DNA of 64,000 nt. Origin: Halonotius aquaticus (GTDB lineage: Archaea > Halobacteriota > Halobacteria > Halobacteriales > Haloferacaceae). Positions 1-64,000 of this stretch are shown one piece after another. Below the pieces are notes generated by a model. That model was not told the origin of the DNA. It did no database searches and was given only the letters and a program-made list of their open reading frames with translations. The stretch spans positions 1-64,000 of the forward strand of contig NZ_QKNY01000008.1 of the NCBI RefSeq assembly GCF_003605575.1. The letters are read 5' to 3'. The position numbers and the translations under genes are program-made. Positions within the stretch are counted from its first letter, which is position 1; each line of letters opens with the position of its first letter.

Positions 1-191
1 ATTCATCATGGCGAGTCGCTTCGATGACTCGTCGACACGTTTCGACCGGTTAGCGGCAGCCCTCGCGATTCCACTCACACGAAACGGAAATGGCAGGAAC
101 GGCAGCGATCGCTGTCGCTCCATTCCATTTGATACCAGTTTGTCAGATCGTATTGACAGACGCCGTTGAGAACGTGGTCATCGCTGTCGAC

Positions 192-374
192 TTATTCGGC
201 GTCAACAACGTCGGCGTCGGCAGCATTTTCTTTGACGCTTTCGAGTCCTTGCTTGCATTTCTGGCGGCTAGCATACCCCTCTCCACTGTCGGCGATGATG
301 TTGCCGTTTGTGTGGACAAGCCGCCATCGCCACTGATCCGCGCTGTCGACGAAGAGTTCAAAGGTTGCTGTCAC
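192..374 (-). CDS. DUF1508 (YegP-like) small protein
   Basis: Encodes about 60 residues that match the single-repeat DUF1508/YegP fold: an N-terminal TATFELFVDS strand, the WRWRLVHTNGNIIADSGEGY core, then a helix with KQGLESVK. Many haloarchaea carry one or more such small acidic proteins; their biochemical function is not established. The start codon read here is GTG at 374, because no in-frame ATG lies upstream and the domain begins immediately. It stands alone, 46 bp downstream of another minus-strand gene. Confidence 0.75.
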   Translation of the reverse strand: MTATFELFVDSADQWRWRLVHTNGNIIADSGEGYASRQKCKQGLESVKENAADADVVDAE

Positions 375-420
375 AGTATGGTATTATTTCACACACATAT
401 GATTCTACCGGTGATCGAGG

Positions 421-762
421 CTATTTTTCAGCCGTTGGTGCTGTCAACTCGGCGTCGACAACGGTTCCGTCCGGTTGCAGCGTCACATGGCCAAGCGTGA
501 CCGTCTCGCCGGGCTCGTCGGTGGCGGCGATCGTTTGCAGGGTGGCTTCCTGATCGAGGTGTTCCCATGTCACGTCTGCGACCAACTGTTGAAACGCCTC
601 GGGATCGCGCCACCCTGAATCGATCTCACTTGGCACGTGGACAACAAACTTGAGTTGGTCATCGGTGACCTGTACGCCAACGACAAACCGATCGCCGTCG
701 TCAGCGGTAGCCGTGTCAGCGTCGGGTTGTCCCGCCGTGTCGTCACTCTCAGCATCATCCAT
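421..762 (-). CDS. conserved acidic hypothetical protein
   Basis: A 113-residue acidic soluble protein. Its first 25 residues are a low-complexity Asp/Thr/Ala tail; the rest reads as a small alpha/beta domain with DRFVVGVQVTDDQLKFVVHV and a helix-rich middle. I do not recognise a family with a known function. A start at 762 (MDDAESDD) is preferred over an ATG nine codons upstream because an AT-rich TATA-like stretch (785-795 on the complement) lies about 28 bp before 762. It is divergent from ychF. Confidence 0.6.
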   Translation of the reverse strand: MDDAESDDTAGQPDADTATADDGDRFVVGVQVTDDQLKFVVHVPSEIDSGWRDPEAFQQLVADVTWEHLDQEATLQTIAATDEPGETVTLGHVTLQPDGTVVDAELTAPTAEK

Positions 763-881
763 GGGTTTCCGTTCGGCAAGCGATAGCAAAACCGCTGTGG
801 GTTGGTCCTGTCATACGCTACCAGCCGGCGACGCGCCGACGGGTAGAACGGTTTTTGCCCGTCGGTCGACCACCACGGACA

Positions 882-2072
882 ATGAGTTATCGCATCGGCT
901 TGGTTGGCAAGCCATCGGTCGGTAAATCCAGTTTCTTCAATGCGGCGACGATGAACGATGTGCCGGAAGGGGCCTACCCCTTCACGACAATCGATCCCAG
1001 CGTCGGCGAGGCCTACGTCCGCGTCGAGTGTGCGGCCCCAGAGTTCGATGAGACCTGTAGCCCAAATCTTGGCGTCTGCCGGGATGGCACCCGCTTCGTG
1101 CCAACAAAACTCGTCGACGTTGCCGGGCTGATCCCTGGAGCCCACGAGGGCAACGGGCTTGGCAATCAGTTTCTGACTGATCTCAACGAGACCGATGTCC
1201 TGATCCACATTGTCGACTTCTCAGGAACGACCGACAGCAAGGGCGAACCCACCGAGGGCCACGACCCACGCGAGGACATCGATTTCCTCGAAACTGAACT
1301 CGACATGTGGTATCTCGATATTCTCGAAAAGGGCATCGAGAGCCACGAAACGACATACGAGGGCGCGGATGCGAAGATCGAGGTCGACCTCGCCGAACAG
1401 ATGAGCGCGTTCAAAACCAACAAGGATGAGATCAAACAGATCATCCTCTCGCTTGGTCTCGAACTCGACACCGACACGTGGGACGCCGACGACCGCGATG
1501 CCCTCGCCCGCGAGATCAGAAAGCGAACCAAACCCATGTTGATTGCGGCCAACAAGATGGACACCCCCGAGGCCCAGGCCAACTGGGACGAGATCACTGA
1601 CGACCCCGACTACGACCACCTCACGTTTGTGCCAACAAGTGCCCACGCCGAAGGTGCGCTAAAAACCGCCGACGACAACGGTGTCGTCGACTACACACCG
1701 GGCGACGACGACTTCGAGATCATCGGTGATCCATCCGCCGACCAGAAAGCCGGCCTCGAACAGATCCGGGAGTTTATCGCCGACTACGGCGGCACCGGCG
1801 TCCAACAGGCGATCGAAACCGCGCTGTTCGATGTGCTGGGCTGTATCGCCGTCTTCCCGGGCAGTGCCAACGGGAGCGACGACACAGATGGTGTGTTCCG
1901 AGATTGTTTCATCCTCCCTGAGGAAGCGACGACCGAGGACTTCGCGTATTTCCTGCACTCCGATATCGGCGACGGGCTCCTCCACGGGATCGACTGCCGA
2001 ACTGAGCGACAGGTTGGCGCGGATCACGACCTCACCCACCGCGACGTGGTCGAGATCGTCTCGACCAACTAA
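882..2072 (+). CDS. ychF: YchF/OBG-family P-loop ATPase/GTPase
   Basis: A 396-residue TRAFAC-class nucleotide hydrolase of the OBG/YchF family, cytosolic and probably ribosome-associated as in other organisms. Visible motifs are G1 (GKPSVGKSS, residues about 8-16), G3 (DVAGLIPGAHEGNGLGNQF), and a G4-like NKMD at about residue 225. A C-terminal TGS domain follows, including the stretch GVFRDCFILPEEATTEDFAY. The ATG at 882 is chosen over one nine codons upstream because the P-loop domain begins directly with MSYRIGLVG. It converges on the CinA-like gene with a 6 bp gap. Confidence 0.95.
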   Translation: MSYRIGLVGKPSVGKSSFFNAATMNDVPEGAYPFTTIDPSVGEAYVRVECAAPEFDETCSPNLGVCRDGTRFVPTKLVDVAGLIPGAHEGNGLGNQFLTDLNETDVLIHIVDFSGTTDSKGEPTEGHDPREDIDFLETELDMWYLDILEKGIESHETTYEGADAKIEVDLAEQMSAFKTNKDEIKQIILSLGLELDTDTWDADDRDALAREIRKRTKPMLIAANKMDTPEAQANWDEITDDPDYDHLTFVPTSAHAEGALKTADDNGVVDYTPGDDDFEIIGDPSADQKAGLEQIREFIADYGGTGVQQAIETALFDVLGCIAVFPGSANGSDDTDGVFRDCFILPEEATTEDFAYFLHSDIGDGLLHGIDCRTERQVGADHDLTHRDVVEIVSTN

Positions 2073-2078
2073 GCAGAT

Positions 2079-2603
2079 CTACGCTTCGGCGACATCATCG
2101 ATCGCTCTCGCCAGCGCGGTGAGTGCCTCGGTCGCGGTCGTCGATTTCACCGCTGTGCGGTCACCATCGAAGACATGGCGAGTCACCCGCACGAACGACT
2201 CGTCGGTGCCCCACGGAGCGGCGTAGGCAACGCCGATGTAGACGAGGCCGACCGGTTTCTCATCCGTGCCACCGGTTGGGCCGGCAATCCCGGTCGTCGA
2301 GATCGCCCACGTTGTTTCGGCAGTATCTCGCATCCCTTGGGCCATCTCGGCGGCAACGGGCTCGCTGACCGCGCCGTGGGCGTCGAGTGCCTCCCGAGAA
2401 ACGCCGAGTGCGGTCTGTTTTGACCGGTTTGAGTAGGTGACGACGGCGCGATCAACATACGCACTAGCGCCGGGAATATCGGTGAGTCGCGAACAGAGTA
2501 ACCCGCCAGTCAGCGATTCAGCAACCGCCACCGTCTCTTCGCGGGCGGTGAGGCGGTCGCCGAGGGTTGCTTCGATGGGTTCGGTGTCGGTGGAGGTATC
2601 CAT
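2079..2603 (-). CDS. cinA: CinA C-terminal domain protein (NMN amidohydrolase-like)
   Basis: About 174 residues forming a stand-alone CinA C-terminal (PncC) domain, a family that deamidates nicotinamide mononucleotide in NAD salvage. The family motif AVAESLTGGLL lies near residue 30, with the conserved region WAISTTGIAGPTGGTDEKPV near 110. The N-terminal molybdopterin-binding-like domain of bacterial CinA is absent, as is usual for short archaeal forms. An alternative ATG at 2636 would add 11 residues without extending the domain. Confidence 0.85.
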   Translation of the reverse strand: MDTSTDTEPIEATLGDRLTAREETVAVAESLTGGLLCSRLTDIPGASAYVDRAVVTYSNRSKQTALGVSREALDAHGAVSEPVAAEMAQGMRDTAETTWAISTTGIAGPTGGTDEKPVGLVYIGVAYAAPWGTDESFVRVTRHVFDGDRTAVKSTTATEALTALARAIDDVAEA

Positions 2604-2675
2604 ACCGGGTGTCGTCGATCCGATCGTTTGAATCATCGGATCATCGAATCGATTCCAACAGCGGGCCTGATTGCG

Positions 2676-2948
2676 TTATTCGAGAAACAGTGAGTAGGTG
2701 ATGATCGAAAACCCGACTGCGGTCAAAACGGCATTGATGACGACTCCAACGTCAAGGCCAACCTCAAGCAGTTGGTGGGCGATCCCACCAAACAGCGCGC
2801 CAAGGGTGACAAACCCGAAGCCGATCATCAGCCCACGCAGTGAGGGATCACCCGTTCGTCGGTAGGCCTTGAACGCAAAGTAGGTGATTGCACTCCCCAA
2901 CACGAGGATCGAAGCCATCACGCCAATGATGATCGTTTCAAGATGCAT
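2676..2948 (-). CDS. DUF7521-like small membrane protein
   Basis: A 90-residue integral membrane protein with three predicted hydrophobic segments (about residues 4-24, 40-60 and 65-86) separated by a short loop KAYRRTGDPSLRG. The order of segments and the loop fit the haloarchaeal family usually found next to an HTH regulator. Its start codon overlaps the stop of the upstream HTH gene by one base, so the two are almost certainly co-transcribed. The function is unknown; pairing with a regulator suggests a membrane sensor or modulator, which is inference. Confidence 0.75.
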   Translation of the reverse strand: MHLETIIIGVMASILVLGSAITYFAFKAYRRTGDPSLRGLMIGFGFVTLGALFGGIAHQLLEVGLDVGVVINAVLTAVGFSIITYSLFLE

Positions 2949-3331
2949 TAGGTCTCCTCCCGCATTCGCGTCCAGAGCTCTTCGAGCCGCCGGTCGGCGG
3001 TCTGTTCGTCGGCCGGTCGCTCAACGGCGACAACCAGCTGCTCGTCGTCGTCGACAGACACGGTAATCTGGCTGAAGCCACGAGCATACAGCGTCGCATG
3101 CTGGCCGCTGCGGCGGATCTCCGTCGATTCGGTCAGCAGGTTGGCGTCGGTCAGGCGGTCGAGTTTGCGGTACATCGTTGACAGCGGAATATCACACGCA
3201 TCCGAGAGTTCGTTTGCCGTCATTGGTTCTGAGAGTTCGGTGATAATCGCTCTGGTAGGTTCGTCGCCGAGTGCGTTGAGAACCTCCTCAGTGGTAGGAG
3301 CATCGTCCCGTTGTGACGGGTCACGCACCAT
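2948..3331 (-). CDS. winged-helix (ArsR-like) transcriptional regulator
   Basis: About 127 residues. Residues 15-75 form a winged helix: EVLNALGDEPTRAIITELS, then MTANELSDACDIPLSTMYRK as the recognition helix, then a wing. The rest is a strand-rich C-terminal domain ending in a charged helix. It probably binds DNA and controls its own operon and the membrane partner that overlaps it. The ATG at 3331 (MVRDPSQ) is chosen because the 22 residues encoded upstream are basic and Cys-containing, unlike the rest of the protein. Confidence 0.85.
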   Translation of the reverse strand: MVRDPSQRDDAPTTEEVLNALGDEPTRAIITELSEPMTANELSDACDIPLSTMYRKLDRLTDANLLTESTEIRRSGQHATLYARGFSQITVSVDDDEQLVVAVERPADEQTADRRLEELWTRMREET

Positions 3332-3492
3332 TGCATATCCGTTGTGCCGAAGCGTGCATAAACGTACTCGTTCGACGACTCGGGGTGTCACCGTCACCGA
3401 CTGACGCCGGCGACCACCAACTGACGCGCTGGCGTCTCCCAGTCAACACAGTCTCTCACCGGTGCGTTTCTGTCTGTGAAACCCGCGTGGGC

Positions 3493-3502
3493 GATTTATA
3501 TA
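3493..3502 (+). promoter_or_regulatory. TATA box for the HTH/PadR operon
   Basis: GATTTATATA is a near-ideal archaeal TATA box in G+C-rich DNA. It predicts transcription starting near 3524, about 10 bases before a short upstream ORF (3535) and about 70 bases before the regulator gene at 3597. This is therefore not a leaderless arrangement for the main gene. Confidence 0.65.
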
Positions 3503-3534
3503 CCGCCACCGAGTTGGTTCCAGTAGCGTCCCCC

Positions 3535-3597
3535 ATGTGTCACCCGCTTCAACAGCCTGACTGTATCGACCGCGTCCGTCGTGGAGGTGCCCGCTGA
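3535..3597 (+). CDS. 20-residue upstream ORF (leader peptide candidate)
   Basis: ATG at 3535 opens a 20-codon ORF (MCHPLQQPDCIDRVRRGGAR) whose TGA overlaps the ATG of the next gene by one base. It begins about 10 bases after the predicted transcription start. The peptide has two Cys and four Arg and is unlike the acidic proteome. One-base coupling suggests that its translation affects the downstream regulator. Whether the peptide itself matters is unknown. Confidence 0.4.
   Translation: MCHPLQQPDCIDRVRRGGAR
3583..3589 (+). promoter_or_regulatory. Shine-Dalgarno site for the HTH gene at 3597
   Basis: GGAGGTG lies 7 bases upstream of the ATG at 3597 and matches the anti-SD of haloarchaeal 16S rRNA. 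Most genes here look leaderless, so a strong SD inside an upstream ORF is notable and supports the 3597 start. Confidence 0.6.
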
Positions 3598-3935
3598 TGC
3601 ACGCCCTCTCGACGCGCCCTGAGCCAACGCCGACGCCGACCGATGAGACGCGTGTCATCGAGTTCGACGATGACGCCTTCGGGAACGTGCTGGCGGCGAT
3701 TCACTCCGAAACCGCCCGTGAGATCCTGCTGAGCGTCCGCGACGAGCCGTTGACAGCCTCGGAGATCGCCGACCGCGTCGACACCTCGGTGCAGAATGCG
3801 AGCTACCACCTCCAAAAGCTCGTTGACGCCGAGCTTGTCCGTGTCTGCGACAACGTCTACTCCGAAAAGGGGTGTGAGATGAAATGCTACCGCGCCGTCG
3901 ACACGGCGTTGCTGCTCACCACTGAGTCCCGATGA
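3597..3935 (+). CDS. winged-helix ArsR-family regulator
   Basis: A 112-residue protein with a disordered Pro/Thr N-terminus (1-20) and a winged helix at about 25-95: NVLAAIHSETAREILLSV, then LTASEIADRVDTSVQNASYH as the recognition helix, then LQKLVDAELVRVCDNVYSEK. The C-terminal segment has two Cys (KGCEMKCYRAV) that could sense metal or redox state; this is inference. It overlaps the following PadR gene by four bases (ATGA), forming a two-regulator operon behind a leader ORF. Confidence 0.85.
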   Translation: MHALSTRPEPTPTPTDETRVIEFDDDAFGNVLAAIHSETAREILLSVRDEPLTASEIADRVDTSVQNASYHLQKLVDAELVRVCDNVYSEKGCEMKCYRAVDTALLLTTESR

Positions 3936-4231
3936 AGGAGTTGAGCGCGTTCCAACGCGATCTGTTGTTTGTCATCGACGGGATGGACGAGCCCTACGGC
4001 CTCGGGATCAAAGCCGAACTCGAAGCCTACCGCGAGACGACAATCAACCCCGGGCAGCTGTATCCAAACCTCAATTCTCTCGTCGAGCAGGGGTATCTCA
4101 GCAAACAACGAAAGGATGACCGGACGAATCTCTACCTGCCGACCGACCGCGTCGCTGCGGCGATCGCCGACCGACGGAGGTGGGAAGCCGAGCAGTGCAC
4201 CGAACCGGCGACGACAACGCCCTCGCCGTAA
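3932..4231 (+). CDS. PadR-family winged-helix regulator
   Basis: A 99-residue PadR-type DNA-binding protein. The N-terminal LSAFQRDLLFVIDGMDEPYG, the helix LGIKAELEAY, the motif INPGQLYPNLNSLVEQGYLS and the wing KDDRTNLYLPT match the family. It lacks the long C-terminal dimerisation helix of larger PadR proteins, as is common in haloarchaea. It is translationally coupled to the ArsR-like gene and converges on tbp with adjoining stop codons. Confidence 0.85.
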   Translation: MKELSAFQRDLLFVIDGMDEPYGLGIKAELEAYRETTINPGQLYPNLNSLVEQGYLSKQRKDDRTNLYLPTDRVAAAIADRRRWEAEQCTEPATTTPSP

Positions 4232-4792
4232 TCAGCCCGACAGCCCGAGTTCGGCGATCCGCTCGGTCATGTTTTCGACGCCCGCCGTTGCGTCTTCGGG
4301 TTTTTTGCCGCCGGTGATGACGATCTTCCCGCTGCCGAACAACAGGATGACAACCTCAGGATCGTCCATCCGATAGACGAGCCCGGGGAACTGCTCGGGT
4401 TCGTACTCGACGTCCTCAAGTCCCAACCCGATGGCGAGGGCGTTGAGATTGAGGCTATCGCCGAGATCCGCACTGGAGACGATGTTTTGGACGGTGATTT
4501 CCGGATCATCACCGACCGGGATGCCGAGGCCACGAAGCTTCTCGAAGACGATATCGAGCGCGCCGTGAACCTCGTCGGTGCTGGCCGCGCCGGTACAGAC
4601 GATCTTTCCCGACCGGAAGATCAACGCAGCGGCTTTCGGATCTTGGGTGCGGTAGACCAACCCAGGGAAGTTGTCAGGGTTGAAGTCCGCCCCCGGGATG
4701 TCGGTCGCAAGTGCTTCGAGATCGAGCTCCTGACCGATCCCTGTCGAGGCAACGACGTTTTGGATTTCGATAGTTTCTGTCGGATCGACCAT
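4232..4792 (-). CDS. tbp: TATA-box-binding protein (TBP)
   Basis: A 186-residue general transcription factor that binds TATA boxes and recruits TFB and RNA polymerase. It shows the two direct repeats of the TBP saddle. Repeat 1 has FPGLVYRTQDPKAAALIF followed by SGKIVCTGA. Repeat 2 has FPGLVYRMDDPEVVILLF followed by SGKIVITGGKK. The length is normal for archaeal TBP. Haloarchaea often carry several tbp genes; only one is in this window. Confidence 0.97.
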   Translation of the reverse strand: MVDPTETIEIQNVVASTGIGQELDLEALATDIPGADFNPDNFPGLVYRTQDPKAAALIFRSGKIVCTGAASTDEVHGALDIVFEKLRGLGIPVGDDPEITVQNIVSSADLGDSLNLNALAIGLGLEDVEYEPEQFPGLVYRMDDPEVVILLFGSGKIVITGGKKPEDATAGVENMTERIAELGLSG

Positions 4793-4830
4793 ATGTCAGT
4801 AGTACGTGCGACTGGTAGAACACGAACCAA

Positions 4831-4837
4831 TATAAAA
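4831..4837 (-). promoter_or_regulatory. TATA box of tbp
   Basis: On the minus strand this reads TTTTATA, centred about 42 bp before the tbp ATG. It predicts a leader of roughly 15 bases. It lies in the AT-rich gap shared with the divergent histidine kinase gene. Confidence 0.55.
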
Positions 4838-4940
4838 GTGGTACATAAACGACTGATAAAAGCCCCCATCAGTGTCGGCTGTGCGCCAGCAACTCAGAAC
4901 CCCCCAACGACCTAATGGCTTCGTTGACACTGATCCCACA

Positions 4941-6500
4941 ATGGCCACACCGTCGACGCGTTGGAAGCGGTACGGCGGGTTCGGGATCGCTGCGGTGGGG
5001 TTTCTTATCACACGACTCTTTGTCGCTGAGACGATCGGAGCTGGGATGCCGTTGCCGTTTCTGCTGGCGAGTCTGCCGCCGCTGTTGGTCGGCCTTGGAT
5101 TGACGGTCTTCGGTGTGGTCCTCGCTGTCGGGCGGTTCTCGACGACCTACGTGCGAACAGTCACGGTTTGGTGTGGCCTCGGGATCGTCGCCTTGGTCGC
5201 GCTGTTGGTGGCGACACAGCTCAGTGCGATCCTCCGCGAGGGGATGATGACAACGCTGCTCGATTCACAACTCCTCGTGGGTAACCTCTTGTTGGGCGGT
5301 GCTGTTGTCGGCGTTTTCATGGGGGATCGGTCGGCTGCCAACACCCAAAAGCGACAGGAGATCCGGCGGACGGCCAACCGCGCGGCGTTTGTTAATCGGC
5401 TGTTGCGCCATGATGTGCTCAACGCCGCTGCAATCATCGAGGGCCATGCCGGTCTGCTGGCCGAGACGCCAGACCGACCGGAGTCGGTTTCGGCGATCGA
5501 CAACGCTGCCGGCACGATCAAACAGACGATCACTGAGGTCGGCCGAATCGCCAGCCCCAACGAGGACAGCGAGATCACACCGGTGCCGCTTGCGGGGACG
5601 CTTTCGACGGCTATCGATGAGCTTCGTGAGCGCTACCCGGATCGGGAGATTCGCGTCGAGTCAGTGCCAGACGAGTTGACCGTCGCCGCCGACGACCGTC
5701 TCGACATCGTTGTCACCGAATTAGTCGAGAACGCGATCCGGTACGGCGACGACGCTGTCCGCGTTGTGATCGAATCAACACCGCAGTCGGTTGCGATCAG
5801 CGTTGTCGACTACGGCCCCGGGCTTCCGCCGGCCCAACGTGAGTTGTTGACGATGGGGGAGTTTCCGGAGTATGACGATCCAGGTGCCGGCTTTGGCTTA
5901 CAGGCGGTCAGCCTGTTAGTCGAGCGGTACGGCGGGCAGATTATGACCGCGGGCGGTGCGGGGAGCGAAGTGCCACACCGGATCACGGTTCGGCTTCCCC
6001 GGGAGCCATTGTCGGGATCGATGACAGAGACGACCGGGATTAGCATGTTCGCGGTCGGTCGCGCAACGACAGCCGGGGTCGTTGCCGGCGTGGTGATGGG
6101 ATCATTCCTGCAACTCGCCGCGGACTCGCTGCCGGTGATCGGCGCGCTCTACAGCGTCAACAGTCCCGGGATCGGGTGGCTGACACACCTCTTTCACAGC
6201 GTGATCTTCGCGCTCCTATTTGCGACCGGCTATCAGTACACTGACCGCGGCACATCGCTGTCCCCACGGCGACGGGCATCGCTGTTCGGGCTTGGGTGGG
6301 GTACAGTGCTGTGGTTTGTTGCTGCCGGGTTCGTGATGCCGGCATGGCTATCGATCCTCGGTCAGCCGGCGACGCTTCCGAATCTCACGCCGATCGGCCT
6401 GCTCGCTCACCTCCTTTGGGGACTCACGCTTGGATTGAGCTACACGCTACTCGGTCGTCTGTCATGGTTCGAACAGTGTGTCCAGTGGTATCGGGGCTGA
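4941..6500 (+). CDS. membrane histidine kinase with a C-terminal membrane domain
   Basis: About 519 residues. Four hydrophobic segments lie at about 12-127, then a HisKA-like helix with phospho-acceptor His in RLLRHDVLN (about residue 157). A HATPase domain follows, with ENAIRYGDD (N box), DYGPGLPP (G1) and GAGFGLQAV (G2). Unusually, four further hydrophobic segments follow the kinase (about 385-505), including GVVAGVVMGSFLQL and LLAHLLWGLTLGLSYTLLG. A GTG at 4872 is an alternative start. The ATG at 4941 is preferred because the residues before it are polar and a TATA-like sequence lies near 4855. The stimulus and partner regulator are unknown. Confidence 0.85.
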   Translation: MATPSTRWKRYGGFGIAAVGFLITRLFVAETIGAGMPLPFLLASLPPLLVGLGLTVFGVVLAVGRFSTTYVRTVTVWCGLGIVALVALLVATQLSAILREGMMTTLLDSQLLVGNLLLGGAVVGVFMGDRSAANTQKRQEIRRTANRAAFVNRLLRHDVLNAAAIIEGHAGLLAETPDRPESVSAIDNAAGTIKQTITEVGRIASPNEDSEITPVPLAGTLSTAIDELRERYPDREIRVESVPDELTVAADDRLDIVVTELVENAIRYGDDAVRVVIESTPQSVAISVVDYGPGLPPAQRELLTMGEFPEYDDPGAGFGLQAVSLLVERYGGQIMTAGGAGSEVPHRITVRLPREPLSGSMTETTGISMFAVGRATTAGVVAGVVMGSFLQLAADSLPVIGALYSVNSPGIGWLTHLFHSVIFALLFATGYQYTDRGTSLSPRRRASLFGLGWGTVLWFVAAGFVMPAWLSILGQPATLPNLTPIGLLAHLLWGLTLGLSYTLLGRLSWFEQCVQWYRG

Positions 6501-6620
6501 GTAGTTCGCCGGGGGCGGGCAACTGACAGCAATATTTGCGGCTATATCTGACATAATCTGCTGGAGCAAACGGAAGCAAACACCTGCGTCAAACGGCTCG
6601 GATCGGGCTTTTCGATATCA

Positions 6621-6667
6621 ACGGGTATTCGGTATCGGCAGGTATCCGACCTATCCGACGGTTAAAC
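6621..6667 (+). promoter_or_regulatory. promoter region of the ABC importer operon with GGTAT repeats
   Basis: GTTAAAC at 6661-6667 is centred 28 bp before the ATG at 6692 and fits a leaderless promoter. Just upstream, GGTAT occurs three times (from 6624, 6631 and 6641) at 7-10 bp spacing. This may be an operator for a substrate-responsive regulator; only the repeats and the TATA box are observed. Confidence 0.45.
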
Positions 6668-6691
6668 CACTCTGATAGCCGATATGTAGTA

Positions 6692-7738
6692 ATGACAGAC
6701 GACCATACACCCGTTTCCCGGCGGACATACCTGAGCGGGCTGGCGACAGCCGGTGCAGCAGGGCTGGCCGGCTGTGCAGGCGGTGGAAATGGCGGTAGCA
6801 TCGACACATTGCGCGTCGCACATATGCCGATCTATCCCGACATCCAGTCCCATATTATGTTGGAGGAGGGCTACTTTGAGGAACTCCCGGTCGAGGTTGA
6901 GACCGAACTCTTCTCCGATGGGCCGAGTATCGTCCAAGCCTCCGCAACCGGCGAGTATGACGTGATGCTGTTCGGAATCATCCCGGCGATGATCGTCATC
7001 GATCGGGGGATCCCCGCGAAGATCACGAACGCAAATATCGTTGATCCGATGTTGATTATGGGAACCAACGAGTTTGCCGCGGACTACGAGGAATCCGGTG
7101 CCGATGCCTTCGCGGCTTTCGAGGAGGAAACCGGCGAACGCTTCGAATTCGGCACCTACCCACCGGGGTCGGTTCCCGACATCACACTGCGATACTGGCT
7201 GATCGAGGAGTTAGGACTGGAACCCGGCAGCGACGTCGATGTTACCTCGCTGGGCGGTGCAGGCCCGGTTCGGCAGGCACTACTTTCGGGGCAGATCGAT
7301 GGCACGAGCATGATCGAGCCGGTGCCGACGATCGCCAAACGGCGCAACGCCGGCTACACTGATCTCGACTGGAGCGGGAACTTCTTCCCTGGTGGTCAGC
7401 CCGGTGCGATCACGCTTATGCACGAACGGGTCTACGACGGCGCGCCCGAGATCGCCGAAGCGTTCGTCGAACAACACATCCGGGCGACGGAGTTCGTCGC
7501 GGAGAATCCCGATGGAGCCGCCCAAGCGACGAGCAACGTCGTTGGATCGGAAGCACTCCCCGTCGAGGACGCCCGCGCCGCGCTTGACTCCCGGGCCTCG
7601 AACTTCATCTCTGATCCCCACCAGATCGAAGACGGGACGCCGATCTTCGCCGACTGGGCCAATCGGCTTGAGCGAACAGAACAGGAGTTGACCAACGACC
7701 AGCTCTTTGAGTTCAGCCACTACGACAACGTCGCGTGA
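6692..7738 (+). CDS. Tat-exported lipoprotein, NitT/TauT-type ABC substrate-binding protein
   Basis: A 348-residue extracellular solute-binding protein of the SsuA/THI5/NMT1 class. The N-terminus has the twin-arginine motif SRRTYLSGLA and a lipobox LAGC (Cys about residue 29), so it should be exported folded and lipid-anchored. The body has the two-lobed periplasmic-binding pattern, with LRVAHMPIYPDIQSHIMLEE near the front and RQALLSGQIDGTSMIEP in the middle. It is followed by permease and ATPase genes. Sulfonates, taurine, nitrate or a thiamine precursor are possible substrates; sequence alone does not decide. Confidence 0.9.
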   Translation: MTDDHTPVSRRTYLSGLATAGAAGLAGCAGGGNGGSIDTLRVAHMPIYPDIQSHIMLEEGYFEELPVEVETELFSDGPSIVQASATGEYDVMLFGIIPAMIVIDRGIPAKITNANIVDPMLIMGTNEFAADYEESGADAFAAFEEETGERFEFGTYPPGSVPDITLRYWLIEELGLEPGSDVDVTSLGGAGPVRQALLSGQIDGTSMIEPVPTIAKRRNAGYTDLDWSGNFFPGGQPGAITLMHERVYDGAPEIAEAFVEQHIRATEFVAENPDGAAQATSNVVGSEALPVEDARAALDSRASNFISDPHQIEDGTPIFADWANRLERTEQELTNDQLFEFSHYDNVA

Positions 7739-7742
7739 TCGG

Positions 7743-8597
7743 ATGAGCATCGACACAAGCACCGACTCAGAAAGCGGATTGGTGGCCGACGAAGAACTGA
7801 TCGCCTCCGGCCGACGGCAACGACTCCTTCGCGGAGCCGTCGGCTCGGCGATCTTTCTGGTAGTGTGGCAGGTCGCCGCGATGCCGGTGCCGACCTACCT
7901 GCTGCCGACGCCGCTTGAGGTCGCCCAAGCCTTCGTCGTCGAGTTGACCGCGCCGGCCGTCTTTACCGTCCCGCTGCTCGATATCGAAATCGGCCTGACC
8001 AGAATGCTGGTCAATCTCTCTGACAGCCTCTATCACTACATTCCGGGACTGTTCGTCGGCGGCGCGGCCGGGATCGCTTTTGGGATCGCCCTCGGCTGGA
8101 GCGAACTGCTTGACGACGCAATCACACCCGTCCAGCGCGTGTTACGCCCGATTCCGCCGCTGGCGTGGATCGCCTTTGCGATCGTCTGGCTCGGTGTCAA
8201 CCATCGCGGCGCGGCGTTTATCGTCGGCATCGGGGCCTTCTGGATCAACTTCTACAACGCCTACGCCGGGGTCAAGGCCGTCCCTCAGAGCACGAAGGAG
8301 GTCGCCGCCTCCCTCGGCGTCGACGACGACCTCACGATGATCCGCAAGGTGGTTGTGCCGAAGGCGAGCCCGGAGATCATGACCGGGATCCGCACCAGTA
8401 TCGGCCAGTCGTGGATGATCGTCGTTGCCGCCGAACTGTTCGGCGCACCCGGCGTTGGCTTCCAGATCATCAACGCCGCACAGAACCTCGCACTCGACGT
8501 GAGTGTGGCCTACATGTTCGTTATCAGCATCGTCTTCCTGATCAGCGACGGGATCTTCCAACGCGTTGAATCGAGGGTGCTCGTATGGCGCGAATGA
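7743..8597 (+). CDS. ABC transporter permease (NitT/TauT family)
   Basis: A 284-residue inner-membrane permease with about six membrane segments. The EAA cytoplasmic loop, KEVAASLGVDDDLTMIRKVV, lies at about 190-215, where it docks on the ATPase. The ATG at 7743 sits 4 bp after the stop of the binding-protein gene. An earlier in-frame ATG would overlap that gene and add a Ser/Thr-rich tail. Its end overlaps the ATPase start by four bases (ATGA). This is a SsuC/TauC-like component. Confidence 0.92.
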   Translation: MSIDTSTDSESGLVADEELIASGRRQRLLRGAVGSAIFLVVWQVAAMPVPTYLLPTPLEVAQAFVVELTAPAVFTVPLLDIEIGLTRMLVNLSDSLYHYIPGLFVGGAAGIAFGIALGWSELLDDAITPVQRVLRPIPPLAWIAFAIVWLGVNHRGAAFIVGIGAFWINFYNAYAGVKAVPQSTKEVAASLGVDDDLTMIRKVVVPKASPEIMTGIRTSIGQSWMIVVAAELFGAPGVGFQIINAAQNLALDVSVAYMFVISIVFLISDGIFQRVESRVLVWRE

Positions 8598-9352
8598 GCC
8601 AACAGCCGACCGACGGGAAGATCGTCGTCGACGGGATAGATAAGCGATTCCGCTCGGAATCGGGGCCGGTCGACGCATTACGCGACGTGAATTTCGCGGT
8701 CGAGGAAGGCGAGTTTGTCTGTATCATCGGTGCGTCGGGGGCGGGGAAAACCACGTTGTTCCGCATTATTGCCGGCCTCGAATCCGCAACTGAGGGCACC
8801 GTCTGGCTTGACGGCGAACCGATCGATGGCCCCGGCACCGACCGCGGGATGGTGTTTCAGGAATACGGGTTGTTCCCGTGGCGCACCGTGCTCAAAAACG
8901 TCACCTTCGGACTCGAAGAACGTGGCCTCGACAAACAGGCTCGCCTGCAGCGGGCCCGCGAGATGATCGACCTCGTCGGGCTCGACGGGTTTGAGGATAG
9001 CTACCCCAAAGAGCTCTCTGGGGGGATGAAGCAGCGCGTCGGGATCGCCCGCGCGCTGGCCGTCGACCCCGAGATCCTGCTGATGGACGAACCATTCGGC
9101 AGCGTCGACGCCCAGACCAAACAGCGGCTCCACGAGGAACTGCTCGACATCTGGTCGGCGACAAACAAGACTGTCCTGTTTGTGACACACGATGTCGACG
9201 AAGCCGTCACGCTGGCCGACCGCGTGGTCGTGCTGACTGGGTCACCGGGGTCAGTACACGAGGTCGTCGACATCGACCTTGCTCGGCCACGCTCCCGGAC
9301 GGACGACGCCTTCGCTGACTACGAACAACAGTTACGGGATGCGATCGAGTAA
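8594..9352 (+). CDS. ABC transporter ATP-binding protein (NitT/TauT family)
   Basis: A 252-residue ATPase that energises the upstream permease. Motifs: Walker A GASGAGKTT, Q-loop VFQEYGLFPWR, signature LSGGMKQRVGIARAL, Walker B ILLMDEPFGSVD, and switch His in FVTHDVDEAV. The FQEYGLFPWRTV sequence is typical of the taurine/sulfonate/nitrate group. The ATG at 8594 gives an ATGA overlap with the permease stop; an ATG three codons earlier is also possible. Confidence 0.93.
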   Translation: MSQQPTDGKIVVDGIDKRFRSESGPVDALRDVNFAVEEGEFVCIIGASGAGKTTLFRIIAGLESATEGTVWLDGEPIDGPGTDRGMVFQEYGLFPWRTVLKNVTFGLEERGLDKQARLQRAREMIDLVGLDGFEDSYPKELSGGMKQRVGIARALAVDPEILLMDEPFGSVDAQTKQRLHEELLDIWSATNKTVLFVTHDVDEAVTLADRVVVLTGSPGSVHEVVDIDLARPRSRTDDAFADYEQQLRDAIE

Positions 9353-9365
9353 CCGGGCTCCGTTC

Positions 9366-10517
9366 TCATACCCCAAAGGTCGCCCGCAACACATCCCGCG
9401 TCCCGGGGCCGAGCCCGACAGCTAACACGGCAATCAGCAGCAGGATCGAGTATCGTGGTGACTCCTCAAGCAGGTCGGGTTCAAACACCCAGATGACGAA
9501 CGTTGCTGCCGCCAGTTTGAGCAGCAGAAACGGCCAGGTGTCGCCGGTGACCGCCAGCACAGACGGCGGCAGCACCGCTCCGGTAATATCGACGACAGCC
9601 GCGTTCACCGGGTGTTTCGGGACGAGATTCGGCCCTGCCCCGAGCGCCGGCATCCAATCGAGGCCGACGACGTTGGCGACACCGTCGACCGAATGGCCCC
9701 ACAGCAACACCAAACCCATGAGGCCGGTGCCGGCGTTGATGGCCGGCGCGACCCGTTCGATGAGCAGCCACGTTGCCGCCGCCGAAAGCGTCGCGCCGAC
9801 GGCCACCACCGCAAGCACCTGTGGCCGTAGGCTGACGTACGTTGTTGTCACCGCGAGATACGTGAGATAGCCGACACTCGACGCAACCAGCAGCGTGCCG
9901 ATGGCGGCGACCGGATACTCGTAGGCGTCGACGACGCCGCGGTTCTCAAGCGCGACGCCGACGCCGACGGCCCCAAGCGTCATCGCGAACACTGTCACGT
10001 AGATGAACGGGCTGATGATGAGCGCGCTCACCGGGAAGGCGATCAGCGGCTCGCTTCCCGCGGCGAGGGCAGCGATCCCCGCGTCCTCGATTGTGCGGAG
10101 CGCGCCGCCGAACAGCATGAACGGAAACAGCGCGTAGAACAGCGACCGGCTGTCGCCGATCCCAAGGCGGCGAAGGAGCAGATAGACGCCGACGAGTGCG
10201 AGCAGCAAAACGAGCACATAGCCAACCTCCGAGACAAGTGTGTAGCCCGGGTAGGCGACGATCTCGCCCGCTGCCTCGGCGGACGTACACTCGGTAGTCG
10301 AGAAGAGATACGACACGTCGCCATCGCGGATCACCGCACACTGCGCGCCGTTGCCGTCGGCGGCGACCGGCCCCCAGAAATACTGCCAGATGAAGCGGTC
10401 GTAAACCAACCTGCGGGCAAGCACTGTGCCGACAACGAGGACGGTGGTCAGTGTGCCGACAACACCGAGCCACAACTGTTCGGGGTCGGCATCAAGACGT
10501 GCGGAGAAGCCGGCCAT
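9366..10517 (-). CDS. DUF63 family membrane protein
   Basis: About 383 residues with roughly ten membrane segments, matching the archaeal DUF63 family. Visible landmarks are [20 protein letters not shown] near the N-terminus, [16 protein letters not shown] near 130, and the late segment [20 protein letters not shown]. Charged and aromatic residues conserved inside membrane segments suggest an enzyme or transporter, but no function is established. The ATG at 10517 is used; longer readings overlap the inositol monophosphatase gene. Confidence 0.88.
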
Positions 10518-10596
10518 ACGAGCGTGTCCGGCCGAGACCGAATTGAGGGTTCCGGTCTCTCGTGGCTGGGCAGCGCAGCCGACCAACCGCGATGCC

Positions 10597-11400
10597 CTAC
10601 ACCGTGTTGTCGATCCCGCGGGTTGCGGCCAACAGCGAGTCGTGAACCGCACCGTTTGAGACGACCAGCCCTTCGGAATCGTGTCGCCACCGGTCGCCGT
10701 GGCGGTCGGTGACCGTGCCGCCGGCCTGCCGGATGAGATGGACGCCGGCAACGCTGTCCCAGGGATACGAGACAAGATTTGTGAACCCACCGTCCAGCGA
10801 CCCTGCGGCGATCAGCGAGAGCGTTGCCTGCGCGGAGCCGAACCGCCGGAGATCAGCATATCGCGTCACGAGTTCGCGTGTCGCCGCCGCGTACTGTTTG
10901 CGGTTGTCAACGTCCCACAACATCAGCGGCGAGACGGTCGCCAACTCCGGCTCGCTCGTTTCGCTGACGCTGATGGCGGTGCCGTTCAGATAGGCCGCCT
11001 CTCGGTCGGCGGTGTAGCTGTCGTCGAGTGCGGGTAGCACGACCGCCGCGCCGACCGGTTCGCCGTCTTCGACGGCGGCGACGGCGGTGCCCCACACGCG
11101 GATGTTGTTGACGAAGTTGGTGGTGCCGTCGATCGGATCGACGATCCAGGCCGGCCCCGAATCGGGCACCGTCTTTAGGGCGTCATCTTCCTCGCCGACA
11201 ATCGGTTCGTCGGGGTACTCGGATTCGATGACCTCGATCACCCGGGCTTGGGCGTCGCGGTCGGCCTGCGTCACCACGTCGATATCGCTTGCCTTGGTCT
11301 CGGTGGCGATATCGGTTCGGAACGATTCAAGCGCCAGCTCCGCCCCGGCGGTTGCAGCGCGCGTGGCGACTCCCGGTCGGCTTGTGGCGTCTGCGTTCAC
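10597..11400 (-). CDS. suhB: inositol monophosphatase family phosphatase (SuhB-like)
   Basis: A 267-residue Mg-dependent, Li-sensitive-type phosphatase. It shows the metal site EED (GEEDD, about residue 70), the family signature [13 protein letters not shown] (about 86-98), and the second metal motif [17 protein letters not shown] near the C-terminus. In archaea such enzymes hydrolyse inositol-1-phosphate and often fructose-1,6-bisphosphate, so a role in sugar phosphate metabolism is likely. The start codon is GTG at 11400. The gene lies 79 bp upstream of the DUF63 gene on the same strand. Confidence 0.92.
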
Positions 11401-11486
11401 AGGTTAGCTCTCGGCTGACGCTGGTCTATATCCGTCGTTTCCGACCGGCTTTTGCCGACCGACGTGCGTACTCACACCACGTATCG

Positions 11487-11678
11487 ATGCGGGTATTCAG
11501 GAAGCTGCGGCGATGGCTCGCCAACAATGTCGACACTGAGGTCGAACCAGCAACAGCCGATTCAGCCGACAGCGACGCAAAAACTACCATCGACGACCCG
11601 GAAGCCACCTCGCTTCGAGCGATCAAACTGCCCGACTCGGAGCGAGCGGCACGCGACGCAGAAGAGCGTGAGCCCTAA
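11487..11678 (+). CDS. small acidic hypothetical protein
   Basis: A 63-residue ORF with a basic N-terminus (MRVFRKLRRWLANN) and an acidic Asp/Ala/Thr-rich remainder, which is haloarchaeal in composition. It lies between two minus-strand genes and has no recognisable domain and only a weak TATA-like sequence upstream. It could be a peripheral membrane or ribosome-associated peptide; that is a guess from charge distribution. Confidence 0.4.
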   Translation: MRVFRKLRRWLANNVDTEVEPATADSADSDAKTTIDDPEATSLRAIKLPDSERAARDAEEREP

Positions 11679-11702
11679 GCAGCCGAATCGACGCTCAATA
11701 GC

Positions 11703-12371
11703 TCACTCGAAGCGGACGCCCAGATCATGCAGGCCGTCGTTGTGCATGGCGACGTTGATCAACAGCGGCGTCACCGACTCGATTTCAGCGGCGTTGGCGA
11801 GCCCACCGGCGTCAAGCGCACGAAGCCCGTTTATATCCTCTGCGAGCCCACTGACGGTCGCTTTCGCGTTGGCGTCGTCGGCGACAACGAGCGTGTCGAT
11901 CCCCAGGTCAGCATCGAGATCCGCTAATCGCCCGGCAGCGAGGTTGTGGAACGCGCCGACGACCGGAATCTCGTCGGGAGCCGCGGCGGCGGCGATGGCG
12001 GTCACGCTACCGGCGTCGGGTGGATGATAGTGGAAGCCGTCCTCGTCACGCTGCATGCCTGTTGCCGGCGAGATAATGATATTGTCCTCGGCCAGTGAGT
12101 CGGCGACGGCCTCGATCGTCTCGGCGACATGGTACGGCGGGACGGCGACGACGACCACGTCGGCACGGTCGGCGGCCATCGCGTTTTCGAAGCCAGTGAT
12201 CTTGGCGTCGACGCCGCGGTCAGCGAGTTCGGTCTCGTAATCATCGGCTGCTTCGCGTGCCTTCTCGGGGTCGCGGGAGCCGATGACGACATCGTGGTCG
12301 GTGTCGTGGCTCCATCTGAGTGCCAACCCTTCGCCGATCTCACCAGTGCCGCCAAGGAGTGCGATTCGCAT
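11703..12371 (-). CDS. npdG: F420H2:NADP+ oxidoreductase (NpdG)
   Basis: A 222-residue enzyme that passes hydride between coenzyme F420 and NADP. The N-terminal Rossmann motif LLGGTGEIGEGLALRW (residues 5-20) is followed by the NADP-phosphate-binding GSRDPEKA, the central VVVAVPPYHVAETI, and the F420-site region NNIIISPATG-like (DNIIISPATGMQ). The C-terminal GLANAAEIESVTPLLINVAM is characteristic. This implies that the organism makes F420. Monocistronic. Confidence 0.93.
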   Translation of the reverse strand: MRIALLGGTGEIGEGLALRWSHDTDHDVVIGSRDPEKAREAADDYETELADRGVDAKITGFENAMAADRADVVVVAVPPYHVAETIEAVADSLAEDNIIISPATGMQRDEDGFHYHPPDAGSVTAIAAAAAPDEIPVVGAFHNLAAGRLADLDADLGIDTLVVADDANAKATVSGLAEDINGLRALDAGGLANAAEIESVTPLLINVAMHNDGLHDLGVRFE

Positions 12372-12430
12372 GGTTTTCGTGAGGGCTGTTTGGGGGTAAG
12401 CGTTACGTGACCGGCGGGCCGCCCCGGTAG

Positions 12431-13306
12431 TTAGTCCAGACGCTGTAGATACGCGGGAAGGTCGTTGACCGAATCGAGCACCGCGGCCGCGCCAGCGTCC
12501 TCAAAGGCCGCTTGGCCCTCGTCGCCGGCCAACCCGCCGGTAAGGACGCCGACGCCCTGATACTCACGGCGGTCGTCTTCGGCGGCTGCGTTGCCCGCAG
12601 TTCGTACGTCATCGAGCGTGTCGCCGACGAAGACAACTTGCTCGGCGTCGAACCGGTCGGCGAGCGTCAATAGGGCGTAGGGATGCGGTTTGCCCTGTTT
12701 CCAGTTATCCATCGTAAAGCGGTGCTCGTCGGCGACTGAGAGGCCAACACGGTCGAGTGCAATCGATGCCTCTGCCGCCGGTCGACCGGTGACGACACCG
12801 ACAGCGTAGCGGTCGGTCAGCGCGGTCAGGGTGTCGTCGTCGACGAGGACAGGCTCGTCGTGGATGTATCCGTCCGCGTCGAACGGTGGTTTCTCGCCTT
12901 CCAGTTCCGCAAAGAGATCGCTCCCAAGATACAGTGCCTGAAACACGGTACGGAGCCGATCTGGCTCCCACGCGTCGGTCACCCTCTCGTAGTTGTCCGT
13001 CGACAACTCGGATTTAAGCACCGTCTTCGTCGCTTCGAGGCCGCCGCCGGCGTCGGCGATGCGGTCGGCAAACGTCGGGACATCCTGCTCGAAGCCCTGC
13101 CGTCGGGCGAGGACGTAGAGTGCAATCGCGTCAGTGACCAGCCAGTCGTTGTTGAAGCCGCCGGCGTCTTTGAACGGTTGGATCGCTGCGCGATCAAGTG
13201 TTTCGTCGTACACGCGACGCACTGATTCGATGACTGCCCGGCGGTAGGAGTCGGCGACATCGACTAAGACGCCGTCGATATCCAACACGACAGCAAGCTC
13301 ACTCAT
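12431..13306 (-). CDS. HAD-superfamily phosphatase (TIGR01548-type)
   Basis: About 291 residues. HAD motif I is [16 protein letters not shown] (residues 6-21), motif [13 protein letters not shown] (about 190), and motif [14 protein letters not shown] plus [16 protein letters not shown] long helical cap lies between motifs I and II. The family is annotated as a phosphatase of unknown substrate in haloarchaea, sometimes near histidine synthesis genes, which are not visible here. The ATG at 13306 is chosen because the catalytic domain begins directly; longer in-frame readings add an unrelated tail. Confidence 0.88.
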
Positions 13307-13436
13307 TGTCCCGACGGTCGCCGGCCGATACAAAAAGCGTACCGAGACGCCCGCGTCAAAACACGGGTCGGGCGTCGCCACGGAACCGTCGACCGGCGTC
13401 AGACAATCGCACGACGCCGAGGTGGTTGGGGCGTGA

Positions 13437-13444
13437 AATTTAAG
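13437..13444 (+). promoter_or_regulatory. TATA box of the archaemetzincin gene
   Basis: AATTTAAG is centred 28 bp before the ATG at 13469, the spacing of a leaderless haloarchaeal promoter. It supports the 13469 start over an upstream in-frame ATG at 13433. Confidence 0.55.
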
Positions 13445-13468
13445 AACCGGCTTGTCGTATGCTGTGTC

Positions 13469-13990
13469 ATGCATGCCGACATCGTGCCGATTGGGGACGT
13501 CCCCGCCCACGTCAAGCGCGAGTCGTCGGCTGTCCTGCGGTCGGTCTACGACTGTGACGTGACCGTCCACGACAGCCAGTCGATCCCCGACGGCGCGTTC
13601 GATCAATCCCGGAACCAATACCGGGCCGAAGACTTCATCGAACTCGTCAGCCGTGTCGGCACCGGTGATACGAATATCGGCATTACCTCCAACGACCTCT
13701 ACTACCGTCGCCGAAACTACGTCTTCGGGCTTGCGTATCTCAACGGCAACGGCTCGGTGATCTCAACGCACCGCCTCCGGACGTCCTCTGATGGAGGGAT
13801 CACGACCAAGCCGGAAGACGAGGTATTTGCGGATCGCGTCCGAAAGGAAGTTGTCCACGAGATCGGCCACACCCTCGGGCTGGAGCACTGCGATAACTCG
13901 AAGTGTGTGATGAGCTTCTCGCCGACCGTCCGCGAGGTCGACGTGAAAGAGGAGAACCTCTGTGGCTCCTGTAGTCGGATCCTACGATAA
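13469..13990 (+). CDS. amzA: archaemetzincin family zinc metalloprotease
   Basis: A 173-residue metalloprotease of the archaemetzincin (AmzA) family. The zinc site is [12 protein letters not shown] (about 132-143). The family-specific cysteine set follows: the Cys after the third His, KCVM with the Met turn, and the terminal CGSCSR that forms a second zinc site. These proteins are cytosolic and their natural substrates are unknown. Start set by the leaderless TATA box. Confidence 0.93.
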
Positions 13991-14094
13991 CGACATGATT
14001 CTACTCCAGTAATTCCCCGTTGTCTCCGCGGTTGCTATGGTATCGGTCTCATAGCCAATCACCGGTAACTGTTGACGGCGACACTTCTATACTG

Positions 14095-14106
14095 TATCAG
14101 GTGATA
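14095..14106. promoter_or_regulatory. inverted repeat before the toxin-antitoxin genes
   Basis: TATCA-GG-TGATA is a perfect 5-bp-arm inverted repeat, 20 bp upstream of the TumE-like ATG and just downstream of a TATA-like CTATACTG (14086-14093). Its place fits an operator for autoregulation by the HTH antitoxin. Binding is not shown by sequence. Confidence 0.45.
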
Positions 14107-14125
14107 GCGTATCGTGTAGACTCGC

Positions 14126-14422
14126 ATGGCTGACGGTGATGTCGTCATCGAGCGCAACTTCGAGGTTGATACTGTTGCCGGCACTCGGGTCGAACTGTTC
14201 GTCGTCGAGGATTCGACGGCCCCGGGCGGCTACGCCTACCGGTTTCAGTACTACGACCCAGATGATGAAACAGCGATCTTGCGGTACGACAACGCCCACG
14301 ACAGCACCGTTGGCCCACACCACCGACACCACAACGGCGAGGTAACTGGGATCGAGTTTACCGATCTCGAATCTCACCTTGCCCGGTTCCGAACGGAGGT
14401 CTCCCAGCTCAATGAGCAATGA
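14126..14422 (+). CDS. TumE-family toxin (DUF6516-like)
   Basis: A 98-residue protein with a strand-rich N-terminus and the sequence YAYRFQYYDPDDETAILRYD followed by a His-rich PHHRHHNGEV, matching the TumE/DUF6516 toxin family of type II systems. Members inhibit cell growth; their target is poorly known. It overlaps the downstream HTH gene by 11 bp, toxin first, which is the usual order for this pair. Confidence 0.8.
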   Translation: MADGDVVIERNFEVDTVAGTRVELFVVEDSTAPGGYAYRFQYYDPDDETAILRYDNAHDSTVGPHHRHHNGEVTGIEFTDLESHLARFRTEVSQLNEQ

Positions 14423-14849
14423 TACCCACACAACGCCCGCCCCCGAATCGACACAGTATCCGGAAACGCTCCGTCTTACGATTCAGTCCGGCGCGGCGGC
14501 GTTCGATGCTGCACTGGAGGCTGTCGCCGACGATCCGGCTGCCGCCGAGGCGGCGGTCGTTTCCTTCGAAACCGCTGAGGGAATCCGCCGGCTGCTTACC
14601 GATCGTCGGTTGGAACTCATTCAGTCACTGATGGCGGCCCCAGCAGCAAGCATCACCGAGTTAGCCGAGCGTGTCGACCGCAGCTATTCGATCGTCCACG
14701 AGGATATCGAGCTGTTAGCCGACACCGGGATCGTCAAATTTCGGCAGGATGGGCAGTCAAAAGCCCCCTTCATCCCCTACGAGACTGTCGAGCTTGATGT
14801 GACAATAAGTGCAGCAGGCGTCGCAGGTGATGCTGAACTGCCTGTGTAA
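14412..14849 (+). CDS. HVO_A0114-type HTH antitoxin
   Basis: A 145-residue DNA-binding protein. After a disordered front, residues 50-75 hold VVSFETAEGIRRLLTDRRLE. The winged helix is LIQSLMAAPAASITELAERV followed by RSYSIVHEDIELLADTGIV. The end is a wing with PFIPYETVELDVTI. This family is the standard partner of TumE-like toxins and should neutralise the toxin and repress the operon. ATG at 14412 overlaps the toxin's last codons. Confidence 0.8.
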   Translation: MSNDTHTTPAPESTQYPETLRLTIQSGAAAFDAALEAVADDPAAAEAAVVSFETAEGIRRLLTDRRLELIQSLMAAPAASITELAERVDRSYSIVHEDIELLADTGIVKFRQDGQSKAPFIPYETVELDVTISAAGVAGDAELPV

Positions 14850-14859
14850 CCGTCTCAGC

Positions 14860-15657
14860 TCACTCAAACGACCCAAGACTCGACTGTAGCTCCCGGCTGC
14901 TGCGCCCCTCGATCAGTTCGTAGCCGACCAACTCCCGCATATCGACGGCGTACGTCGATCCGTCGCGGTCAACGATCAGGAGTCGCCCTTTCGTGCCTCG
15001 CACGGTGCCGGCGGCGACCGTTTCGGCGACCGGCTGGCTGTCGAGGGCGAGCCCATACTCGACGTCGAACCGTTCGATCGGGTTAAATTCAGCCAGCAGT
15101 GTCTCCCACGCGTCGGTGTCGACCGCCTGCCCGAGGCCAGCCTGTTTGGTCGGCACCCGAACCCGATCCGGAATCTCGGTGGCGATCTCGGCTTCGCGTT
15201 CGCGGGCGATCCGGCCGTTTTCGACGGTCGCGATGTGGGCTCCCCGGTCGGCTCCCTGCTCGCGGAGCCGGGTCTCTAGTCGCCATGCCTTCGTCACGCC
15301 GACTTTGAACGTCGCTGGCGCGAACGCTGCGAGATAGATCGCGTGGTCGTCATGGCAGTCCATCTCGTCTTTCAGACAGGTGCCGGTACAGCGCGCACAG
15401 ACCCATGTTTGGTTGTGTTCCGGGCAGTACGGCGCGGTGGGGTTCTCGCAGGCGATATGGCTGTCATCGTGGATCGTGCCGGCGCAGTGCCGCTCACCGA
15501 GGCTGTAGTCGAGTTCGGTGCCGGGATCGAGCGGCTGATAGGTGATCTTCTCATCGCTTGTCGCAGCGGTATCGGCGGCTTCGCCCGACGCAGCATCGCC
15601 GTTGCTGGGGCTCACCAAGAGCCCACCATCGGCGGCATCGTAGCCAACGATCTGCAC
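14860..15657 (-). CDS. DUF2797 domain protein
   Basis: About 265 residues. A Cys/His-rich centre (HCAGTIHDDSHIACENPTAP, then YCPEH and CARCTGTCL) could bind zinc. It is followed by a GIY-YIG-like region, YLAAFAPATFKVGVTKAWRL, which is the hallmark of DUF2797. The function is unknown. A GTG at 15657 (VQIVGYD) is taken as start because haloarchaeal homologues begin at this motif and the longer reading overlaps the CDF gene. Confidence 0.85.
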   Translation of the reverse strand: MQIVGYDAADGGLLVSPSNGDAASGEAADTAATSDEKITYQPLDPGTELDYSLGERHCAGTIHDDSHIACENPTAPYCPEHNQTWVCARCTGTCLKDEMDCHDDHAIYLAAFAPATFKVGVTKAWRLETRLREQGADRGAHIATVENGRIAREREAEIATEIPDRVRVPTKQAGLGQAVDTDAWETLLAEFNPIERFDVEYGLALDSQPVAETVAAGTVRGTKGRLLIVDRDGSTYAVDMRELVGYELIEGRSSRELQSSLGSFE

Positions 15658-15730
15658 AGCGGCGCTTCGATAGCTGGCAGTAAATCGCTGTCCCTTGTGG
15701 CCGCTGTCACCTGCTGTCGTCGCTGTCGAG

Positions 15731-16657
15731 CTATGACGTGTCGGTCGGCGACTGCGATGGCGAATCGCTGCCGTCCTTCCATTCGCCAAGTCCGGCGGGA
15801 TCAAGGTGAATGTGGGCGTCGCCGACCTCACCCATCCCGGTAAGCTGGGTGACGAGATCGGTTTCGATATCGTGGGCCTCCGCGATGGTCAACTCGCCGT
15901 CGACCTCGACGTGGGCTTCGACCTCCAACACGGTGCCATCGTAGAACACCGTTAGATCGTGGTAGCCTTCGACCGCGGCGTGGTTTGCGATGATCGACTC
16001 GATCTCCTCGCGTTTGCCGGCTGTGGGGGCCGCGCCGACAAGGTAATCAAGGTTCTCTTGGCCGATCTCGACGCCCTGATAGATGACCAGCAGGCTGACG
16101 AGTGCGCCGGCGATCGGGTCGAGCACCGGAAAGCCCAGCCGGACGCCGACAACGCCGATGATCGCTGCGACAGTCGTGTAGATGTCGTTGAGGCAGTCTT
16201 TCGCTAAGGCGGCCAGCGCGGTCGAATCTAATCCGACGTTGGCCCGCTGGGTATACCAATAGGCGAGATACATATCGGCCATGGCGAATCCGAGCGCGCC
16301 GAGCAGGTAGTAGCTGAACTCGATCTCTGAGCCGGCAAGCAGGCCGCGAGCGGATTCATAGAGGAGATACCCGCCGAGCACGACGATCACCGCCCCGACA
16401 AACAGCGCGCTCAGCGGTTCAATACGGGCGTGGCCATGTGGGTGGTTGACGTCTGCTGATTCGAAGGAACTGCTACCCCAGACGAGGACAACGACGCTGG
16501 CGACGAGATCGGCCACCGAGTGGGCCGCGTCGGCGACGAGAGCAACCGAGCCAAAGAGGATGCCGACAGCGCCTTCGGCGATGATCTTGGCGAGATTAGC
16601 TCCGACATTGACCCACGAGGCGCGTCGAAACCGGCGTCTTGCGTCCTCGCGGTGCAT
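15731..16657 (-). CDS. cation diffusion facilitator (CDF) metal exporter
   Basis: A 308-residue six-helix transporter that expels divalent metal in exchange for protons. The TM2 site is HSVADL (HxxxD), the loop is HPHGHARIEPL, and the TM5 site reads KDCLNDIYT, giving DxxxD where zinc exporters usually have HxxxD. The C-terminal cytoplasmic domain (about 210-290) has HAAVEGYHDLTVFYDGTVLE and HIHLDP. The acidic tail is haloarchaeal. The altered TM5 site may change metal choice (Fe, Mn or Co rather than Zn); this is inference. Confidence 0.9.
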   Translation of the reverse strand: MHREDARRRFRRASWVNVGANLAKIIAEGAVGILFGSVALVADAAHSVADLVASVVVLVWGSSSFESADVNHPHGHARIEPLSALFVGAVIVVLGGYLLYESARGLLAGSEIEFSYYLLGALGFAMADMYLAYWYTQRANVGLDSTALAALAKDCLNDIYTTVAAIIGVVGVRLGFPVLDPIAGALVSLLVIYQGVEIGQENLDYLVGAAPTAGKREEIESIIANHAAVEGYHDLTVFYDGTVLEVEAHVEVDGELTIAEAHDIETDLVTQLTGMGEVGDAHIHLDPAGLGEWKDGSDSPSQSPTDTS

Positions 16658-16773
16658 ACAGCAAATTGCCCCAGAAGTGACTTCAGGGTTCGGGTTGTCC
16701 GGGTCTAATTTCGAGTTTCGATCGATCTACCGAGTGGTGTCGCGGGCCAGCGGATCGGCGCCGGGGCGCGCTG

Positions 16774-17970
16774 TTACTCCTCGATATCTCCGCTCGTCGC
16801 TGGCTGGGTCACCGTCTCCGTCTCGGAGGTATCACGGTTGCTGACCGTGCGCTGTGGGAAGGGGATCGAGATCGACTCGGTGGCAAACCGTGATTTGACG
16901 CCCTCGACGACGCCGGCTGTCGCCCGCCAGCGACGCTGTGGTGTTGGCGGTGCGATCCAAAACCGGATATCCAGCGTCACCGCTGACCCGCCGAAGGCGA
17001 CGGGAAAGACCTGTGGCTTTGGGTTGTTTTCGACCATATTCACGTCCTCGACGGCCTCGCGGGCGATCTCCTTGGCGCGTTCGGGATCGTCCTCGTAGTC
17101 GATGCCGACCTCGACGTGGATGCGGAGTTTGCCGTCGCGGCTCCGGTTTGTGATCGCCTGATTGGCAACGTTGTCGTTCGGGATGACGACGTGTTCGCCG
17201 TCGAAGTTTCGCAGGATCGTGTTCATGATCGTGATCTTGGTGATGATCCCCTCCTTGTCGCCGATCGCAACCCAGTCGCCGATCTCGAAGGGCCGAGAGA
17301 ACATGAGCACAAAGCCCGCAAGCAGCGAGCCAAGCGTCTGTCGGGCCGCAAGTCCGATGACGACGCCGAGGAAGCCAGCCCCGACCAGTAGACTCCCGAT
17401 ATCAATCCCCCAGATTGTGAAGATCGCCACCACAACAACGAGGATCAACGCGACCTGTAACACCCGCGTGAGGATCTGCTCTTGGTGGGCTGTGACGCGT
17501 TTGGTGTTGGCCGTATACTCTCTGACGATATCGTGGATGAAGTCGTTGGCGACGAATGCTGCGAGGAGGACGAGGCCCGTCGTGACGAACTGCCCGACCG
17601 CCGGCAACGCGAGTTGCCCGAGCCCGATCAACTGGAGTGCCGTCGATATCTGCCCCCAGACAATGAGCAACACGAACGTTGCCGCCGAAAGGACAGCCAG
17701 TTGGATGAGTCGAACAAAAATCGTAATCAGTACGCCTACCGGTGCGACCGCATCGACACGGTCGAAGGTCTCGCTGGCGGACTCGCCAAACCGACCTTTG
17801 GCCCATCCCGCGACGAACAGTCTAATTCGGGTTGTCACCCGTGGGACAACCACCCCGGCGATCACCACTGCAAGCAGCGCGATGCCGAGACTCGCCGCGA
17901 TCCGCAGTTCCGTCGAGACGCCATCAACCAACAGGGACTCGACCCGCGTGGTGATGCCGGACACGGTCAT
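16774..17970 (-). CDS. mscS: MscS-type mechanosensitive ion channel
   Basis: About 398 residues. Several membrane segments are followed by the pore helix and beta domain of MscS: GVVIGLAARQTLGSLLAGFV, then FSRPFEIGDWVAIGDKEGII, then HVVIPNDNVANQAITNRSR. It opens under membrane tension and releases solutes after osmotic downshock, an important need for an extreme halophile. ATG 17970 (MTVSGITT) is favoured because TTTTTATC on the minus strand (17991-17998) lies about 25 bp ahead; an ATG five codons upstream is possible. Confidence 0.92.
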   Translation of the reverse strand: MTVSGITTRVESLLVDGVSTELRIAASLGIALLAVVIAGVVVPRVTTRIRLFVAGWAKGRFGESASETFDRVDAVAPVGVLITIFVRLIQLAVLSAATFVLLIVWGQISTALQLIGLGQLALPAVGQFVTTGLVLLAAFVANDFIHDIVREYTANTKRVTAHQEQILTRVLQVALILVVVVAIFTIWGIDIGSLLVGAGFLGVVIGLAARQTLGSLLAGFVLMFSRPFEIGDWVAIGDKEGIITKITIMNTILRNFDGEHVVIPNDNVANQAITNRSRDGKLRIHVEVGIDYEDDPERAKEIAREAVEDVNMVENNPKPQVFPVAFGGSAVTLDIRFWIAPPTPQRRWRATAGVVEGVKSRFATESISIPFPQRTVSNRDTSETETVTQPATSGDIEE

Positions 17971-18063
17971 ACAAGCCCCTGACACTAAAGGATAAAAACG
18001 ATGCTGATGTCGACAAGCCCTGGTTGGCTGTGAGGCCGACGCTGACTTCGTCGTGACGCCGCC

Positions 18064-18930
18064 TCAGTCGTGGGCGGCGAGTTTCGCTTCGACGGTGTCG
18101 ATCAGTTCCTCGTTGCCGAGATGGACGGGCACGCGCTGGTGGAACCGTTCGGGGTCGACATCGAGGATCGACTCTGTGCCGTCAGAGGAGACCCCGCCGG
18201 CACACTCCACGATGTAGGCCATCGGAATCCCCTCAAACTGCAATCGGAGTTTTCCGTTTTCAGCCGATTTGAGCGCGGGATACGAGAAGCTCCCACCGTA
18301 GGTCAACACCTGGTTCACGTCGGCAACCATCGCCCCGCCGTAGCGGAGCTTGTACTCCTGTTCGACCTCCTCGATGAACGCGGCAAAGCCTTCGGTCCAG
18401 TCGGGGACGCGACCGCCCATACTGTAGACGGTCGGCTCGTCTGGGATCGTCACATCATCGTTGATCACGTCGATCTCGCCGTCCTCAACGATAGCCTCGG
18501 TGACACGCCCGTCGCGGGCGATATCCATCGTCAAGATCGGCCCGAAGAGAATGAATCCCGAAGCCAAGAGCTCGTCGCCGCTGGCCGGGAGGTCGCCCTC
18601 ATAGACCGCGATGATCGTCCCCATCGGGCTGTTTGGTTTGATGTTTGAGGAGCCATCAAGCGGGTCACAGGCGATTGAAACGTCGCCGCTGCCCACGTCA
18701 ATCGGCTCGGCTTGCTCCTCGCTGGCGTAGGTACCAACGCCGTCGATGCCGCCGAGTGCCTCCTCGATCAGTTCGTCGGCGTAGGCGTCGGCCTCCAGGC
18801 GTGTTTCGCCGCTGGGATTTGTTTCGTCGCTTTTCACGCGCCGGCCCGGCAGCGAGGCGCGAATCTCGGGGGCGAGCGCCGCAAGCGTCTCGAAGATCTC
18901 GTCGAGGATCGCGTCCTGATCGCGGCTCAT
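18064..18930 (-). CDS. fbp: class I fructose-1,6-bisphosphatase
   Basis: A 288-residue gluconeogenic phosphatase producing fructose-6-phosphate. Visible sites: YASEEQ metal ligand region (about residue 68), the DPLDGSSNIKPN motif (about 90-101), and KLRYGGAMVADVNQVLTYGG near the substrate site. It overlaps the aldolase stop by one base, so both enzymes should be made from one transcript. An inositol monophosphatase paralogue with overlapping chemistry lies at 10597. Confidence 0.95.
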   Translation of the reverse strand: MSRDQDAILDEIFETLAALAPEIRASLPGRRVKSDETNPSGETRLEADAYADELIEEALGGIDGVGTYASEEQAEPIDVGSGDVSIACDPLDGSSNIKPNSPMGTIIAVYEGDLPASGDELLASGFILFGPILTMDIARDGRVTEAIVEDGEIDVINDDVTIPDEPTVYSMGGRVPDWTEGFAAFIEEVEQEYKLRYGGAMVADVNQVLTYGGSFSYPALKSAENGKLRLQFEGIPMAYIVECAGGVSSDGTESILDVDPERFHQRVPVHLGNEELIDTVEAKLAAHD

Positions 18931-19751
18931 TAGAGGGCCTCGCGGTTGGTGGGTTCGACGCCCATGACGTCGAGTGCTTCTTTGACGCTGGCGTCCTCGA
19001 AGATGACCGCTTCGAGGCCATCAAGAATCTGTTCGGGGTTATCGCGCTGGAAGACGTTGCGACCGACGGCCAGCCCATTGGCACCGGCATCCATCGCGTT
19101 GCGAACCGTCGTCAGGAAGTCTTGGTCGTCCGTTTTCGAACCGCCGCTCATAACGACTTTTGAATCAGCGGCCTGGGTGACTGCATGCGACATCGCCTCC
19201 GGCGAGCCGGGATATTTCACCTTCGTGATATCTGCGCCGAGTTCGAGTCCCAGCCGCGTCGAGTAGGCGATCGTCGAGGGGGTGGTCGCGTTTTTCAGTC
19301 CTTGGCCGCGTGGATACGACCACATGACCACGCCGAGGTCGTGTTCCCGGGCAGCCTCTTGGGCGTCGCGGAATTCCTCGACCATTTCGATCTCGTGGTT
19401 CGAGCCACCGTAGACGGTGAACCCGATGGCCTCCGCGCCGACCTCGACGGCGTTTTCGACCGTCCAGTTGACCGCCGAGTTTGGCTCGCCCATCCAGAGG
19501 TTTGAGGTGCCGTTAAGCTTGGCCAGCAGGGTCACATCGTCCTCATAGGAGGGATAGTAGCCCTCGGCGATCCCTTTCTGGACGGCGACTGCTGTCACCG
19601 CATCGTGGGTGCCGATCTCGAACACCCGATCCGGATCGGCCGTCGCGGGGTTCGGCTCGAAGTCAACTGGCCCGTGCTCCAAGCCGTGGTCGTAGGCCAA
19701 GATCAGGGACTTTTCGTTGCGCGTGATCGCGGAATCAGCACCTGGGATCAT
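18930..19751 (-). CDS. fba: class I fructose-bisphosphate aldolase (DhnA family)
   Basis: A 273-residue TIM-barrel, Schiff-base aldolase of the archaeal DhnA/FbaB family. Motifs: LILAYDHGLEHGPVDF (phosphate and Asp site, about 15-30), VMWSYPRGQGLKN, the catalytic lysine region ADITKVKYPGS (about 175), and VMSGGSKT (about 200). Related enzymes make 2-amino-3,7-dideoxyheptulosonate for aromatic amino acids. The one-base overlap with fbp favours the gluconeogenic role. Confidence 0.88.
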   Translation of the reverse strand: MIPGADSAITRNEKSLILAYDHGLEHGPVDFEPNPATADPDRVFEIGTHDAVTAVAVQKGIAEGYYPSYEDDVTLLAKLNGTSNLWMGEPNSAVNWTVENAVEVGAEAIGFTVYGGSNHEIEMVEEFRDAQEAAREHDLGVVMWSYPRGQGLKNATTPSTIAYSTRLGLELGADITKVKYPGSPEAMSHAVTQAADSKVVMSGGSKTDDQDFLTTVRNAMDAGANGLAVGRNVFQRDNPEQILDGLEAVIFEDASVKEALDVMGVEPTNREAL

Positions 19752-19771
19752 CGTTTCATGGGTCGGTGAAC

Positions 19772-19780
19772 TATACTAAA
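19772..19780 (-). promoter_or_regulatory. TATA box of the fba-fbp operon
   Basis: On the minus strand this reads TTTAGTATA, centred 25 bp before the aldolase ATG. It predicts a leaderless fba-fbp mRNA. The rest of the 238 bp gap up to 19989 is relatively AT-rich and holds no gene I can support. Confidence 0.55.
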
Positions 19781-19989
19781 AGTGCTATGGCACATGTACG
19801 TACCCTGAGACATCTGCTTCTGCATCTGTTTCCGATCTCGGCGTCGATATCGCGCTGTTTGGTACTTCGCTCTGTGTGTACAGTTGCCGTTAATACAATG
19901 ATCGTTGGTGTACATACCGATAGAACCAATCAATCGATAGAATCTCAGATGTTGCTCGCCGGGGGAATCTGTCTTCACCGCCAACTGGC

Positions 19990-20361
19990 TTACTCTTCGA
20001 CCGGGAATGCTTCGTGGAGCGTATCGTGGGCTTTGCCAAGCCCCTCAAACACGCTCTCACCTTGCGCGGTCAGTCGGTGAATCGCCAGCTCGGCGTCGCG
20101 GACGGCCACAAGTCGACCACGGAGATAGTCGTACTCCGGGTCGTCTGCATCTGTTGCGGCGATTTCTTCTTCGAGATCGACGAGGGCAGCATCGAGATGG
20201 CGTTCGATCGCCGACAGCGTTTCAGCCTCGGCCAGCGCGCCGATCGGGCCGGTGAGATGGCCCTCCAGCTCCTGTTCCGCGTGTTCGCGGGCCGCGGTGT
20301 CTTCGGTTCCCAGTACGTTCATCAAGCCGAGTTTGAGTGCTTCGAGTTCGTGACAGCTCAT
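19990..20361 (-). CDS. DUF3209 protein of the cobalamin operon
   Basis: A 123-residue helical protein starting MSCHELEALKLGLMNVLG and ending in an acidic tail. DUF3209 members are usually encoded next to cbiX in haloarchaea, as here (5 bp downstream of its stop). The function is unknown; co-location suggests an accessory role in metal insertion or corrin handling. It is the last gene of the ten-gene cbi operon. Confidence 0.82.
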   Translation of the reverse strand: MSCHELEALKLGLMNVLGTEDTAAREHAEQELEGHLTGPIGALAEAETLSAIERHLDAALVDLEEEIAATDADDPEYDYLRGRLVAVRDAELAIHRLTAQGESVFEGLGKAHDTLHEAFPVEE

Positions 20362-20366
20362 ACGGA

Positions 20367-21587
20367 TTACAGTGTTTGATCGACCAAGTCGCTGACGATC
20401 CGATCGCGGTCTAAGTGCGATGAGACGATGCGCTCGGTGTCATCGGCGTTGACGCCGCCGTACCAGACGTTTTCGGGGTAGACAGCGACGATCGGCCCTT
20501 CGCCACAACGGCCAAGACACGAGCTTCGGGTGATGCGGGCATCACATTGTTCGGAATCACGGGCTGCCTGCCGGAGTCCTTCGAGGACGGCCGGTGCACC
20601 GTCGGCCGCGCAGGTCTGGTTGGTGCAGACGGCGACGTGTTTTTCCGGGGCGTCGTGAGTGTGTGGCTCGTCGTCGACATCGCTACGATCAGCATGAGTC
20701 TCTTGATGCGTCAGCGCGCGCAGCATGGCGCGTGCGCCGCCAGTGTCCTCCTCGTAGCCGGTGAGGTCGACCTTGTACTTGCAGGTGTCACACGACATTT
20801 CGACGCTGTCTGTCCGTGCCTCCTGCCAGCGGTCGCCAAGCACGTCTAGCAGCCGGGAGTCAGTACCGAGCGGGTCGCCAGCCAGCGCGTCGACATAGGG
20901 GTACTCCGCATCAAAGTCGTCAGTCCATTCCCGAATCCGACCGGTCAGCACGCCATCGCCGAGCATGTACGGGACAACGACGACGGCGTCCGGTCGCTGT
21001 TTGGCAAGTGTCGACAGCGAGTCGTCCAGCGTTGGCTCGGTGATGCCGATAAACGACGCCTCGACAGTACTGAAATCCCGCCCCTCGTGGAGGAGGCGAG
21101 CGAGCTTGTGGAGGTCAGCGTTGGCGTCGGGATCGCTCGAACCACGACCGCAGACGACGACAGCAATCTCGTCCTCCTCGCGGTCGACACCGAGATCGGA
21201 TTCGACTGCTCTCGCGCGGTCGTCGAGCAAATCGACGATAGCGGGGTGGATCCCGAGGTGCGCGCCATTGTTAATCTCTGCCTCGTGGGTTGAGCGGGCG
21301 CGCTGGACGGCCAGCGGCACGTCGTTTTTGACGTGGCTGGCTGCGAACAGCGAAAGCTGGACGACCGTGATCGAATCAACTGCGGCGGCCAATCCCTCGA
21401 TACCGTCTTCGATTGCTGGCTCGGCGAGTTCGAGGAAGGCGGCGTCGACCGGAATCTCCAGGCGGTCTTCGAGCATCGCCGCCAACTCCCGAACCTGCTC
21501 GTTGGACTTCTCGCGGCGGGAGCCGTGGCCGACCAGCAGAACGGCCTCGTTGTCGACGCTTTCGATGGTGTCGTGAAGCTGACTCAT
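20367..21587 (-). CDS. cbiX: sirohydrochlorin cobaltochelatase CbiX with a C-terminal ferredoxin-like domain
   Basis: A 406-residue enzyme inserting cobalt early in the anaerobic corrin pathway. Two chelatase half-domains are visible: AVLLVGHGSRREKSNEQVRE (about 13-32) and IAVVVCGRGSSDPDANADLH (about 143-162). Next comes a Cys-containing link, MSCDTCKYKVDLTGYEED. Last is a thioredoxin-like [2Fe-2S] domain with VCTNQTCAADG and SSCLGRCGEGPIVAVYPENV. The four cysteines of that domain fit a [2Fe-2S] cluster. ATG 21587 overlaps the upstream gene by four bases. Confidence 0.92.
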   Translation of the reverse strand: MSQLHDTIESVDNEAVLLVGHGSRREKSNEQVRELAAMLEDRLEIPVDAAFLELAEPAIEDGIEGLAAAVDSITVVQLSLFAASHVKNDVPLAVQRARSTHEAEINNGAHLGIHPAIVDLLDDRARAVESDLGVDREEDEIAVVVCGRGSSDPDANADLHKLARLLHEGRDFSTVEASFIGITEPTLDDSLSTLAKQRPDAVVVVPYMLGDGVLTGRIREWTDDFDAEYPYVDALAGDPLGTDSRLLDVLGDRWQEARTDSVEMSCDTCKYKVDLTGYEEDTGGARAMLRALTHQETHADRSDVDDEPHTHDAPEKHVAVCTNQTCAADGAPAVLEGLRQAARDSEQCDARITRSSCLGRCGEGPIVAVYPENVWYGGVNADDTERIVSSHLDRDRIVSDLVDQTL

Positions 21588-22267
21588 GCTTCGAACTGTG
21601 AGCGGTCGAACTCGACGTCGGTTGCCTGATCGAGACTCTGTACCAGTTTGCGACGGCGACTGGGCGCGAATAGTTCCGTTGCCTCGGTGCTCTCGTAGAG
21701 CCACATGCCGAAATCAGCGGCTGCGTCGTCGTCGATCCCGAACCAGTAGCCGCCGGATGACGTATCCGAAAGGTCACCGTACGGCGCGTCGACCGGGGCG
21801 TCGTCGATGAGCTCTTGGACAAGTTCGAGGAGGTTGGCGTCGTCGTGGACGAAGGAGACGCCGACGGTGCCGCTGGAGGACTTGAAGCAGATCGTTCCGC
21901 AGCCCTCCAAGATGCCGCGCAGCAGGTCGCGGCGGTAGTCCGCAAAGGCACCGAACCGGTAGTTGCCACGGCCGTCGACCGGGAGGCCGAGCGCGCCGCT
22001 CATTCCGAAGAGGTCGTCGCTCGCGACTTCGACCGTGTACTCGTCTTCGGTCTTCGTGATATCGGTGTTGTGGGCGTAGTCCCGCGTTTTTTGATCGTGG
22101 TCAATCTCGCTGCCGACGATCTCGCCCAGCGTCTCGGCGGCGGCCTCGTCGTTGGTCGTCACGGTGAGGCGGTCGCGCTCGACTGCGCCGTTGCCGGCGA
22201 CGCGACCCCAGAAGTAGGCCGTCGAAGGGTGGCCCGCCAGCAGGTCGTCGGGGACGGCAACGCTCAT
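21584..22267 (-). CDS. cobalamin-operon protein resembling a LAGLIDADG domain
   Basis: A 227-residue protein of a family often called 'cobalamin biosynthesis protein' in haloarchaea, with no assigned reaction. Two halves each carry a motif like the LAGLIDADG helix: TAYFWGRVAGNGAVERDRLT (about 16-35) and RRDLLRGILEGCGTICFKSS (about 110-129). Each is followed by alternating strands. The acidic catalytic residues of homing nucleases (final D of each motif) are replaced by N and C, so DNA cleavage is unlikely. It is translationally coupled to both neighbours. Confidence 0.75.
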   Translation of the reverse strand: MSVAVPDDLLAGHPSTAYFWGRVAGNGAVERDRLTVTTNDEAAAETLGEIVGSEIDHDQKTRDYAHNTDITKTEDEYTVEVASDDLFGMSGALGLPVDGRGNYRFGAFADYRRDLLRGILEGCGTICFKSSSGTVGVSFVHDDANLLELVQELIDDAPVDAPYGDLSDTSSGGYWFGIDDDAAADFGMWLYESTEATELFAPSRRRKLVQSLDQATDVEFDRSQFEA

Positions 22268-22530
22268 GGCTCGACCTCCTCGACGACGATGGCGTTGGTG
22301 GGACAGGCTGCGGCGGCCTGCCGGGCCTCCTCAATGCGGTCGTCGTCGAAGGTGGCGATCACGTCCCCGTCTTCCTCTCGGACTTCGCCGTCGCCGTCGT
22401 AGACCGGGTCGCCGTCGGGGTCGATGGTGGCGAGGCCGTCGTCGTCTTCGACGAACCGTGGATCGCGGGTGAGACAGGCGAAGACTCCGTCGCAGGGCTC
22501 CTTCCTCAGGGTGACTTGATAGGTGGGCAT
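22264..22530 (-). CDS. ferredoxin-like protein with three cysteines
   Basis: An 88-residue single-cluster ferredoxin fold. The cluster region reads EPCDGVFACLTRDPRF near the front and AAAACPTNAIVVEE near the end. In a [4Fe-4S] ferredoxin the first stretch would be CxxCxxC; here the middle Cys is Val, leaving three ligands, as expected for a [3Fe-4S] cluster or an incomplete site. A 30-residue acidic insert lies between. Coupled to its downstream neighbour, it may supply electrons for corrin ring contraction or reduction. Confidence 0.8.
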   Translation of the reverse strand: MPTYQVTLRKEPCDGVFACLTRDPRFVEDDDGLATIDPDGDPVYDGDGEVREEDGDVIATFDDDRIEEARQAAAACPTNAIVVEEVEP

Positions 22531-22531
22531 A

Positions 22532-23464
22532 TTAGTAGTCGTATTTTGTCTCGTAGCCGCGCGGGGTGACCATCCGGTCGTCCCAGACGTAGGTCTCCTC
22601 GTTGCCGACGAGAATCGTCGTCGTCATGTCGATGATGTCCTCTTCGCCGAGCTCTTCCAGCTGGTCGAGTGTCGTGATCATTACCTCCTCGTCGTCCCGC
22701 CCTGCGCCGTGGACGATGCCGACCGGCGTGTCGGGGTCGCGGTGGGCGAGCAGGATCTCGCAGGCTTTCTCGAAGTTCTCGCGGCGTTTGCGGCTCCAGG
22801 GGTTGTAGATGACGATGGTGAAGCTCTCGCCGGCAGCTGAGTGGAGCCGAGATTCGATCTCCGGCATCGGCACCAAGTGGTCGGACAGCGAGATCGACAC
22901 GGTGTCGTTGACCAGCGGCGCGCCCAGCAGCGCCGAACAGGACTGGGCGGCGGGGACACCGGGGACGACCTCGTAATCGACCATCGAGGCGGTCGCGCCT
23001 TTTGATTCCAGAATTTCGAGCGCGAGCCCCGAGAGGGCATAGACGTTTGGATCGCCGCTGCCGATGATCGCAACGTCGTTGCCGGCGAGCGCGCGGTCGA
23101 TGGCCTCCTCCGTCCGAGAGACTTCGCCGCACATCGGCGTATCGTACAGTTCGTCGGCGTCCTCGGTGATTTCGTCGGGCAGGAGTTCGATGTAGGTCGT
23201 GTAGCCGACGATGTGTTCAGCATCCAGCAGCGCGGCGCGAGCGCGCTGGGTCATGCCCTCGGGATGGCCAGGGCCGAGGCCGACAGCCGTCAGTTGCCCC
23301 GGCTCGGCGTCGAAGTCATCAACCGTCGAGCCGATCTTTTCATCGACCGACTGCTGTTTCGACGAGCCGTCGCTGGATTTCGCCGTACAGCCGCCGGCAT
23401 CGTCGCTTGATTCGCTTGCCTGTTCCGCTGCCGTCTCCGCTGTCGTGTTGGTGTCCGTACTCAT
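22532..23464 (-). CDS. cbiH2: precorrin-3B C17-methyltransferase, copy 2 (CbiH)
   Basis: A 310-residue SAM-dependent tetrapyrrole methylase. The core (about 55-310) has LTAVGLGPGHPEGMTQRARA, the GSGDPNVYALSG SAM-site motif, YEVVPGVPAAQSCSALLGAP, and a C-terminal TTTILVGNEETYVWDDRMVT. CbiH methylates C17 and drives ring contraction. The first about 50 residues are a disordered Ser/Asp/Gln tail with one Cys (DDAGGCTAKSSDG). The paralogue cbiH1 lies 2 bp upstream. Confidence 0.93.
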   Translation of the reverse strand: MSTDTNTTAETAAEQASESSDDAGGCTAKSSDGSSKQQSVDEKIGSTVDDFDAEPGQLTAVGLGPGHPEGMTQRARAALLDAEHIVGYTTYIELLPDEITEDADELYDTPMCGEVSRTEEAIDRALAGNDVAIIGSGDPNVYALSGLALEILESKGATASMVDYEVVPGVPAAQSCSALLGAPLVNDTVSISLSDHLVPMPEIESRLHSAAGESFTIVIYNPWSRKRRENFEKACEILLAHRDPDTPVGIVHGAGRDDEEVMITTLDQLEELGEEDIIDMTTTILVGNEETYVWDDRMVTPRGYETKYDY

Positions 23465-23466
23465 GA

Positions 23467-24339
23467 TTAGAAATCCTCCACGTCACGCCCGCCGCGCGGG
23501 GTGACAAGGAACGTCCGGTAGTCGTTGTCCCACGTCTCAGTCTCGTGGTTGCCGATGATCAGCGAGGTGCCCATCCCCGACACCTTGTCGTCGTGGGCGG
23601 TCGCCTCGCCGAGCGTCGTGATGACGTGGCTCTCCCCGTTGCGGCCGGCGTCGTCGCGGCCAGCGTCGTTGACAATCGCCACTAAGGCGTCGTCGGTTCG
23701 CTCTTCGCGGACGATGTCGACGGCCTTCTCGTAGTTTCGCCAGCAGTTGTAGAGGACGATCACGAAATCGCTGATCGCGGCGGCACGCAGTTTTTCCTCG
23801 ATTTCTTCCCAGCCGCGCCACTTGTCGGAGAGTGAGATTGTGCAGAAATCGTTGCAGAGCGGCGCGCCGACCATCGCCCCGCCGCCGAGGGCGGCAGTCA
23901 CGCCGGGGACAATCTCGATTGGGATGTCCGTCGCGTCTTCCTCCTCGGCCATCTTGAAAATGAGGTCGGATTTGCCGTACACGGAGGGGTCGCCACCCGA
24001 GACGTGAGCCACGTCGTCGCCGGCGCGGACGCGCTCGAAGGCGACCTTGGCGAGTTCGATCTGCCGGCCCATCGTCGAGCGGATGATCTCCTGTTCGTGG
24101 CCGTTCTCGCGGGTGACGCGGCCCTCGTCATCGACCTGCTCGGCGGGCGGCAGCGTGCCGTCCTCCCGCAAAAACGCCTGGTAGAGGTCGGAGGCGATCA
24201 CGCAGTCGGCCGTCTCGATTACGTCCTTGGCGCGTTTGGTCATGTCGGCCGGCAGACCGGGGCCGATGCCGACGACCGAGAGCGTGCCGAGATCGTCAGG
24301 GCGTTCAGCGGCCGTCGCGCTCGCTGGTTCGCTGCTCAT
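23467..24339 (-). CDS. cbiH1: precorrin-3B C17-methyltransferase, copy 1 (CbiH)
   Basis: A 290-residue tetrapyrrole methylase: LSVVGIGPGLPADMTKRAKD at about 20-39, HVSGGDPSVYGKSDLIFKMA in the middle, and IVPGVTAALGGGAMVGAPLC. It is clearly related to cbiH2 (shared IVxYNxWxxN region and C-terminal TSLIIGNHETETWDNDYRTF). Two CbiH paralogues in tandem are common in haloarchaea. The division of work between them is not established; one may act on a different intermediate. Overlaps cbiG by four bases. Confidence 0.93.
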   Translation of the reverse strand: MSSEPASATAAERPDDLGTLSVVGIGPGLPADMTKRAKDVIETADCVIASDLYQAFLREDGTLPPAEQVDDEGRVTRENGHEQEIIRSTMGRQIELAKVAFERVRAGDDVAHVSGGDPSVYGKSDLIFKMAEEEDATDIPIEIVPGVTAALGGGAMVGAPLCNDFCTISLSDKWRGWEEIEEKLRAAAISDFVIVLYNCWRNYEKAVDIVREERTDDALVAIVNDAGRDDAGRNGESHVITTLGEATAHDDKVSGMGTSLIIGNHETETWDNDYRTFLVTPRGGRDVEDF

Positions 24340-25337
24340 TTGCCTATCGCCACCGTGACCTCGTTGTCGTAGCTCTGCTTTTCGAGCAGGAGTTCCTGCT
24401 CGCGGCCGCCAGCGATGGCGGAGGCTTCCGAGATGCCAGGCCAGCCGATGAGTTCCTTCGATTTCGATGGACTGGGCCCCTCGTGCTCCAACAGCGTTTC
24501 CTTATCGAAGGCGACCACACCGAGATCGAGTTCTTCAGCCGCTTCCAGCAGCCCCTCCTCGTCTTCCTTTCGCGTCGCCGTGGCGACGAACTCCACGTCA
24601 TCGAATTCGTATTCAGTCTCGTCGAGGGCGTTCTCCCACGCCGCGATGAAGGAGTCGGTGGCCGCGCCGGAGACGCTGCCGGTACCGAGAACGATGCCCT
24701 CGTCCTTGTTGCGCTTCAGAACGGTCACATCGTCGCCGACGAGAACGGCCTGTGGGCCGTCGAGGCGGGCTACGGGGCCGAGTTCGTCGTCGAGCACGGC
24801 GAGGTTGGTCTGGATCGTCGAGCGGCCGTTGACGACGTGTGTGTCCATCGCCTTCGCGCGGGCTTCGACGCCCTGCTTGCCGGCGGCTTCGGAGGCTGTC
24901 GTCATCGCGGGAATCGCGCCCATCGTGGCGAGATCCTGGGCGACCTGGTTCGCGCCGTGGTGGCCGCCGGTGATCGGGATCGCCCACGTGAGTTCCTCGT
25001 CGACGACGCAGATCGCGGGATCGTCCCACTTGTCGTCGAGCAGGTGGGCGGTTTTCCGCATGGCGATTCCGCTGGCCATCAGGCCGACGAAGCAGTCGTA
25101 CTCGCCCCAGTGCTCGTCGAAGACCTCACCGTGGTACTCGATGATGTCGATTTTCTCGTAGCGGTCAGCGAGTTCGCTTTCGATCTCCTCGGCGGTGTCC
25201 ATCTTCCGGCCGAAGGAGATGATGGCGATCTCTTCGGCGACCTCGCCGTCGCTGTCGGGCGTGCTACAGTGGCCGCCGCTGTCGGAGTTGTCGCTCGTGT
25301 CGCTGTTCGTCGTCGTGGATTCGTTGTCGGTGCTCAT
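24336..25337 (-). CDS. cbiG: cobalt-precorrin-5A hydrolase CbiG
   Basis: A 333-residue enzyme that opens the delta-lactone of cobalt-precorrin-5A and releases acetaldehyde. The core begins at about residue 35 (IAIISFGRKMDTAEEI). It contains the signature CFVGLMASGIAMRKTAHLLD and the ITGGHHGANQVAQDLATMGA region (about 118-137). The C-terminal domain has VLGTGSVSGAATDSFIAAWE. The first 33 residues are a low-complexity Asn/Thr/Ser tail with one Cys (DSGGHCSTPDSDG). Confidence 0.93.
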   Translation of the reverse strand: MSTDNESTTTNSDTSDNSDSGGHCSTPDSDGEVAEEIAIISFGRKMDTAEEIESELADRYEKIDIIEYHGEVFDEHWGEYDCFVGLMASGIAMRKTAHLLDDKWDDPAICVVDEELTWAIPITGGHHGANQVAQDLATMGAIPAMTTASEAAGKQGVEARAKAMDTHVVNGRSTIQTNLAVLDDELGPVARLDGPQAVLVGDDVTVLKRNKDEGIVLGTGSVSGAATDSFIAAWENALDETEYEFDDVEFVATATRKEDEEGLLEAAEELDLGVVAFDKETLLEHEGPSPSKSKELIGWPGISEASAIAGGREQELLLEKQSYDNEVTVAIGK

Positions 25338-26281
25338 TGGGTTGTCTCCGCTGGATCGGTCTGCTCGTTGTCCGCTGTCTCATTGCTGTCGTCGTCAGCA
25401 TCACCATCGGGGCCGCGATCCGCCCAGCCATCATAGAGATAGGATCGCTCGTAGCCCGCGCCGGTCACCGCGTCGCCGATGACCACCATCGCCGAGGCGC
25501 GGTAGCCGGCGTCCTTGACTTTCTCGCCGATGGTGCCGATTGTGCCGTAAATCACGTCCTCGTCGGGCCAGGAAGCGTGATAGACGACCGCGACCGGAAT
25601 CTCGGGATCGTGGCCGTCGTCGATGAGTCGATCCATCGTGTCGGCGACAGCGTGGGTGCCGAGATAGATACAGGTCGTCACGTCGCCCATCTCGACGAAC
25701 TCGCCGATGTGGTCGTCCTCCTCGGTCAGCGTCTTGCCCTGCGGGCGGGTGAACGCGACGTGGTTCGAGACCTCGTTGAGCGTGAGTTGGGTTCGGAGGG
25801 TCGCACTCGCCGCGAACGCCGAGGTGACACCGGGGACGAAGTAGGTGGGGACACCTTCGTGTTCGAGGGCGTCCATCTGTTCGAGGGCCGCGCCGTAGAT
25901 CGCGGGATCGCCGCTGTGCAGCCGGACGACGTTGCCGCCGTCCTCGTGGGCGTCCCGCATCAGCGGGATCAGCTCTTCGAGGTCTTTGCCGATGGATGAG
26001 ACCGTCTCGGCGTGGTCGCAATATTCCTCAAGGAGTTCGCTGTTGACCAGCGAGCCGGCGTGGACGACGAGGTCGGCGTCCTCCAGTAGTTCTTTGCCGG
26101 CAACCGTCAGCAGGCGTGGGTCACCGGGGCCGGCACCGACGAAGGGAATCCCCTCCTGTTCGTCGCCAGCATTGTGCTCGAAGATCCGGTCGTCGAGTTC
26201 GGCACGCCGCTGCTCGCCTTGGGCGTCGATAGCGGACTGGGGGTCGGTTTCGTCGTCGTCGGTCTCAACTGGCTCGCTCAT
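25334..26281 (-). CDS. cbiF: cobalt-precorrin-4 C11-methyltransferase CbiF
   Basis: A 315-residue SAM methyltransferase acting at C11. The methylase core (about 48-285) shows IPFVGAGPGDPRLLTVAGKE, VVRLHSGDPAIYGALEQMD-like sequence with GDPAIYGA, YFVPGVTSAFAASATLRTQL and FTRPQGKTLTEEDDH. It has acidic extensions at both ends (about 45 and 25 residues). It overlaps cbiG and cbiL by four bases each, so translation is coupled along the operon. Confidence 0.94.
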   Translation of the reverse strand: MSEPVETDDDETDPQSAIDAQGEQRRAELDDRIFEHNAGDEQEGIPFVGAGPGDPRLLTVAGKELLEDADLVVHAGSLVNSELLEEYCDHAETVSSIGKDLEELIPLMRDAHEDGGNVVRLHSGDPAIYGAALEQMDALEHEGVPTYFVPGVTSAFAASATLRTQLTLNEVSNHVAFTRPQGKTLTEEDDHIGEFVEMGDVTTCIYLGTHAVADTMDRLIDDGHDPEIPVAVVYHASWPDEDVIYGTIGTIGEKVKDAGYRASAMVVIGDAVTGAGYERSYLYDGWADRGPDGDADDDSNETADNEQTDPAETTQ

Positions 26282-26997
26282 GCGCGCTCCTCCACCCCGG
26301 TCGCGTCGCCCAACTCCTCGAACCGGGCGGTCGCGGGTTCGATATCGAGGTCGCGCTTGACCGCATACGCCAGCGTGTAGTAGTCGCGTTCGTCGATTTC
26401 CGCTGGATCGTCGGTGATGACGGTCTCACCGTGCTCCATGTAGAGCCGCCGACCGTAGGTCACGTCGTAGCCCGCGGCGACCAGCTTCTCGTGGGTCGCT
26501 GGCGCGTCGGTGACTTTGAACAGGATCATTCGGTCGGGGCCGGTCGGCGCGTGGCCGTTGGCAGCTTCTCGCAACGCGAGGCCTGCGCCGGCTTCGATTT
26601 CGACATCAAACGCGGTCGCAAACGCCGTCATCGCGCTGATGCCGGGGACGATCTCGACGTCCACGTCGGGGTGGAAGGCATCGAGCGTGCGTCGCAGGTG
26701 GCCGAACGTCGAGTAGACGTTCGGATCGCCCAGTGTGACGAAGGCGGCGTCGCCATCGCGGGCTTGCGGGGCGATTTCGGCGGCGGCTTCTTTCCACGCC
26801 GCTCGCAGTTTCTCCTCGTCGCGGGTCATCGGGAAATCGAGGTCGCCAATCTTCGCCTCGTCGACGTGGTTCAGTGCGACCGTCCGCGAGAGACGGCCCG
26901 GCGAGTAGACCACGTCGACCGATTCCAGCACCTCCTTGCCGCGAACCGTCACAAGATCAGCTTGGCCAGGGCCGAGACCGATGCCGTAGAGGGTCAT
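26278..26997 (-). CDS. cbiL: cobalt-factor II C20-methyltransferase CbiL
   Basis: A 239-residue tetrapyrrole methylase. LYGIGLGPGQADLVTVRGKE opens the protein, FVTLGDPNVYSTFGHLRRTL holds the SAM-site motif, and EIVPGISAMTAFATAFDVEI follows. It methylates C20 of cobalt-factor II, the first committed step after cobalt insertion by CbiX. Second gene of the operon, coupled on both sides. Confidence 0.94.
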   Translation of the reverse strand: MTLYGIGLGPGQADLVTVRGKEVLESVDVVYSPGRLSRTVALNHVDEAKIGDLDFPMTRDEEKLRAAWKEAAAEIAPQARDGDAAFVTLGDPNVYSTFGHLRRTLDAFHPDVDVEIVPGISAMTAFATAFDVEIEAGAGLALREAANGHAPTGPDRMILFKVTDAPATHEKLVAAGYDVTYGRRLYMEHGETVITDDPAEIDERDYYTLAYAVKRDLDIEPATARFEELGDATGVEERA

Positions 26998-27575
26998 TGT
27001 GTGGCCTCCGTTCGTTCGCCGTCGTCACTGCCGCTCGCACTGCCGACCAGCATGTAGACCGGATTGTCGGAGTTGAAGCTCGTCGCACCGGCGAGTTCGT
27101 AGCCGTGGCTGACCTGGAACTGGATGACTTCCTCCAGAATCCCGCGCTCGCGGAAGGCTTCGGTCGCGCGGCCGGCGACTTCGAGCCGCGAGACGTTCAT
27201 CACGATCCGGTCGATTGCGGTGTCGACAGCGTGATCGAGCACGGCTTCGAAGTTCCGGCTCCCGCCGAGAAAGAGCGCGTCGGCGTCGTCGGGCAACCCC
27301 TCTGGGGCCTCGGCGTTTCGGAGGTCGATATCGGCGGTGGTCGACTCTTCGTTGGCCGCCAGGTTTTGCTCGGTTACGTCGAGTCGGTCGGCCTTGCGTT
27401 CGAGGGCGGTCACGCGGCCGGCGCGGCGGGCCGCTTCGATGGTGACCGCGCCGGTACAGGAGCCAACCTCAGCGAAGTGATCGTCCGGGCCGAGATCGAG
27501 TTTGCCGAGCGTGACCGACCGGACTTCCGACTTGGTCGGTCCCGCTTTGGCGTCGTGTGGCAGTGCGATGGGCAT
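26994..27575 (-). CDS. cbiT: cobalt-precorrin-6B C15-methyltransferase (decarboxylating) CbiT
   Basis: About 193 residues with a Rossmann-type SAM methyltransferase fold: TKSEVRSVTLGKLDLGPDD, then HFAEVGSCTGAVTIEAAR (SAM-binding glycine loop), then FLGGSRNFEAVLDHAV. CbiT methylates C15 and removes the C12 acetate carboxyl. The start is placed at 27575 (MPIALPHDA) because the TATA box lies 28 bp ahead; the ATG one codon earlier is equally possible. First gene of the ten-gene operon. Confidence 0.93.
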   Translation of the reverse strand: MPIALPHDAKAGPTKSEVRSVTLGKLDLGPDDHFAEVGSCTGAVTIEAARRAGRVTALERKADRLDVTEQNLAANEESTTADIDLRNAEAPEGLPDDADALFLGGSRNFEAVLDHAVDTAIDRIVMNVSRLEVAGRATEAFRERGILEEVIQFQVSHGYELAGATSFNSDNPVYMLVGSASGSDDGERTEATQ

Positions 27576-27598
27576 CATCCCGACTCTCAAACCGGATC

Positions 27599-27606
27599 GA
27601 TAAAAC
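27599..27606 (-). promoter_or_regulatory. TATA box of the cbiT-DUF3209 operon
   Basis: The minus strand reads GTTTTATC, centred 25-28 bp before the cbiT start codons, consistent with a leaderless transcript. No cobalamin riboswitch-like structure fits in this space. Confidence 0.6.
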
Positions 27607-27688
27607 AATTGTGCTTGGGGTAGCGAAAGTTAGATTGTATACCGTATCGGCTCCTACCTACCTGAACGATATGATACTCAGGTCACCG

Positions 27689-29275
27689 CTATGCGTCCAG
27701 AATGTAGTCAGCCGCTTTCTCGGCGATCATGGTCGTCGGGGCGTCCGTGTTTCCGCTGGTGATCTGCGGCATGATCGAGGCATCAACAACGCGGAGGCCA
27801 TCGATCCCGTGGACAGCGAGCTGGTCGTCAACGACCGCCATCTCATCGTCACCCATCTTGCAGGTTCCCACGGGATGATAGAGTGATTCGGCCGTCTCAC
27901 GGATATGCTCGATCAGCTCTTCGTCCGATTGGGCATCGGCACCCGGCGCTACCTCGTCGCCGCGGTACTCGTCGAACGGGGCGGCTTGCAGGATTTCGCG
28001 GACTAATTTGACCCCTTCGAGCAGGACTTCTAGATCGTCACCTTCGGTCAGGTACTGCGGATCGATGACCGGATCTGCCGTTGGCTCGTCCGATCGAAGC
28101 CTGATCTCTCCACGACTCTCCGGGTGAAGACACAGCGCGCCAAGCCAGAACCCATGCCCGTCGGGGTTGTCGAACCCGTGGTTAACCGAGTACGAGGGGC
28201 CGAAGTGGAACTGGATGTCGGGGCGATCAGAGTCCTCCGACACGGATGTGAAGCCGCCGGCCTCAGCGACGTTTGAGGTCAACGGCCCGCGTTTCAAGAC
28301 CAGATACTTGAGTAGGTTCCACAGTGAGTCCGCCCCTTCCAGCGTGATCGATTTCTCGCAGGCATAATTGATCTTCACTTGGAGGTGATCCTGCAGATTC
28401 TTGCCGACACCGGGGAGATCCTGCACGACCGAAATATTGTGGGCTTCGAGATGCTCTGCCGGCCCAACGCCGGACAGCATGAGCAGTTGCGGTGAGTTGA
28501 TCGTCCCTGCGGACAGAATGACTTCCTCGGCGGCATCGACCGTTTCAGTTGATCCGTCTTTGACGTACTCCACGCCGACTGCCGTGTGGCCGTCGAACCG
28601 AACCTGCGTTACCTGTGCACCGGTGGTCGCAGTCAGGTTCGACCGATCAAGCACCGGTTTGAGATAGCCGTCGGCAGCACTGTGTCGCTGGCCGTCCTTC
28701 TGTGTCACCTGATAGAGCCCCACACCGGACTGCTCGCCGGCGTTGAAATCGTCGTTGTGGGGCAGGCCGACCGTCTCTCCCGCCTCGATGAACGCCTCGG
28801 TGAGTTCGTTTGGCTGCTGGAGGTCGGCCACGTTGCGTGGGCCGCCGGTACCGTGATACTCGGAGGGTCCGCGTTCGTTGTGTTCAGCCCGATTGAAATA
28901 GTCCAGCGCGTCGTCGTAGGCCCAGCCATCGTTGCCGAGGTCAGCCCAGTGATCGTAGTCTGCGGGGTGACCGCGCGCATAGATCATCGCATTGATCGAA
29001 CTCGATCCACCGAGAGTTTTCCCGCGTGGCCAGTAGCACTCCCGGTCGTTCAGTTCGGGCTGTGGTTCGGTGTCGAAGGCCCAGTCGACCTCGGATTTGA
29101 ATAACTCTGAAAACGCCGCTGGAATGCCGATTTCATTTTTCTCATCAGGGGTGCCCGCTTCCAACAGCAGCACGTCTGTGTTGTCGTCGGCCGAGAGCCG
29201 ATTGGCGAGGACACACCCCGCCGATCCCGCGCCAACGATCACGTAGTCATAGGGTTCGCCACCTGCGGTTGACAT
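27689..29275 (-). CDS. GMC-family FAD oxidoreductase (choline dehydrogenase-like)
   Basis: A 528-residue flavoenzyme that oxidises an alcohol. The FAD-binding motif YVIVGAGSAGCVLANRLSAD lies at 10-29, and the GMC signatures are GKTLGGSSSINAMIYARG (about 85-102) and SAGTINSPQLLMLSGVG (about 255-271). The C-terminal catalytic region is YHPVGTCKMG with the active-site His, and NTDAPTTMIAEKAA ends the FAD domain. Choline, another alcohol or a hydroxylated acid could be the substrate. A minus-strand TATA (29302-29308) lies 30 bp ahead. It separates the two cobalamin operons, probably by chance. Confidence 0.92.
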   Translation of the reverse strand: MSTAGGEPYDYVIVGAGSAGCVLANRLSADDNTDVLLLEAGTPDEKNEIGIPAAFSELFKSEVDWAFDTEPQPELNDRECYWPRGKTLGGSSSINAMIYARGHPADYDHWADLGNDGWAYDDALDYFNRAEHNERGPSEYHGTGGPRNVADLQQPNELTEAFIEAGETVGLPHNDDFNAGEQSGVGLYQVTQKDGQRHSAADGYLKPVLDRSNLTATTGAQVTQVRFDGHTAVGVEYVKDGSTETVDAAEEVILSAGTINSPQLLMLSGVGPAEHLEAHNISVVQDLPGVGKNLQDHLQVKINYACEKSITLEGADSLWNLLKYLVLKRGPLTSNVAEAGGFTSVSEDSDRPDIQFHFGPSYSVNHGFDNPDGHGFWLGALCLHPESRGEIRLRSDEPTADPVIDPQYLTEGDDLEVLLEGVKLVREILQAAPFDEYRGDEVAPGADAQSDEELIEHIRETAESLYHPVGTCKMGDDEMAVVDDQLAVHGIDGLRVVDASIMPQITSGNTDAPTTMIAEKAADYILDA

Positions 29276-29390
29276 GCTATCACACCATCGAAAACAGCGG
29301 CATAAATCCCACAGTATCGCAGCGACGACCCGTGAACCGCTGGGGGAGCGGTCACCGGGCGGCTCGCGCTTCCGTTTGTTTTGGAATCTG

Positions 29391-29400
29391 ATAAATTAAG
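29391..29400 (+). promoter_or_regulatory. TATA box of the FilR1-type regulator
   Basis: ATAAATTAAG is centred about 31 bp before the ATG at 29427, giving a leaderless or near-leaderless transcript. The divergent GMC gene has its own TATA box about 85 bp away. Confidence 0.5.
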
Positions 29401-29426
29401 TAGGAGGCCCACGGGGATATGGGTGA

Positions 29427-30287
29427 ATGCCGTCGCAGTCGCCAAACGAGTTTGTCCTCACGTCCTCGGTGCGGACAGAGATCGTGCTTCGGGTCGCCGA
29501 GCGTGTGACACCGACCGACATGCTGCTGTCCGAAATCATGGCGAGCGACTCAGCGATCTACGACGCACTTGGGACGCTGCGGGATCGTGGGCTGCTGACC
29601 CAAAGCGACACCGGGTGGGAACTCACGGCCCACGGCTCGCTTGTCGCAGACAGCGTCGAGGCATGGCAGTCCTCGGAAGCGTTTCTCGAAACGAATCCGA
29701 TGTTCTGGAAAACCCACCGCACCAGCGTCATTCCACCACAGTTTCGTCGACGACTGCCAGAGATCGGCGACTACGAGATCATCCGCGATACGCCGCAGGA
29801 TCCCAATCGATCTGAAGACGTGGCTATCAGTATCCTGGAATCGGCCGACGCCTGTGAGTTGACAACGCCGTACTACTCACGCCGCCATCAGGAGGCGATC
29901 CCAACGACCCCCGACACACGCTTGTTGGTCACTCGCGGCGTGATTGATGTCAGTTTCCAGCGGTACAAGGACGGCCACCGCGAGGAACTAAACAACTTAG
30001 CGCCAGCGACCATCCGGCTGACTGACTGCCAGTTCGCGTCGGTTGTCACCGACGAGAAACTAAAATTCGAACTGCTGACAGTGAGCGGGCCTGCGACGGA
30101 TCGATACGACGAGCCTGGATCGACTGACCCGTCAGACCGTGGCTCGGTCGCTGACACCACGGCCCTGTTTGTCTCTGAGACTGAGGCAGCACTTCAGTGG
30201 GGCCGCGACCTCTTTGCAATGCTCTGGGCGGAGTCAGATCCGCTCGACCCGTACGTCAAACGCAATTTCCCCGACCTGTGGGAGTGA
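29427..30287 (+). CDS. HTH regulator with FilR1 (DUF1724-like) domain
   Basis: A 286-residue transcription regulator. A winged helix occupies about 10-85 (SSVRTEIVLRVAERVTPTDM, then MASDSAIYDALGTLRDRGLL). The middle segment YEIIRDTPQDPNRSEDVAIS begins the domain of FilR1-type archaeal regulators, continuing through TRLLVTRGVIDVSF to the C-terminal RDLFAMLWAESDPLDPY. It is divergent from the GMC oxidoreductase and may control it; that link is inferred from position. Confidence 0.82.
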   Translation: MPSQSPNEFVLTSSVRTEIVLRVAERVTPTDMLLSEIMASDSAIYDALGTLRDRGLLTQSDTGWELTAHGSLVADSVEAWQSSEAFLETNPMFWKTHRTSVIPPQFRRRLPEIGDYEIIRDTPQDPNRSEDVAISILESADACELTTPYYSRRHQEAIPTTPDTRLLVTRGVIDVSFQRYKDGHREELNNLAPATIRLTDCQFASVVTDEKLKFELLTVSGPATDRYDEPGSTDPSDRGSVADTTALFVSETEAALQWGRDLFAMLWAESDPLDPYVKRNFPDLWE

Positions 30288-30340
30288 CACAGATCGTATT
30301 GTGTGGCTGCGTCGTGTTCAGGACGGATCGGAAGTTGACA

Positions 30341-30348
30341 GATATATC
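30341..30348 (+). promoter_or_regulatory. TATA box of the TFS-like gene
   Basis: GATATATC is centred about 29 bp before the ATG at 30374, consistent with leaderless transcription. Confidence 0.5.
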
Positions 30349-30373
30349 CGACGCCCGTGCATTCTGACAGTGT

Positions 30374-30691
30374 ATGCAATTCTGTGATGAGTGTGGGTCG
30401 CTGATGCACACGGCGGGCGACAGGTGGGTGTGTCGCTCCTGTGAAAACGAGGCACCCCGGGACGCCGAGGCAGAAGCGGCGATGACGACCCAGGATGGAC
30501 AGCAAACCGACGAGACACCCGCTGTCGCCGACGCGACGCAGGACGCCAGCGAGACGGTCGAAGAGTCCTGTCCGGCCGAAGGCTGCGACAGCGACCGGGC
30601 TTCCTCGGAGATGATGCCGAAGCCGGGCGGCTCCTACGAGGTTCGGTTGTTCACCTGCGTCGAGTGCGGTCATAAGTGGCGCGAGACCTGA
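30374..30691 (+). CDS. TFS/RPA12-like zinc-ribbon protein lacking the catalytic acidic pair
   Basis: A 105-residue relative of transcription factor S, which helps stalled RNA polymerase cleave its transcript. The N-terminal ribbon FCDECGSLMH with VCRSCEN is intact, as is the C-terminal ribbon CPAEGCDSD with FTCVECGHKWRET. Canonical TFS has an acidic Asp-Glu hairpin tip between the C-ribbon cysteines. Here that stretch reads SSEMMPKPGGSYEVRLF, with no adjacent Asp-Glu. It may bind polymerase without stimulating cleavage. Confidence 0.82.
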   Translation: MQFCDECGSLMHTAGDRWVCRSCENEAPRDAEAEAAMTTQDGQQTDETPAVADATQDASETVEESCPAEGCDSDRASSEMMPKPGGSYEVRLFTCVECGHKWRET

Positions 30692-30851
30692 CGGCGTCAC
30701 TTCCCTGTTGAGCCGTCGACTTCGCCCGCTGCATCTCTATCCTGTACTCTCTTTCTCGAATCGCGGTTGGCAACAACGATCAGATCGCCGCCGCCGCGAA
30801 TCTTCGTTTTGCGGTGTCAATGTCGGTACTACTCCTCTGATTGCGGCCGAC

Positions 30852-32165
30852 TCAGGGCTCGATCAGGCCGAGAAACCGGTCGAAAGCACCGCTTTCGGCG
30901 TGCACGTGGGCGTACGTCCCGAGCGAATCGTAGGCCATGAGGCCGTCGTGGTCGCCGTCGATGCCGTCGCCACGGCGCACATCGAAGGCGAACCGCGCGT
31001 CGCTGTCGACGCTCGCCTCCGAGTAGTGGAACTCGTGGCCGCGGATCGACTCGCCGCTGCCCGCGGTCAGCGTCTCCGTCGTAGCGTCGAGTTCGACGTG
31101 ATCGAGCGCCTGATACCGGTCGCGCATCGTCACGTCCGCTGGCAGAATCCCGGCCATCTCGTAGGTGTCGCCATCGACGATCGTCAGCGACTGACTCATC
31201 GCCATTAGGCCGCCGCACTCGCCGAAGACCGGCAGGCCGTCGCTGGCCTGCTCGCTGAGGTCGGCAAGCGTCGGCGACGACGCCAACGCCTCAGCGTGAA
31301 GTTCGGGATAGCCACCCGGTAGATAGACGCCGTCGCAGTCGGGCACCGGATCGCCGGCGACCGGCGAGAACGTCTTGACGGTCGCCCGCTCGCGGAGCCG
31401 TTCGATGGTTGCTGGATACCGGAAGCAGAATGCGGCGTCGCTGGCGACGGCGACCGTCGCGTTCGTCGGCTCGGCGGCGTGTGGTTCGGTATCGGCTGAG
31501 GGTTCCGAGGGGTCTCGTGTCACATCGACCAGTCCCTCAGTGTTAAGATACGCGGCAGCCTCGGCGAGCGCATCATGGGGGAGCGCGGCTTCCTCACCCA
31601 TCTCCAAGCCAAGGTGCCGATCCGGAATTTCGAGGTCGCTTGATGGCGGAATCCGCCCGAAGTAATCGAGTTCGTCGGGTAGCGCGTCTCGGATTCCCTG
31701 CTCATGGCGGCCGCCGTGGGCGCGCTGGGCGACGACACCAGCCACGTCGATGTTGCGGTCGATGGTCGCCGCGTACTCGCGGAACCCGTAGGCTGTGGCG
31801 GCGACGCTCTCCATGCCGGCCTTCGCGTCGACGACGAGGACGACCGGCAGATCGAGGGCTTCGGCGACCATCGCCGTGCTGGAGCCATCACCGTCGTAGA
31901 GACCCATCACGCCCTCAATGACGCAGATATCGCCATCGCCGCGGGCGTAGTTGCGAGTGATCCCCTCGGCGCCTTCCAGCCACAGATCGAGCGTGCGTGA
32001 GGGCCGGCCGGCAATCGCCTCGTGGTGGCTCGGGTCGATGAAGTCCGGGCCGGCCTTCGCCGGCTGTATCTTGTAGCCCGCATCATCGAGCGCGTGGATG
32101 ATGGCGAGCGTGGCGACGGTCTTACCGACGCCGGAACTCACGCCGCCGAGGACGAACCCCTTCAT
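30852..32165 (-). CDS. cbiA: cobyrinate a,c-diamide synthase CbiA
   Basis: A 437-residue glutamine-dependent amidase of the corrin side chains a and c. The N-terminal P-loop domain has MKGFVLGGVSSGVGKTVATL (residues 1-20), KAGPDFIDPSHHEAIAGRPS and VIEGVMGLYDG. The C-terminal type 1 glutamine amidotransferase domain has VYLPGGYPELHAEAL, the catalytic Cys in FGECGGLMAM and a late His in GHEFHYSE. It overlaps cbiE by four bases and ends the cobN-cbiC-cbiE-cbiA operon. Confidence 0.94.
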   Translation of the reverse strand: MKGFVLGGVSSGVGKTVATLAIIHALDDAGYKIQPAKAGPDFIDPSHHEAIAGRPSRTLDLWLEGAEGITRNYARGDGDICVIEGVMGLYDGDGSSTAMVAEALDLPVVLVVDAKAGMESVAATAYGFREYAATIDRNIDVAGVVAQRAHGGRHEQGIRDALPDELDYFGRIPPSSDLEIPDRHLGLEMGEEAALPHDALAEAAAYLNTEGLVDVTRDPSEPSADTEPHAAEPTNATVAVASDAAFCFRYPATIERLRERATVKTFSPVAGDPVPDCDGVYLPGGYPELHAEALASSPTLADLSEQASDGLPVFGECGGLMAMSQSLTIVDGDTYEMAGILPADVTMRDRYQALDHVELDATTETLTAGSGESIRGHEFHYSEASVDSDARFAFDVRRGDGIDGDHDGLMAYDSLGTYAHVHAESGAFDRFLGLIEP

Positions 32166-32926
32166 GCGACCTCCCGCCGCACAGCGAGCACCGACAGATC
32201 CGAAAACTGCGTGTCGTCGGGTTCCGAGCCACCGGCGTGGTCGCACAGCGCGCCGAGCGACGACCGCGTGATCGACTCGTCGTCGTGGGTGAGTTTTTCC
32301 AGCACCAATGCCTCTAATTCGGGGTCAGCTCCGTGATCCAGCAGGTGCGCCGCGATGTCGCCGGGCATCCAGTCGAACGGCCGCGGTAAGACGAGGAGGT
32401 GCCGCTCGCCGACGGCCGCGGTGAGCCGCTCGATGTCGGCGGTGATGTCGCCGCTCTTGTGCAGTGTGACGAACTCGGTGTCTTCCATCGGCGTTCGGGC
32501 GCGGCTCGCCGCGATCTGCAGCGAGGAGATGCCAGGAATCACACGTACCGGCCGGTCAACCACCTCCTGTACCTTGCCGACGAACTGGTAGCCGGAGTGG
32601 TTCGGATCGCCCATCAGCACGGCTGTCCCGTGTTCGCCGTCGGCAACGCGGTCGGCGAACGTTGTCAGTGCCTCACGCTCATCCTTGTACCCGCAGGTCA
32701 GCAGATCAGCGTCGGTCTCCTCGGCGATGAACTCAACAACAGTCTCGAAGCCGACGACGACATCGGCGTCCGCGATTGCGTGGCGGCCGCGCGGCGTCAG
32801 GTAGTCGAGGTTGCCGGGGCCGATCCCGACCGCATGAACGGGTTCGGCGTCGTCGTCGAGCGTTTCAGCTTCGGTGGCCGCTACGGTCGCCGGATCGGGG
32901 CCGGAATCGAGGTCGTAGTCGCTCAC
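32162..32926 (-). CDS. cbiE: cobalt-precorrin-7 C5-methyltransferase CbiE
   Basis: A 254-residue tetrapyrrole methylase. The core starts at about 30 with VHAVGIGPGNLDYLTPRGRH and continues with TAVLMGDPNHSGYQFVGKVQ and RVIPGISSLQIAASRARTPM. CbiE methylates C5; its usual partner CbiT (C15) is in the other operon at 26994, unfused. The start codon is GTG. It overlaps cbiC and cbiA by four bases each. Confidence 0.93.
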   Translation of the reverse strand: MSDYDLDSGPDPATVAATEAETLDDDAEPVHAVGIGPGNLDYLTPRGRHAIADADVVVGFETVVEFIAEETDADLLTCGYKDEREALTTFADRVADGEHGTAVLMGDPNHSGYQFVGKVQEVVDRPVRVIPGISSLQIAASRARTPMEDTEFVTLHKSGDITADIERLTAAVGERHLLVLPRPFDWMPGDIAAHLLDHGADPELEALVLEKLTHDDESITRSSLGALCDHAGGSEPDDTQFSDLSVLAVRREVA

Positions 32927-33657
32927 TGCTCGCCCTCGGGATACAGGTCTATCTCTCCATCTCGCACGTCGCTGGCGACGTGAATCAGTTCGTTCGTCAG
33001 TGCGGCCGCCAGCCCGCTGCCGCCGCGGCGACCGACGTTCGTGATCGCCGGCACGTCGTACTCGGCGGCGACTTCGCGGATGCGCTCGCGGCTCTCGACG
33101 GCTTTGACGAAACCGACTGGCGTAGCGACGATGACGGCGGGGCGGGTGCCGTTTTCGATGCAGTCTGCGAGCGCGAACGCGGCGGTCGGCGCGTTGCCGA
33201 TGACGGCGATGGCGTCTTCGTAGACGCCCTGTTTGTCGAGTTCGAGCACCGACGCGGCGGTACGAGTCATTCCGGTTTCATTGGCGAGTTCCGCGCCGTT
33301 GCCGATGGCCTTCCGCTTCTCGCAGTTGTGACCGCGACCCGTCACGCCTGCTTTCGACATCGTGATGTCGGTAACGATGGTTGTTTCGCGGTTAACGGCG
33401 CGCGCACCGGCACGGATCGGCGCGGCGTCGTCCGCGTTGCCGGCGTCGTCGGTGCCGGTGAACTGAAGGAGATGCTGGAACTCGATGTCGCCCATCGAGT
33501 GGACGGCCTTCTGGCGGAACCGATCCGCGAGCGTCTCGTCGGGGACGAACTGGCGGACGATATCCATGCTCGTTTCGGCGATATCCATCGCCTCCTGTGT
33601 CGTTGCGCCAAGATCGGCGTACTCCTCATCGACATCGGCTGTGTTGGATTCAGTCAT
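32923..33657 (-). CDS. cbiC: cobalt-precorrin-8 methylmutase CbiC
   Basis: A 244-residue enzyme that moves the C11 methyl to C12 to form cobyrinate. Family motifs are VHSMGDIEFQHLLQF with the catalytic His, TIVTDITMSKAGVTGR, FALADCIENGTRPAVIVATP and VGFVKAVESRERIREVAAEY, followed by NVGRRGGSGLAAALTNEL. It overlaps cobN by eight bases and cbiE by four. Confidence 0.95.
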   Translation of the reverse strand: MTESNTADVDEEYADLGATTQEAMDIAETSMDIVRQFVPDETLADRFRQKAVHSMGDIEFQHLLQFTGTDDAGNADDAAPIRAGARAVNRETTIVTDITMSKAGVTGRGHNCEKRKAIGNGAELANETGMTRTAASVLELDKQGVYEDAIAVIGNAPTAAFALADCIENGTRPAVIVATPVGFVKAVESRERIREVAAEYDVPAITNVGRRGGSGLAAALTNELIHVASDVRDGEIDLYPEGEQ

Positions 33658-36600
33658 CGGCCACCTCCGCAGGTGCCTCGCTCGCTCGCGCTTCGAGGTC
33701 GCCCTCCACGCTGAGATTAATATCGCGTACCTGGTCAGCTGTTTCGTCGTCGGCGTCCCACAGGTCGCGATCGATGGCCTCCAGCAGGGTATCGGTGATC
33801 GATTCGAGCGCCCAGGGGTTCACCTCGCGCATCCACTCTTGGCGGTCGTCGTCGAAGGCGAATTTCTCGGCCACATCTTCCCAGAGCGTATCGCTGATGA
33901 CGCCGGTGGTGGCGTCCCAGCCGAGGACGACATCGACCGTCGTCGAGAGGTCGCCCGCACCCTTGTAGCCGTGTTCCCCCATCGAGTCGAGCCAGTCGGG
34001 ATTCAGCACGCGAGCGCGCATCGCCTTCCGGACTTTCTCCTCGTTGGTGTAGACATCGACGTTCTCGGGATCGGAGGAATCGCCGACGTAGGAGGCGGGC
34101 TCGCTGCCAGCGATTTCCGAGACAGCGGAGATGAATCCACCGTGGAAGGCATACCAATCCGAGGAATCGAGTTCGTCCTGTTCCATCGTGTCCTCGATTT
34201 TGACCGTCGCATCGACGCTGGACAGCCGGCGTTCGAAGCTATCGTGGGCCTCGCTGACTTTCCCGCGTTTGCCCATCGCGTAGCCGCCCCACTGGACGTA
34301 CACATCGGCGAGGTCGCCGCGGTCGTCCCAGTTGCCCTCGTCGACGGCCTTGTTCGTGCCCGCGCCGTAGCCGCCGGGGCGCGTGGTGAACACACGCTCG
34401 GTCGCCGCGCTTTTCGCCTCGTCGGGGTCGAGCCCCTCGGCTTCCAGCTCGTCGGCTTCCTCCTCGACGTGTTTCTTGATGTAGTTCATGTCGTGGGGTT
34501 CGTCGAGATCGACAACCGCGGAGACGGCGTCGTGGATGACACCGGCCGCGGCGGGGAAGGCATCCCGAAAGAGCCCTGAGACACGCGTCGTCACGTCGAT
34601 CCGGGGCCGACCGAGTTCGTCGAGGTCGATTGGCTCCACGTCGTCGATCCGGCCGGCGTCCGTCCAGACCGGCCGCACGCCCATCATCGCCAGCACCTGG
34701 CCGATGGTTTCGCCTTTCGTTCGCACCGTTGGCGTCCCCCAGGCGACGACGCCGATCTCCTCGGGGTACTCGCCGTGTTCGTCGTGGTGGCGGTCGAGGA
34801 CGCCCTCGGCGACGTTTTTGCCGACCTGCCACGCGTATTTCGCCGGCACCTTGCGCGGATCGAGGGTGTAGAAGTTCCGGGCGGTCGGCAGTAGGTCGAC
34901 GCCGCCGCGAGTCGGCGCGCCGGAGCCACCCGGCGGGACGTAGTCGCCGTTGAGCGCGTCAGCCGTGCGTGGCACCTCGTCTTCGGCACCCTGGACTCGC
35001 GGGGCAGCCTCCTCGCAGATGAACGCGAGTGCCTCCCGCAGGTCGTTGTGCGCGCCGGATTTTGCGCGGCCGTCGCCGAGCGTGTCGATATCGACGACGA
35101 GTAGATTGATGTTGACTTCGTCGTCCGGGTCGGCTTCTCGCTCGGAGTCGGGCACGTCGAAGTCATTGGCTGCGAGCGTTTCCACCAACTCGACACACGT
35201 CTCGTGGACGTGATCAGCGGCCTCGGCATATGTCATCCCGAGGGCGTCGTCGTACTCGCCGGGACGGTTCCGCATCGCGTCGTAGTCGACGCCGAGCGCG
35301 CCGGCGACGCTCTCCCGGAGGCTCGGTGTGTCGCCATTTTCGAGGCGAGTGAGCGCGACCAGGTACTCCACAAGCCGGTCGTCGACCGGCGGTTCGCTCA
35401 TCGTATGCAGGCCGAGACGGATCTGTGTTGTCTTCACGTCAGTCAGGTACTCGTGAATCCGTTCGACCAGTTCGTCGATAGCGAGGTCGTCACCAGCAAC
35501 ATCGCCTTCGGCGAGTGTCGAGCCGGCTTCGTCCGGGCCGCGAACCTCCATCGCTTCGTCGATTTCGCCGCTCGTCCCGAGTTCGACCGCGAGATCGAGG
35601 TCGTCCACGCGTTCGCGGATGAGATCTGCCAGTTGCTCGCCGCTGTCGTTGCGGGCGTCTTCCATTCCGGCCTCGCGGTACTCGTTGGCGAGTTCTTCAA
35701 GCTCTGCCAGTTCGTCGTAGGTACCGGCGTTGGCCATGACCGGCGTGAGGTAATCGACGATAGCGGCGTAGGAGCGCCGCTTCGCCTGGGTGCCCTCGCC
35801 GGGGTTGTTGACGATGTAGGGATAGACGTTCGGCAGGTCGCCGACCAGTTGGTCGGGTGCGCTCGCGCCGTTGAGCCCGACAGTTTTGCCGGGCAGCCAC
35901 TCCAGGGAGCCGTGGGTGCCGAGATGGACGACGGCGTCGGCTTCGAAGCTGTTGCGCAGCCACGCGTAGAAGGCGTAGTAGTCGTGCGGCGGCTGGAGGT
36001 CAGAGTCGTGATAGACCTTCGCGGGATCCATCCCGAACCCACGCGGCGGCTGAACGGTGACGAGCACGTTGCCGAATTCGGCTCCGGGAATCGCAAACGG
36101 CCGGTCGGGTGGATCGCCCCACTCGTCGATAATGTTTTCCTGAAACCGCTCGTCGGCGTCGGCGAACCACTCGCGGTACTGGTCGGTGGCAACGACATCG
36201 ACCGAGCGGTCGCGTACGTCCTCGGGTGCGACCCAGCGATTGTCGAGGGTGAGCTGGCTGGTGAGCGTGTCGATCAGTTGCTGGCCCGAATTTGGGTGGC
36301 TGTCGCCGAGGTCGTAGCCGCGAGCGTCGAGTTCCTCAAGGAGGTTGATCGTACTCTCGGGGGAGTCGAGGCCGAAGGCCGTCCCGATGCCGTCGTCGCT
36401 CGGCGGGTAGTTGTGCAGGACGACGGCGACGCTCTTCGCGTCGTTGTCGAGATGGCGCAGTCGCGCCCAGTTGACAGCGAGGCGGGCGGCGTGGTCGACG
36501 CGCTCCCCGATGGGGAAGTGGTGTTTCGGCGCGCTGCCGATGTCGGCGGCGTCGTCCATGCGCTCCTTGCCGGAGATCGGATGGGTGATGACGTTGCCGT

Positions 36601-37531
36601 CGAACTCGGGGAGCGCGACCGAGAGTGCGAGTTCGAAGCCCATCACGCCGGTGTCGCTTGATTCGTATCGGGAGCGGGAGCGCATCGTCGTGATCGTCTG
36701 GAGGACGGGGACGCCGAGGCGGTCGAGAAACACGTCCTCGGCCGAGTCGCCCTCGTCGCTGGCCGAGCGCCCGCGTTCGTCCATCGACAGCGAGAACATG
36801 AACGAGGAGAGGACGGCATCGACAATCGGTTCGCCGTCTTCGAGCAGCCAGTTGTCAGTGACCCACTCGGCGTTCTCTTGGCCCTCCTCGTCGGCGGCCG
36901 GATTACAGAAGATCGGCAGCGCGTTCGCGCCCTGCGATTCCAGTGCGCGAACCTGGGCGTCGACGTAGCGGGTGTTCTCGTGTGTCCAGTGCGATTCGTA
37001 GAACCAGATGGCGACCGTCGGTTTGTCAGGATCGAACGTCTCGCGGAGGGCGTCGTACTCGATCCCGGGGTGGTCGGGGTGATAGACACCCTCAGTTGGG
37101 AGTTCGGTCGGGTCGTCGTAGTCGGTATCGACGCCGCTGTACTCGCTTGCGAGGAACCGACAGCAGTGCTCGACGTTGATCGTCCCGCCGCGTTCCAGAT
37201 AGTCGTAGACGAAATCGCGGTCGGCGTCGGCGACGGAGGTGTCCTCGAAGGCGAAGGCGTCGCCGGTTCCCTTGACGATCAGCGGGACGCCCAGCTCGCG
37301 CAGGCGGTCGACGGCGTACTCGTAGCCGGGCATGCTGTCCTCGCCGCCGTGGAGCCAGAAGACGACCGCCGCGGCGTCGGCGCAGTCGTCGACGAACGCC
37401 TCCACGTCCGTCTGATCGTCGAGGTCGCTCTCTGAGCGGACGACGAGGTCGATACCATCGAGTCGGCCCGCCGCCCGCTGGACGGAGCCGAGTTCGTTTT
37501 CCGTTGCCGTATAGAGGCCAATCCGTGTCAT
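33650..37531 (-). CDS. cobN: CobN/ChlH-type chelatase large subunit
   Basis: A 1293-residue protein, close to the length of CobN of aerobic pathways, that binds the tetrapyrrole and the metal during insertion. Recognisable stretches are MTRIGLYTATENELGSVQRA at the start, VAVVLHNYPPSDDGIGTAFG (about 520), VHLGTHGSLEWLPGKTVGLN (about 640), and the C-terminal ARVLNPDWLDSMGEHGYKGA with LFGWDATTGVI-like VLGWDATTGVISD. It should work with the divergent ChlI/ChlD fusion. Because CbiX is also encoded, the role of CobN here is uncertain: a second cobalt insertion route, salvage, or another metal. Confidence 0.93.
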   Translation of the reverse strand: MTRIGLYTATENELGSVQRAAGRLDGIDLVVRSESDLDDQTDVEAFVDDCADAAAVVFWLHGGEDSMPGYEYAVDRLRELGVPLIVKGTGDAFAFEDTSVADADRDFVYDYLERGGTINVEHCCRFLASEYSGVDTDYDDPTELPTEGVYHPDHPGIEYDALRETFDPDKPTVAIWFYESHWTHENTRYVDAQVRALESQGANALPIFCNPAADEEGQENAEWVTDNWLLEDGEPIVDAVLSSFMFSLSMDERGRSASDEGDSAEDVFLDRLGVPVLQTITTMRSRSRYESSDTGVMGFELALSVALPEFDGNVITHPISGKERMDDAADIGSAPKHHFPIGERVDHAARLAVNWARLRHLDNDAKSVAVVLHNYPPSDDGIGTAFGLDSPESTINLLEELDARGYDLGDSHPNSGQQLIDTLTSQLTLDNRWVAPEDVRDRSVDVVATDQYREWFADADERFQENIIDEWGDPPDRPFAIPGAEFGNVLVTVQPPRGFGMDPAKVYHDSDLQPPHDYYAFYAWLRNSFEADAVVHLGTHGSLEWLPGKTVGLNGASAPDQLVGDLPNVYPYIVNNPGEGTQAKRRSYAAIVDYLTPVMANAGTYDELAELEELANEYREAGMEDARNDSGEQLADLIRERVDDLDLAVELGTSGEIDEAMEVRGPDEAGSTLAEGDVAGDDLAIDELVERIHEYLTDVKTTQIRLGLHTMSEPPVDDRLVEYLVALTRLENGDTPSLRESVAGALGVDYDAMRNRPGEYDDALGMTYAEAADHVHETCVELVETLAANDFDVPDSEREADPDDEVNINLLVVDIDTLGDGRAKSGAHNDLREALAFICEEAAPRVQGAEDEVPRTADALNGDYVPPGGSGAPTRGGVDLLPTARNFYTLDPRKVPAKYAWQVGKNVAEGVLDRHHDEHGEYPEEIGVVAWGTPTVRTKGETIGQVLAMMGVRPVWTDAGRIDDVEPIDLDELGRPRIDVTTRVSGLFRDAFPAAAGVIHDAVSAVVDLDEPHDMNYIKKHVEEEADELEAEGLDPDEAKSAATERVFTTRPGGYGAGTNKAVDEGNWDDRGDLADVYVQWGGYAMGKRGKVSEAHDSFERRLSSVDATVKIEDTMEQDELDSSDWYAFHGGFISAVSEIAGSEPASYVGDSSDPENVDVYTNEEKVRKAMRARVLNPDWLDSMGEHGYKGAGDLSTTVDVVLGWDATTGVISDTLWEDVAEKFAFDDDRQEWMREVNPWALESITDTLLEAIDRDLWDADDETADQVRDINLSVEGDLEARASEAPAEVADD

Positions 37532-37532
37532 C

Positions 37533-37540
37533 TTTATAAA
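37533..37540. promoter_or_regulatory. palindromic TATA box in the 31-bp cobN/chlID gap
   Basis: TTTATAAA is self-complementary. It is centred about 27 bp before the chlID ATG (37563), ideal for a leaderless chlID transcript, and starts one base from the cobN ATG on the other strand (37531). The cobN promoter must therefore overlap the chlID start or lie inside chlID. Confidence 0.65.
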
Positions 37541-37562
37541 CCAGCGTTGTAGTAGCGCAAGT

Positions 37563-39758
37563 ATGGTTGCAGACCCGGCGAGCAAAAAACTGTCGTCAGT
37601 GCCCTTCCCCGCTATCGTCGGCCAGCAGGAGCTCAAACGGGTGCTGCTGCTCGCTGCGACCCACGACGACCTCAGCGGCGCGGTCATCACCGGCGAGAAG
37701 GGCACCGCCAAATCGACCGCAGTGCGTGCGCTCGTCGATTTGCTGCCCGAACAGCAGGCTGTCGCCGACTGTCCGTACGGCTGCGACCCTGACGATCCAG
37801 CAAGCCAGTGCGAGGACTGCCGCGCCCGCGAGCGCGACGACCTCCCAGTCGAGACGCGGCAGGTGCCGCTCGTCACGCTCCCGCTGGGAGCGACCCGCGA
37901 CCGCGTCGTCGGCACGCTCTCGGTCGAAGATGCGATGGCCGGCGACGCCGAGTTCGATCCCGGTCTGCTCGCGGCGGCCAACCGGGGGATTCTCTACGTC
38001 GATGAGATCAATCTGCTGGACGACCACCTGGTCGACGTGCTGCTCGATGCCGCCGCCAGCGGCGTCAACACGGTTGAACGCGACGGGATCAGTGTCTCTC
38101 ACCCCGCCGAATTTACACTGATCGGGACGATGAACCCCGAGGAGGGTGATCTCCGGCCGCAGCTCCGCGACCGCTTTGATTTGCAAGCGACAGTGACAGG
38201 CTGTCAGGAACTCGACGACCGCGTCGAAATCATCGACCGCGCACTCGCTGAGGGCGACGACAGCGTGACGCACGCAGAGGAAGTCGCCGATCTCCGTGAG
38301 TCGCTGCGGGTCGCCCGCGACGCCGTCGCGTCGGTGTCGCTGCCGGCCGAGTTCAAGGAATCAATCGCCGAACTCTGTACCGACGCTGAGGTCGACGGCC
38401 ACCGAGCCGACATCGCCACGGCGCGGGCGGCGATCGCTTTGGCCGCCCTGGACGGACGACCGAAAGTCATCGAATCAGACGTACAGGAAGCGGCGAGATA
38501 CACCCTACCGCATCGCCTCCAGAGCCAGCCCTTCGAAGAGCCGCCTGATCCCGAGGAGTTGCTGGACGACCATTTTGACGACGATGACAACGGCAGCGAG
38601 GAGGATGCTGAGAACACCGCTGACGGCGATGACGACGAATCGAGCGACGGCGACTCGAAATCTTCAGCGGATGAAAACGAGGACGCAGGCGAATCCGACG
38701 ACGGCAATGAAAGCGGGCGCGACGCCGAGGGTGATGACGACGCCGGCAACGACACGGACAGCGCGGGCGAAGACGATACCGGGAACAAAAGCCCGCCGTC
38801 CGGCGAAGCCGATGGTGAGCATGATAGTAGGCAATCCGGGCATGCCGAAGAGCGAGGTGGCAGCGACGACGGCGACGAGCCTAATCCGGACAAGAGCGAC
38901 GACGAGACCGAAGGAACCCCACTCATGCCCGGCCAACAGCGGGCCGGTGTCGGCGACGCGGCCGCCCCGGATATCGACGACGCGGTCACCGAGGCTGATA
39001 CCGAAACCCCGGACGAAGCATCGGGACAACGCGGCCACCAGCAACAGGCCGGCGGTCGGGGGACACGCGTTCGGACTGAGCCAGCGACAGGCGAGGCCCC
39101 AGTCGATGCCGCCGCGTCGGTGCGGACAGCCGCGAGTCGTGGCCACAACCGAGTCACAAATGACGATCTCCAGCAGTCGGTGCGAGAACGTGAGCAGGCG
39201 GCGACCATCGTGTTCGCCGTCGATGCGAGCGCGTCTATGACACCGGCGATGAAGGCCGCGAAAGGCGTCGTGCTCGAACTCCTCCGGGACGCCTACGAGC
39301 AACGCGATGAGGTCGCCTTTGTCGCCTTTGGCGGCGACGACGCGGAGGTGTTGTTGCCGCCGACCCGGAGCGTCTCGCTGGCCGCGCGGCATCTCAAATC
39401 GTTACCGACGGGCGACCGGACGCCGCTGCCGGCCGGCCTCTCGACGGCTGCCACGGTTCTCGACGATGCCGACTCCCCGCTTGGAGTGGCCGTCATTATC
39501 ACCGATGGACGGGCCAACGTCGCAGATGGGAGCCCGACGCAAGCGACGCGCCGGGCAGCCGAGCAGTTGGCCGGTGTCGCCGCCGCCGTTGTCGTTGTTG
39601 CGGCCGGTGATGACGCCCGCGGACTTATTCCAACGATCGTTGAGGTGGCCGGTGCGGAGACGGTGCCGTTGGCGGAGCTATCGCCACACGTGGTCGCTAC
39701 TGCGGTGGCGCAGGCTCAGCAGGCTGGTGACTCTGGGCCGTCCCCACCCGAGTCCTGA
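37563..39758 (+). CDS. chlID: fused ChlI/ChlD-type AAA+ and VWA chelatase subunit
   Basis: A 731-residue motor subunit for the CobN chelatase. The AAA+ half (about 1-330) has Walker [17 protein letters not shown], Walker [21 protein letters not shown] and the sensor region [20 protein letters not shown]. Two Cys pairs ([10 protein letters not shown] and CEDCRA) suggest a zinc site. A strongly acidic, low-complexity linker of about 150 residues follows. The C-terminal VWA domain has the MIDAS motif [10 protein letters not shown] (about 550) and [10 protein letters not shown]. Bacterial BchI and BchD are separate; this fusion is typical of archaea. Confidence 0.93.
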
Positions 39759-39776
39759 AAGCAGGTGTACCCATCT

Positions 39777-39790
39777 CACAACCGGTTGTG
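39777..39790. promoter_or_regulatory. 14-bp perfect palindrome upstream of gdhA
   Basis: CACAACCGGTTGTG is a perfect palindrome 18 bp after the chlID stop and 68 bp before the gdhA ATG. It lacks a T-run, so it does not look like a terminator. It fits a dimeric regulator site for glutamate dehydrogenase; the regulator is unknown. Confidence 0.45.
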
Positions 39791-39827
39791 GTGCAATCAT
39801 CGATCGCTCGCAGGCGAATGACGACAC

Positions 39828-39835
39828 AATTAAAC
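39828..39835 (+). promoter_or_regulatory. TATA box of gdhA
   Basis: AATTAAAC is centred 27 bp before the ATG at 39859, the spacing for a leaderless transcript. It fixes the start of the dehydrogenase at 39859. Confidence 0.6.
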
Positions 39836-39858
39836 TCCCCACAGCCGCCTGTTTGGGT

Positions 39859-41112
39859 ATGGCTGACCAAGCCAACCCTTTTGAGAGCCTACAGACACAG
39901 GTTGAGGACGCAGCGGCCTACACCGATGTCCCATCCGATGTCATCGAGCGGCTCAAACATCCCGAACGAGTCTTAGAGACGAATCTCTCGATCGAGTTGG
40001 ATGACGGCACCGTCGAGGTATTCAAGGCGTTCCGCTCGCAGTACAACGGTGACCGCGGACCGTATAAAGGCGGCATTCGGTATCATCCGGGCGTCACCCG
40101 TGATGAGGTCAAGGCACTTTCGGGCTGGATGGCCGCGAAATGTGCGATTGTCGATATCCCGTACGGTGGCGGCAAAGGCGGGATCGAGATCGATCCCGCG
40201 GAATACAGTGAGAGCGAACTGGAGCGGCTCACGCGTGCGTTCGCAACCGAACTCCGTCCGCTGATCGGCGAGGATCGAGACATCCCCGCGCCGGATGTCA
40301 ACACCGGCCAGCGAGAGATGAACTGGATCAAAGACACCTACGAAACGCTGGAGCACACAACCGCTCCAGGTGTTATCACCGGGAAAGCCATCGACTCCGG
40401 CGGCTCCGAAGGGCGTGTCGAGGCGACCGGTCGGTCAACCATGCTGGCCGCCCGAGAGGCCTTCGAGTGGCTCGGTCGTGATCTCGCTGATGCGACTGTC
40501 GCCGTCCAAGGCTACGGCAACGCCGGTGCGATCGCCGCTCGACTCATCGACGAGGCCGGCGGGACTGTCGTCGCCGCCTCCGACTCGACCGGCGGCATCT
40601 ACGACCCAGATGGGTTCGATGCCGCTGCGGCCGCCGAGCACAAAGCCGAAACCGGCACTGTGGTCGGCTACAACGACAGCGAGGAGATCACAAACGAGGA
40701 ACTCCTCACACTGGATGTTGACCTGTTGATCCCAGCAGCCCTCGAAAACGCGATCGACGAGTCGCTGGCCGCTGATGTCGAGGCCGACGTGATCGCCGAG
40801 GCCGCAAACGGCCCGATCACGCCCGCTGCCGACGAGGTGCTGACTGAGAAGGATGTTTACGTCGTCCCCGATATCCTCGCCAACGCTGGCGGGGTAACTG
40901 TCTCGTACTTCGAGTGGGTACAGAACCGACAACGGTTCTCGTGGACGGAAGAACGCGTCAACGACGAACTCGAACGCGTCATCACGACCGCCTTCGATGA
41001 TCTCATCGAGGCCTTCGATGCTACCGAGACGCCGAACCTCCGGACTGCGGCCTACGTCGTTGCGATCGAACGGATCGTCAGCGCCTACGACCAGGGCGGC
41101 AACTGGCCATAG
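39859..41112 (+). CDS. gdhA: glutamate dehydrogenase
   Basis: A 417-residue hexameric-type Glu/Leu/Phe/Val dehydrogenase linking 2-oxoglutarate and ammonia to glutamate. The substrate region is [20 protein letters not shown] (about 60-80), the catalytic stretch is [17 protein letters not shown] with the active Lys, the Asp loop is [16 protein letters not shown], and the nucleotide-binding motif is [17 protein letters not shown] (about 213). The C-terminal [20 protein letters not shown] is characteristic. The cofactor (NAD or NADP) is not decided by inspection. Confidence 0.95.
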
Positions 41113-41120
41113 CGACCGCG

Positions 41121-41525
41121 TTACTCCCCTGTTGTCGTCGTTTCCGGGGTGCTTATTTTGTGGAGGTCACGGCCAAGCGTTACGGCGATCGAGTCAGGCG
41201 CTGACTCGACAAACCGAGCGACCTCTTCACCATCACGCTTGACAACCACAGTCGGGATATACTCGATCCCGTATTCGTCGACGCCAGGTCCGGTCTTCGA
41301 GCCGTCGTCGTCTTTTTCCACCGGGTAGTGTTCGATCTGATCGTCGTCGACACCGGCGTAGCTGAGCGCCGCGCCGAAGGCTGGTAATTGGTGTTGGCAG
41401 TCGATACACCAATCGCCGCCCCAGACGTGGAAGGTGTACTCCGCAGCCCCTAATGCCTTGATCGCGGCCTCAGTGTCGGGCTTGGGCTCCCAGTCGTCGG
41501 CTGGCGTCATCGTCTCCAGATGCAT
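41121..41525 (-). CDS. thioredoxin-like protein with a WCIDC active site
   Basis: A 134-residue thioredoxin-fold protein. The redox motif GGDWCIDCQHQLPAF lies at about 36-50, and the cis-Pro loop GIEYIPTVVVKRDG at about 85-98. No signal peptide or membrane segment is present, so it acts in the cytosol. The CIDC motif differs from the CGPC of classical thioredoxin and should give a different redox potential. It converges on gdhA with an 8 bp gap. Confidence 0.88.
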   Translation of the reverse strand: MHLETMTPADDWEPKPDTEAAIKALGAAEYTFHVWGGDWCIDCQHQLPAFGAALSYAGVDDDQIEHYPVEKDDDGSKTGPGVDEYGIEYIPTVVVKRDGEEVARFVESAPDSIAVTLGRDLHKISTPETTTTGE

Positions 41526-41624
41526 ACGTTAGGTTGGCTCTCGGAGGCTAAAAACACTCTCGGCGTCGACGGGAACACTTTCGGGGTCAACGGATGCTGT
41601 CAGTGACGACAACACGTCCTGAAG

Positions 41625-41631
41625 TTTATAT
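41625..41631 (+). promoter_or_regulatory. TATA box of the FMN-binding-type gene
   Basis: TTTATAT is centred 28 bp before the ATG at 41656. It favours 41656 over an ATG three codons upstream. Confidence 0.55.
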
Positions 41632-41655
41632 CCGGTCTCTGTGTGAGTGTGTCAT

Positions 41656-42105
41656 ATGACAGCCGCTCACTCACTGTTGGGCTTGGAACTCGACGATGCT
41701 GCGATCGATGACGTGTTGACAGAGATGGGGATCGGCGTGCTTTCGATGAGTGCTGATGGTGTGCCCTACGGCGTCCCGCTGTCGTTTGGCTACGATGGCG
41801 AGGACACACTGTACTTCCTCTTTCTCGATGCCAGCACCGACCTCCGAAAGGAAACGTATGCCGAACAGGCCGACACCGTGAGCTTCACGACCTTCGACGT
41901 CGACCCTGAGGGATCGTGGCGGAGTGTGATCGTCTCCGGCTCACTTAACCGGATCACGATCGACGAGTGGGACGCTGCGCGTGCGGCGATGGCTGACAAC
42001 GCCTACCAATCAGAACTGCTTGAAAAATACGAACTCCAAGAAAACCCCAACGTGTGGGCGCTCACAATCGACGACCGAGCCGGTCGGGCTGTCGGCCAGG
42101 AGTGA
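41656..42105 (+). CDS. pyridoxamine 5'-phosphate oxidase-like (FMN-binding split barrel) protein
   Basis: A 149-residue split-barrel protein: ATD-type opening helix with VLTEMGIGVLSMSADGVPYG, the PLSFGYDGEDTLYFLFLDAS strand pair, then ETYAEQADTVSFTTFDVDP and SWRSVIVSGSLNRI. Such proteins bind FMN, F420 or haem and act as oxidoreductases or protective proteins; the exact role is open. Monocistronic with a leaderless-type promoter. Confidence 0.85.
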   Translation: MTAAHSLLGLELDDAAIDDVLTEMGIGVLSMSADGVPYGVPLSFGYDGEDTLYFLFLDASTDLRKETYAEQADTVSFTTFDVDPEGSWRSVIVSGSLNRITIDEWDAARAAMADNAYQSELLEKYELQENPNVWALTIDDRAGRAVGQE

Positions 42106-42204
42106 CCTGGTCGTCCACCAGTCGTCCGCTTGTTGCTATCTCAACCAACCCTGTGACTCCGGGATTCGATAGGGCTACGTCGAGGCTCATCGGCGTCGCC
42201 AAGA

Positions 42205-42230
42205 GCGTCACGCGTTTAGGCCTGTGACGC
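42205..42230. promoter_or_regulatory. inverted repeat bracketing the cysK TATA box
   Basis: GCGTCAC (42205-42211) and GTGACGC (42224-42230) are perfect 7-bp inverted arms separated by 12 bp that contain GTTTAGG (42214-42220), centred 26 bp before the cysK ATG. A protein bound here would block TBP, so this looks like a repressor operator. Confidence 0.55.
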
Positions 42231-42242
42231 GAACCGCCGCCA

Positions 42243-43154
42243 ATGGACGACACTATCGTAGACACCATCGGCTCGCCGTTAGTCGAGGTCGACGCCCCCG
42301 AGGGCGCGACCATCGCCGCGAAGATCGAGTCCCAAAACCCCGGTGGGTCCGCGAAGGATCGTGCCGCGCTGTGGATGATCGAGGCCGCCGAACGCGACGG
42401 CGACCTCACCGGCGACGACACCATCGTTGAACCGACCAGCGGCAACACCGGCATCGGGATCGCCATGGTCGGCGCGGCAAAAGGCTACGATGTCCAGATC
42501 GTGATGCCGGCCTCGAAATCCCCGGAACGCCGGTCGATCATGCAAGCCTACGGAGCCGATCTCGAACTCGTCGAGGGCGATATCTCCGACGCCAAGGATC
42601 GTGCCGATGAACTAGAAGCAGAGCAAGGCTACGTGCAACTCCGCCAGTTCGACAATCCCGCGAACCCCCAAGCGCACTACGAGTCGACCGGCCCCGAAAT
42701 CCTCGATCAGGTCGGCGATCGCGAGATCGATGCCCTCGTCGCGGGTGTGGGCACCGGTGGGACGATCACCGGCATCGGCCGCCGACTGCGCGAGGCGTTC
42801 CCAGAGATAGAGATCGTCGCGGTCGAACCCGACGACTCGGCAGTCATTTCCGGCGAAGAACCCACTGGCGATAGCTTCCAAGGGATGGGGCCGGGGTTCA
42901 TCAGCCCGAATCTTGATACCGACTTGCTCGATGACGTTGAACTCGTCTCCGCCGACAATGCCGAAGCCGAGTGTCGCCGCCTCGTGGGTGAGGAGGGGAT
43001 CTTCGTCGGCCAGTCAAGCGGTGCGTCGAACCTCGCTGCCAAACGTGTTGCCGAGCGATTAGTCGACGACGGCCGCGACGACCCACTCGTGATTACGGTC
43101 TTCTGGGACAGCGGCGAACGCTACGTCTCGACGGGGATGTTCGACGCCGAATAG
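42243..43154 (+). CDS. cysK: cysteine synthase (O-acetylserine sulfhydrylase type)
   Basis: A 303-residue PLP enzyme of the beta family. The PLP lysine lies in SQNPGGSAKDRAALWMIEAA (about residue 38), the substrate loop is VEPTSGNTGIGIAMVGAAKG, the phosphate-binding glycine loop is VAGVGTGGTITGIGRRLREA, and GIFVGQSSGASNLAAKR closes the site. It makes cysteine from O-acetylserine and sulfide; some archaeal members use O-phosphoserine, which cannot be excluded. Confidence 0.94.
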   Translation: MDDTIVDTIGSPLVEVDAPEGATIAAKIESQNPGGSAKDRAALWMIEAAERDGDLTGDDTIVEPTSGNTGIGIAMVGAAKGYDVQIVMPASKSPERRSIMQAYGADLELVEGDISDAKDRADELEAEQGYVQLRQFDNPANPQAHYESTGPEILDQVGDREIDALVAGVGTGGTITGIGRRLREAFPEIEIVAVEPDDSAVISGEEPTGDSFQGMGPGFISPNLDTDLLDDVELVSADNAEAECRRLVGEEGIFVGQSSGASNLAAKRVAERLVDDGRDDPLVITVFWDSGERYVSTGMFDAE

Positions 43155-43181
43155 CGAAATCAGCGACCGCAGGCGCTTCCG

Positions 43182-44897
43182 TCAGTCCGCTGTCGCAGCG
43201 GGCGCTGGCGTTGGTTCGGCGTTGGTCTCGGTTGGGATTGCTATCATAACGACTGTGCCGCGCGGTTTGCGATCCTCGAAGGCCAGTTCGCCACCGAGTT
43301 GGACGGCACCCCACTTGACAGCCCAAAGCCCGAGGCCGCTGCCGTGGGCAAGCGCGTCCTCGTCGCCGGTCTCGACAACGGCTCGTTCGGTGCTGGGGAT
43401 CCCGGGCCCGTTGTCGGCGACAGACACCTCGATACCGGTGTCGGTCGCGCGTGCGCCGACCGTGACCACCGGCGTCGGCGCATCGTTGTGAACGACGGCG
43501 TTCTCGACGAGGTTATCGAGGACGTGGGCCAACACCTGTTCGTTAATCGGTGCGGTCAGTGAGTCATCGATATCGACCGAAAGCGTGGCGTCGGGATACA
43601 TCGACTGATACTCCTCGACGACCGTCTCGGCGATGGTGACCAGCGACGCGGGCTCCTCGACCGCCGACGGGGTCGACATCATCTGTTCGACCTGTCGTGC
43701 GCGTTCGCCCGTCGACATAAGGTCGTCGGCCGATGAGACGATGGTCTCGGCGTGATCGACGTACTCCTGGCCGCCGTCGGCGATCAGCTCCGCGCGGCCT
43801 CTGATCTTGTTCATCTCGTTGCGGAGGTTGTGTCGGAGCACCCGGTTGAGTACCGAGAGCCGCTGTGACCGAACCCGCTGTTGGGTAACATCAGTAAACA
43901 CGATCGCGTACCCCGGCTGTCGGTCGAAGCGATCGGCGATTGGTGACACTGTTGGCTCAAGCTGTCGGGTTCCCGCAGAACCGGACAGCTCAACTGTGTC
44001 GCTGTCACGCAGCGTCTTGAGGTCGAAGCCGACACACGACGAAAGTGGGGTGGCGGTGGCAGTCTCGGGGTCGACCTCGAAGCTGTCGGCGGCCGCATCA
44101 TTGAGCGTGACGATCCGGTGGTCGCGGTCGACGACGACAACGGCGTCATCAAGATCGGCCAGCACCGTCTCTGGGCCGAGCGTGCCGGCCGCCGGGGCCG
44201 CATCGAAGATGCCGCCGCGGGTGACCGCGAACCCGACGGCCGCGAGGCTCAGAGTGTAGCCGCTCGCGTTGAGGCTGAGGATCGTCTCCACACCGACGCT
44301 GCTGACGATCGCTGGGGTCACGACGTAGGCCAGCCACGGCCAGACGGCGACAAACGAGAGGGCTCCCGCGAGTCGGCGGTCGAGATACTCGTAGTCGGAG
44401 ACGGTTCGAACGAGCAGGGCCACCCCGGCAAGCATGACACCGCCCGCGTAGTAGAGGCCGATCTGCTCGGCGAGAGCCGCAATCCCGAGCAACGAGGGCA
44501 CCGCAGGTGCCGTTGGCCCGCCGCCGGCCATCGACCCGGTGCTCTCCGGCGAGAGGATCAGCGCGATCCCGCCGGCCAGAGCCACCGCGACCGGCGCGAG
44601 AAACGCCGCCTTCCGGCGCGGCGATGCCAGATACGGCAGGCCGTAGTACTCGATGACAAACCACGTGAACGCAGCCGGGATCGCAAGCACGGTGAGCAGC
44701 CAGACCGTCGACAGCGACGTGAGCGCGCCCGCAGCCACGGCATCGGCGACCGCCAGCGTGCCGACGACACCGACGAACAGCGCGAACGGCCGCAGCGCAG
44801 CCGTCTCCCGTCGCCGAGCGATCCAGACGGCCGCACCCAGCAGGGCGATTCCAACCACGCCAAGCGCGATCCGAGCGGCCACCACCGATGCTAGCAT
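43182..44897 (-). CDS. 7TM-type membrane histidine kinase with PAS domain
   Basis: A 571-residue sensor. About seven hydrophobic segments fill residues 5-235, followed by a PAS domain (about 245-350, with VVVVDRDHRIVTLNDAAADS and YAIVFTDVTQQRVRSQRL). The phospho-acceptor helix is VLNRVLRHNLRNEMNKIRGR (His about 365). The HATPase domain has DNLVENAVVHND, VADNGPGIPSTE and GSGLGLWAVKWGAVQLGG. The Ala/Pro-rich tail is disordered. No receiver gene adjoins it. Confidence 0.9.
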   Translation of the reverse strand: MLASVVAARIALGVVGIALLGAAVWIARRRETAALRPFALFVGVVGTLAVADAVAAGALTSLSTVWLLTVLAIPAAFTWFVIEYYGLPYLASPRRKAAFLAPVAVALAGGIALILSPESTGSMAGGGPTAPAVPSLLGIAALAEQIGLYYAGGVMLAGVALLVRTVSDYEYLDRRLAGALSFVAVWPWLAYVVTPAIVSSVGVETILSLNASGYTLSLAAVGFAVTRGGIFDAAPAAGTLGPETVLADLDDAVVVVDRDHRIVTLNDAAADSFEVDPETATATPLSSCVGFDLKTLRDSDTVELSGSAGTRQLEPTVSPIADRFDRQPGYAIVFTDVTQQRVRSQRLSVLNRVLRHNLRNEMNKIRGRAELIADGGQEYVDHAETIVSSADDLMSTGERARQVEQMMSTPSAVEEPASLVTIAETVVEEYQSMYPDATLSVDIDDSLTAPINEQVLAHVLDNLVENAVVHNDAPTPVVTVGARATDTGIEVSVADNGPGIPSTERAVVETGDEDALAHGSGLGLWAVKWGAVQLGGELAFEDRKPRGTVVMIAIPTETNAEPTPAPAATAD

Positions 44898-45083
44898 CGG
44901 TTGTCACCCCTGTCGGTACTCCGCTGTCGGTTCGGTCGAGCTGTGTTCATCCAAGAATAGGTTCGACCAACATTACCTAAAACCGTTTTCCAAATTTCAT
45001 TCAGAATTCGACCAAAATGGCTTTTCACGGCCTGAGAACGGCGAACTCGACGCACCGGTGTGTTTGTTTATAAGCACTCTTTC
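44898..45083. other. AT-rich intergenic region
   Basis: No ORF or stable RNA was recognised. Around 44960-45020 it is notably AT-rich for this genome. A TATA-like GTTTATAAG at 45065-45073 points rightward into the 3' end of the opposing DUF5804 gene, so an antisense RNA is possible but unsupported. Confidence 0.4.
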
Positions 45084-45536
45084 TTAGCCGGAAAACTCCT
45101 CGGCTGTCACCCGGACGACGACCGTGTCATCTACGTCTCGCAGATCGTAGTCCGGGATCTCGCCGTCGACACGGGTCACGTACATCGGCTCGACAAGCTG
45201 GTCGTCATCGACACCGTAGACACAGAGCCGTTGGTCGGTTTCCTCCGGTGGGAGTTCGCGGTCGCGGACGGCGGTTGCGAGATCGCGTGAGAGCCACTCG
45301 GTCTCGCTAATGCTCGGTTCTTGGACGAGGGCAGTGTCGGCAAATCGAACCAGATACCAGTTGAGGTCGTTAAGCAGGGCAACCGCGGCCCCGAGGCTGA
45401 CCGTTTCAAGCGCGACTGTGTTGGCAAAGGGTTGACTGAGATCGTACGTCGAGACGGCCGCCCGGGCTGTCTCTCGGGAGAGCAGTTCGTATCTGAGGTC
45501 GACATCGTCGCTCCCGACAAGACAGACACGGGTCAC
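45084..45536 (-). CDS. DUF5804 family protein
   Basis: A 150-residue acidic cytosolic protein matching the haloarchaeal DUF5804 family: MTRVCLVGSDDVDLRYELLS at the front, ETVSLGAAVALLNDLNWYLV in the middle, and YVTRVDGEIPDYDLRDVDDT near the end. The function is unknown. The start codon is GTG. It follows a histidine kinase gene at 38 bp on the same strand and may be co-transcribed with it. Confidence 0.78.
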   Translation of the reverse strand: MTRVCLVGSDDVDLRYELLSRETARAAVSTYDLSQPFANTVALETVSLGAAVALLNDLNWYLVRFADTALVQEPSISETEWLSRDLATAVRDRELPPEETDQRLCVYGVDDDQLVEPMYVTRVDGEIPDYDLRDVDDTVVVRVTAEEFSG

Positions 45537-45574
45537 GCTCGGGGACAGCAGGCCACACAGTAAAGCGGTTTCGG

Positions 45575-46705
45575 CTACTCGGGATCGGTGCGAAACTCGA
45601 AGCGCGCGCCGCCGCCGTCGGCGTCAGTCACCGAGACCGTCCAGCCGTGGGCCTGAGCGATCCGACGGACGATCGCGAGCCCAAGGCCGCTGCCGGTGCC
45701 GGAGCTTGAGACCCCGGCTTCAAAGATGTCCTCGCGTTCCTCTTCCGGGATTCCATCGCCATTGTCGGCAACGTAAAATCCCTTGGCGTCGGTGAGTTCT
45801 CCGACGGTAATCGAGAGGCCATCTAAGACGGACTCAGATGGCTCATCATCGCCGTAGTCATCCGGCAGGCCGGCGGCGATGGGGTCACCGCCGTCGTCGC
45901 TGTCGTCGCCGTCGGCCCCGTGTTCGATCGCGTTCCGGAAGAGATTCTCCAGCAGTCGCAGGAGGCGTTCCGGATCGGCATCCAACTGCATCTCGGTAGC
46001 GACAGACAGCGTCTCATCGTCGCCGCCGACGGTCTGCCACGCTTGGGTGGCGATATCGGTGAGCTCGACCGGTTCGGGGTCGGTGACCTCGTTGCCACCG
46101 CGGGCCAAGGCGAGTGAGTCTTCGATGATCTCCGACATCCGGTCGTGAGCGAACTCGACGTGGGCGATCAGTTCCTCGTCGACGGCATCGTTGTCGCCGA
46201 TGAGCTCCATGTTGCCTTTGGCGACGGTCAGGGGACTTCGGAGGTCATGGGAGACGACCGAGGCAAACTCCTCTAGTCGGTCGACCTGTCGCTCAAGTTC
46301 CGCGCCGCGGCGTTTGGTGCGTCGGCGCTCGATATCGAACAGCCCAAAGGCGATGCCGAGGGCGGCTCCCCGGGCGGCGGCGGTTGTGAGCGCTCTGAGG
46401 AGCTCGATCTCCGCGGCCCCGGCCGCATACAGTGACAGCGCGGTCAACAGCTCGAAGCCGCCGATAGCGATACTACCGGCGAGACACCAGCCGGCCAGTC
46501 GGACGATATCCCAGTCGGGGCGGTCGGTGGTCTGGGCCCAGTAGCCCGCACCGATGACCAACGCAGAAAAGAGAATGCTGAGCACGCCATCGGTGATTAG
46601 CCCGACGATGCCGTCGTAGGCTCCGGCGATGACACCATAGACCGTCAGCTGGGCGGTGGCAACGCCGATCCCGGCGATGACGCCAATGCCCAGTTGCCGG
46701 CGCAT
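45575..46705 (-). CDS. membrane histidine kinase
   Basis: A 376-residue sensor. Four hydrophobic segments lie in residues 5-125, then a short coiled coil (RRRTKRRGAELERQVDRLEE). The HisKA box is FASVVSHDLRSPLTVAKGNM (His about 151). The HATPase domain has RLLENLFRNAIEHGADGDDS, then an acidic insert of about 35 residues, then YVADNGDGIPEEEREDIFEA and GSGLGLAIVRRIAQAHGWTV. The stimulus is unknown, and no dedicated regulator adjoins it. Confidence 0.9.
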   Translation of the reverse strand: MRRQLGIGVIAGIGVATAQLTVYGVIAGAYDGIVGLITDGVLSILFSALVIGAGYWAQTTDRPDWDIVRLAGWCLAGSIAIGGFELLTALSLYAAGAAEIELLRALTTAAARGAALGIAFGLFDIERRRTKRRGAELERQVDRLEEFASVVSHDLRSPLTVAKGNMELIGDNDAVDEELIAHVEFAHDRMSEIIEDSLALARGGNEVTDPEPVELTDIATQAWQTVGGDDETLSVATEMQLDADPERLLRLLENLFRNAIEHGADGDDSDDGGDPIAAGLPDDYGDDEPSESVLDGLSITVGELTDAKGFYVADNGDGIPEEEREDIFEAGVSSSGTGSGLGLAIVRRIAQAHGWTVSVTDADGGGARFEFRTDPE

Positions 46706-46746
46706 GCTTCACTCACCTTGTGGCAGTACCAAAACGGTATCCCTTC

Positions 46747-47949
46747 TCAGAATGTCGACAGCTCACCGTCGATGACCTGTCGGGTGATCTCGGTCACGTC
46801 GCCGAGCTCTCGGTCGATGATCGCCTCGATCTCGTCCGTTCGGTCGGCGAGGGCAACGCCGTCGTCGGTGACAACCTGTGCGTCGGCAACGTGTGGCTGA
46901 TCGATCGGCTGACCGATCTGGCTCAACAGCCGCAACTGGAGATCCCGAATCCCGTCGACCTCGTCGACAACCGATTCGGCGATCTTCGTCGACAGCAGAT
47001 TGTAGATCTTCCCGATGTGGTTGACCGGATTTTTGCCGCTCGTAGCCTCCATGCTCATCGGCCGGTTCGGCGTAATGAGGCCGTTGGCGCGGTTGCCGCG
47101 GCCGACCGAGCCGTCGTCGCCCTGTTCAGCGGAGGTGCCGGTGACGGTGAGATAGATCGACCCCTCGTCGTAGTCGTCGGCCGTGTTGACATCGACCGTT
47201 ACCTCGCGGTTGGTGATGTCCTCGGCGAGATCGGTGACGTACTCGCGGACGCCCTCGACGGCGTCGATGTAGGCGTCAAGATCGGCGATATACGCATCGA
47301 CCATGGCGGCGGCGACGGTGATGGTGATATGGTCGCCCTCGCGTTTGCCCATGATCTTCACGTCGGGGCCGATCTCCGGATTGTCGGCGACGTACTCGGT
47401 GTTGAGCTTGCGCTCGGCCGTGTTGACGATCTCCTCGGTTTCGGTCAGCGGCGCGTGGCCGACACCGAAGGAGGTATCGTTGGCCATCGGGACGGTCGCG
47501 CCGTCCTCACCGAAGACCTCTTGGAGATCACCGGAGCCTTCGCCGAGTTTGACATCCACGATCACGTCGGTAGCGGGATCGAGTTCCGGGATTGTCTCAT
47601 CAAGATACTCACGCGCCGCGGTCAGGGCAGTCGAATCAACCGGGAGCTGCTGGCCGTCGTACTCCTTTGTGGCACGGCCAACGATCAGCAGATAGATCGG
47701 CTCGACGACCTCGCCGCCGCCGAATGCAGGTGCGGCGCGGCCGGCGACCAACTGGGTCTCGTCGGTGTTGTAGTGCAGCACCTTGCCGACCCGATCAAGA
47801 TATAGCGCCGAGAGTGCGCGGGAGACTGCCTCCGAAACCCCGTCGCTGATCGAATCCGGATGGCCAACGCCCTTGCGCTCGACGATCTCAACCGACTGAT
47901 CCTCGACCGCCTGCCGGTCGAGTTCGCTAACCTGAATATTGCGACTCAT
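46747..47949 (-). CDS. mat: archaeal S-adenosylmethionine synthetase
   Basis: A 400-residue enzyme making S-adenosylmethionine from methionine and ATP. It belongs to the archaeal MAT family, which differs from the bacterial/eukaryotic type: [20 protein letters not shown] (about 18-37), [38 protein letters not shown], and the ATP-site [23 protein letters not shown] 47949 fits a TATA box (minus-strand AAGTTATAGC, 47974-47983) 29 bp ahead. Its product feeds the many cbi methyltransferases of this window. Confidence 0.95.
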
Positions 47950-48021
47950 TGCCGGCTCTTTGCTATCGGTCGTGCTATAACTTGCGGAAACTTCTCGCCG
48001 ATGCAAAATAACTAGGAGACA

Positions 48022-48567
48022 TTAGTCGTCGGCTGCCAGTAACAGTCCGAGATACGAGGTTCGGATCTGGTCGTCTGGGTCGAGCCCGAGTTGTTCCAGG
48101 AGATCGATCGCCTCCTCACGGGCAGCTTCGACCTCGGCTTCGGGCACCTCGCGTTCGATCTCGACGAACTCGCCGAGGCCATCGACCGCATCGAGGACGA
48201 CGGTGTACCCCTCGAAGCTGAAGTACGTCCGGTCTTTTCTGACGGTGGCAGCCGGCTCAAAACCCAGCCCCGCAAGCACACCCTGGAGTGCTTCGTCGTC
48301 GTCGACGACCGTCTCGTGTTCTTCCCGCGTCTTTGAGGCCGCCTCAACCAGCGGCCCCTTGTAAGTGAGTTTTGTGACGTCGTCGCCGTTGGTTGGCTCC
48401 TCTCGACGGATGCGGAGCGCTTCATCGGTCTCCGCGAAGGATCGATGCGGGGCGTCGTAGTAGGTATCGACCTGTCGGCGAGACTCGACGCGATCGGCCC
48501 CGGCGGTCGTGAGTCGCCCCCGGAGTGCCTCGTAGTCGGCCCGGAGTTTGAGTTCGACTTCGTACAT
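48022..48567 (-). CDS. CYTH-domain protein (CyaB/thiamine triphosphatase-like)
   Basis: A 181-residue triphosphate tunnel-type protein. The family hallmark ExExK is MYEVELKLRADYEAL at the N-terminus. DTYYDAPHRSFAETDEALRI, KLTYKGPLVEAASKTREEHE and TYFSFEGYTVVLDAVDGLGE supply the basic and acidic tunnel residues. Archaeal members are labelled class IV adenylate cyclase, but most probably act on organic or inorganic triphosphates. ATG 48567 is used because longer readings carry unrelated sequence. Confidence 0.88.
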   Translation of the reverse strand: MYEVELKLRADYEALRGRLTTAGADRVESRRQVDTYYDAPHRSFAETDEALRIRREEPTNGDDVTKLTYKGPLVEAASKTREEHETVVDDDEALQGVLAGLGFEPAATVRKDRTYFSFEGYTVVLDAVDGLGEFVEIEREVPEAEVEAAREEAIDLLEQLGLDPDDQIRTSYLGLLLAADD

Positions 48568-48702
48568 GGACGTCCCGACTGCGCGGAGGTGAAAAACTCC
48601 TGTGGCTTGCGGGATCCGGCCGCTTGAGCCAGCCTGCCTGTCGGGACACCGCAGTGGCATCGAACCGTGCTTCTTAAGGGTACCTCGGCAGTGTATCGGG
48701 GT

Positions 48703-49638
48703 ATGAGTGAAAACGAGGCCGAGGCTACTGATGCCGACGACGCCGACGCTGAGGGACTGCAAGACGGCGATTTCGTCGAGCTTGACTACACGCTTCGAAC
48801 GACCGACGAAGACGATGTTATCGATACGACTCATGAGTCGGTCGCCGAGGAGGCCGGCATCGCCGACGAGGAGAACCGCGATTTCACCCCGCGGACGATC
48901 ATCGTCGGCGACGGCCACGTCTTCGAATCTGTCGACGAGTCGCTGCGCGGCAGCGAGGTCGGCGACAGCGACACCGTGATCATCTCCCCTGAGGAAGGCT
49001 TCGGCGAGTACGACCCCGAAGAAGTCCGAACGGTCAGCGCCGACAAGATCCCCGAGGACGACCGCTACCCCGGTGCAACGGTGCAGATCGACCGCCAGCA
49101 GGGGCACATCGAGACGATCATCGGCGGCCGTGCGCGCGTCAACTTCAACCATCCGCTGGCCGGCGAAGAGCTCGAATACGACTACGAGATCGCTTCCGTC
49201 GTCGACGACCGCGAACAGCAGGCCGAGGGGATTCTCGGCATGCACCTCCAGGAAGTGCCTGACCTCTGGATCGAGACCGACGAAGTCGAAGAGGAGGTCA
49301 CCGTCGAACCCGACGAGGACGACGAGGACGCCGAGCCGACGACGGAAACCCAGACCGTCGAGAAGGAAACGCTGTACATCGAGGCGACTCAGCAGTTGAC
49401 GATGAACCAACAGTGGATGATGGGGAAAACCCAGATCGCCCAGGAGATCACCGACAAACTCGGTCTTGATCGCGTGATCGTCCAGGAGATCCTCGACGGC
49501 GGCGGCATGATGGGCGGGATGGGCGGGATGATGGGCGGCGGCATGGGTGGCGGCGACGTTGAGGACGCCCTCGACGATGTCGACCTCGATGACGTCGACC
49601 TTGACGCCGACGAACTCGCCAAAAGCCTCGACGAATAA
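48703..49638 (+). CDS. FKBP/SlyD-type peptidyl-prolyl isomerase
   Basis: A 311-residue folding factor. Residues 20-165 form the FKBP domain with an IF insert: GDFVELDYTLRTTDEDDVID, ESVDESLRGSEVGDSDTVII, then the insert PEDDRYPGATVQIDRQQGHI, and ARVNFNHPLAGEELEYDYEI. An acidic region follows, then a C-terminal domain ending in a Gly/Met-rich stretch (MMGGMGGMMGG) and an Asp-rich tail. The Met-rich part could bind metal or hydrophobic client segments. A TATA-like CTTCTTAAGG (48671-48680) lies 27 bp ahead of ATG 48703. Confidence 0.92.
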   Translation: MSENEAEATDADDADAEGLQDGDFVELDYTLRTTDEDDVIDTTHESVAEEAGIADEENRDFTPRTIIVGDGHVFESVDESLRGSEVGDSDTVIISPEEGFGEYDPEEVRTVSADKIPEDDRYPGATVQIDRQQGHIETIIGGRARVNFNHPLAGEELEYDYEIASVVDDREQQAEGILGMHLQEVPDLWIETDEVEEEVTVEPDEDDEDAEPTTETQTVEKETLYIEATQQLTMNQQWMMGKTQIAQEITDKLGLDRVIVQEILDGGGMMGGMGGMMGGGMGGGDVEDALDDVDLDDVDLDADELAKSLDE

Positions 49639-49663
49639 CACCGCCAGCGGGCAGCCTTCGTCG

Positions 49664-49918
49664 ATGGATACTGAATCGGTTCGAACTGATCTCGGTGTTG
49701 CGGCGGCGGCCGCCGGTTCGACGGTCGCGCTTGCGATCGCGTTTGCGGTTGCGCTGCCGACAGAGCCAGATTTCTATCTGCAGGCCGCGCCGTTGTCGGT
49801 GTACTTTGTGTACGTTTTTATTCATCGTAAACTCCCGGACAGTGTTGATCAGCCCGCGATGTGGAGTGGGCTGGCCGTGGCAGCCGCGGTCGGTGCCTTC
49901 GGTCTTGCAGTGCTGTAA
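49664..49918 (+). CDS. small two-helix membrane protein
   Basis: An 84-residue ORF starting 25 bp after the FKBP stop. Two hydrophobic stretches (about 14-52: VAAAAAGSTVALAIAFAVAL then a VYFVYVFIH turn; and 65-84) suggest a hairpin in the membrane. I do not recognise a family. It is probably co-transcribed with the isomerase gene. Confidence 0.6.
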   Translation: MDTESVRTDLGVAAAAAGSTVALAIAFAVALPTEPDFYLQAAPLSVYFVYVFIHRKLPDSVDQPAMWSGLAVAAAVGAFGLAVL

Positions 49919-49932
49919 CCGGCATTCGGCTC

Positions 49933-50268
49933 TCAGCGCGGGTTTTCATCGCTGGTCATCTTTCGACGGGTGAGCGGCAGACACCGTACAGGACAGTCGA
50001 ACCGCTGGTGCAGCCCTCGCGGTACTGTGGGGCTGTCGAGGAGACAGACAATCGGCGTGGCCTCGGTCGGCACCGCGGCGAGCACTCGCTGGGCCGTCTG
50101 CATCGAAACCGCACAGAGCTGGACGCAGACGATCAGCGTTGCGTCCGACCGTGGCAACCTGACTCGTCCACAGCGAGTCGCTTCGACAACCGTTGTTTTC
50201 CCAGCAGGACGCACCGCCTTTCGGGCTGCCGCCGGAGGGACGCCGGGAGTTGTGATGGCGATCGGCAT
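49933..50268 (-). CDS. possible hypothetical protein
   Basis: An ORF of 111 codons. In favour: a minus-strand TATA-like TTTAGATAT (50287-50295) about 23 bp ahead of the ATG, and a plausible alpha/beta pattern (SDATLIVCVQLCAVSMQTAQ, then VLAAVPTEATPIVCLLDSP). Against: it is basic and rich in Cys and Arg, unlike most proteins here. It fills what would otherwise be a gap of over 500 bp between 49918 and 50453. Confidence 0.4.
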   Translation of the reverse strand: MPIAITTPGVPPAAARKAVRPAGKTTVVEATRCGRVRLPRSDATLIVCVQLCAVSMQTAQRVLAAVPTEATPIVCLLDSPTVPRGLHQRFDCPVRCLPLTRRKMTSDENPR

Positions 50269-50372
50269 GCCCCCGGTGGCCGCGGTTTCATATCTAAAGC
50301 TCCGGTCGGAGTGTTCTGAGAAACGTCACTTCGGCAACCACCGCCCGCCATTCTGTCTCTAGGGTGGCAGAG

Positions 50373-50427
50373 CACTTACAGTGCGGTAAGTGGGTGGACA
50401 AACCTGTTAGTTAGCTTTTGTATATAT
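50373..50427 (+). promoter_or_regulatory. tandem-operator promoter of the first secreted protein
   Basis: Two inverted repeats precede a TATA box. Site 1 is CTTAC-AGTGCG-GTAAG (50375-50390; arms extend to CACTTAC/GTAAGTG). Site 2 is CAAAC-CTGTTA-GTTAG (50399-50414). The TATA box is TATATAT (50421-50427), centred 29 bp before the ATG at 50453. The same layout occurs at 53110 and 63432. Confidence 0.65.
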
Positions 50428-50452
50428 GCTCCCGGCAACTTTGTTTCCTTGT

Positions 50453-51058
50453 ATGGCAAAACTCCTTACACTGCTCATGGCGAGCCTCTTACTCGTCGGT
50501 ACAGTCTCAATCGGTGCGTCCGCATTTACCGCGGCGACCGTCGAACGATCAGCAAGCGTTGACGTTGTCGCAGACAACGAGGGCCTCTTGGCGCTCACCG
50601 ATGGTAACTCCGGTAACCTTGTCTTCCAAGACGGAAGCACCGAACAACTCGGCATTGACTTTGCCAGCGGCGACGCCGTCGGTGCGAACCCGAACGCCAC
50701 ATTCGAACTTGGGAATCCAGCAGATCCGACAGTTTCGAACGCATTTACAATTAAAAACCAAGATGCTGAACAGCACCAGATCAATGTTGCGTACACGGGC
50801 GCGACCCAAAACGGCGAGGAGAATCTTAAGTTCGAGATCTACGACAGCACCGGTACGTCCGTTGGGACTGTGACTGAGGAAGGAACAACTGCCTCGTTCA
50901 CTGCCCCTGCCACTGACACGTTCTACACGGTCGTCACGGTCGATACCGGTGGCGGCAGTGCCGCAACGGATCTCACCTCGGCCGATGACCTCTCGGGGAC
51001 AATTTCGTTCACTATCGACGACGTTGACGAAGGCGGTACCAACTCCGACGGGAACTAA
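50453..51058 (+). CDS. secreted TasA/camelysin-like (DUF1102-type) protein
   Basis: A 201-residue exported protein. An N-terminal hydrophobic segment (residues 3-20, LLTLLMASLLLVGTVSIGAS) is followed by the haloarchaeal motif SAFTAATVERSASVDVVADN and GLLAL. The remainder is strand-rich and full of Thr, Asp and Gly, as in extracellular fibre subunits, and ends in an acidic tail. It lacks sortase or archaeosortase signals. The next gene is a signal peptidase that may process it. The TasA-like assignment rests on this motif and on context. Start fixed by the promoter. Confidence 0.7.
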   Translation: MAKLLTLLMASLLLVGTVSIGASAFTAATVERSASVDVVADNEGLLALTDGNSGNLVFQDGSTEQLGIDFASGDAVGANPNATFELGNPADPTVSNAFTIKNQDAEQHQINVAYTGATQNGEENLKFEIYDSTGTSVGTVTEEGTTASFTAPATDTFYTVVTVDTGGGSAATDLTSADDLSGTISFTIDDVDEGGTNSDGN

Positions 51059-51115
51059 TCGGGGTACCGCGTAGCGTCGAATCGGGCAGCAATTTCGCTT
51101 TCACACTCATCCCTC

Positions 51116-52213
51116 ATGCTCAGACACGCTGGATACCTGTTGCTGGTTGCGGTTGTAGTGGCACTGCTCGCGCCAGCCGCATCACCGATCCAGCTTTCAC
51201 ACGTCACCTCCGACAGTATGGAACCGACCATTCAAACAGGTGACGGCTACATTCTCGTTCCCGCCGGCGACGTGATCCCCGGCGAGATTGTGACGTTCTA
51301 CTCCGAAGAGCGGGCGGGGTACGTCACCCACCGGGTGGCTGGAACGACAACAGGCGGCTTCATCACCAAGGGTGATGCCAACCCCTCGACCGATCAGGAC
51401 GCCGGCAGCCCACCTGTTCCACGAGCGGCAATCACCGGGCAGGTGCTGTCTCCGTTCGGTCAGCCATTCGTGATTCCGCACCTTGGGACAGCCGTCGGCG
51501 TAATTCGCGCACACTGGAGTGTGCTATTCGGCTTGGTTGCCGTCTCGCTGCTGGTGACGCTGCTCCGTGGTGATACTACCGTTGGGACTCGGACAGATGA
51601 ACGGTCAGTGCTTCGGAGCCGAGAGGTGATCACCAGCATGCTTGTGATCGGGCTCGTCGCCAGCACGCTGCTTGTCTCCATGGGAGCGATTCATAGTGAG
51701 TTCACCTACCCGGTTACTGAATCCGGGGACGGGAACGCTCGACAACTAGCTGTCGGCGACCCCACAACCGTGTCTATGGAGGCCAGCATCTCGACGACTC
51801 CGGCAACAACCATCTTCGTTGAGACCGACGGAATGCGCCTCCTCAATACAACAGCGGGTGCCTCGGCGGCAGCAGCAAACACCTCCGCAGCAGGCCAGCA
51901 ACCCCCGTTCGGGCTTTTCGGACGGATTCGCGGACAGTTTATCACGGCGTCCCAGATGACGATCAACGCTGCAATCCCTGGCCAAGCCGAACCCGGCTCA
52001 CACACGGTCAGCGTGAGCGTGTATCCGTACCCCGCAACGCTCCCGCGAGGCGTACTCAGCTGGTTGCATGCGGTACATCCGATATTAGCCGCAGTTGGGT
52101 CGGCCGTCGTGCCGTTCGGGCTGGGCTACGTCGGCTACTGGCTCGTGGTTGACCCGGCAACACCGCTTCGCGAGTCACGACGCCGGTGGCTCCACCGGCT
52201 GGGTGATCGCTAA
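51116..52213 (+). CDS. SipW/ER-type signal peptidase with C-terminal extension
   Basis: A 365-residue membrane protease. Residues 1-95 are the S26B signal peptidase core: an N-terminal membrane helix, catalytic Ser34 in VTSDSMEPTIQTGD, His72 in GYVTHRV (His in place of the Lys of bacterial LepB, as in SipW and the ER/archaeal enzymes), and FITKGDANPSTD with the Asp. An unusual extension of over 200 residues follows: two membrane helices, an extracellular Thr/Ala-rich domain and a final helix near 320-345. It stands between two likely substrates. Confidence 0.88.
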   Translation: MLRHAGYLLLVAVVVALLAPAASPIQLSHVTSDSMEPTIQTGDGYILVPAGDVIPGEIVTFYSEERAGYVTHRVAGTTTGGFITKGDANPSTDQDAGSPPVPRAAITGQVLSPFGQPFVIPHLGTAVGVIRAHWSVLFGLVAVSLLVTLLRGDTTVGTRTDERSVLRSREVITSMLVIGLVASTLLVSMGAIHSEFTYPVTESGDGNARQLAVGDPTTVSMEASISTTPATTIFVETDGMRLLNTTAGASAAAANTSAAGQQPPFGLFGRIRGQFITASQMTINAAIPGQAEPGSHTVSVSVYPYPATLPRGVLSWLHAVHPILAAVGSAVVPFGLGYVGYWLVVDPATPLRESRRRWLHRLGDR

Positions 52214-53004
52214 TGAGTCGCACACGACGCTCTCGTCGGCGTAGCGCCGGTGGACGCAGCCCGTGGGTACTTATTGGGCTTCTCGTTCTCGTCGTTCTCG
52301 GCGCGTTCGGGGCCGGCGTTGACACCGGCAGTGGTGCATTCACGAGCGCGGCAAGCGACCGCGGCGCGTCGGTTGCTGTCGCGAGCGATGACAGCGGACT
52401 CCTTGGCATTACTGTCGCCACGAGTGTTACCGCCGGGAGTCCGAGTCAACTCGTCACTGTGACAAACAATATCAATCGGACACTGACTGTCGAGGTTGCC
52501 TCGTCGGCGACCCTCTCGAACAGTCAGGCGACACTCGGCCCCGACGAGTCACTGACAACAGACGCGACGGTCAGTTGTTCGTCACCGCCGAGCAACCTGG
52601 AAATGACGATCACTGCAAGCGCGGATGGACAGTTCAGCGGCGTTGCAACCCGCTCCGTGCCAGTTGATACGAGTAACTGTGAGGACTCGACGCTCAGCTT
52701 CGGGACGCTCGACATCCTCGATCAGACGACGAGCGCGAAGGGCGGCAAAGCGGAGTACGCTGTCAGCTACAGTCTCGACGGCAACACCACCTCGTTCGAC
52801 CGCGTGAGTGTCGACTTCGAGAATCTCGATAAGGCAGACGGTATCCTCACACGATCCTCAACGGTTCAGAGCGATACGATCAGGTTCCAAAGTGGGGGCC
52901 AGCGGTTCGGCAACCGCTATGAGATCACCGTCCGGCTGTTTACCGACACCGGTGAGATTCAGCGTGAACAGGTTGTCGTGACGGATACCGCCGACGGCAG
53001 TTGA
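52213..53004 (+). CDS. second TasA/DUF1102-like secreted protein
   Basis: A 263-residue protein whose start overlaps the signal peptidase stop by one base. A very basic N-tail (MSRTRRSRRRSAGGRS) precedes a membrane segment (18-38). Then comes GAFTSAASDRGASVAVASDD with GLLGI, closely similar to the motif in the 50453 gene. The body is strand-rich with several short repeats (SSATLSNSQATLGPDESLTT) and two Cys that could form a disulfide. It is likely exported and cleaved by the adjacent peptidase. Confidence 0.72.
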   Translation: MSRTRRSRRRSAGGRSPWVLIGLLVLVVLGAFGAGVDTGSGAFTSAASDRGASVAVASDDSGLLGITVATSVTAGSPSQLVTVTNNINRTLTVEVASSATLSNSQATLGPDESLTTDATVSCSSPPSNLEMTITASADGQFSGVATRSVPVDTSNCEDSTLSFGTLDILDQTTSAKGGKAEYAVSYSLDGNTTSFDRVSVDFENLDKADGILTRSSTVQSDTIRFQSGGQRFGNRYEITVRLFTDTGEIQREQVVVTDTADGS

Positions 53005-53109
53005 ATGGGCTCTGTATCGTCGTACCGATATCTCAACGTCGACGCTCGATACATTGCGACATCGACGTGTTGGCACCGGCTGTCACAGCTACAGGGAGCA
53101 GCACGTGGG

Positions 53110-53162
53110 CACTTACTTGTTGGTAACTGCCCCACAAACCAATTAGTTATCTTATAATTATA
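53110..53162 (+). promoter_or_regulatory. tandem-operator promoter of the DUF5305 gene
   Basis: Site 1 is CTTAC-TTGTTG-GTAAC (53112-53127). Site 2 is CAAAC-CAATTA-GTTAT (53135-53150). The TATA box TTATAATTATA (53152-53162) is centred 30 bp before the ATG at 53187. Order and spacing match the promoters at 50373 and 63432. Confidence 0.65.
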
Positions 53163-53186
53163 TGTGCTGACCGCCAGTCTAGTGAT

Positions 53187-54707
53187 ATGAGTCGAAGTGT
53201 TGAGACGGTTTTCCTCCGATTGAAGTATCTTTGCAGCCGATACGGCAAGCTTGCCGCTATCGCTCTCGTTGTGGTGAGCAGCCTTGCCCTTGCCGGGAGT
53301 GCGGTGGCTTACACCGCACCACCTGAGACAACGCAAATAACCCAGCAGACAGATGTCCAGTCGTTTACCACGACGGTCAACACCAGTGCGGCTGTCACAG
53401 GCAACACGACGCTGTATAGCCCCGACGACCAGCTCGCGAATATGCCGGTGTATCTGCTTGACGCCTCCCCAGAAATGACCTTACAGGCACATACTGCAGT
53501 TCCCGATGATCGCCCTGTTGAGGTTACTCAGCAGATCACAATGGAATTGTACGCCACCAGAGACGAGGAGGTATTCTGGACGGAAACAGAACCACTTGCG
53601 ACAGACTCCCGACGTGTGACAGACGGCACAGTTGTCACCGAGACAACAGTCGATATACGGGCAATCCGCCAAGGCCGGCTTCAAGAGGTGCAGCCGGAAG
53701 TCAAGAACGTGGGAACGCTTCACGCCAAATTCCACGTTGACACGGTCTACAATACTGACAAGTACGACGGTCATCTGACCGTCACGACACCCGTCGAGAT
53801 CACCGATCGCGCCTACGCTATCGAGACACCGCAGTCAGCTGAACGCCAGCATTCGACAGCAGTGACACGGACGCTGGCAAACGCTGGTGAGCGAATCACA
53901 TTCGGCGCGCCGGCCACGGCGAACACAACGACGCAGGCAGGGATCGGGCCGTCATTCGGTGGTGAAGCGATGACACTCCCGAAGCAGTCTGTCATCTGGG
54001 GGGGCGTCGGCGTGCTTGGGCTTCTCCTCGCACTCGTTGTGTGGCGCTTTCACAGCCGATCCCCTGACTGGCAGTCGCTGAAGCGAACCTACGACAAGAC
54101 CCGATACGGCGAGTGGATCTCACGTGGAACCGTCCCGGAGACAGACTCATACGAGGACGTCCGGATCGAGGGGTTGACTGACCTGCTCGACATCGCGATC
54201 GACTCCAACAAGCGAATCATCCACGACCCGACACAGGGTCGCTATGCGGTGGTTGATGGTGCGGTGCTCTATGAGTACAACGAAGCTCTCGACCAACTCG
54301 ACGCATACATCGATGTTGCTGCAGGCGAGCAGATCACCACCGGCTCACAGGAGACGTTCTTTGCAGCCCCCGACGACAGCGAGCCCGACGAGTCAGTCTG
54401 GGAGGCGTTCGATGAGGATAGCGACCTCCAGACAGACCATCCGGCGACCACGTCGGACCGTGAGTCGTCAGCAGACGAGATGCTGATCGAGTCCCACGCT
54501 GACCCAGAAGATGACTCCCTCCCGATTGTGTCGTCGGCCGACGATGAGCTAGATACGTCCGTCTGGGACGTATTCAACGACGTGATCGACCGCTCTGATG
54601 CGACCGCCGGAACGACTGCATTCTTTGGGTCTGCTGAAGACGCTGACGCGGTCGATCCGCAGGAGCACTCTCGAACCGATATGATCGGTGATCCAGCAGA
54701 CGACTAG
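53187..54707 (+). CDS. DUF5305 membrane protein with large extracellular domain
   Basis: A 506-residue protein. An N-terminal membrane helix (about 22-42) is followed by an extracellular strand-rich region (45-265) with many short Thr/Val strands, then a second helix at about 270-290 (VIWGGVGVLGLLLALVVWRF). The cytoplasmic part has DUF5305-type sequence (WQSLKRTYDKTRYGEWISRG, then ALYEYNEALDQ-like VLYEYNEALDQLDAYIDVAA). The last 130 residues are an acidic disordered tail. It may anchor or guide the neighbouring secreted proteins; that is inferred from context and shared promoter sites. Confidence 0.78.
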   Translation: MSRSVETVFLRLKYLCSRYGKLAAIALVVVSSLALAGSAVAYTAPPETTQITQQTDVQSFTTTVNTSAAVTGNTTLYSPDDQLANMPVYLLDASPEMTLQAHTAVPDDRPVEVTQQITMELYATRDEEVFWTETEPLATDSRRVTDGTVVTETTVDIRAIRQGRLQEVQPEVKNVGTLHAKFHVDTVYNTDKYDGHLTVTTPVEITDRAYAIETPQSAERQHSTAVTRTLANAGERITFGAPATANTTTQAGIGPSFGGEAMTLPKQSVIWGGVGVLGLLLALVVWRFHSRSPDWQSLKRTYDKTRYGEWISRGTVPETDSYEDVRIEGLTDLLDIAIDSNKRIIHDPTQGRYAVVDGAVLYEYNEALDQLDAYIDVAAGEQITTGSQETFFAAPDDSEPDESVWEAFDEDSDLQTDHPATTSDRESSADEMLIESHADPEDDSLPIVSSADDELDTSVWDVFNDVIDRSDATAGTTAFFGSAEDADAVDPQEHSRTDMIGDPADD

Positions 54708-54908
54708 CAGCCACGACGCCTCTCAGCGGCTGTGGGCAGCTGGGTGATAGCTAAGGCGGCAATTCTCTGCTGTTGTGGACAACGTGGATCTTAAATCGAT
54801 CGCTGAGCACTTCGCTCCAACCAGATTCGGTTGCTCGCAGGGTCAGTCCGATGGCCTGCCATGTTGCCGATGCAACACCCAACAGACCGCGTTCCGCTTT
54901 TGAGCCAG
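54708..54908. other. intergenic region between convergent genes
   Basis: About 200 bp between the DUF5305 gene and the end of the signalling operon. I see no convincing gene, RNA or repeat. The plus-strand frame from about 54777 reads DNVDLKSIAEHFAPTRF and then ends, which could be a relic of a lost gene but is too short to assign. Confidence 0.4.
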
Positions 54909-55994
54909 TTACGACACTGCGTCGAGTGTGACGGTAAACACGCTGCCTGTCGGCTCGTTGTCTCTAAGAGTCACTGAGCCGTTGTACATATCGACGAGGG
55001 TATCAACAAGATATAGTCCGATCCCAGAGCCGGAGCTTTCTAGACCCATCTCCCCGCGACCGAAGATCTCATCCTTTTGGGTATCGGGCACTCCTGGTCC
55101 GTTGTCAGCGATTTCGACAGCGATGCTGTCGCCGTCGTCGGTAACGGTCACCGTGATCTCCGGTTCGGCTTTGTCGTTATGCGAAACAGCATTGTTCAGA
55201 ATGTTCCGAAACACCGAGGACAGCAGGTCTGTCGCAACAACCTCACAGCCGCTGTCAAGGTCGCCGCTGACCGTGATCGTCGCGTCGTCGTAGGCTGACC
55301 GGGCCTTTTCGATCTCGTTTGTCAGTATCCGGTCGAGGTTGACCGGGTGGAGCTCCGGATCACTCTCGCCTTCGAGGACGCTGAGGAAATCGCCGATCGT
55401 CTCGGTGATGTTCGTGATGTGTTCACTGGCATTTAACATTCGTTCCAGATGGGCTTCGCCCTCGCTGTCAACATGGGCTTTGAGCCCCTCGCCCCAGCCG
55501 ACAATCACGGCGACATCGTTGCGGATATCGTGGCGAACAACCTGATTCAACAGCGCCAACTCGGCGTTCCGCTGTCGGAGCTCCTGTTGTTGCTGTTCCC
55601 GACGGATCGCATACCGCAGTGTTTGTTGGAGCAACCGCGGTGAAATATCGTCTTTGACAAGGTAATCTTGTGCGCCGTGTTCGACGGCGTCGACACCAAC
55701 GCGTTCGTCATCGAGCCCGGTCAGGACAACCACAGGGGCCGACGCCCCAACAGCCAGCAGTTGGTCAAGCGTTTCAACACCGCTGCTATCCGGGAGGCCG
55801 AGATCCGAGAGGACGAGATCAACCTCGTCGGTGAGTGCCTCACGAGCCTCCGCAAGTCGTTCAACGTGGTCGATCGTCGGTGCGTCGGCATCGAGGTTCG
55901 GCCACGACTGTTCGGTGATGTACTCTCTGATCAGGCGCGCGTCGGCCGGATTATCCTCGACAAGGAGAATGTGGGTCAGTGATTGCTTACTCAT
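54909..55994 (-). CDS. receiver-histidine kinase hybrid
   Basis: A 361-residue protein. The receiver (about 5-125) has ILLVEDNPADARLI, phospho-Asp in VLSDLGLPDSSGVETL and Lys in DYLVKDDISP. The linker helix RREQQQQELRQRNAELALLN leads to the HisKA box NQVVRHDIRNDVAVIVGWGE. The HATPase domain has VFRNILNNAVSHNDKA, IADNGPGVPDTQKDEIFGRG and GSGIGLYLVDTLVDMYNG. It should be activated by phosphorylation of its receiver. Last gene of the operon; overlaps the upstream receiver gene by eight bases. Confidence 0.9.
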   Translation of the reverse strand: MSKQSLTHILLVEDNPADARLIREYITEQSWPNLDADAPTIDHVERLAEAREALTDEVDLVLSDLGLPDSSGVETLDQLLAVGASAPVVVLTGLDDERVGVDAVEHGAQDYLVKDDISPRLLQQTLRYAIRREQQQQELRQRNAELALLNQVVRHDIRNDVAVIVGWGEGLKAHVDSEGEAHLERMLNASEHITNITETIGDFLSVLEGESDPELHPVNLDRILTNEIEKARSAYDDATITVSGDLDSGCEVVATDLLSSVFRNILNNAVSHNDKAEPEITVTVTDDGDSIAVEIADNGPGVPDTQKDEIFGRGEMGLESSGSGIGLYLVDTLVDMYNGSVTLRDNEPTGSVFTVTLDAVS

Positions 55995-56442
55995 TGGCTG
56001 GTGTTCGGGTGGCGGTTGTAATCCAAAAATCGATTGTTGCGTCAATCATGTCGATATAGTTGTCTGGATCAGTTGGCTTTGTGACGTAGGCGTTGGCGGC
56101 GTGTTCATACGCACGGTTGATATCGTCGCGGCTCTCCGAACTCGAAATGATCACCACGGGCACATCCTGAAACGGGGTTTCGGTGCGAACCAAGGTGAGC
56201 AGCTCAAGTCCGGATGTCCCTGGAAGATTCAGATCTAAGAGTATTAAATCCGGGTGATCATCGGGCGCATCGGCGTCGATCGCCCGAAGTTGATCGGCGG
56301 CCGTTCGGCCACTGTTGTAGACGGTGAGTGCCAGTTCGACACCGGCGGCCGCAACACCCTCTTCCATCAGTCGCACATCGGCCGGGTTATCTTCGACCGC
56401 AATTACCCGTGGCACCGCTGTGTGAGCAGTTTGTTCACTCAT
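55987..56442 (-). CDS. single-domain response regulator (Rcp1-like)
   Basis: A 151-residue stand-alone receiver: VIAVEDNPADVRLMEEGVAA, phospho-Asp in LILLDLNLPGTSGLELLTLV (about residue 68), and the conserved Lys in NAYVTKPTDPDNY. There is no output domain, so it acts through protein contacts or phosphotransfer. Its start overlaps the giant kinase's stop by eight bases, and its end overlaps the hybrid kinase, implying a relay kinase to receiver to hybrid. Confidence 0.9.
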   Translation of the reverse strand: MSEQTAHTAVPRVIAVEDNPADVRLMEEGVAAAGVELALTVYNSGRTAADQLRAIDADAPDDHPDLILLDLNLPGTSGLELLTLVRTETPFQDVPVVIISSSESRDDINRAYEHAANAYVTKPTDPDNYIDMIDATIDFWITTATRTPANE

Positions 56443-59400
56443 CTGTTTGTTCCCCATGTGGCAGCGAGATCGTGAATGTCGACCCCTCTCCCGGGGTGGA
56501 TTGCACGTCAATTGTTCCATCGTGGCGATCGACGATCTTGCGGCAGATCGACAGCCCGATCCCGGTACCACCGAACTCCTCGCGTGTGTGGAGCCGCTGG
56601 AACACCTCGAAGATGTCGTCGATCTGGTCGGCTTCCATCCCGATCCCGTTGTCGGTGATATCGATGACAACCATCTCATCGTCGTGTCGAACCGAGATAT
56701 CGATTTTCGGGCGATCGGTGTTGTACTTGATGCCGTTGTCGATGAGGTTCTGGAACAGTTGGGCCAGTTGGCTGTGATCGCCGGTGACTGTCGCCGTAGT
56801 CGCTGGCAGCGACACCGTTGCGTCAGCTTCGTCGATCTTGACGCTGAGATCATCGGTGACCTGTTCCAGGAGGGGTCTCACTTCGATCGACTCGAAGGAT
56901 TCCCCGCGGGTGTCAACCCGTGAGTACGCCAACAGCGCTTGGATCATCTTTCGCATGCGATCGGCCCCATCGACGGCAAACTCGATGAACTCGCTGGCGT
57001 CCCCATCAAGTTCCTCGCCGTATCGGCGCTCTAGCAGCGTCAGATAGCTCGATACCGTGCGGAGTGGTTCCTGAAGGTCGTGTGAGGCCGCGTACGCGAA
57101 CTGTTCGAGTTCCTCGTTGGAGCGTTTGAGCTCGGCTTGGGTTTCCCGAAGCACTGTCTCCCGTTCGGCTCGGGTGAGGGCAGCCTCGACAGTCGAGGAC
57201 AACACCTCAAAGAGGTTCAGATCCGCCTCGGAGAACGCCTGCGATTTCACCGCGCCTGCACACATGACCCCGTGATCGCCGAGTGGGACGATCGCCTCGG
57301 ATTCAAGCATCGTTTCATCGTTGTGTAACGCATCGACCGCACTCAGATCATCATAGGCCTGGAACTCGCCGGATTCGAAGACCCGCCAGGCGAGAGCTGT
57401 GTCATCCTCGAAGACCGGCTGTTCGTCGATGTACTCTGTCGCCGACTCAGCCATCCCCGCCGGGACAAGGGCTTCGCGGTCGTCGTCGTACCACCAGATT
57501 CCTGTCAACGGCGTATGCAACAGTTCTGTGGCGCTCTCAACCGCGATTGACGCGATCTGTGACCGGTCAGGAACGGTCATGAGCTGTTTGGCTGTGTCGT
57601 TGATATCCCGTAGTTTCCGTTCGACGGTTTGGGTGGCAAGCTCGTGACTAATCCACTGAACAAGGAGTTCTACGAACGCACGCTCCGTGTCGGTGAACTC
57701 GTGGTCACGCCGCTGTTGGTCGGCGAAACAGAGTGTGCCGTACTGGGTGCCGTCGACGGTGACGGTGCCGCCGATATAGCAGCCGAAGGCATATCGTTCG
57801 TATGCCGGATCAGTACCCCACCCCTCGGCGACCGCATCCTGTACCTCAACTGGGTCGGATTGGGTGAGTGTTTTTCGACAGTAGGTGTCTGATTTCGGGG
57901 CTGAGGCACCAGCCTGAAGATCGGGATGATCGCCAACAGCCTGCACGACGTGTTGTGTGCCGTCTTCGATCCGGTTCAAAAAGCCATACGGGAGTCCGAG
58001 TCGTTCGGTACCGAGTGTGAGGAGGGCATCAAGCTTTTCGTCAAACTCGCGGTCGGTATCGGCGGCGATGGTGGTGAGTTCACGAACCGACTGTTCGCTC
58101 TCCCGTAGTGACCGTTCAAGTCGTTTCTGTTCGGTCACATCGATCAGGTAGCCGAGGTAGTGGGTGATTTCCCCGTCAGTCCGAATGATCTTGGTATTAT
58201 CTGTCACCCACCGGATCTCTCCGTCGGCCGTCACCATCCGGTATGGATCGTGCCTGAAGCGATCGACGGCGTTGTCTTTGGCCTCGGCGACCTCATCCAT
58301 GACGCGATCGAGATCGTCGTCGTGGATCAGGTCGGCATACGGAATTTCCCCGGATCGGAGTTGTTCGGGTGTGTAGCCAAACGTCTCAGCGACGTTCTTC
58401 GAGACATATTCAACCGGCCACCCGTCGTCGTTCTCCCATTTGAACACGACGGCTGGCCCCTCGGCGAACATGTCTCGCTCCTCTTCAAGTTGGAGTTTCG
58501 ATTCCTTCTCCTCGGTGATATCGAGATGAATACCGACTGCCCGCGTTGGTGTCCCGTCGTCATCGCGGTCGACGACCTTCCCGACATCCCTGATCCACCG
58601 GTAGTCGCCGGCTTTGGTCTGCATCCGGTGTTCGCAGTCATACAGGTCGGCGTCGCCGTCGATATGGGCGTTCAGAGCCGCCTCAACGTCCGGCATATCG
58701 GCGGGATGGACGCGGTTTTCCCACGTTTCGAGCCGTGGTTCGAGTTCATCCAGCGAGAACCCGAGTATCGATGCCCACTGCTCGTTGAACGTGACCGCGT
58801 CTGTTTCCATATCCCAGTCCCAGACGCCGAGGTTCGCGCCCTCAACAGCCAGATCGAGCCGTTCTTTTACTTCCCGGAGTTCCTCATCGCGTTCCTTGCG
58901 GTCGGTGATATCCTGGAAGATGCCCAACGCTCCGGTGATATTTCCTGCCTCATCGAACTGTGGATCGCCGACTGCCCGAACCCACCGCGTTCGGTCGGCC
59001 GCGGTGATGAGCCGAAGTTCGAGATCGTACGACTCACCGTCGCTGATGAGTCGATCAAAGGCCGCTTCGATCTGTGGTCTGTCATCCGGGTGGTAAAATT
59101 CGATGCCGTCACTGAGGTCTATGTCGGTGTCGGTCGGGAGGTCGTGAATCCGGTAGACCTCGTCAGTCCAGCGGAGTGAGTCCGTCGTAAGGTCGACTTC
59201 CCACCCGCCGATGGACGCACTCTCTTGGGCCTGCTCGATGAACTCCCGGCTTCGTTTGAGTTCCGTTTCCCGCTGTTTTCGCTCGGTGATATCCCGATCC
59301 ACAGCGATGTATCGGGCGTTGCCGTCGACGTCGATCTTGTTCACCCAGACTTCAACCGGGAACGTCTCGCCGTCTGCTCGGCGGTGCTTGCCTTCGACTT

Positions 59401-61987
59401 TCAGAGTATCGTTCATCTCCATCCCCGCCCAGATGTCGGTGAGTTCCGACTGCTCGATCCCGGCTTCGAACTCGGCGACGTTCATCGACCGCAGCGTGTC
59501 CCGGTCGTAGCCCAGCGAGTCGGCCATGGTTTGGTTGACATCGATCACGGTGCCGTCGGCGGTGTGGATTACGATGTTGTCCGGTGAGTTGTCGAACAGG
59601 GCTCGCAGCCGGCTTCGCTGCTGGCGGAGTTCCGCTTCGCGCTGTTTTTGTGCGGTGATATCGCGGTTCGTACAGATCAACTCGCCGCTGTCGAGTAGGG
59701 CGAGGCCGAGATCCTGCGTGACCGCGGTTCCATCCCGTTTGCGACCGACTGTCTCCCCGCGCCAGGAGCCGGTGTCGGCGAGTTCCGGGAACACCTCGGC
59801 TTCGAGCCGTTCGATCTCATCATCGTCGTAGAGGGTACGCCACTCCTCGCCGAGCAGTTCCTCGGGCTCGTAGTCGAAGACATCAGCGTGCGCCTGATTC
59901 ATGTAGACATACTCATCGCCATCGAGGATGGCGATCCCGTCCATCGCAACCTCCATCGCCGCCGACTGGAGTTCGATCTCGGCGTCCCGCTGTTTGCGCT
60001 CGGTCACATCGGTGGCGATCCCGACCAGTCGTCGTGGGGTGTTTGGCCCCGTGTGTAGTTCGGCCCGCGCTTCGACCCACATCTCCGTTCCGTCGTCTTG
60101 CTCGACTCGATACTCCACCTGGAGGGAGTCACCGTTCTCGGTTGCTTCCTTGAGTGACGCCTCTACCGCCGGGACATCGTCCGGATGGACAAGCTCCAAG
60201 AACTCCTCGTAGGTGCCCTCGGATGTGCCGGGGTCGAGGCCGAACAGTTGTTCCATCGACTCCGTCCAGATGACCTCATTCGTTTCGAGGTTTAGTTCCC
60301 AGACACCCGCGTTTGTTGCCTCTAAGGCCACAGTGAGCCGCTGTGATGTCTCTTCGAGTGCCCGCCGCTGTTCGGTCATTTCGGTGATATCGGTTGCGAC
60401 ACCCAAGACTGCCTCTGTGTCGTGGTCGACCGGTTCGTACGGGATCTTGATCGTCTGGAGCATCACCGTCTCGCCGTCGGCTTTCGTCAGTGGCTCCTCC
60501 GGGATGTGTTTCGGCTCACCGGAGTCCATCACGGCGAGGTCGTCCTGTCTGAACTGTTCGGCTTCGGCCTCCGAGGAGACGAAATCGGCGTCGGTCGAGC
60601 CCTCGACATCCTCGACGGTCGTCCCATAGGCGTCGGCAATCGCTTGGTTGGCCAGAATATACTCGTTGTTTCGATCCTTGGCGAACACCAACTGTGGCAA
60701 CAGATCGATGATCTGCCGGAGTCGATCCCGGTTTGCGGCCGCCCGCTGTTTGTTCTGCTGTCGGCTCAGTTCCTTGCCAACCCACTGGGCGAAAAGGCGC
60801 ACAAGCGTTCGTTCGCTCTCGGTAAACGGCTGTTCGCGTGCGGCTGCCTGCGAAAAGTTCAGCGTGCCGTACCGCTCGCCGTCGACGATCACCGCCGTCC
60901 CGAGATACGATCTGAGGCCCTGTTGCTCGTAGGCTGGATGATCGGCCAGATCGCTGTCGCTGGCGTCGGCCGCAGCCACGAGTTCTTCCGTGTCGACGAC
61001 GAGATCACAAAACGTCTCACCGAGATCGAACTGCTCGCCCGGCCGGATGCTGTCGTCGGGAGCCGTGACCTGCTCGACGGTGTACTCGGTGTCGTCGATC
61101 GTCGAGAGAATCCCGATATCGAGCCCGAGATGGTCACAGCCGAGTTCTAACACCGCATCGATTCGCTCGTCGGCCGCTCGCTCATCGTCGATCGAGATCT
61201 CGTGGAACCGCTGGAGGGTGTCGGTGTAGGATTCCAGTGTTTGTTCGTACTCGATCCGTGCGCTGGCGTCCCGCACCGAGCCAAGGAAGGCCAGCACTTC
61301 GCCGTCCGGGCCTTTGAGGGGTGTCCCAAGTGTTTCACCCATGAACGTCGTGCCATCGGCCCGCTCGTATTCGACGATATACGTCTCCTCGTTCACCGCG
61401 GCGTGCTCGTTGAACCGCTCGTCGCCCTGTCGGTCGTAGGCCTCGTCGTTGGCATAGAGCAGCCGAGTCGTTTCGCCGAGCACGTCGCTGGCCGCGTAGC
61501 CAAAGAGCTGTTCGGCTGCGGCGTTGAAATCGGTGATCCGGCGGTCGGTATCGGCGACAATGAGTGCGTCCTCGGTCTCTTCAAACACCGTCTCGAACAA
61601 CTGTCGCTGTCGCCGCTGATCGAGTCGGTCGCCCCGCTCCTCGGTCACATCGTCAAAACACGCGGTGATCCCGTCGTCGTCGGGATAGAGCCGAACCTCG
61701 AACCAGCGATCGAGGGCATCGTTGTAGTGTTCAAACCGGGTCGGCGTCTGTGTCGACATCGCTGTCCGGAGTTCGTCGCCAACGGCCGTGTCGGTGATTG
61801 ACGGGATAGCTTCCCAGACGTCGCTGCCATGGAGTTCACCAGCGGACTGTCCCAACATCCTCGCCGCTTTGTCATTGACGAAGGTGAGTTCCCACTCGGC
61901 GTTGAGTGAACAGATCGCCTCGTCAACACGATCGAGAATCCGCCCGGGCGTGCCATCGCCCGCATTGGTTGCTGTATCGGAACTCAT
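56435..61987 (-). CDS. 1850-residue sensor histidine kinase with about nine PAS and three GAF domains
   Basis: A soluble multi-sensor kinase. Rough order: PAS 15-115, PAS 125-255, GAF 260-420, seven further PAS domains 425-1310, GAF 1315-1460, GAF 1465-1615, HisKA 1620-1690, HATPase 1720-1845. PAS ends show repeated DITERKQRE-type PAC motifs. The kinase core has QFAYAASHDLQEPLRTVSSY (phospho-His), LAQLFQNLIDNGIKYNTDRP, ITDNGIGMEADQIDDIFEVF and GTGIGLSICRKIVDRHDG. No membrane helix was seen, so it should sense internal cues (light, redox, oxygen or small ligands). Coupled to both neighbours. Confidence 0.93.
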   Translation of the reverse strand: MSSDTATNAGDGTPGRILDRVDEAICSLNAEWELTFVNDKAARMLGQSAGELHGSDVWEAIPSITDTAVGDELRTAMSTQTPTRFEHYNDALDRWFEVRLYPDDDGITACFDDVTEERGDRLDQRRQRQLFETVFEETEDALIVADTDRRITDFNAAAEQLFGYAASDVLGETTRLLYANDEAYDRQGDERFNEHAAVNEETYIVEYERADGTTFMGETLGTPLKGPDGEVLAFLGSVRDASARIEYEQTLESYTDTLQRFHEISIDDERAADERIDAVLELGCDHLGLDIGILSTIDDTEYTVEQVTAPDDSIRPGEQFDLGETFCDLVVDTEELVAAADASDSDLADHPAYEQQGLRSYLGTAVIVDGERYGTLNFSQAAAREQPFTESERTLVRLFAQWVGKELSRQQNKQRAAANRDRLRQIIDLLPQLVFAKDRNNEYILANQAIADAYGTTVEDVEGSTDADFVSSEAEAEQFRQDDLAVMDSGEPKHIPEEPLTKADGETVMLQTIKIPYEPVDHDTEAVLGVATDITEMTEQRRALEETSQRLTVALEATNAGVWELNLETNEVIWTESMEQLFGLDPGTSEGTYEEFLELVHPDDVPAVEASLKEATENGDSLQVEYRVEQDDGTEMWVEARAELHTGPNTPRRLVGIATDVTERKQRDAEIELQSAAMEVAMDGIAILDGDEYVYMNQAHADVFDYEPEELLGEEWRTLYDDDEIERLEAEVFPELADTGSWRGETVGRKRDGTAVTQDLGLALLDSGELICTNRDITAQKQREAELRQQRSRLRALFDNSPDNIVIHTADGTVIDVNQTMADSLGYDRDTLRSMNVAEFEAGIEQSELTDIWAGMEMNDTLKVEGKHRRADGETFPVEVWVNKIDVDGNARYIAVDRDITERKQRETELKRSREFIEQAQESASIGGWEVDLTTDSLRWTDEVYRIHDLPTDTDIDLSDGIEFYHPDDRPQIEAAFDRLISDGESYDLELRLITAADRTRWVRAVGDPQFDEAGNITGALGIFQDITDRKERDEELREVKERLDLAVEGANLGVWDWDMETDAVTFNEQWASILGFSLDELEPRLETWENRVHPADMPDVEAALNAHIDGDADLYDCEHRMQTKAGDYRWIRDVGKVVDRDDDGTPTRAVGIHLDITEEKESKLQLEEERDMFAEGPAVVFKWENDDGWPVEYVSKNVAETFGYTPEQLRSGEIPYADLIHDDDLDRVMDEVAEAKDNAVDRFRHDPYRMVTADGEIRWVTDNTKIIRTDGEITHYLGYLIDVTEQKRLERSLRESEQSVRELTTIAADTDREFDEKLDALLTLGTERLGLPYGFLNRIEDGTQHVVQAVGDHPDLQAGASAPKSDTYCRKTLTQSDPVEVQDAVAEGWGTDPAYERYAFGCYIGGTVTVDGTQYGTLCFADQQRRDHEFTDTERAFVELLVQWISHELATQTVERKLRDINDTAKQLMTVPDRSQIASIAVESATELLHTPLTGIWWYDDDREALVPAGMAESATEYIDEQPVFEDDTALAWRVFESGEFQAYDDLSAVDALHNDETMLESEAIVPLGDHGVMCAGAVKSQAFSEADLNLFEVLSSTVEAALTRAERETVLRETQAELKRSNEELEQFAYAASHDLQEPLRTVSSYLTLLERRYGEELDGDASEFIEFAVDGADRMRKMIQALLAYSRVDTRGESFESIEVRPLLEQVTDDLSVKIDEADATVSLPATTATVTGDHSQLAQLFQNLIDNGIKYNTDRPKIDISVRHDDEMVVIDITDNGIGMEADQIDDIFEVFQRLHTREEFGGTGIGLSICRKIVDRHDGTIDVQSTPGEGSTFTISLPHGEQTDE

Positions 61988-62874
61988 TGGCTGGCTCCAA
62001 ACACCTGCTCGATGGTTGCCGGATCGATCTCCGCGCGTTCGTCCTCGGAGAGTTCAAGCTCCGTGAGTCGCGTCTGGAGTTGTTGAAACTCCTCGTTTGT
62101 ATCGAGGGTTTCCTCAGGGTACTCGGCCCGAAGGAGCGCGAGCTTCGACTGGAGGGCCAGATACGTCTGTAGTTCAGTGCTATACTCCCGGCGTTCAAAC
62201 AGGTCTGCCACCACCGCTCGGAGTTCATCTTGCCGGACAGGTTTCATGAGATACTCGTCGAAGCCCATCTCCATCACATCGAGATCAACATCCTCGGAGG
62301 TCACCATGACGACCCGGATATCGTACCGCTGGGAGCGAATCCACTCAAGCACCTCGCTCCCGGACAGTCCCGGCATTCGGCGGTCAAGCACGACAACACC
62401 AACATCGGTATCGAGTTGTCGGAGGGTTTCCTCACCATCACTGGCGGTTCGAACGGTGTACTCGTCGCTGAGCCAGGTCGTATGCATTGTGCTGACCCGC
62501 TTGTGGTCGTCGGCTACCAAGACGACCTGTTCAGTGTTCGGCTCCGCAAGGTGGGTCTCACTCCAGTCAACAAGGGATTCGATGACGTCGTCGAGCTCCT
62601 CGCCGCGTTCGGTCAGCGTATAGCTGACCCGGAGCGGACTCTGGCTGATCTCACGTCGCTCGATGATCGCATACTCCTGGAGTTCGCTGAGCGCGTCGGT
62701 GAGCACCTTCGCGGAGATGCCATCAAGGCGGCTCTCAAGATCGCTAAAGCCATAGCCATCACTGCCGGACAGACAGCGGACGATTGCGGGATGCCACTTC
62801 TTTGAGAGCAGTGAGACACTATCGAGCAGTGAGTCCGGCACCACCGGTGTCTCGTGTGTCCGAGAATCTTGCAT
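61984..62874 (-). CDS. HxlR-type HTH fused to receiver and HalX domains
   Basis: A 296-residue regulator with three parts. Residues 10-110 form an HxlR-like winged helix (LLSKKWHPAIVRCLSGSDGY, then SLESRLDGISAKVLTDALSE-like LDGISAKVLTDALSELQEYA, then PLRVSYTLTERGEELDDVIE). Residues 118-230 are a receiver with phospho-Asp in VVVLDRRMPGLSGSEVLEWI and Lys in DEYLMKPVRQ. Residues 230-296 are a helical HalX domain. HTH before REC reverses the usual regulator order. It overlaps the giant kinase by four bases and should be its DNA-binding output. Confidence 0.9.
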   Translation of the reverse strand: MQDSRTHETPVVPDSLLDSVSLLSKKWHPAIVRCLSGSDGYGFSDLESRLDGISAKVLTDALSELQEYAIIERREISQSPLRVSYTLTERGEELDDVIESLVDWSETHLAEPNTEQVVLVADDHKRVSTMHTTWLSDEYTVRTASDGEETLRQLDTDVGVVVLDRRMPGLSGSEVLEWIRSQRYDIRVVMVTSEDVDLDVMEMGFDEYLMKPVRQDELRAVVADLFERREYSTELQTYLALQSKLALLRAEYPEETLDTNEEFQQLQTRLTELELSEDERAEIDPATIEQVFGASQ

Positions 62875-62884
62875 AGTATACTAA

Positions 62885-63352
62885 CTACCCGTCAGGATAT
62901 AAGCACGTTGCCGGATACTGTGCCCATTCGAACCAGAATCGTAGTATTGAGTCAATGCGCTCGGTATACGCCGCGGGTGTCTGTGGGAGTTGTACGTAGG
63001 CGTTGCCCTCGGCCTGATATATCTGAGTGTTATCGCTGTCGTCGGGATCAAGCACAACAACCGGCAGCTGTTCGAGCCGCGGGCTGGCCCTGATCGCCTG
63101 AAGCACCGTCTGTCCGTCGGGGAGGGTGAAATCAAGCTGTAACAGGACGAGATCAGGCAGTTGGAGCTCGTCTGGTGTCTCACTGGCGGCGATAAGCTGT
63201 TTGAGTGCCGCCTGCCCATCAGTGACGACATCGACGCTGACTGCGTCGGGCGTCGACTCGGCACAGATGGTCGCCAGATCCACTTTGGGTGTGCCGACAA
63301 ACAGAACGTGTGAGTTCGCGGTGTCAGCTGTCGGGGTGATTTGTGCTCCCAT
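62885..63352 (-). CDS. degenerate receiver-domain protein (pseudo-response regulator)
   Basis: A 155-residue receiver fold missing its phosphorylation chemistry. The acidic pair near the start is replaced (HVLFVGTPKVD against the ED of its neighbour). The phospho-Asp position reads Gln in LVLLQLDFTLPDG, and the conserved Lys is Leu in NAYVQLPQTPAAY. The rest aligns well with the single-domain receiver at 55987, so it is a diverged paralogue. It probably acts by binding partners rather than by phosphorylation. First gene of the signalling operon. Confidence 0.82.
   Translation of the reverse strand: MGAQITPTADTANSHVLFVGTPKVDLATICAESTPDAVSVDVVTDGQAALKQLIAASETPDELQLPDLVLLQLDFTLPDGQTVLQAIRASPRLEQLPVVVLDPDDSDNTQIYQAEGNAYVQLPQTPAAYTERIDSILRFWFEWAQYPATCLYPDG
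62895..62903 (-). promoter_or_regulatory. internal TATA box for the HxlR-REC-HalX gene
   Basis: The minus strand reads CTTATATCC, centred about 25 bp before the ATG at 62874 and lying within the last codons of the pseudo-receiver gene. It suggests that the regulator and kinase can be transcribed separately from the pseudo-receiver. Confidence 0.5.
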
Positions 63353-63431
63353 CACGCGTGTCCCATCCTGGTCATGACCGCTACCTGAAACAACATTACT
63401 GGCATGTCTGAAAAACAGGGGTAAATATGAT

Positions 63432-63484
63432 CGCTAACCGCGGCGTAAGTCGGTCACTAACCTGTTGGTTAGCCTGTTTTTTTA
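63432..63484 (+). promoter_or_regulatory. tandem-operator promoter, third copy
   Basis: Site 1 is CTAAC-CGCGGC-GTAAG (63434-63449). Site 2 is CTAAC-CTGTTG-GTTAG (63457-63472), a perfect CTAACC-TGTT-GGTTAG palindrome. The T-rich TATA region TTTTTTTA (63477-63484) is centred about 30 bp before the ATG at 63511. It matches the promoters at 50373 and 53110. Confidence 0.6.
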
Positions 63485-63510
63485 CAGTTTATCCACGCGT
63501 ATACGATAAC

Positions 63511-63600
63511 ATGAACAAACAGGTTCAGTCAAACGCCAACGGCGGGTGTCGAACCTGCGGGTGGCCGTCCGACCGCAAGACCGTTTCGATGGAGCGTTGA
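63511..63600 (+). CDS. 29-residue CxxC micro-protein
   Basis: ATG at 63511 lies at the start predicted by the tandem-operator promoter and opens 29 codons (with NGGCRTCGWPSDRKTV) before TGA at 63598. One CxxC pair could bind half a zinc site or act in a dimer. It may be a real micro-protein or a leader for the GAF-domain gene that follows. I do not recognise a family. Confidence 0.45.
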   Translation: MNKQVQSNANGGCRTCGWPSDRKTVSMER

Positions 63601-63728
63601 ATGGCCTCCCACTGTCATCTGAGTCGATCCAGTCCACGGCGTGTTAGTCGGCTTGCGGCGTTTGCGGGTTGCGGGTGGCGGCTCACACAGCAGCCGACTC
63701 ACTCGGTGGTTTGGCGAGGTCGCCGCTG

Positions 63729-64000
63729 ATGTCGACGACCCAACTCTCGGCGGGGACTGCCCGCGATCGCCTTGATTCAATCATTCGACAAGAGGCCCCG
63801 ATCGAACAGCAAGCGACCGACGCACTCGATCTCGGTACGGAGTATCTGGAGGCCGATGTCGGCGTTCTCGTCATGCGAGATCCGTCGACTGAGGCGATCG
63901 AACAGATCACCAGCACTGACTCCACAGCTGATGGTCTCCCTGCTCTCGATGAGTTGGTGACAGCAGGCTGTCACCCGTCCAGCGATCAGAAAACACAGGT
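63729..64000 (+). CDS. GAF-domain signalling protein, 5' part only (cut by window end)
   Basis: An open frame runs off the right edge. The 90 readable residues begin MSTTQLSAGTARDRLDSIIR, and the stretch TDALDLGTEYLEADVGVLVM resembles the start of haloarchaeal GAF domains, as found in kinases and bacterio-opsin-activator-like regulators. The start is uncertain: ATG 63729 is used, but the frame is open back to 63648 and a GTG at 63675 is possible. The output domain lies outside the window. Confidence 0.6.
   Translation, partial: MSTTQLSAGTARDRLDSIIRQEAPIEQQATDALDLGTEYLEADVGVLVMRDPSTEAIEQITSTDSTADGLPALDELVTAGCHPSSDQKTQ

Follow-up and report, generated by a model that had tools for sequence, protein, structure and literature searches.

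A tandem operator linked to an HxlR-REC-HalX response regulator gene in Halonotius aquaticus and its predicted local regulon

Response regulators that bind DNA are rare among archaea, and the function of HalX is undocumented (PMC5847659). The HxlR-REC-HalX architecture appears in the census of Galperin et al. 2018, where it is restricted to Halobacteria (PMC5847659); no known site or target for this type was found in the literature that we searched. For the bacterial HxlR/DUF24 regulator YodB, the site is TACT-N7-AGTA, with 9 bp from TAC to GTA (PMC8063818). Two archaeal activators provide points of comparison for promoter layout. The GvpE UAS of haloarchaeal gas vesicle genes is an activator element located by the BRE of divergent promoters, at a strict UAS-BRE distance (PMC4390858). 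In Thermococcales, the palindrome of the activator TFB-RF1 lies upstream of a weak BRE at a distance that is conserved, and TFB-RF1 controls its own expression and one further operon (PMC5937170).

Here, we describe three promoters with a common tandem operator in a 64,000-nucleotide stretch of Halonotius aquaticus DNA (the window) that also encodes an HxlR-REC-HalX regulator. The domain order of this protein is that of the census regulators, which are listed without operator or target, whereas both are predicted here. Inverted TAC/GTA half-sites are common to this operator and to the bacterial HxlR/DUF24 regulators YodB, QsrR, and HxlR, but the gap between TAC and GTA is 6 bp compared to 9 bp in the YodB site, the operator is a tandem double one, and a fused receiver domain is present in place of their redox cysteine switch. 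The likeness to the GvpE UAS lies in the position of the site just upstream of BRE/TATA and extends to the way of working only: GvpE is leucine-zipper-like and its UAS, of other sequence, is one 20-nt element made up of two 8-nt parts with 4 nt between them, whereas the proposed regulator here is HxlR-REC-HalX and the operator consists of two palindromes at a 23-bp spacing. The TFB-RF1 site has a similar position relative to BRE/TATA, but TFB-RF1 differs in its palindrome (TCTGAANTTCAGA), which is a single site, and in having no receiver domain. The secretion genes resemble SipW/TasA biofilm-fibre loci in that a small secreted beta-rich protein is encoded beside a SipW-like signal peptidase; unlike in those loci, the TasA-like protein has no family match and a weak fold match, and it is only a candidate fibre protein.

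The operator sites follow the pattern CWWAC-N6-GTWA, two copies of which, 23 or 24 bp apart start to start, form a tandem pair. A sequence-only reading had placed such pairs upstream of the genes at 50453, 53187, and 63511. Our scan reproduced its site positions (50375/50399, 53112/53135, and 63434/63457), its spacings (24, 23, and 23 bp in the same order), the 54, 52, and 54 bp from the inner-site starts to the ATGs, and both sets of extended arms, CACTTAC/GTAAGTG and CTAACC/GGTTAG. At the first promoter, the outer site CTTACAGTGCGGTAAG (50375..50390, from the site scan) lies at -78, a position also seen in 7 other loci, and is followed by the inner site CAAACCTGTTAGTTAG (50399..50414, from the scan and conservation) at -54 and by a plus-strand TATA box, TATATAT (50421..50427), centred at -29. 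The second promoter has the outer site CTTACTTGTTGGTAAC (53112..53127, from the scan and conservation), the inner site CAAACCAATTAGTTAT (53135..53150, from the scan) 52 bp 5' of the ATG, and the plus-strand TATA-like box TTATAATTAT (53153..53162). The third operator, found by the site scan, comprises CTAACCGCGGCGTAAG (63434..63449), which is inner for a minus-strand promoter, and CTAACCTGTTGGTTAG (63457..63472), which is inner for a plus-strand promoter. None of the six sites is assigned a strand. The TATA-like boxes are A-T-rich and centred about 29-30 bp before the ATGs as claimed, but the one before 63511, TTTTTTTA, is poor, and the spacing described as two helical turns amounts to 2.2 turns for 23 bp.

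The tandem operator is real and confined to these promoters. The whole-genome scan that the earlier reading had proposed returned these three pairs alone in 2.47 Mb, with no further operator sites, compared to 0 pairs for the reversed-pattern control and about 0.001 expected from base composition at spacing 23/24. Single sites in the window numbered 9, a count that includes three palindromes re-read on the opposite strand, compared to 0.56 expected. The strict 16-mer CTWAC-N6-GTWAG occurs at three places genome-wide, each within one of these operators; because the reversed pattern also gives 6 matches, all elsewhere, it is the placement that is striking and not the single-site count.

The first operator precedes a gene for a TasA/camelysin-like secreted protein (50453..51058, plus strand), so described because it lies beside a SipW-type peptidase and because its modelled fold weakly matches that of archaeal bundling pili. 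The protein had no Pfam or NCBIfam match, and thus no TasA/camelysin family model matched; its structure model (pLDDT 64.6) matched Pyrobaculum bundling pili (7ueg) with probability 0.98 but a TM of about 0.3. The adjacent gene (51116..52213, plus strand) encodes a signal peptidase I of the archaeal/SipW type, which scores above the TIGR02228 cutoff and below that of the SipW model; a SipW-type peptidase is linked to the TasA-like gene in nearly all homologous loci. A further secreted protein (52213..53004, plus strand) has a sub-threshold match to the TafC family fimbrial protein model NF052521 (E=1.7e-11, 43.8 bits compared to a cutoff of 410). No relevant papers emerged from literature searches on TafA/TafC/TafE fimbriae or on haloarchaeal TasA. 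The second operator precedes a DUF5305 membrane protein gene (53187..54707, plus strand; PF17231, E=8.7e-33).

The signalling genes lie on the minus strand. Domain searches identified a REC-histidine kinase (54909..56045), a multi-PAS/GAF histidine kinase of 1850 aa (56435..61987), and a divergent REC protein (62885..63352) that is the first main gene of the regulator operon; a stand-alone REC protein is encoded at 55987..56442. The proposed operator-binding protein (61984..62874) contains HxlR, receiver, and HalX domains in that order (PF01638, PF00072, and PF08663). Its HxlR domain scores 68.9 bits compared to a Pfam gathering score of 20.8, and the best PDB sequence matches of the N-terminal domain include YodB, QsrR, and HxlR. 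The phospho-acceptor Asp is present, and D164, D123, and K211 are invariant in 16 homologs. A Foldseek search with the whole regulator model gave receiver-domain matches only, among the matches listed, and so added nothing on the HxlR domain.

The earlier reading had assigned the third operator to the gene at 63511. The 54-bp spacing makes a plus-strand role plausible, but the conserved partner is the minus-strand REC-HxlR operon. The operator matches on the minus strand too, where an ATG at 63396 lies 53 bp away and the TATA box CATATTTA (63422..63429) is better than TTTTTTTA. This ATG opens a 14-aa leader ORF, MLFQVAVMTRMGHA (63352..63396, minus strand, from ORF and locus comparison), whose TGA overlaps the REC ATG; comparable leaders are found in 6 other loci. 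On the plus strand, a 29-aa ORF (63511..63600) is the first of two short ORFs that abut each other, followed by the ATG of a LOV-domain kinase at 63729. Locus comparison supports a divergent third operator whose conserved target would be the regulator's own operon; a role toward the 63511 ORF and the LOV kinase is plausible but less supported.

The operator is conserved before orthologous genes in Halohasta, Halorubrum, Halorientalis, Salinibaculum, and uncultured relatives, which supports the proposal of the sequence-only reading that the secretion and signalling loci share regulation. Of the genomes sampled, 7 encode a regulator ortholog at 60% identity or more; six of these have the operator, compared to 12 of 387 others (p=2.5e-8), and in the remaining one (G202) a degenerate pair precedes the REC-HxlR operon; across these seven genomes, most matches with three or fewer mismatches, and every best one, lie within the locus. 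The geometry is fixed as well, with 54-55 bp from the inner site to the TasA-like ATG (8 CTTAC-type loci and G052), exactly 52 bp to the DUF5305 ATG in 11 of 11 loci measured, and mostly 51-53 bp to the leader ORF of the REC / HxlR-REC-HalX operon. The DUF5305 promoters often have weak TATA boxes. Linked TasA and DUF5305 promoters score 16-20 out of 20, whereas unlinked TasA promoters score 12-15, as does random sequence. No clear operator stands in the REC promoters of Salinibaculum and Halorubrum LUM.57, which score 15-16, in the random range. In G189, the TasA promoter has a degenerate inner site, and automatic scanning put a tied pair elsewhere.

The operator or its variant is present in 9 TasA loci with a linked HxlR-REC-HalX gene and was found in 0 of about 20 TasA-SipW loci without one. 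Linkage by itself cannot single out this regulator, since other proteins of the locus show equally good co-occurrence. Among the conserved-locus proteins, it is the only one with a recognised DNA-binding domain (HxlR). Two loci with a divergent linked regulator (34-39%) have GTTAC half-sites in the same spacing and architecture, and their recognition helix reads SNKVL(A/S)NDL compared to SAKVLTDAL; Haloarcula regulators, at 42-43% identity, keep both KVLTD and the CTTAC operator. Most of the more distant regulators (42-50% identity) have no such tandem site upstream. The H. aquaticus genome contains another SipW/DUF5305 locus (C5), which lacks such an operator and whose 48% HxlR-REC paralog has a different recognition helix. 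Half-site type appears to track the recognition helix, a correlation with few independent lineages behind it. Linkage, the sole recognised DNA-binding domain, and the match of site type to helix together support the sequence-only reading's choice of HxlR-REC-HalX as the candidate regulator.

We infer, with a probability of about 0.8, that the HxlR-REC-HalX protein binds these sites as dimers and activates its own operon and the secretion locus. The kinases and REC proteins of the locus would set the phosphorylation of its receiver domain, and a dimer formed through the N-terminal HxlR winged helix would recognise one CTTAC/CTAAC-N6-GTAAG/GTTAG palindrome. Two dimers would lie next to each other at a spacing of 23 bp, the inner one directly against the BRE, and the bound regulator would recruit or stabilise TFB/TBP. 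The distance to the start codon may be fixed to the base because an activator would have to touch TFB/TBP. The targets would be the TasA-like/SipW operon, DUF5305, and the REC-HxlR-kinase operon itself, giving a feedback loop within a strictly local regulon.

The probability that chance similarity or low-complexity promoter sequence explains the sites is negligible: the A-T richness of promoters, and nothing more, speaks for it, whereas uniqueness in the genome, fixed geometry, conservation in different families, and the outcome of the reversed-pattern control speak against it. That the third operator serves the 63511 ORF and the LOV kinase alone is improbable. Such a reading would draw on the 54-bp distance, on the short ORFs that abut one another and the kinase start, and on a degenerate pair about 51 bp before an ATG on the kinase side in Halorubrum Boch-26, but in relatives the operator stands before the REC-HxlR operon, and the better TATA box and the coupled leader ORF 53 bp away are on the minus strand.

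It is very improbable that the sites are bound by an unlinked factor, such as a Bat-type HTH_10 protein or a stand-alone HxlR, and that HxlR-REC-HalX is a mere neighbour. HxlR and HTH_10 proteins are numerous in haloarchaea, and a few genomes that lack a close ortholog of the regulator also have tandem pairs. Locus by locus, however, the presence of the operator goes with that of a linked regulator gene, the half-sites vary with the recognition helix of the regulator, and the operator stands before the regulator's own operon. The same regulator could instead be a repressor, with the inner dimer blocking TFB/TBP until phosphorylation releases it. Many bacterial HxlR/DUF24 proteins (YodB and CatR) are repressors, the inner site abuts the BRE, and an operator before the regulator operon is as in negative autoregulation. 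We nonetheless consider repression unlikely and the regulator probably an activator: the sites lie upstream of the BRE, TATA box, and start rather than over them, their distance to the start codon is fixed, as for an activator such as GvpE, which needs close UAS-BRE spacing, and weak TATA boxes occur at several promoters.

These would be the first target genes and the first binding site predicted for a little-studied class of archaeal regulators. In genera such as Halorubrum and Haloarcula, the compact regulon, with its defined operator and fixed promoter geometry, makes both archaeal two-component gene control and the control of a fibre-like secretion locus directly testable, and the natural CTTAC/GTTAC operator variants offer a route to a specificity test. 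We speculate, tentatively, that a self-contained phosphorelay, possibly with the LOV kinase as light sensor, switches TasA-type surface fibres on and off via a private operator recognised only by the linked HxlR-REC-HalX protein. Operator and helix would then co-evolve, and the regulator's leaderless mRNA would open with a short, coupled leader ORF by which the promoter geometry is preserved.

Because the inner operator site resembles the bop UAS and the next gene begins with a GAF-like domain, a Bat/HTH_10 regulator was considered and rejected; the next gene encodes a GAF-HK-PAS-LOV kinase that lacks any DNA-binding domain. Other families have tandem pairs too (L150, L152, and L164-L167), none of them next to a TasA-like gene.

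We predict that the HxlR-REC-HalX protein (61984-62874, minus strand) is a promoter-proximal archaeal regulator acting through a tandem operator on a local regulon. A published survey of two-component systems in archaea includes this architecture but gives neither operator nor targets (PMC5847659), and the literature searched, with most subscription journals outside that search, yielded no operator for this type of regulator. The sequence-only reading had described paired palindromic sites at three promoters, and our re-check of the sequence bore out all six sites and every distance. The home genome, a haloarchaeal assembly of 2.47 Mb in 18 contigs that includes the window, was scanned for two copies of CWWAC-N6-GTWA separated by 6-14 bp. 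Exactly these three pairs were returned, the third matching on the opposite strand as well, while the reversed-pattern control of the same scan gave 0 pairs; composition predicts about 0.001 tandem pairs at spacings of 23 or 24 bp. The stricter palindrome CTWAC-N6-GTWAG occurs at three places in the whole genome, all inside these operators.

Searching related genomes had been proposed as a check, and among 394 genomes of the order relatives with the orthologous locus keep the operator at its promoters. The exact tandem pair is present in 18 genomes, including 6 of the 7 with a close HxlR-REC-HalX ortholog (at least 60% identity) compared to 12 of the 387 others (Fisher p=2.5e-8). In the seventh, G202, the REC-HxlR operon is preceded by a pair carrying 2 mismatches, and when these seven genomes were scanned with 3 mismatches allowed, the best matches and the majority of the remainder fell within this locus. 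The relatives include Halohasta salina (locus in two copies), Halorubrum sp. Boch-26, Halorubrum LUM.57, Halorientalis salina, Halorientalis LUM.68, Salinibaculum KK48, and the uncultured archaea A07HN63 and A07HR67. The locus comprises a secretion side (TasA-like protein, SipW-like peptidase, hypothetical protein, DUF5305) and a signalling side (REC, HxlR-REC-HalX, large PAS/GAF kinase, second REC, REC-kinase).

Promoter geometry is similarly constrained. The inner site begins 54 bp before the TasA-like ATG in the window (gene at 50453) and 55 bp before it in seven other CTTAC-type loci and G052; before the DUF5305 ATG (gene at 53187) the distance is 52 bp in 11/11 loci measured, and before the leader-ORF ATG of the REC operon it is mostly 51-53 bp, with 59 in one Halohasta copy. 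From 23 operators, the consensus is CTTACC-N4-GGTAA(G/C) for the outer site (18.6 bits) and CTAAC-N6-GTTAG for the inner (17.2 bits), values somewhat inflated because operators were chosen by consensus-like score. Site spacing is nearly always 23 bp, and the REC promoter of one Halohasta salina copy (L140/L064) has three sites in series with a 23-bp period. Linked TasA and DUF5305 promoters score 16-20 of 20, compared to 12-15 for 19 unlinked TasA promoters and at most 16 for 3000 random window stretches; among the ten REC promoters, those of Halorubrum LUM.57 and Salinibaculum score no higher than chance.

Among 29 TasA-like genes found, nine are linked to a gene for HxlR-REC-HalX or HxlR-REC, counting Halorubrum LUM.57 by assumption, as its two genes lie on different short contigs. 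The operator is of the CTTAC type in seven of these loci and a variant of it in G189 and G052. The remaining 20 genes, one of them unplaceable (L216), have neither a linked HxlR gene nor the operator. The G189 and G052 regulators, 34-39% identical, pair GTTAC/GTAAC half-sites with the recognition helix SNKVL(A/S)NDL, compared to SAKVLTDAL in CTTAC-type regulators, at the same site spacing and distances to the ATG. Haloarcula regulators (42-43% identity) have the helix SGKVLTDSL and retain a CTTAC operator with 24-bp spacing (L074 9787-9826; L162 10489-10528), located in the intergenic region that the regulator gene shares with a divergent neighbour, 63 bp before the ATG of the latter, which encodes a twin-arginine-type secreted protein of ~460 aa. 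Among the conserved proteins, no DNA-binding domain other than HxlR is recognised. Together, locus linkage, the matching variation of half-sites and helices, and this sole domain make HxlR-REC-HalX the best candidate for the operator-binding protein, as had been suggested.

HxlR-family proteins bind inverted repeats as dimers. The nearest solved structures to the regulator's HxlR domain are YodB, QsrR, and HxlR. YodB prefers TACT-N7-AGTA (PMC8063818), a half-site of the same kind with a longer spacer than in our operator, a likeness that is supportive but not decisive. Activation appears more likely than repression, because the fixed position just upstream of BRE/TATA matches that of the characterised archaeal activators GvpE (PMC4390858) and TFB-RF1 (PMC5937170). 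TATA boxes lie about 26-30 bp upstream of the start codons, suggesting leaderless or nearly leaderless transcripts.

The third operator (near 63434/63457) is flanked by the REC-HxlR operon on the minus strand and a 29-aa ORF on the plus strand, and had been assigned to the latter, at 63511. That plus-strand target is plausible: the 29-aa ORF and a 42-aa ORF, both containing cysteines, form a chain (63511-63729) in which each abuts the next start and which ends at the ATG of a kinase, an arrangement compared among relatives in Halorubrum Boch-26 only. On the minus-strand side the TATA, CATATTTA, is better, and at a distance of 53 bp an ATG begins a 14-aa leader ORF (63352-63396) whose TGA overlaps the ATG of the REC gene (62885-63352). 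Similar leaders occur in L062, L063, L064, L065, L071, and L225; such ORFs of 10-17 aa with an overlapping stop (TGATG or TAATG) were found in 7/10 loci, conserved in length and overlap and not in peptide sequence. The better TATA and the overlapping leader indicate that the conserved target is the regulator's own operon. The plus-strand kinase (63729 onward; L006 1830-3821) is a GAF-HK-PAS protein with a LOV-like C-terminal domain (GRNCRFPQG); Halorubrum Boch-26 and Halohasta retain its cysteine. Light is a possible input to the locus. In-frame stop codons in the Boch-26 LOV kinase (L063 7191-9089) and in the A07HR67 regulator match (L070 10001-10867) could reflect decay or sequencing error.

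A second SipW/DUF5305-like locus in the same genome and genus (L156, G000 contig 5; L161, G366) has a divergent HxlR-REC paralog (48%) and a kinase, and no tandem operator. In two genomes of another family, CTAACTACAGGGTAAG-type tandem pairs lie upstream of a lipoprotein gene (L166 near 10181, L167 near 9738), with no HxlR-REC-HalX match nearby. The TasA-like protein itself had no family match; its structural model (pLDDT 64.6) weakly matches Pyrobaculum bundling pili and Sulfolobus threads, and the hypothetical protein of the locus resembles the fimbrial protein TafC, below cutoff. A fibre function for the locus is our working hypothesis.
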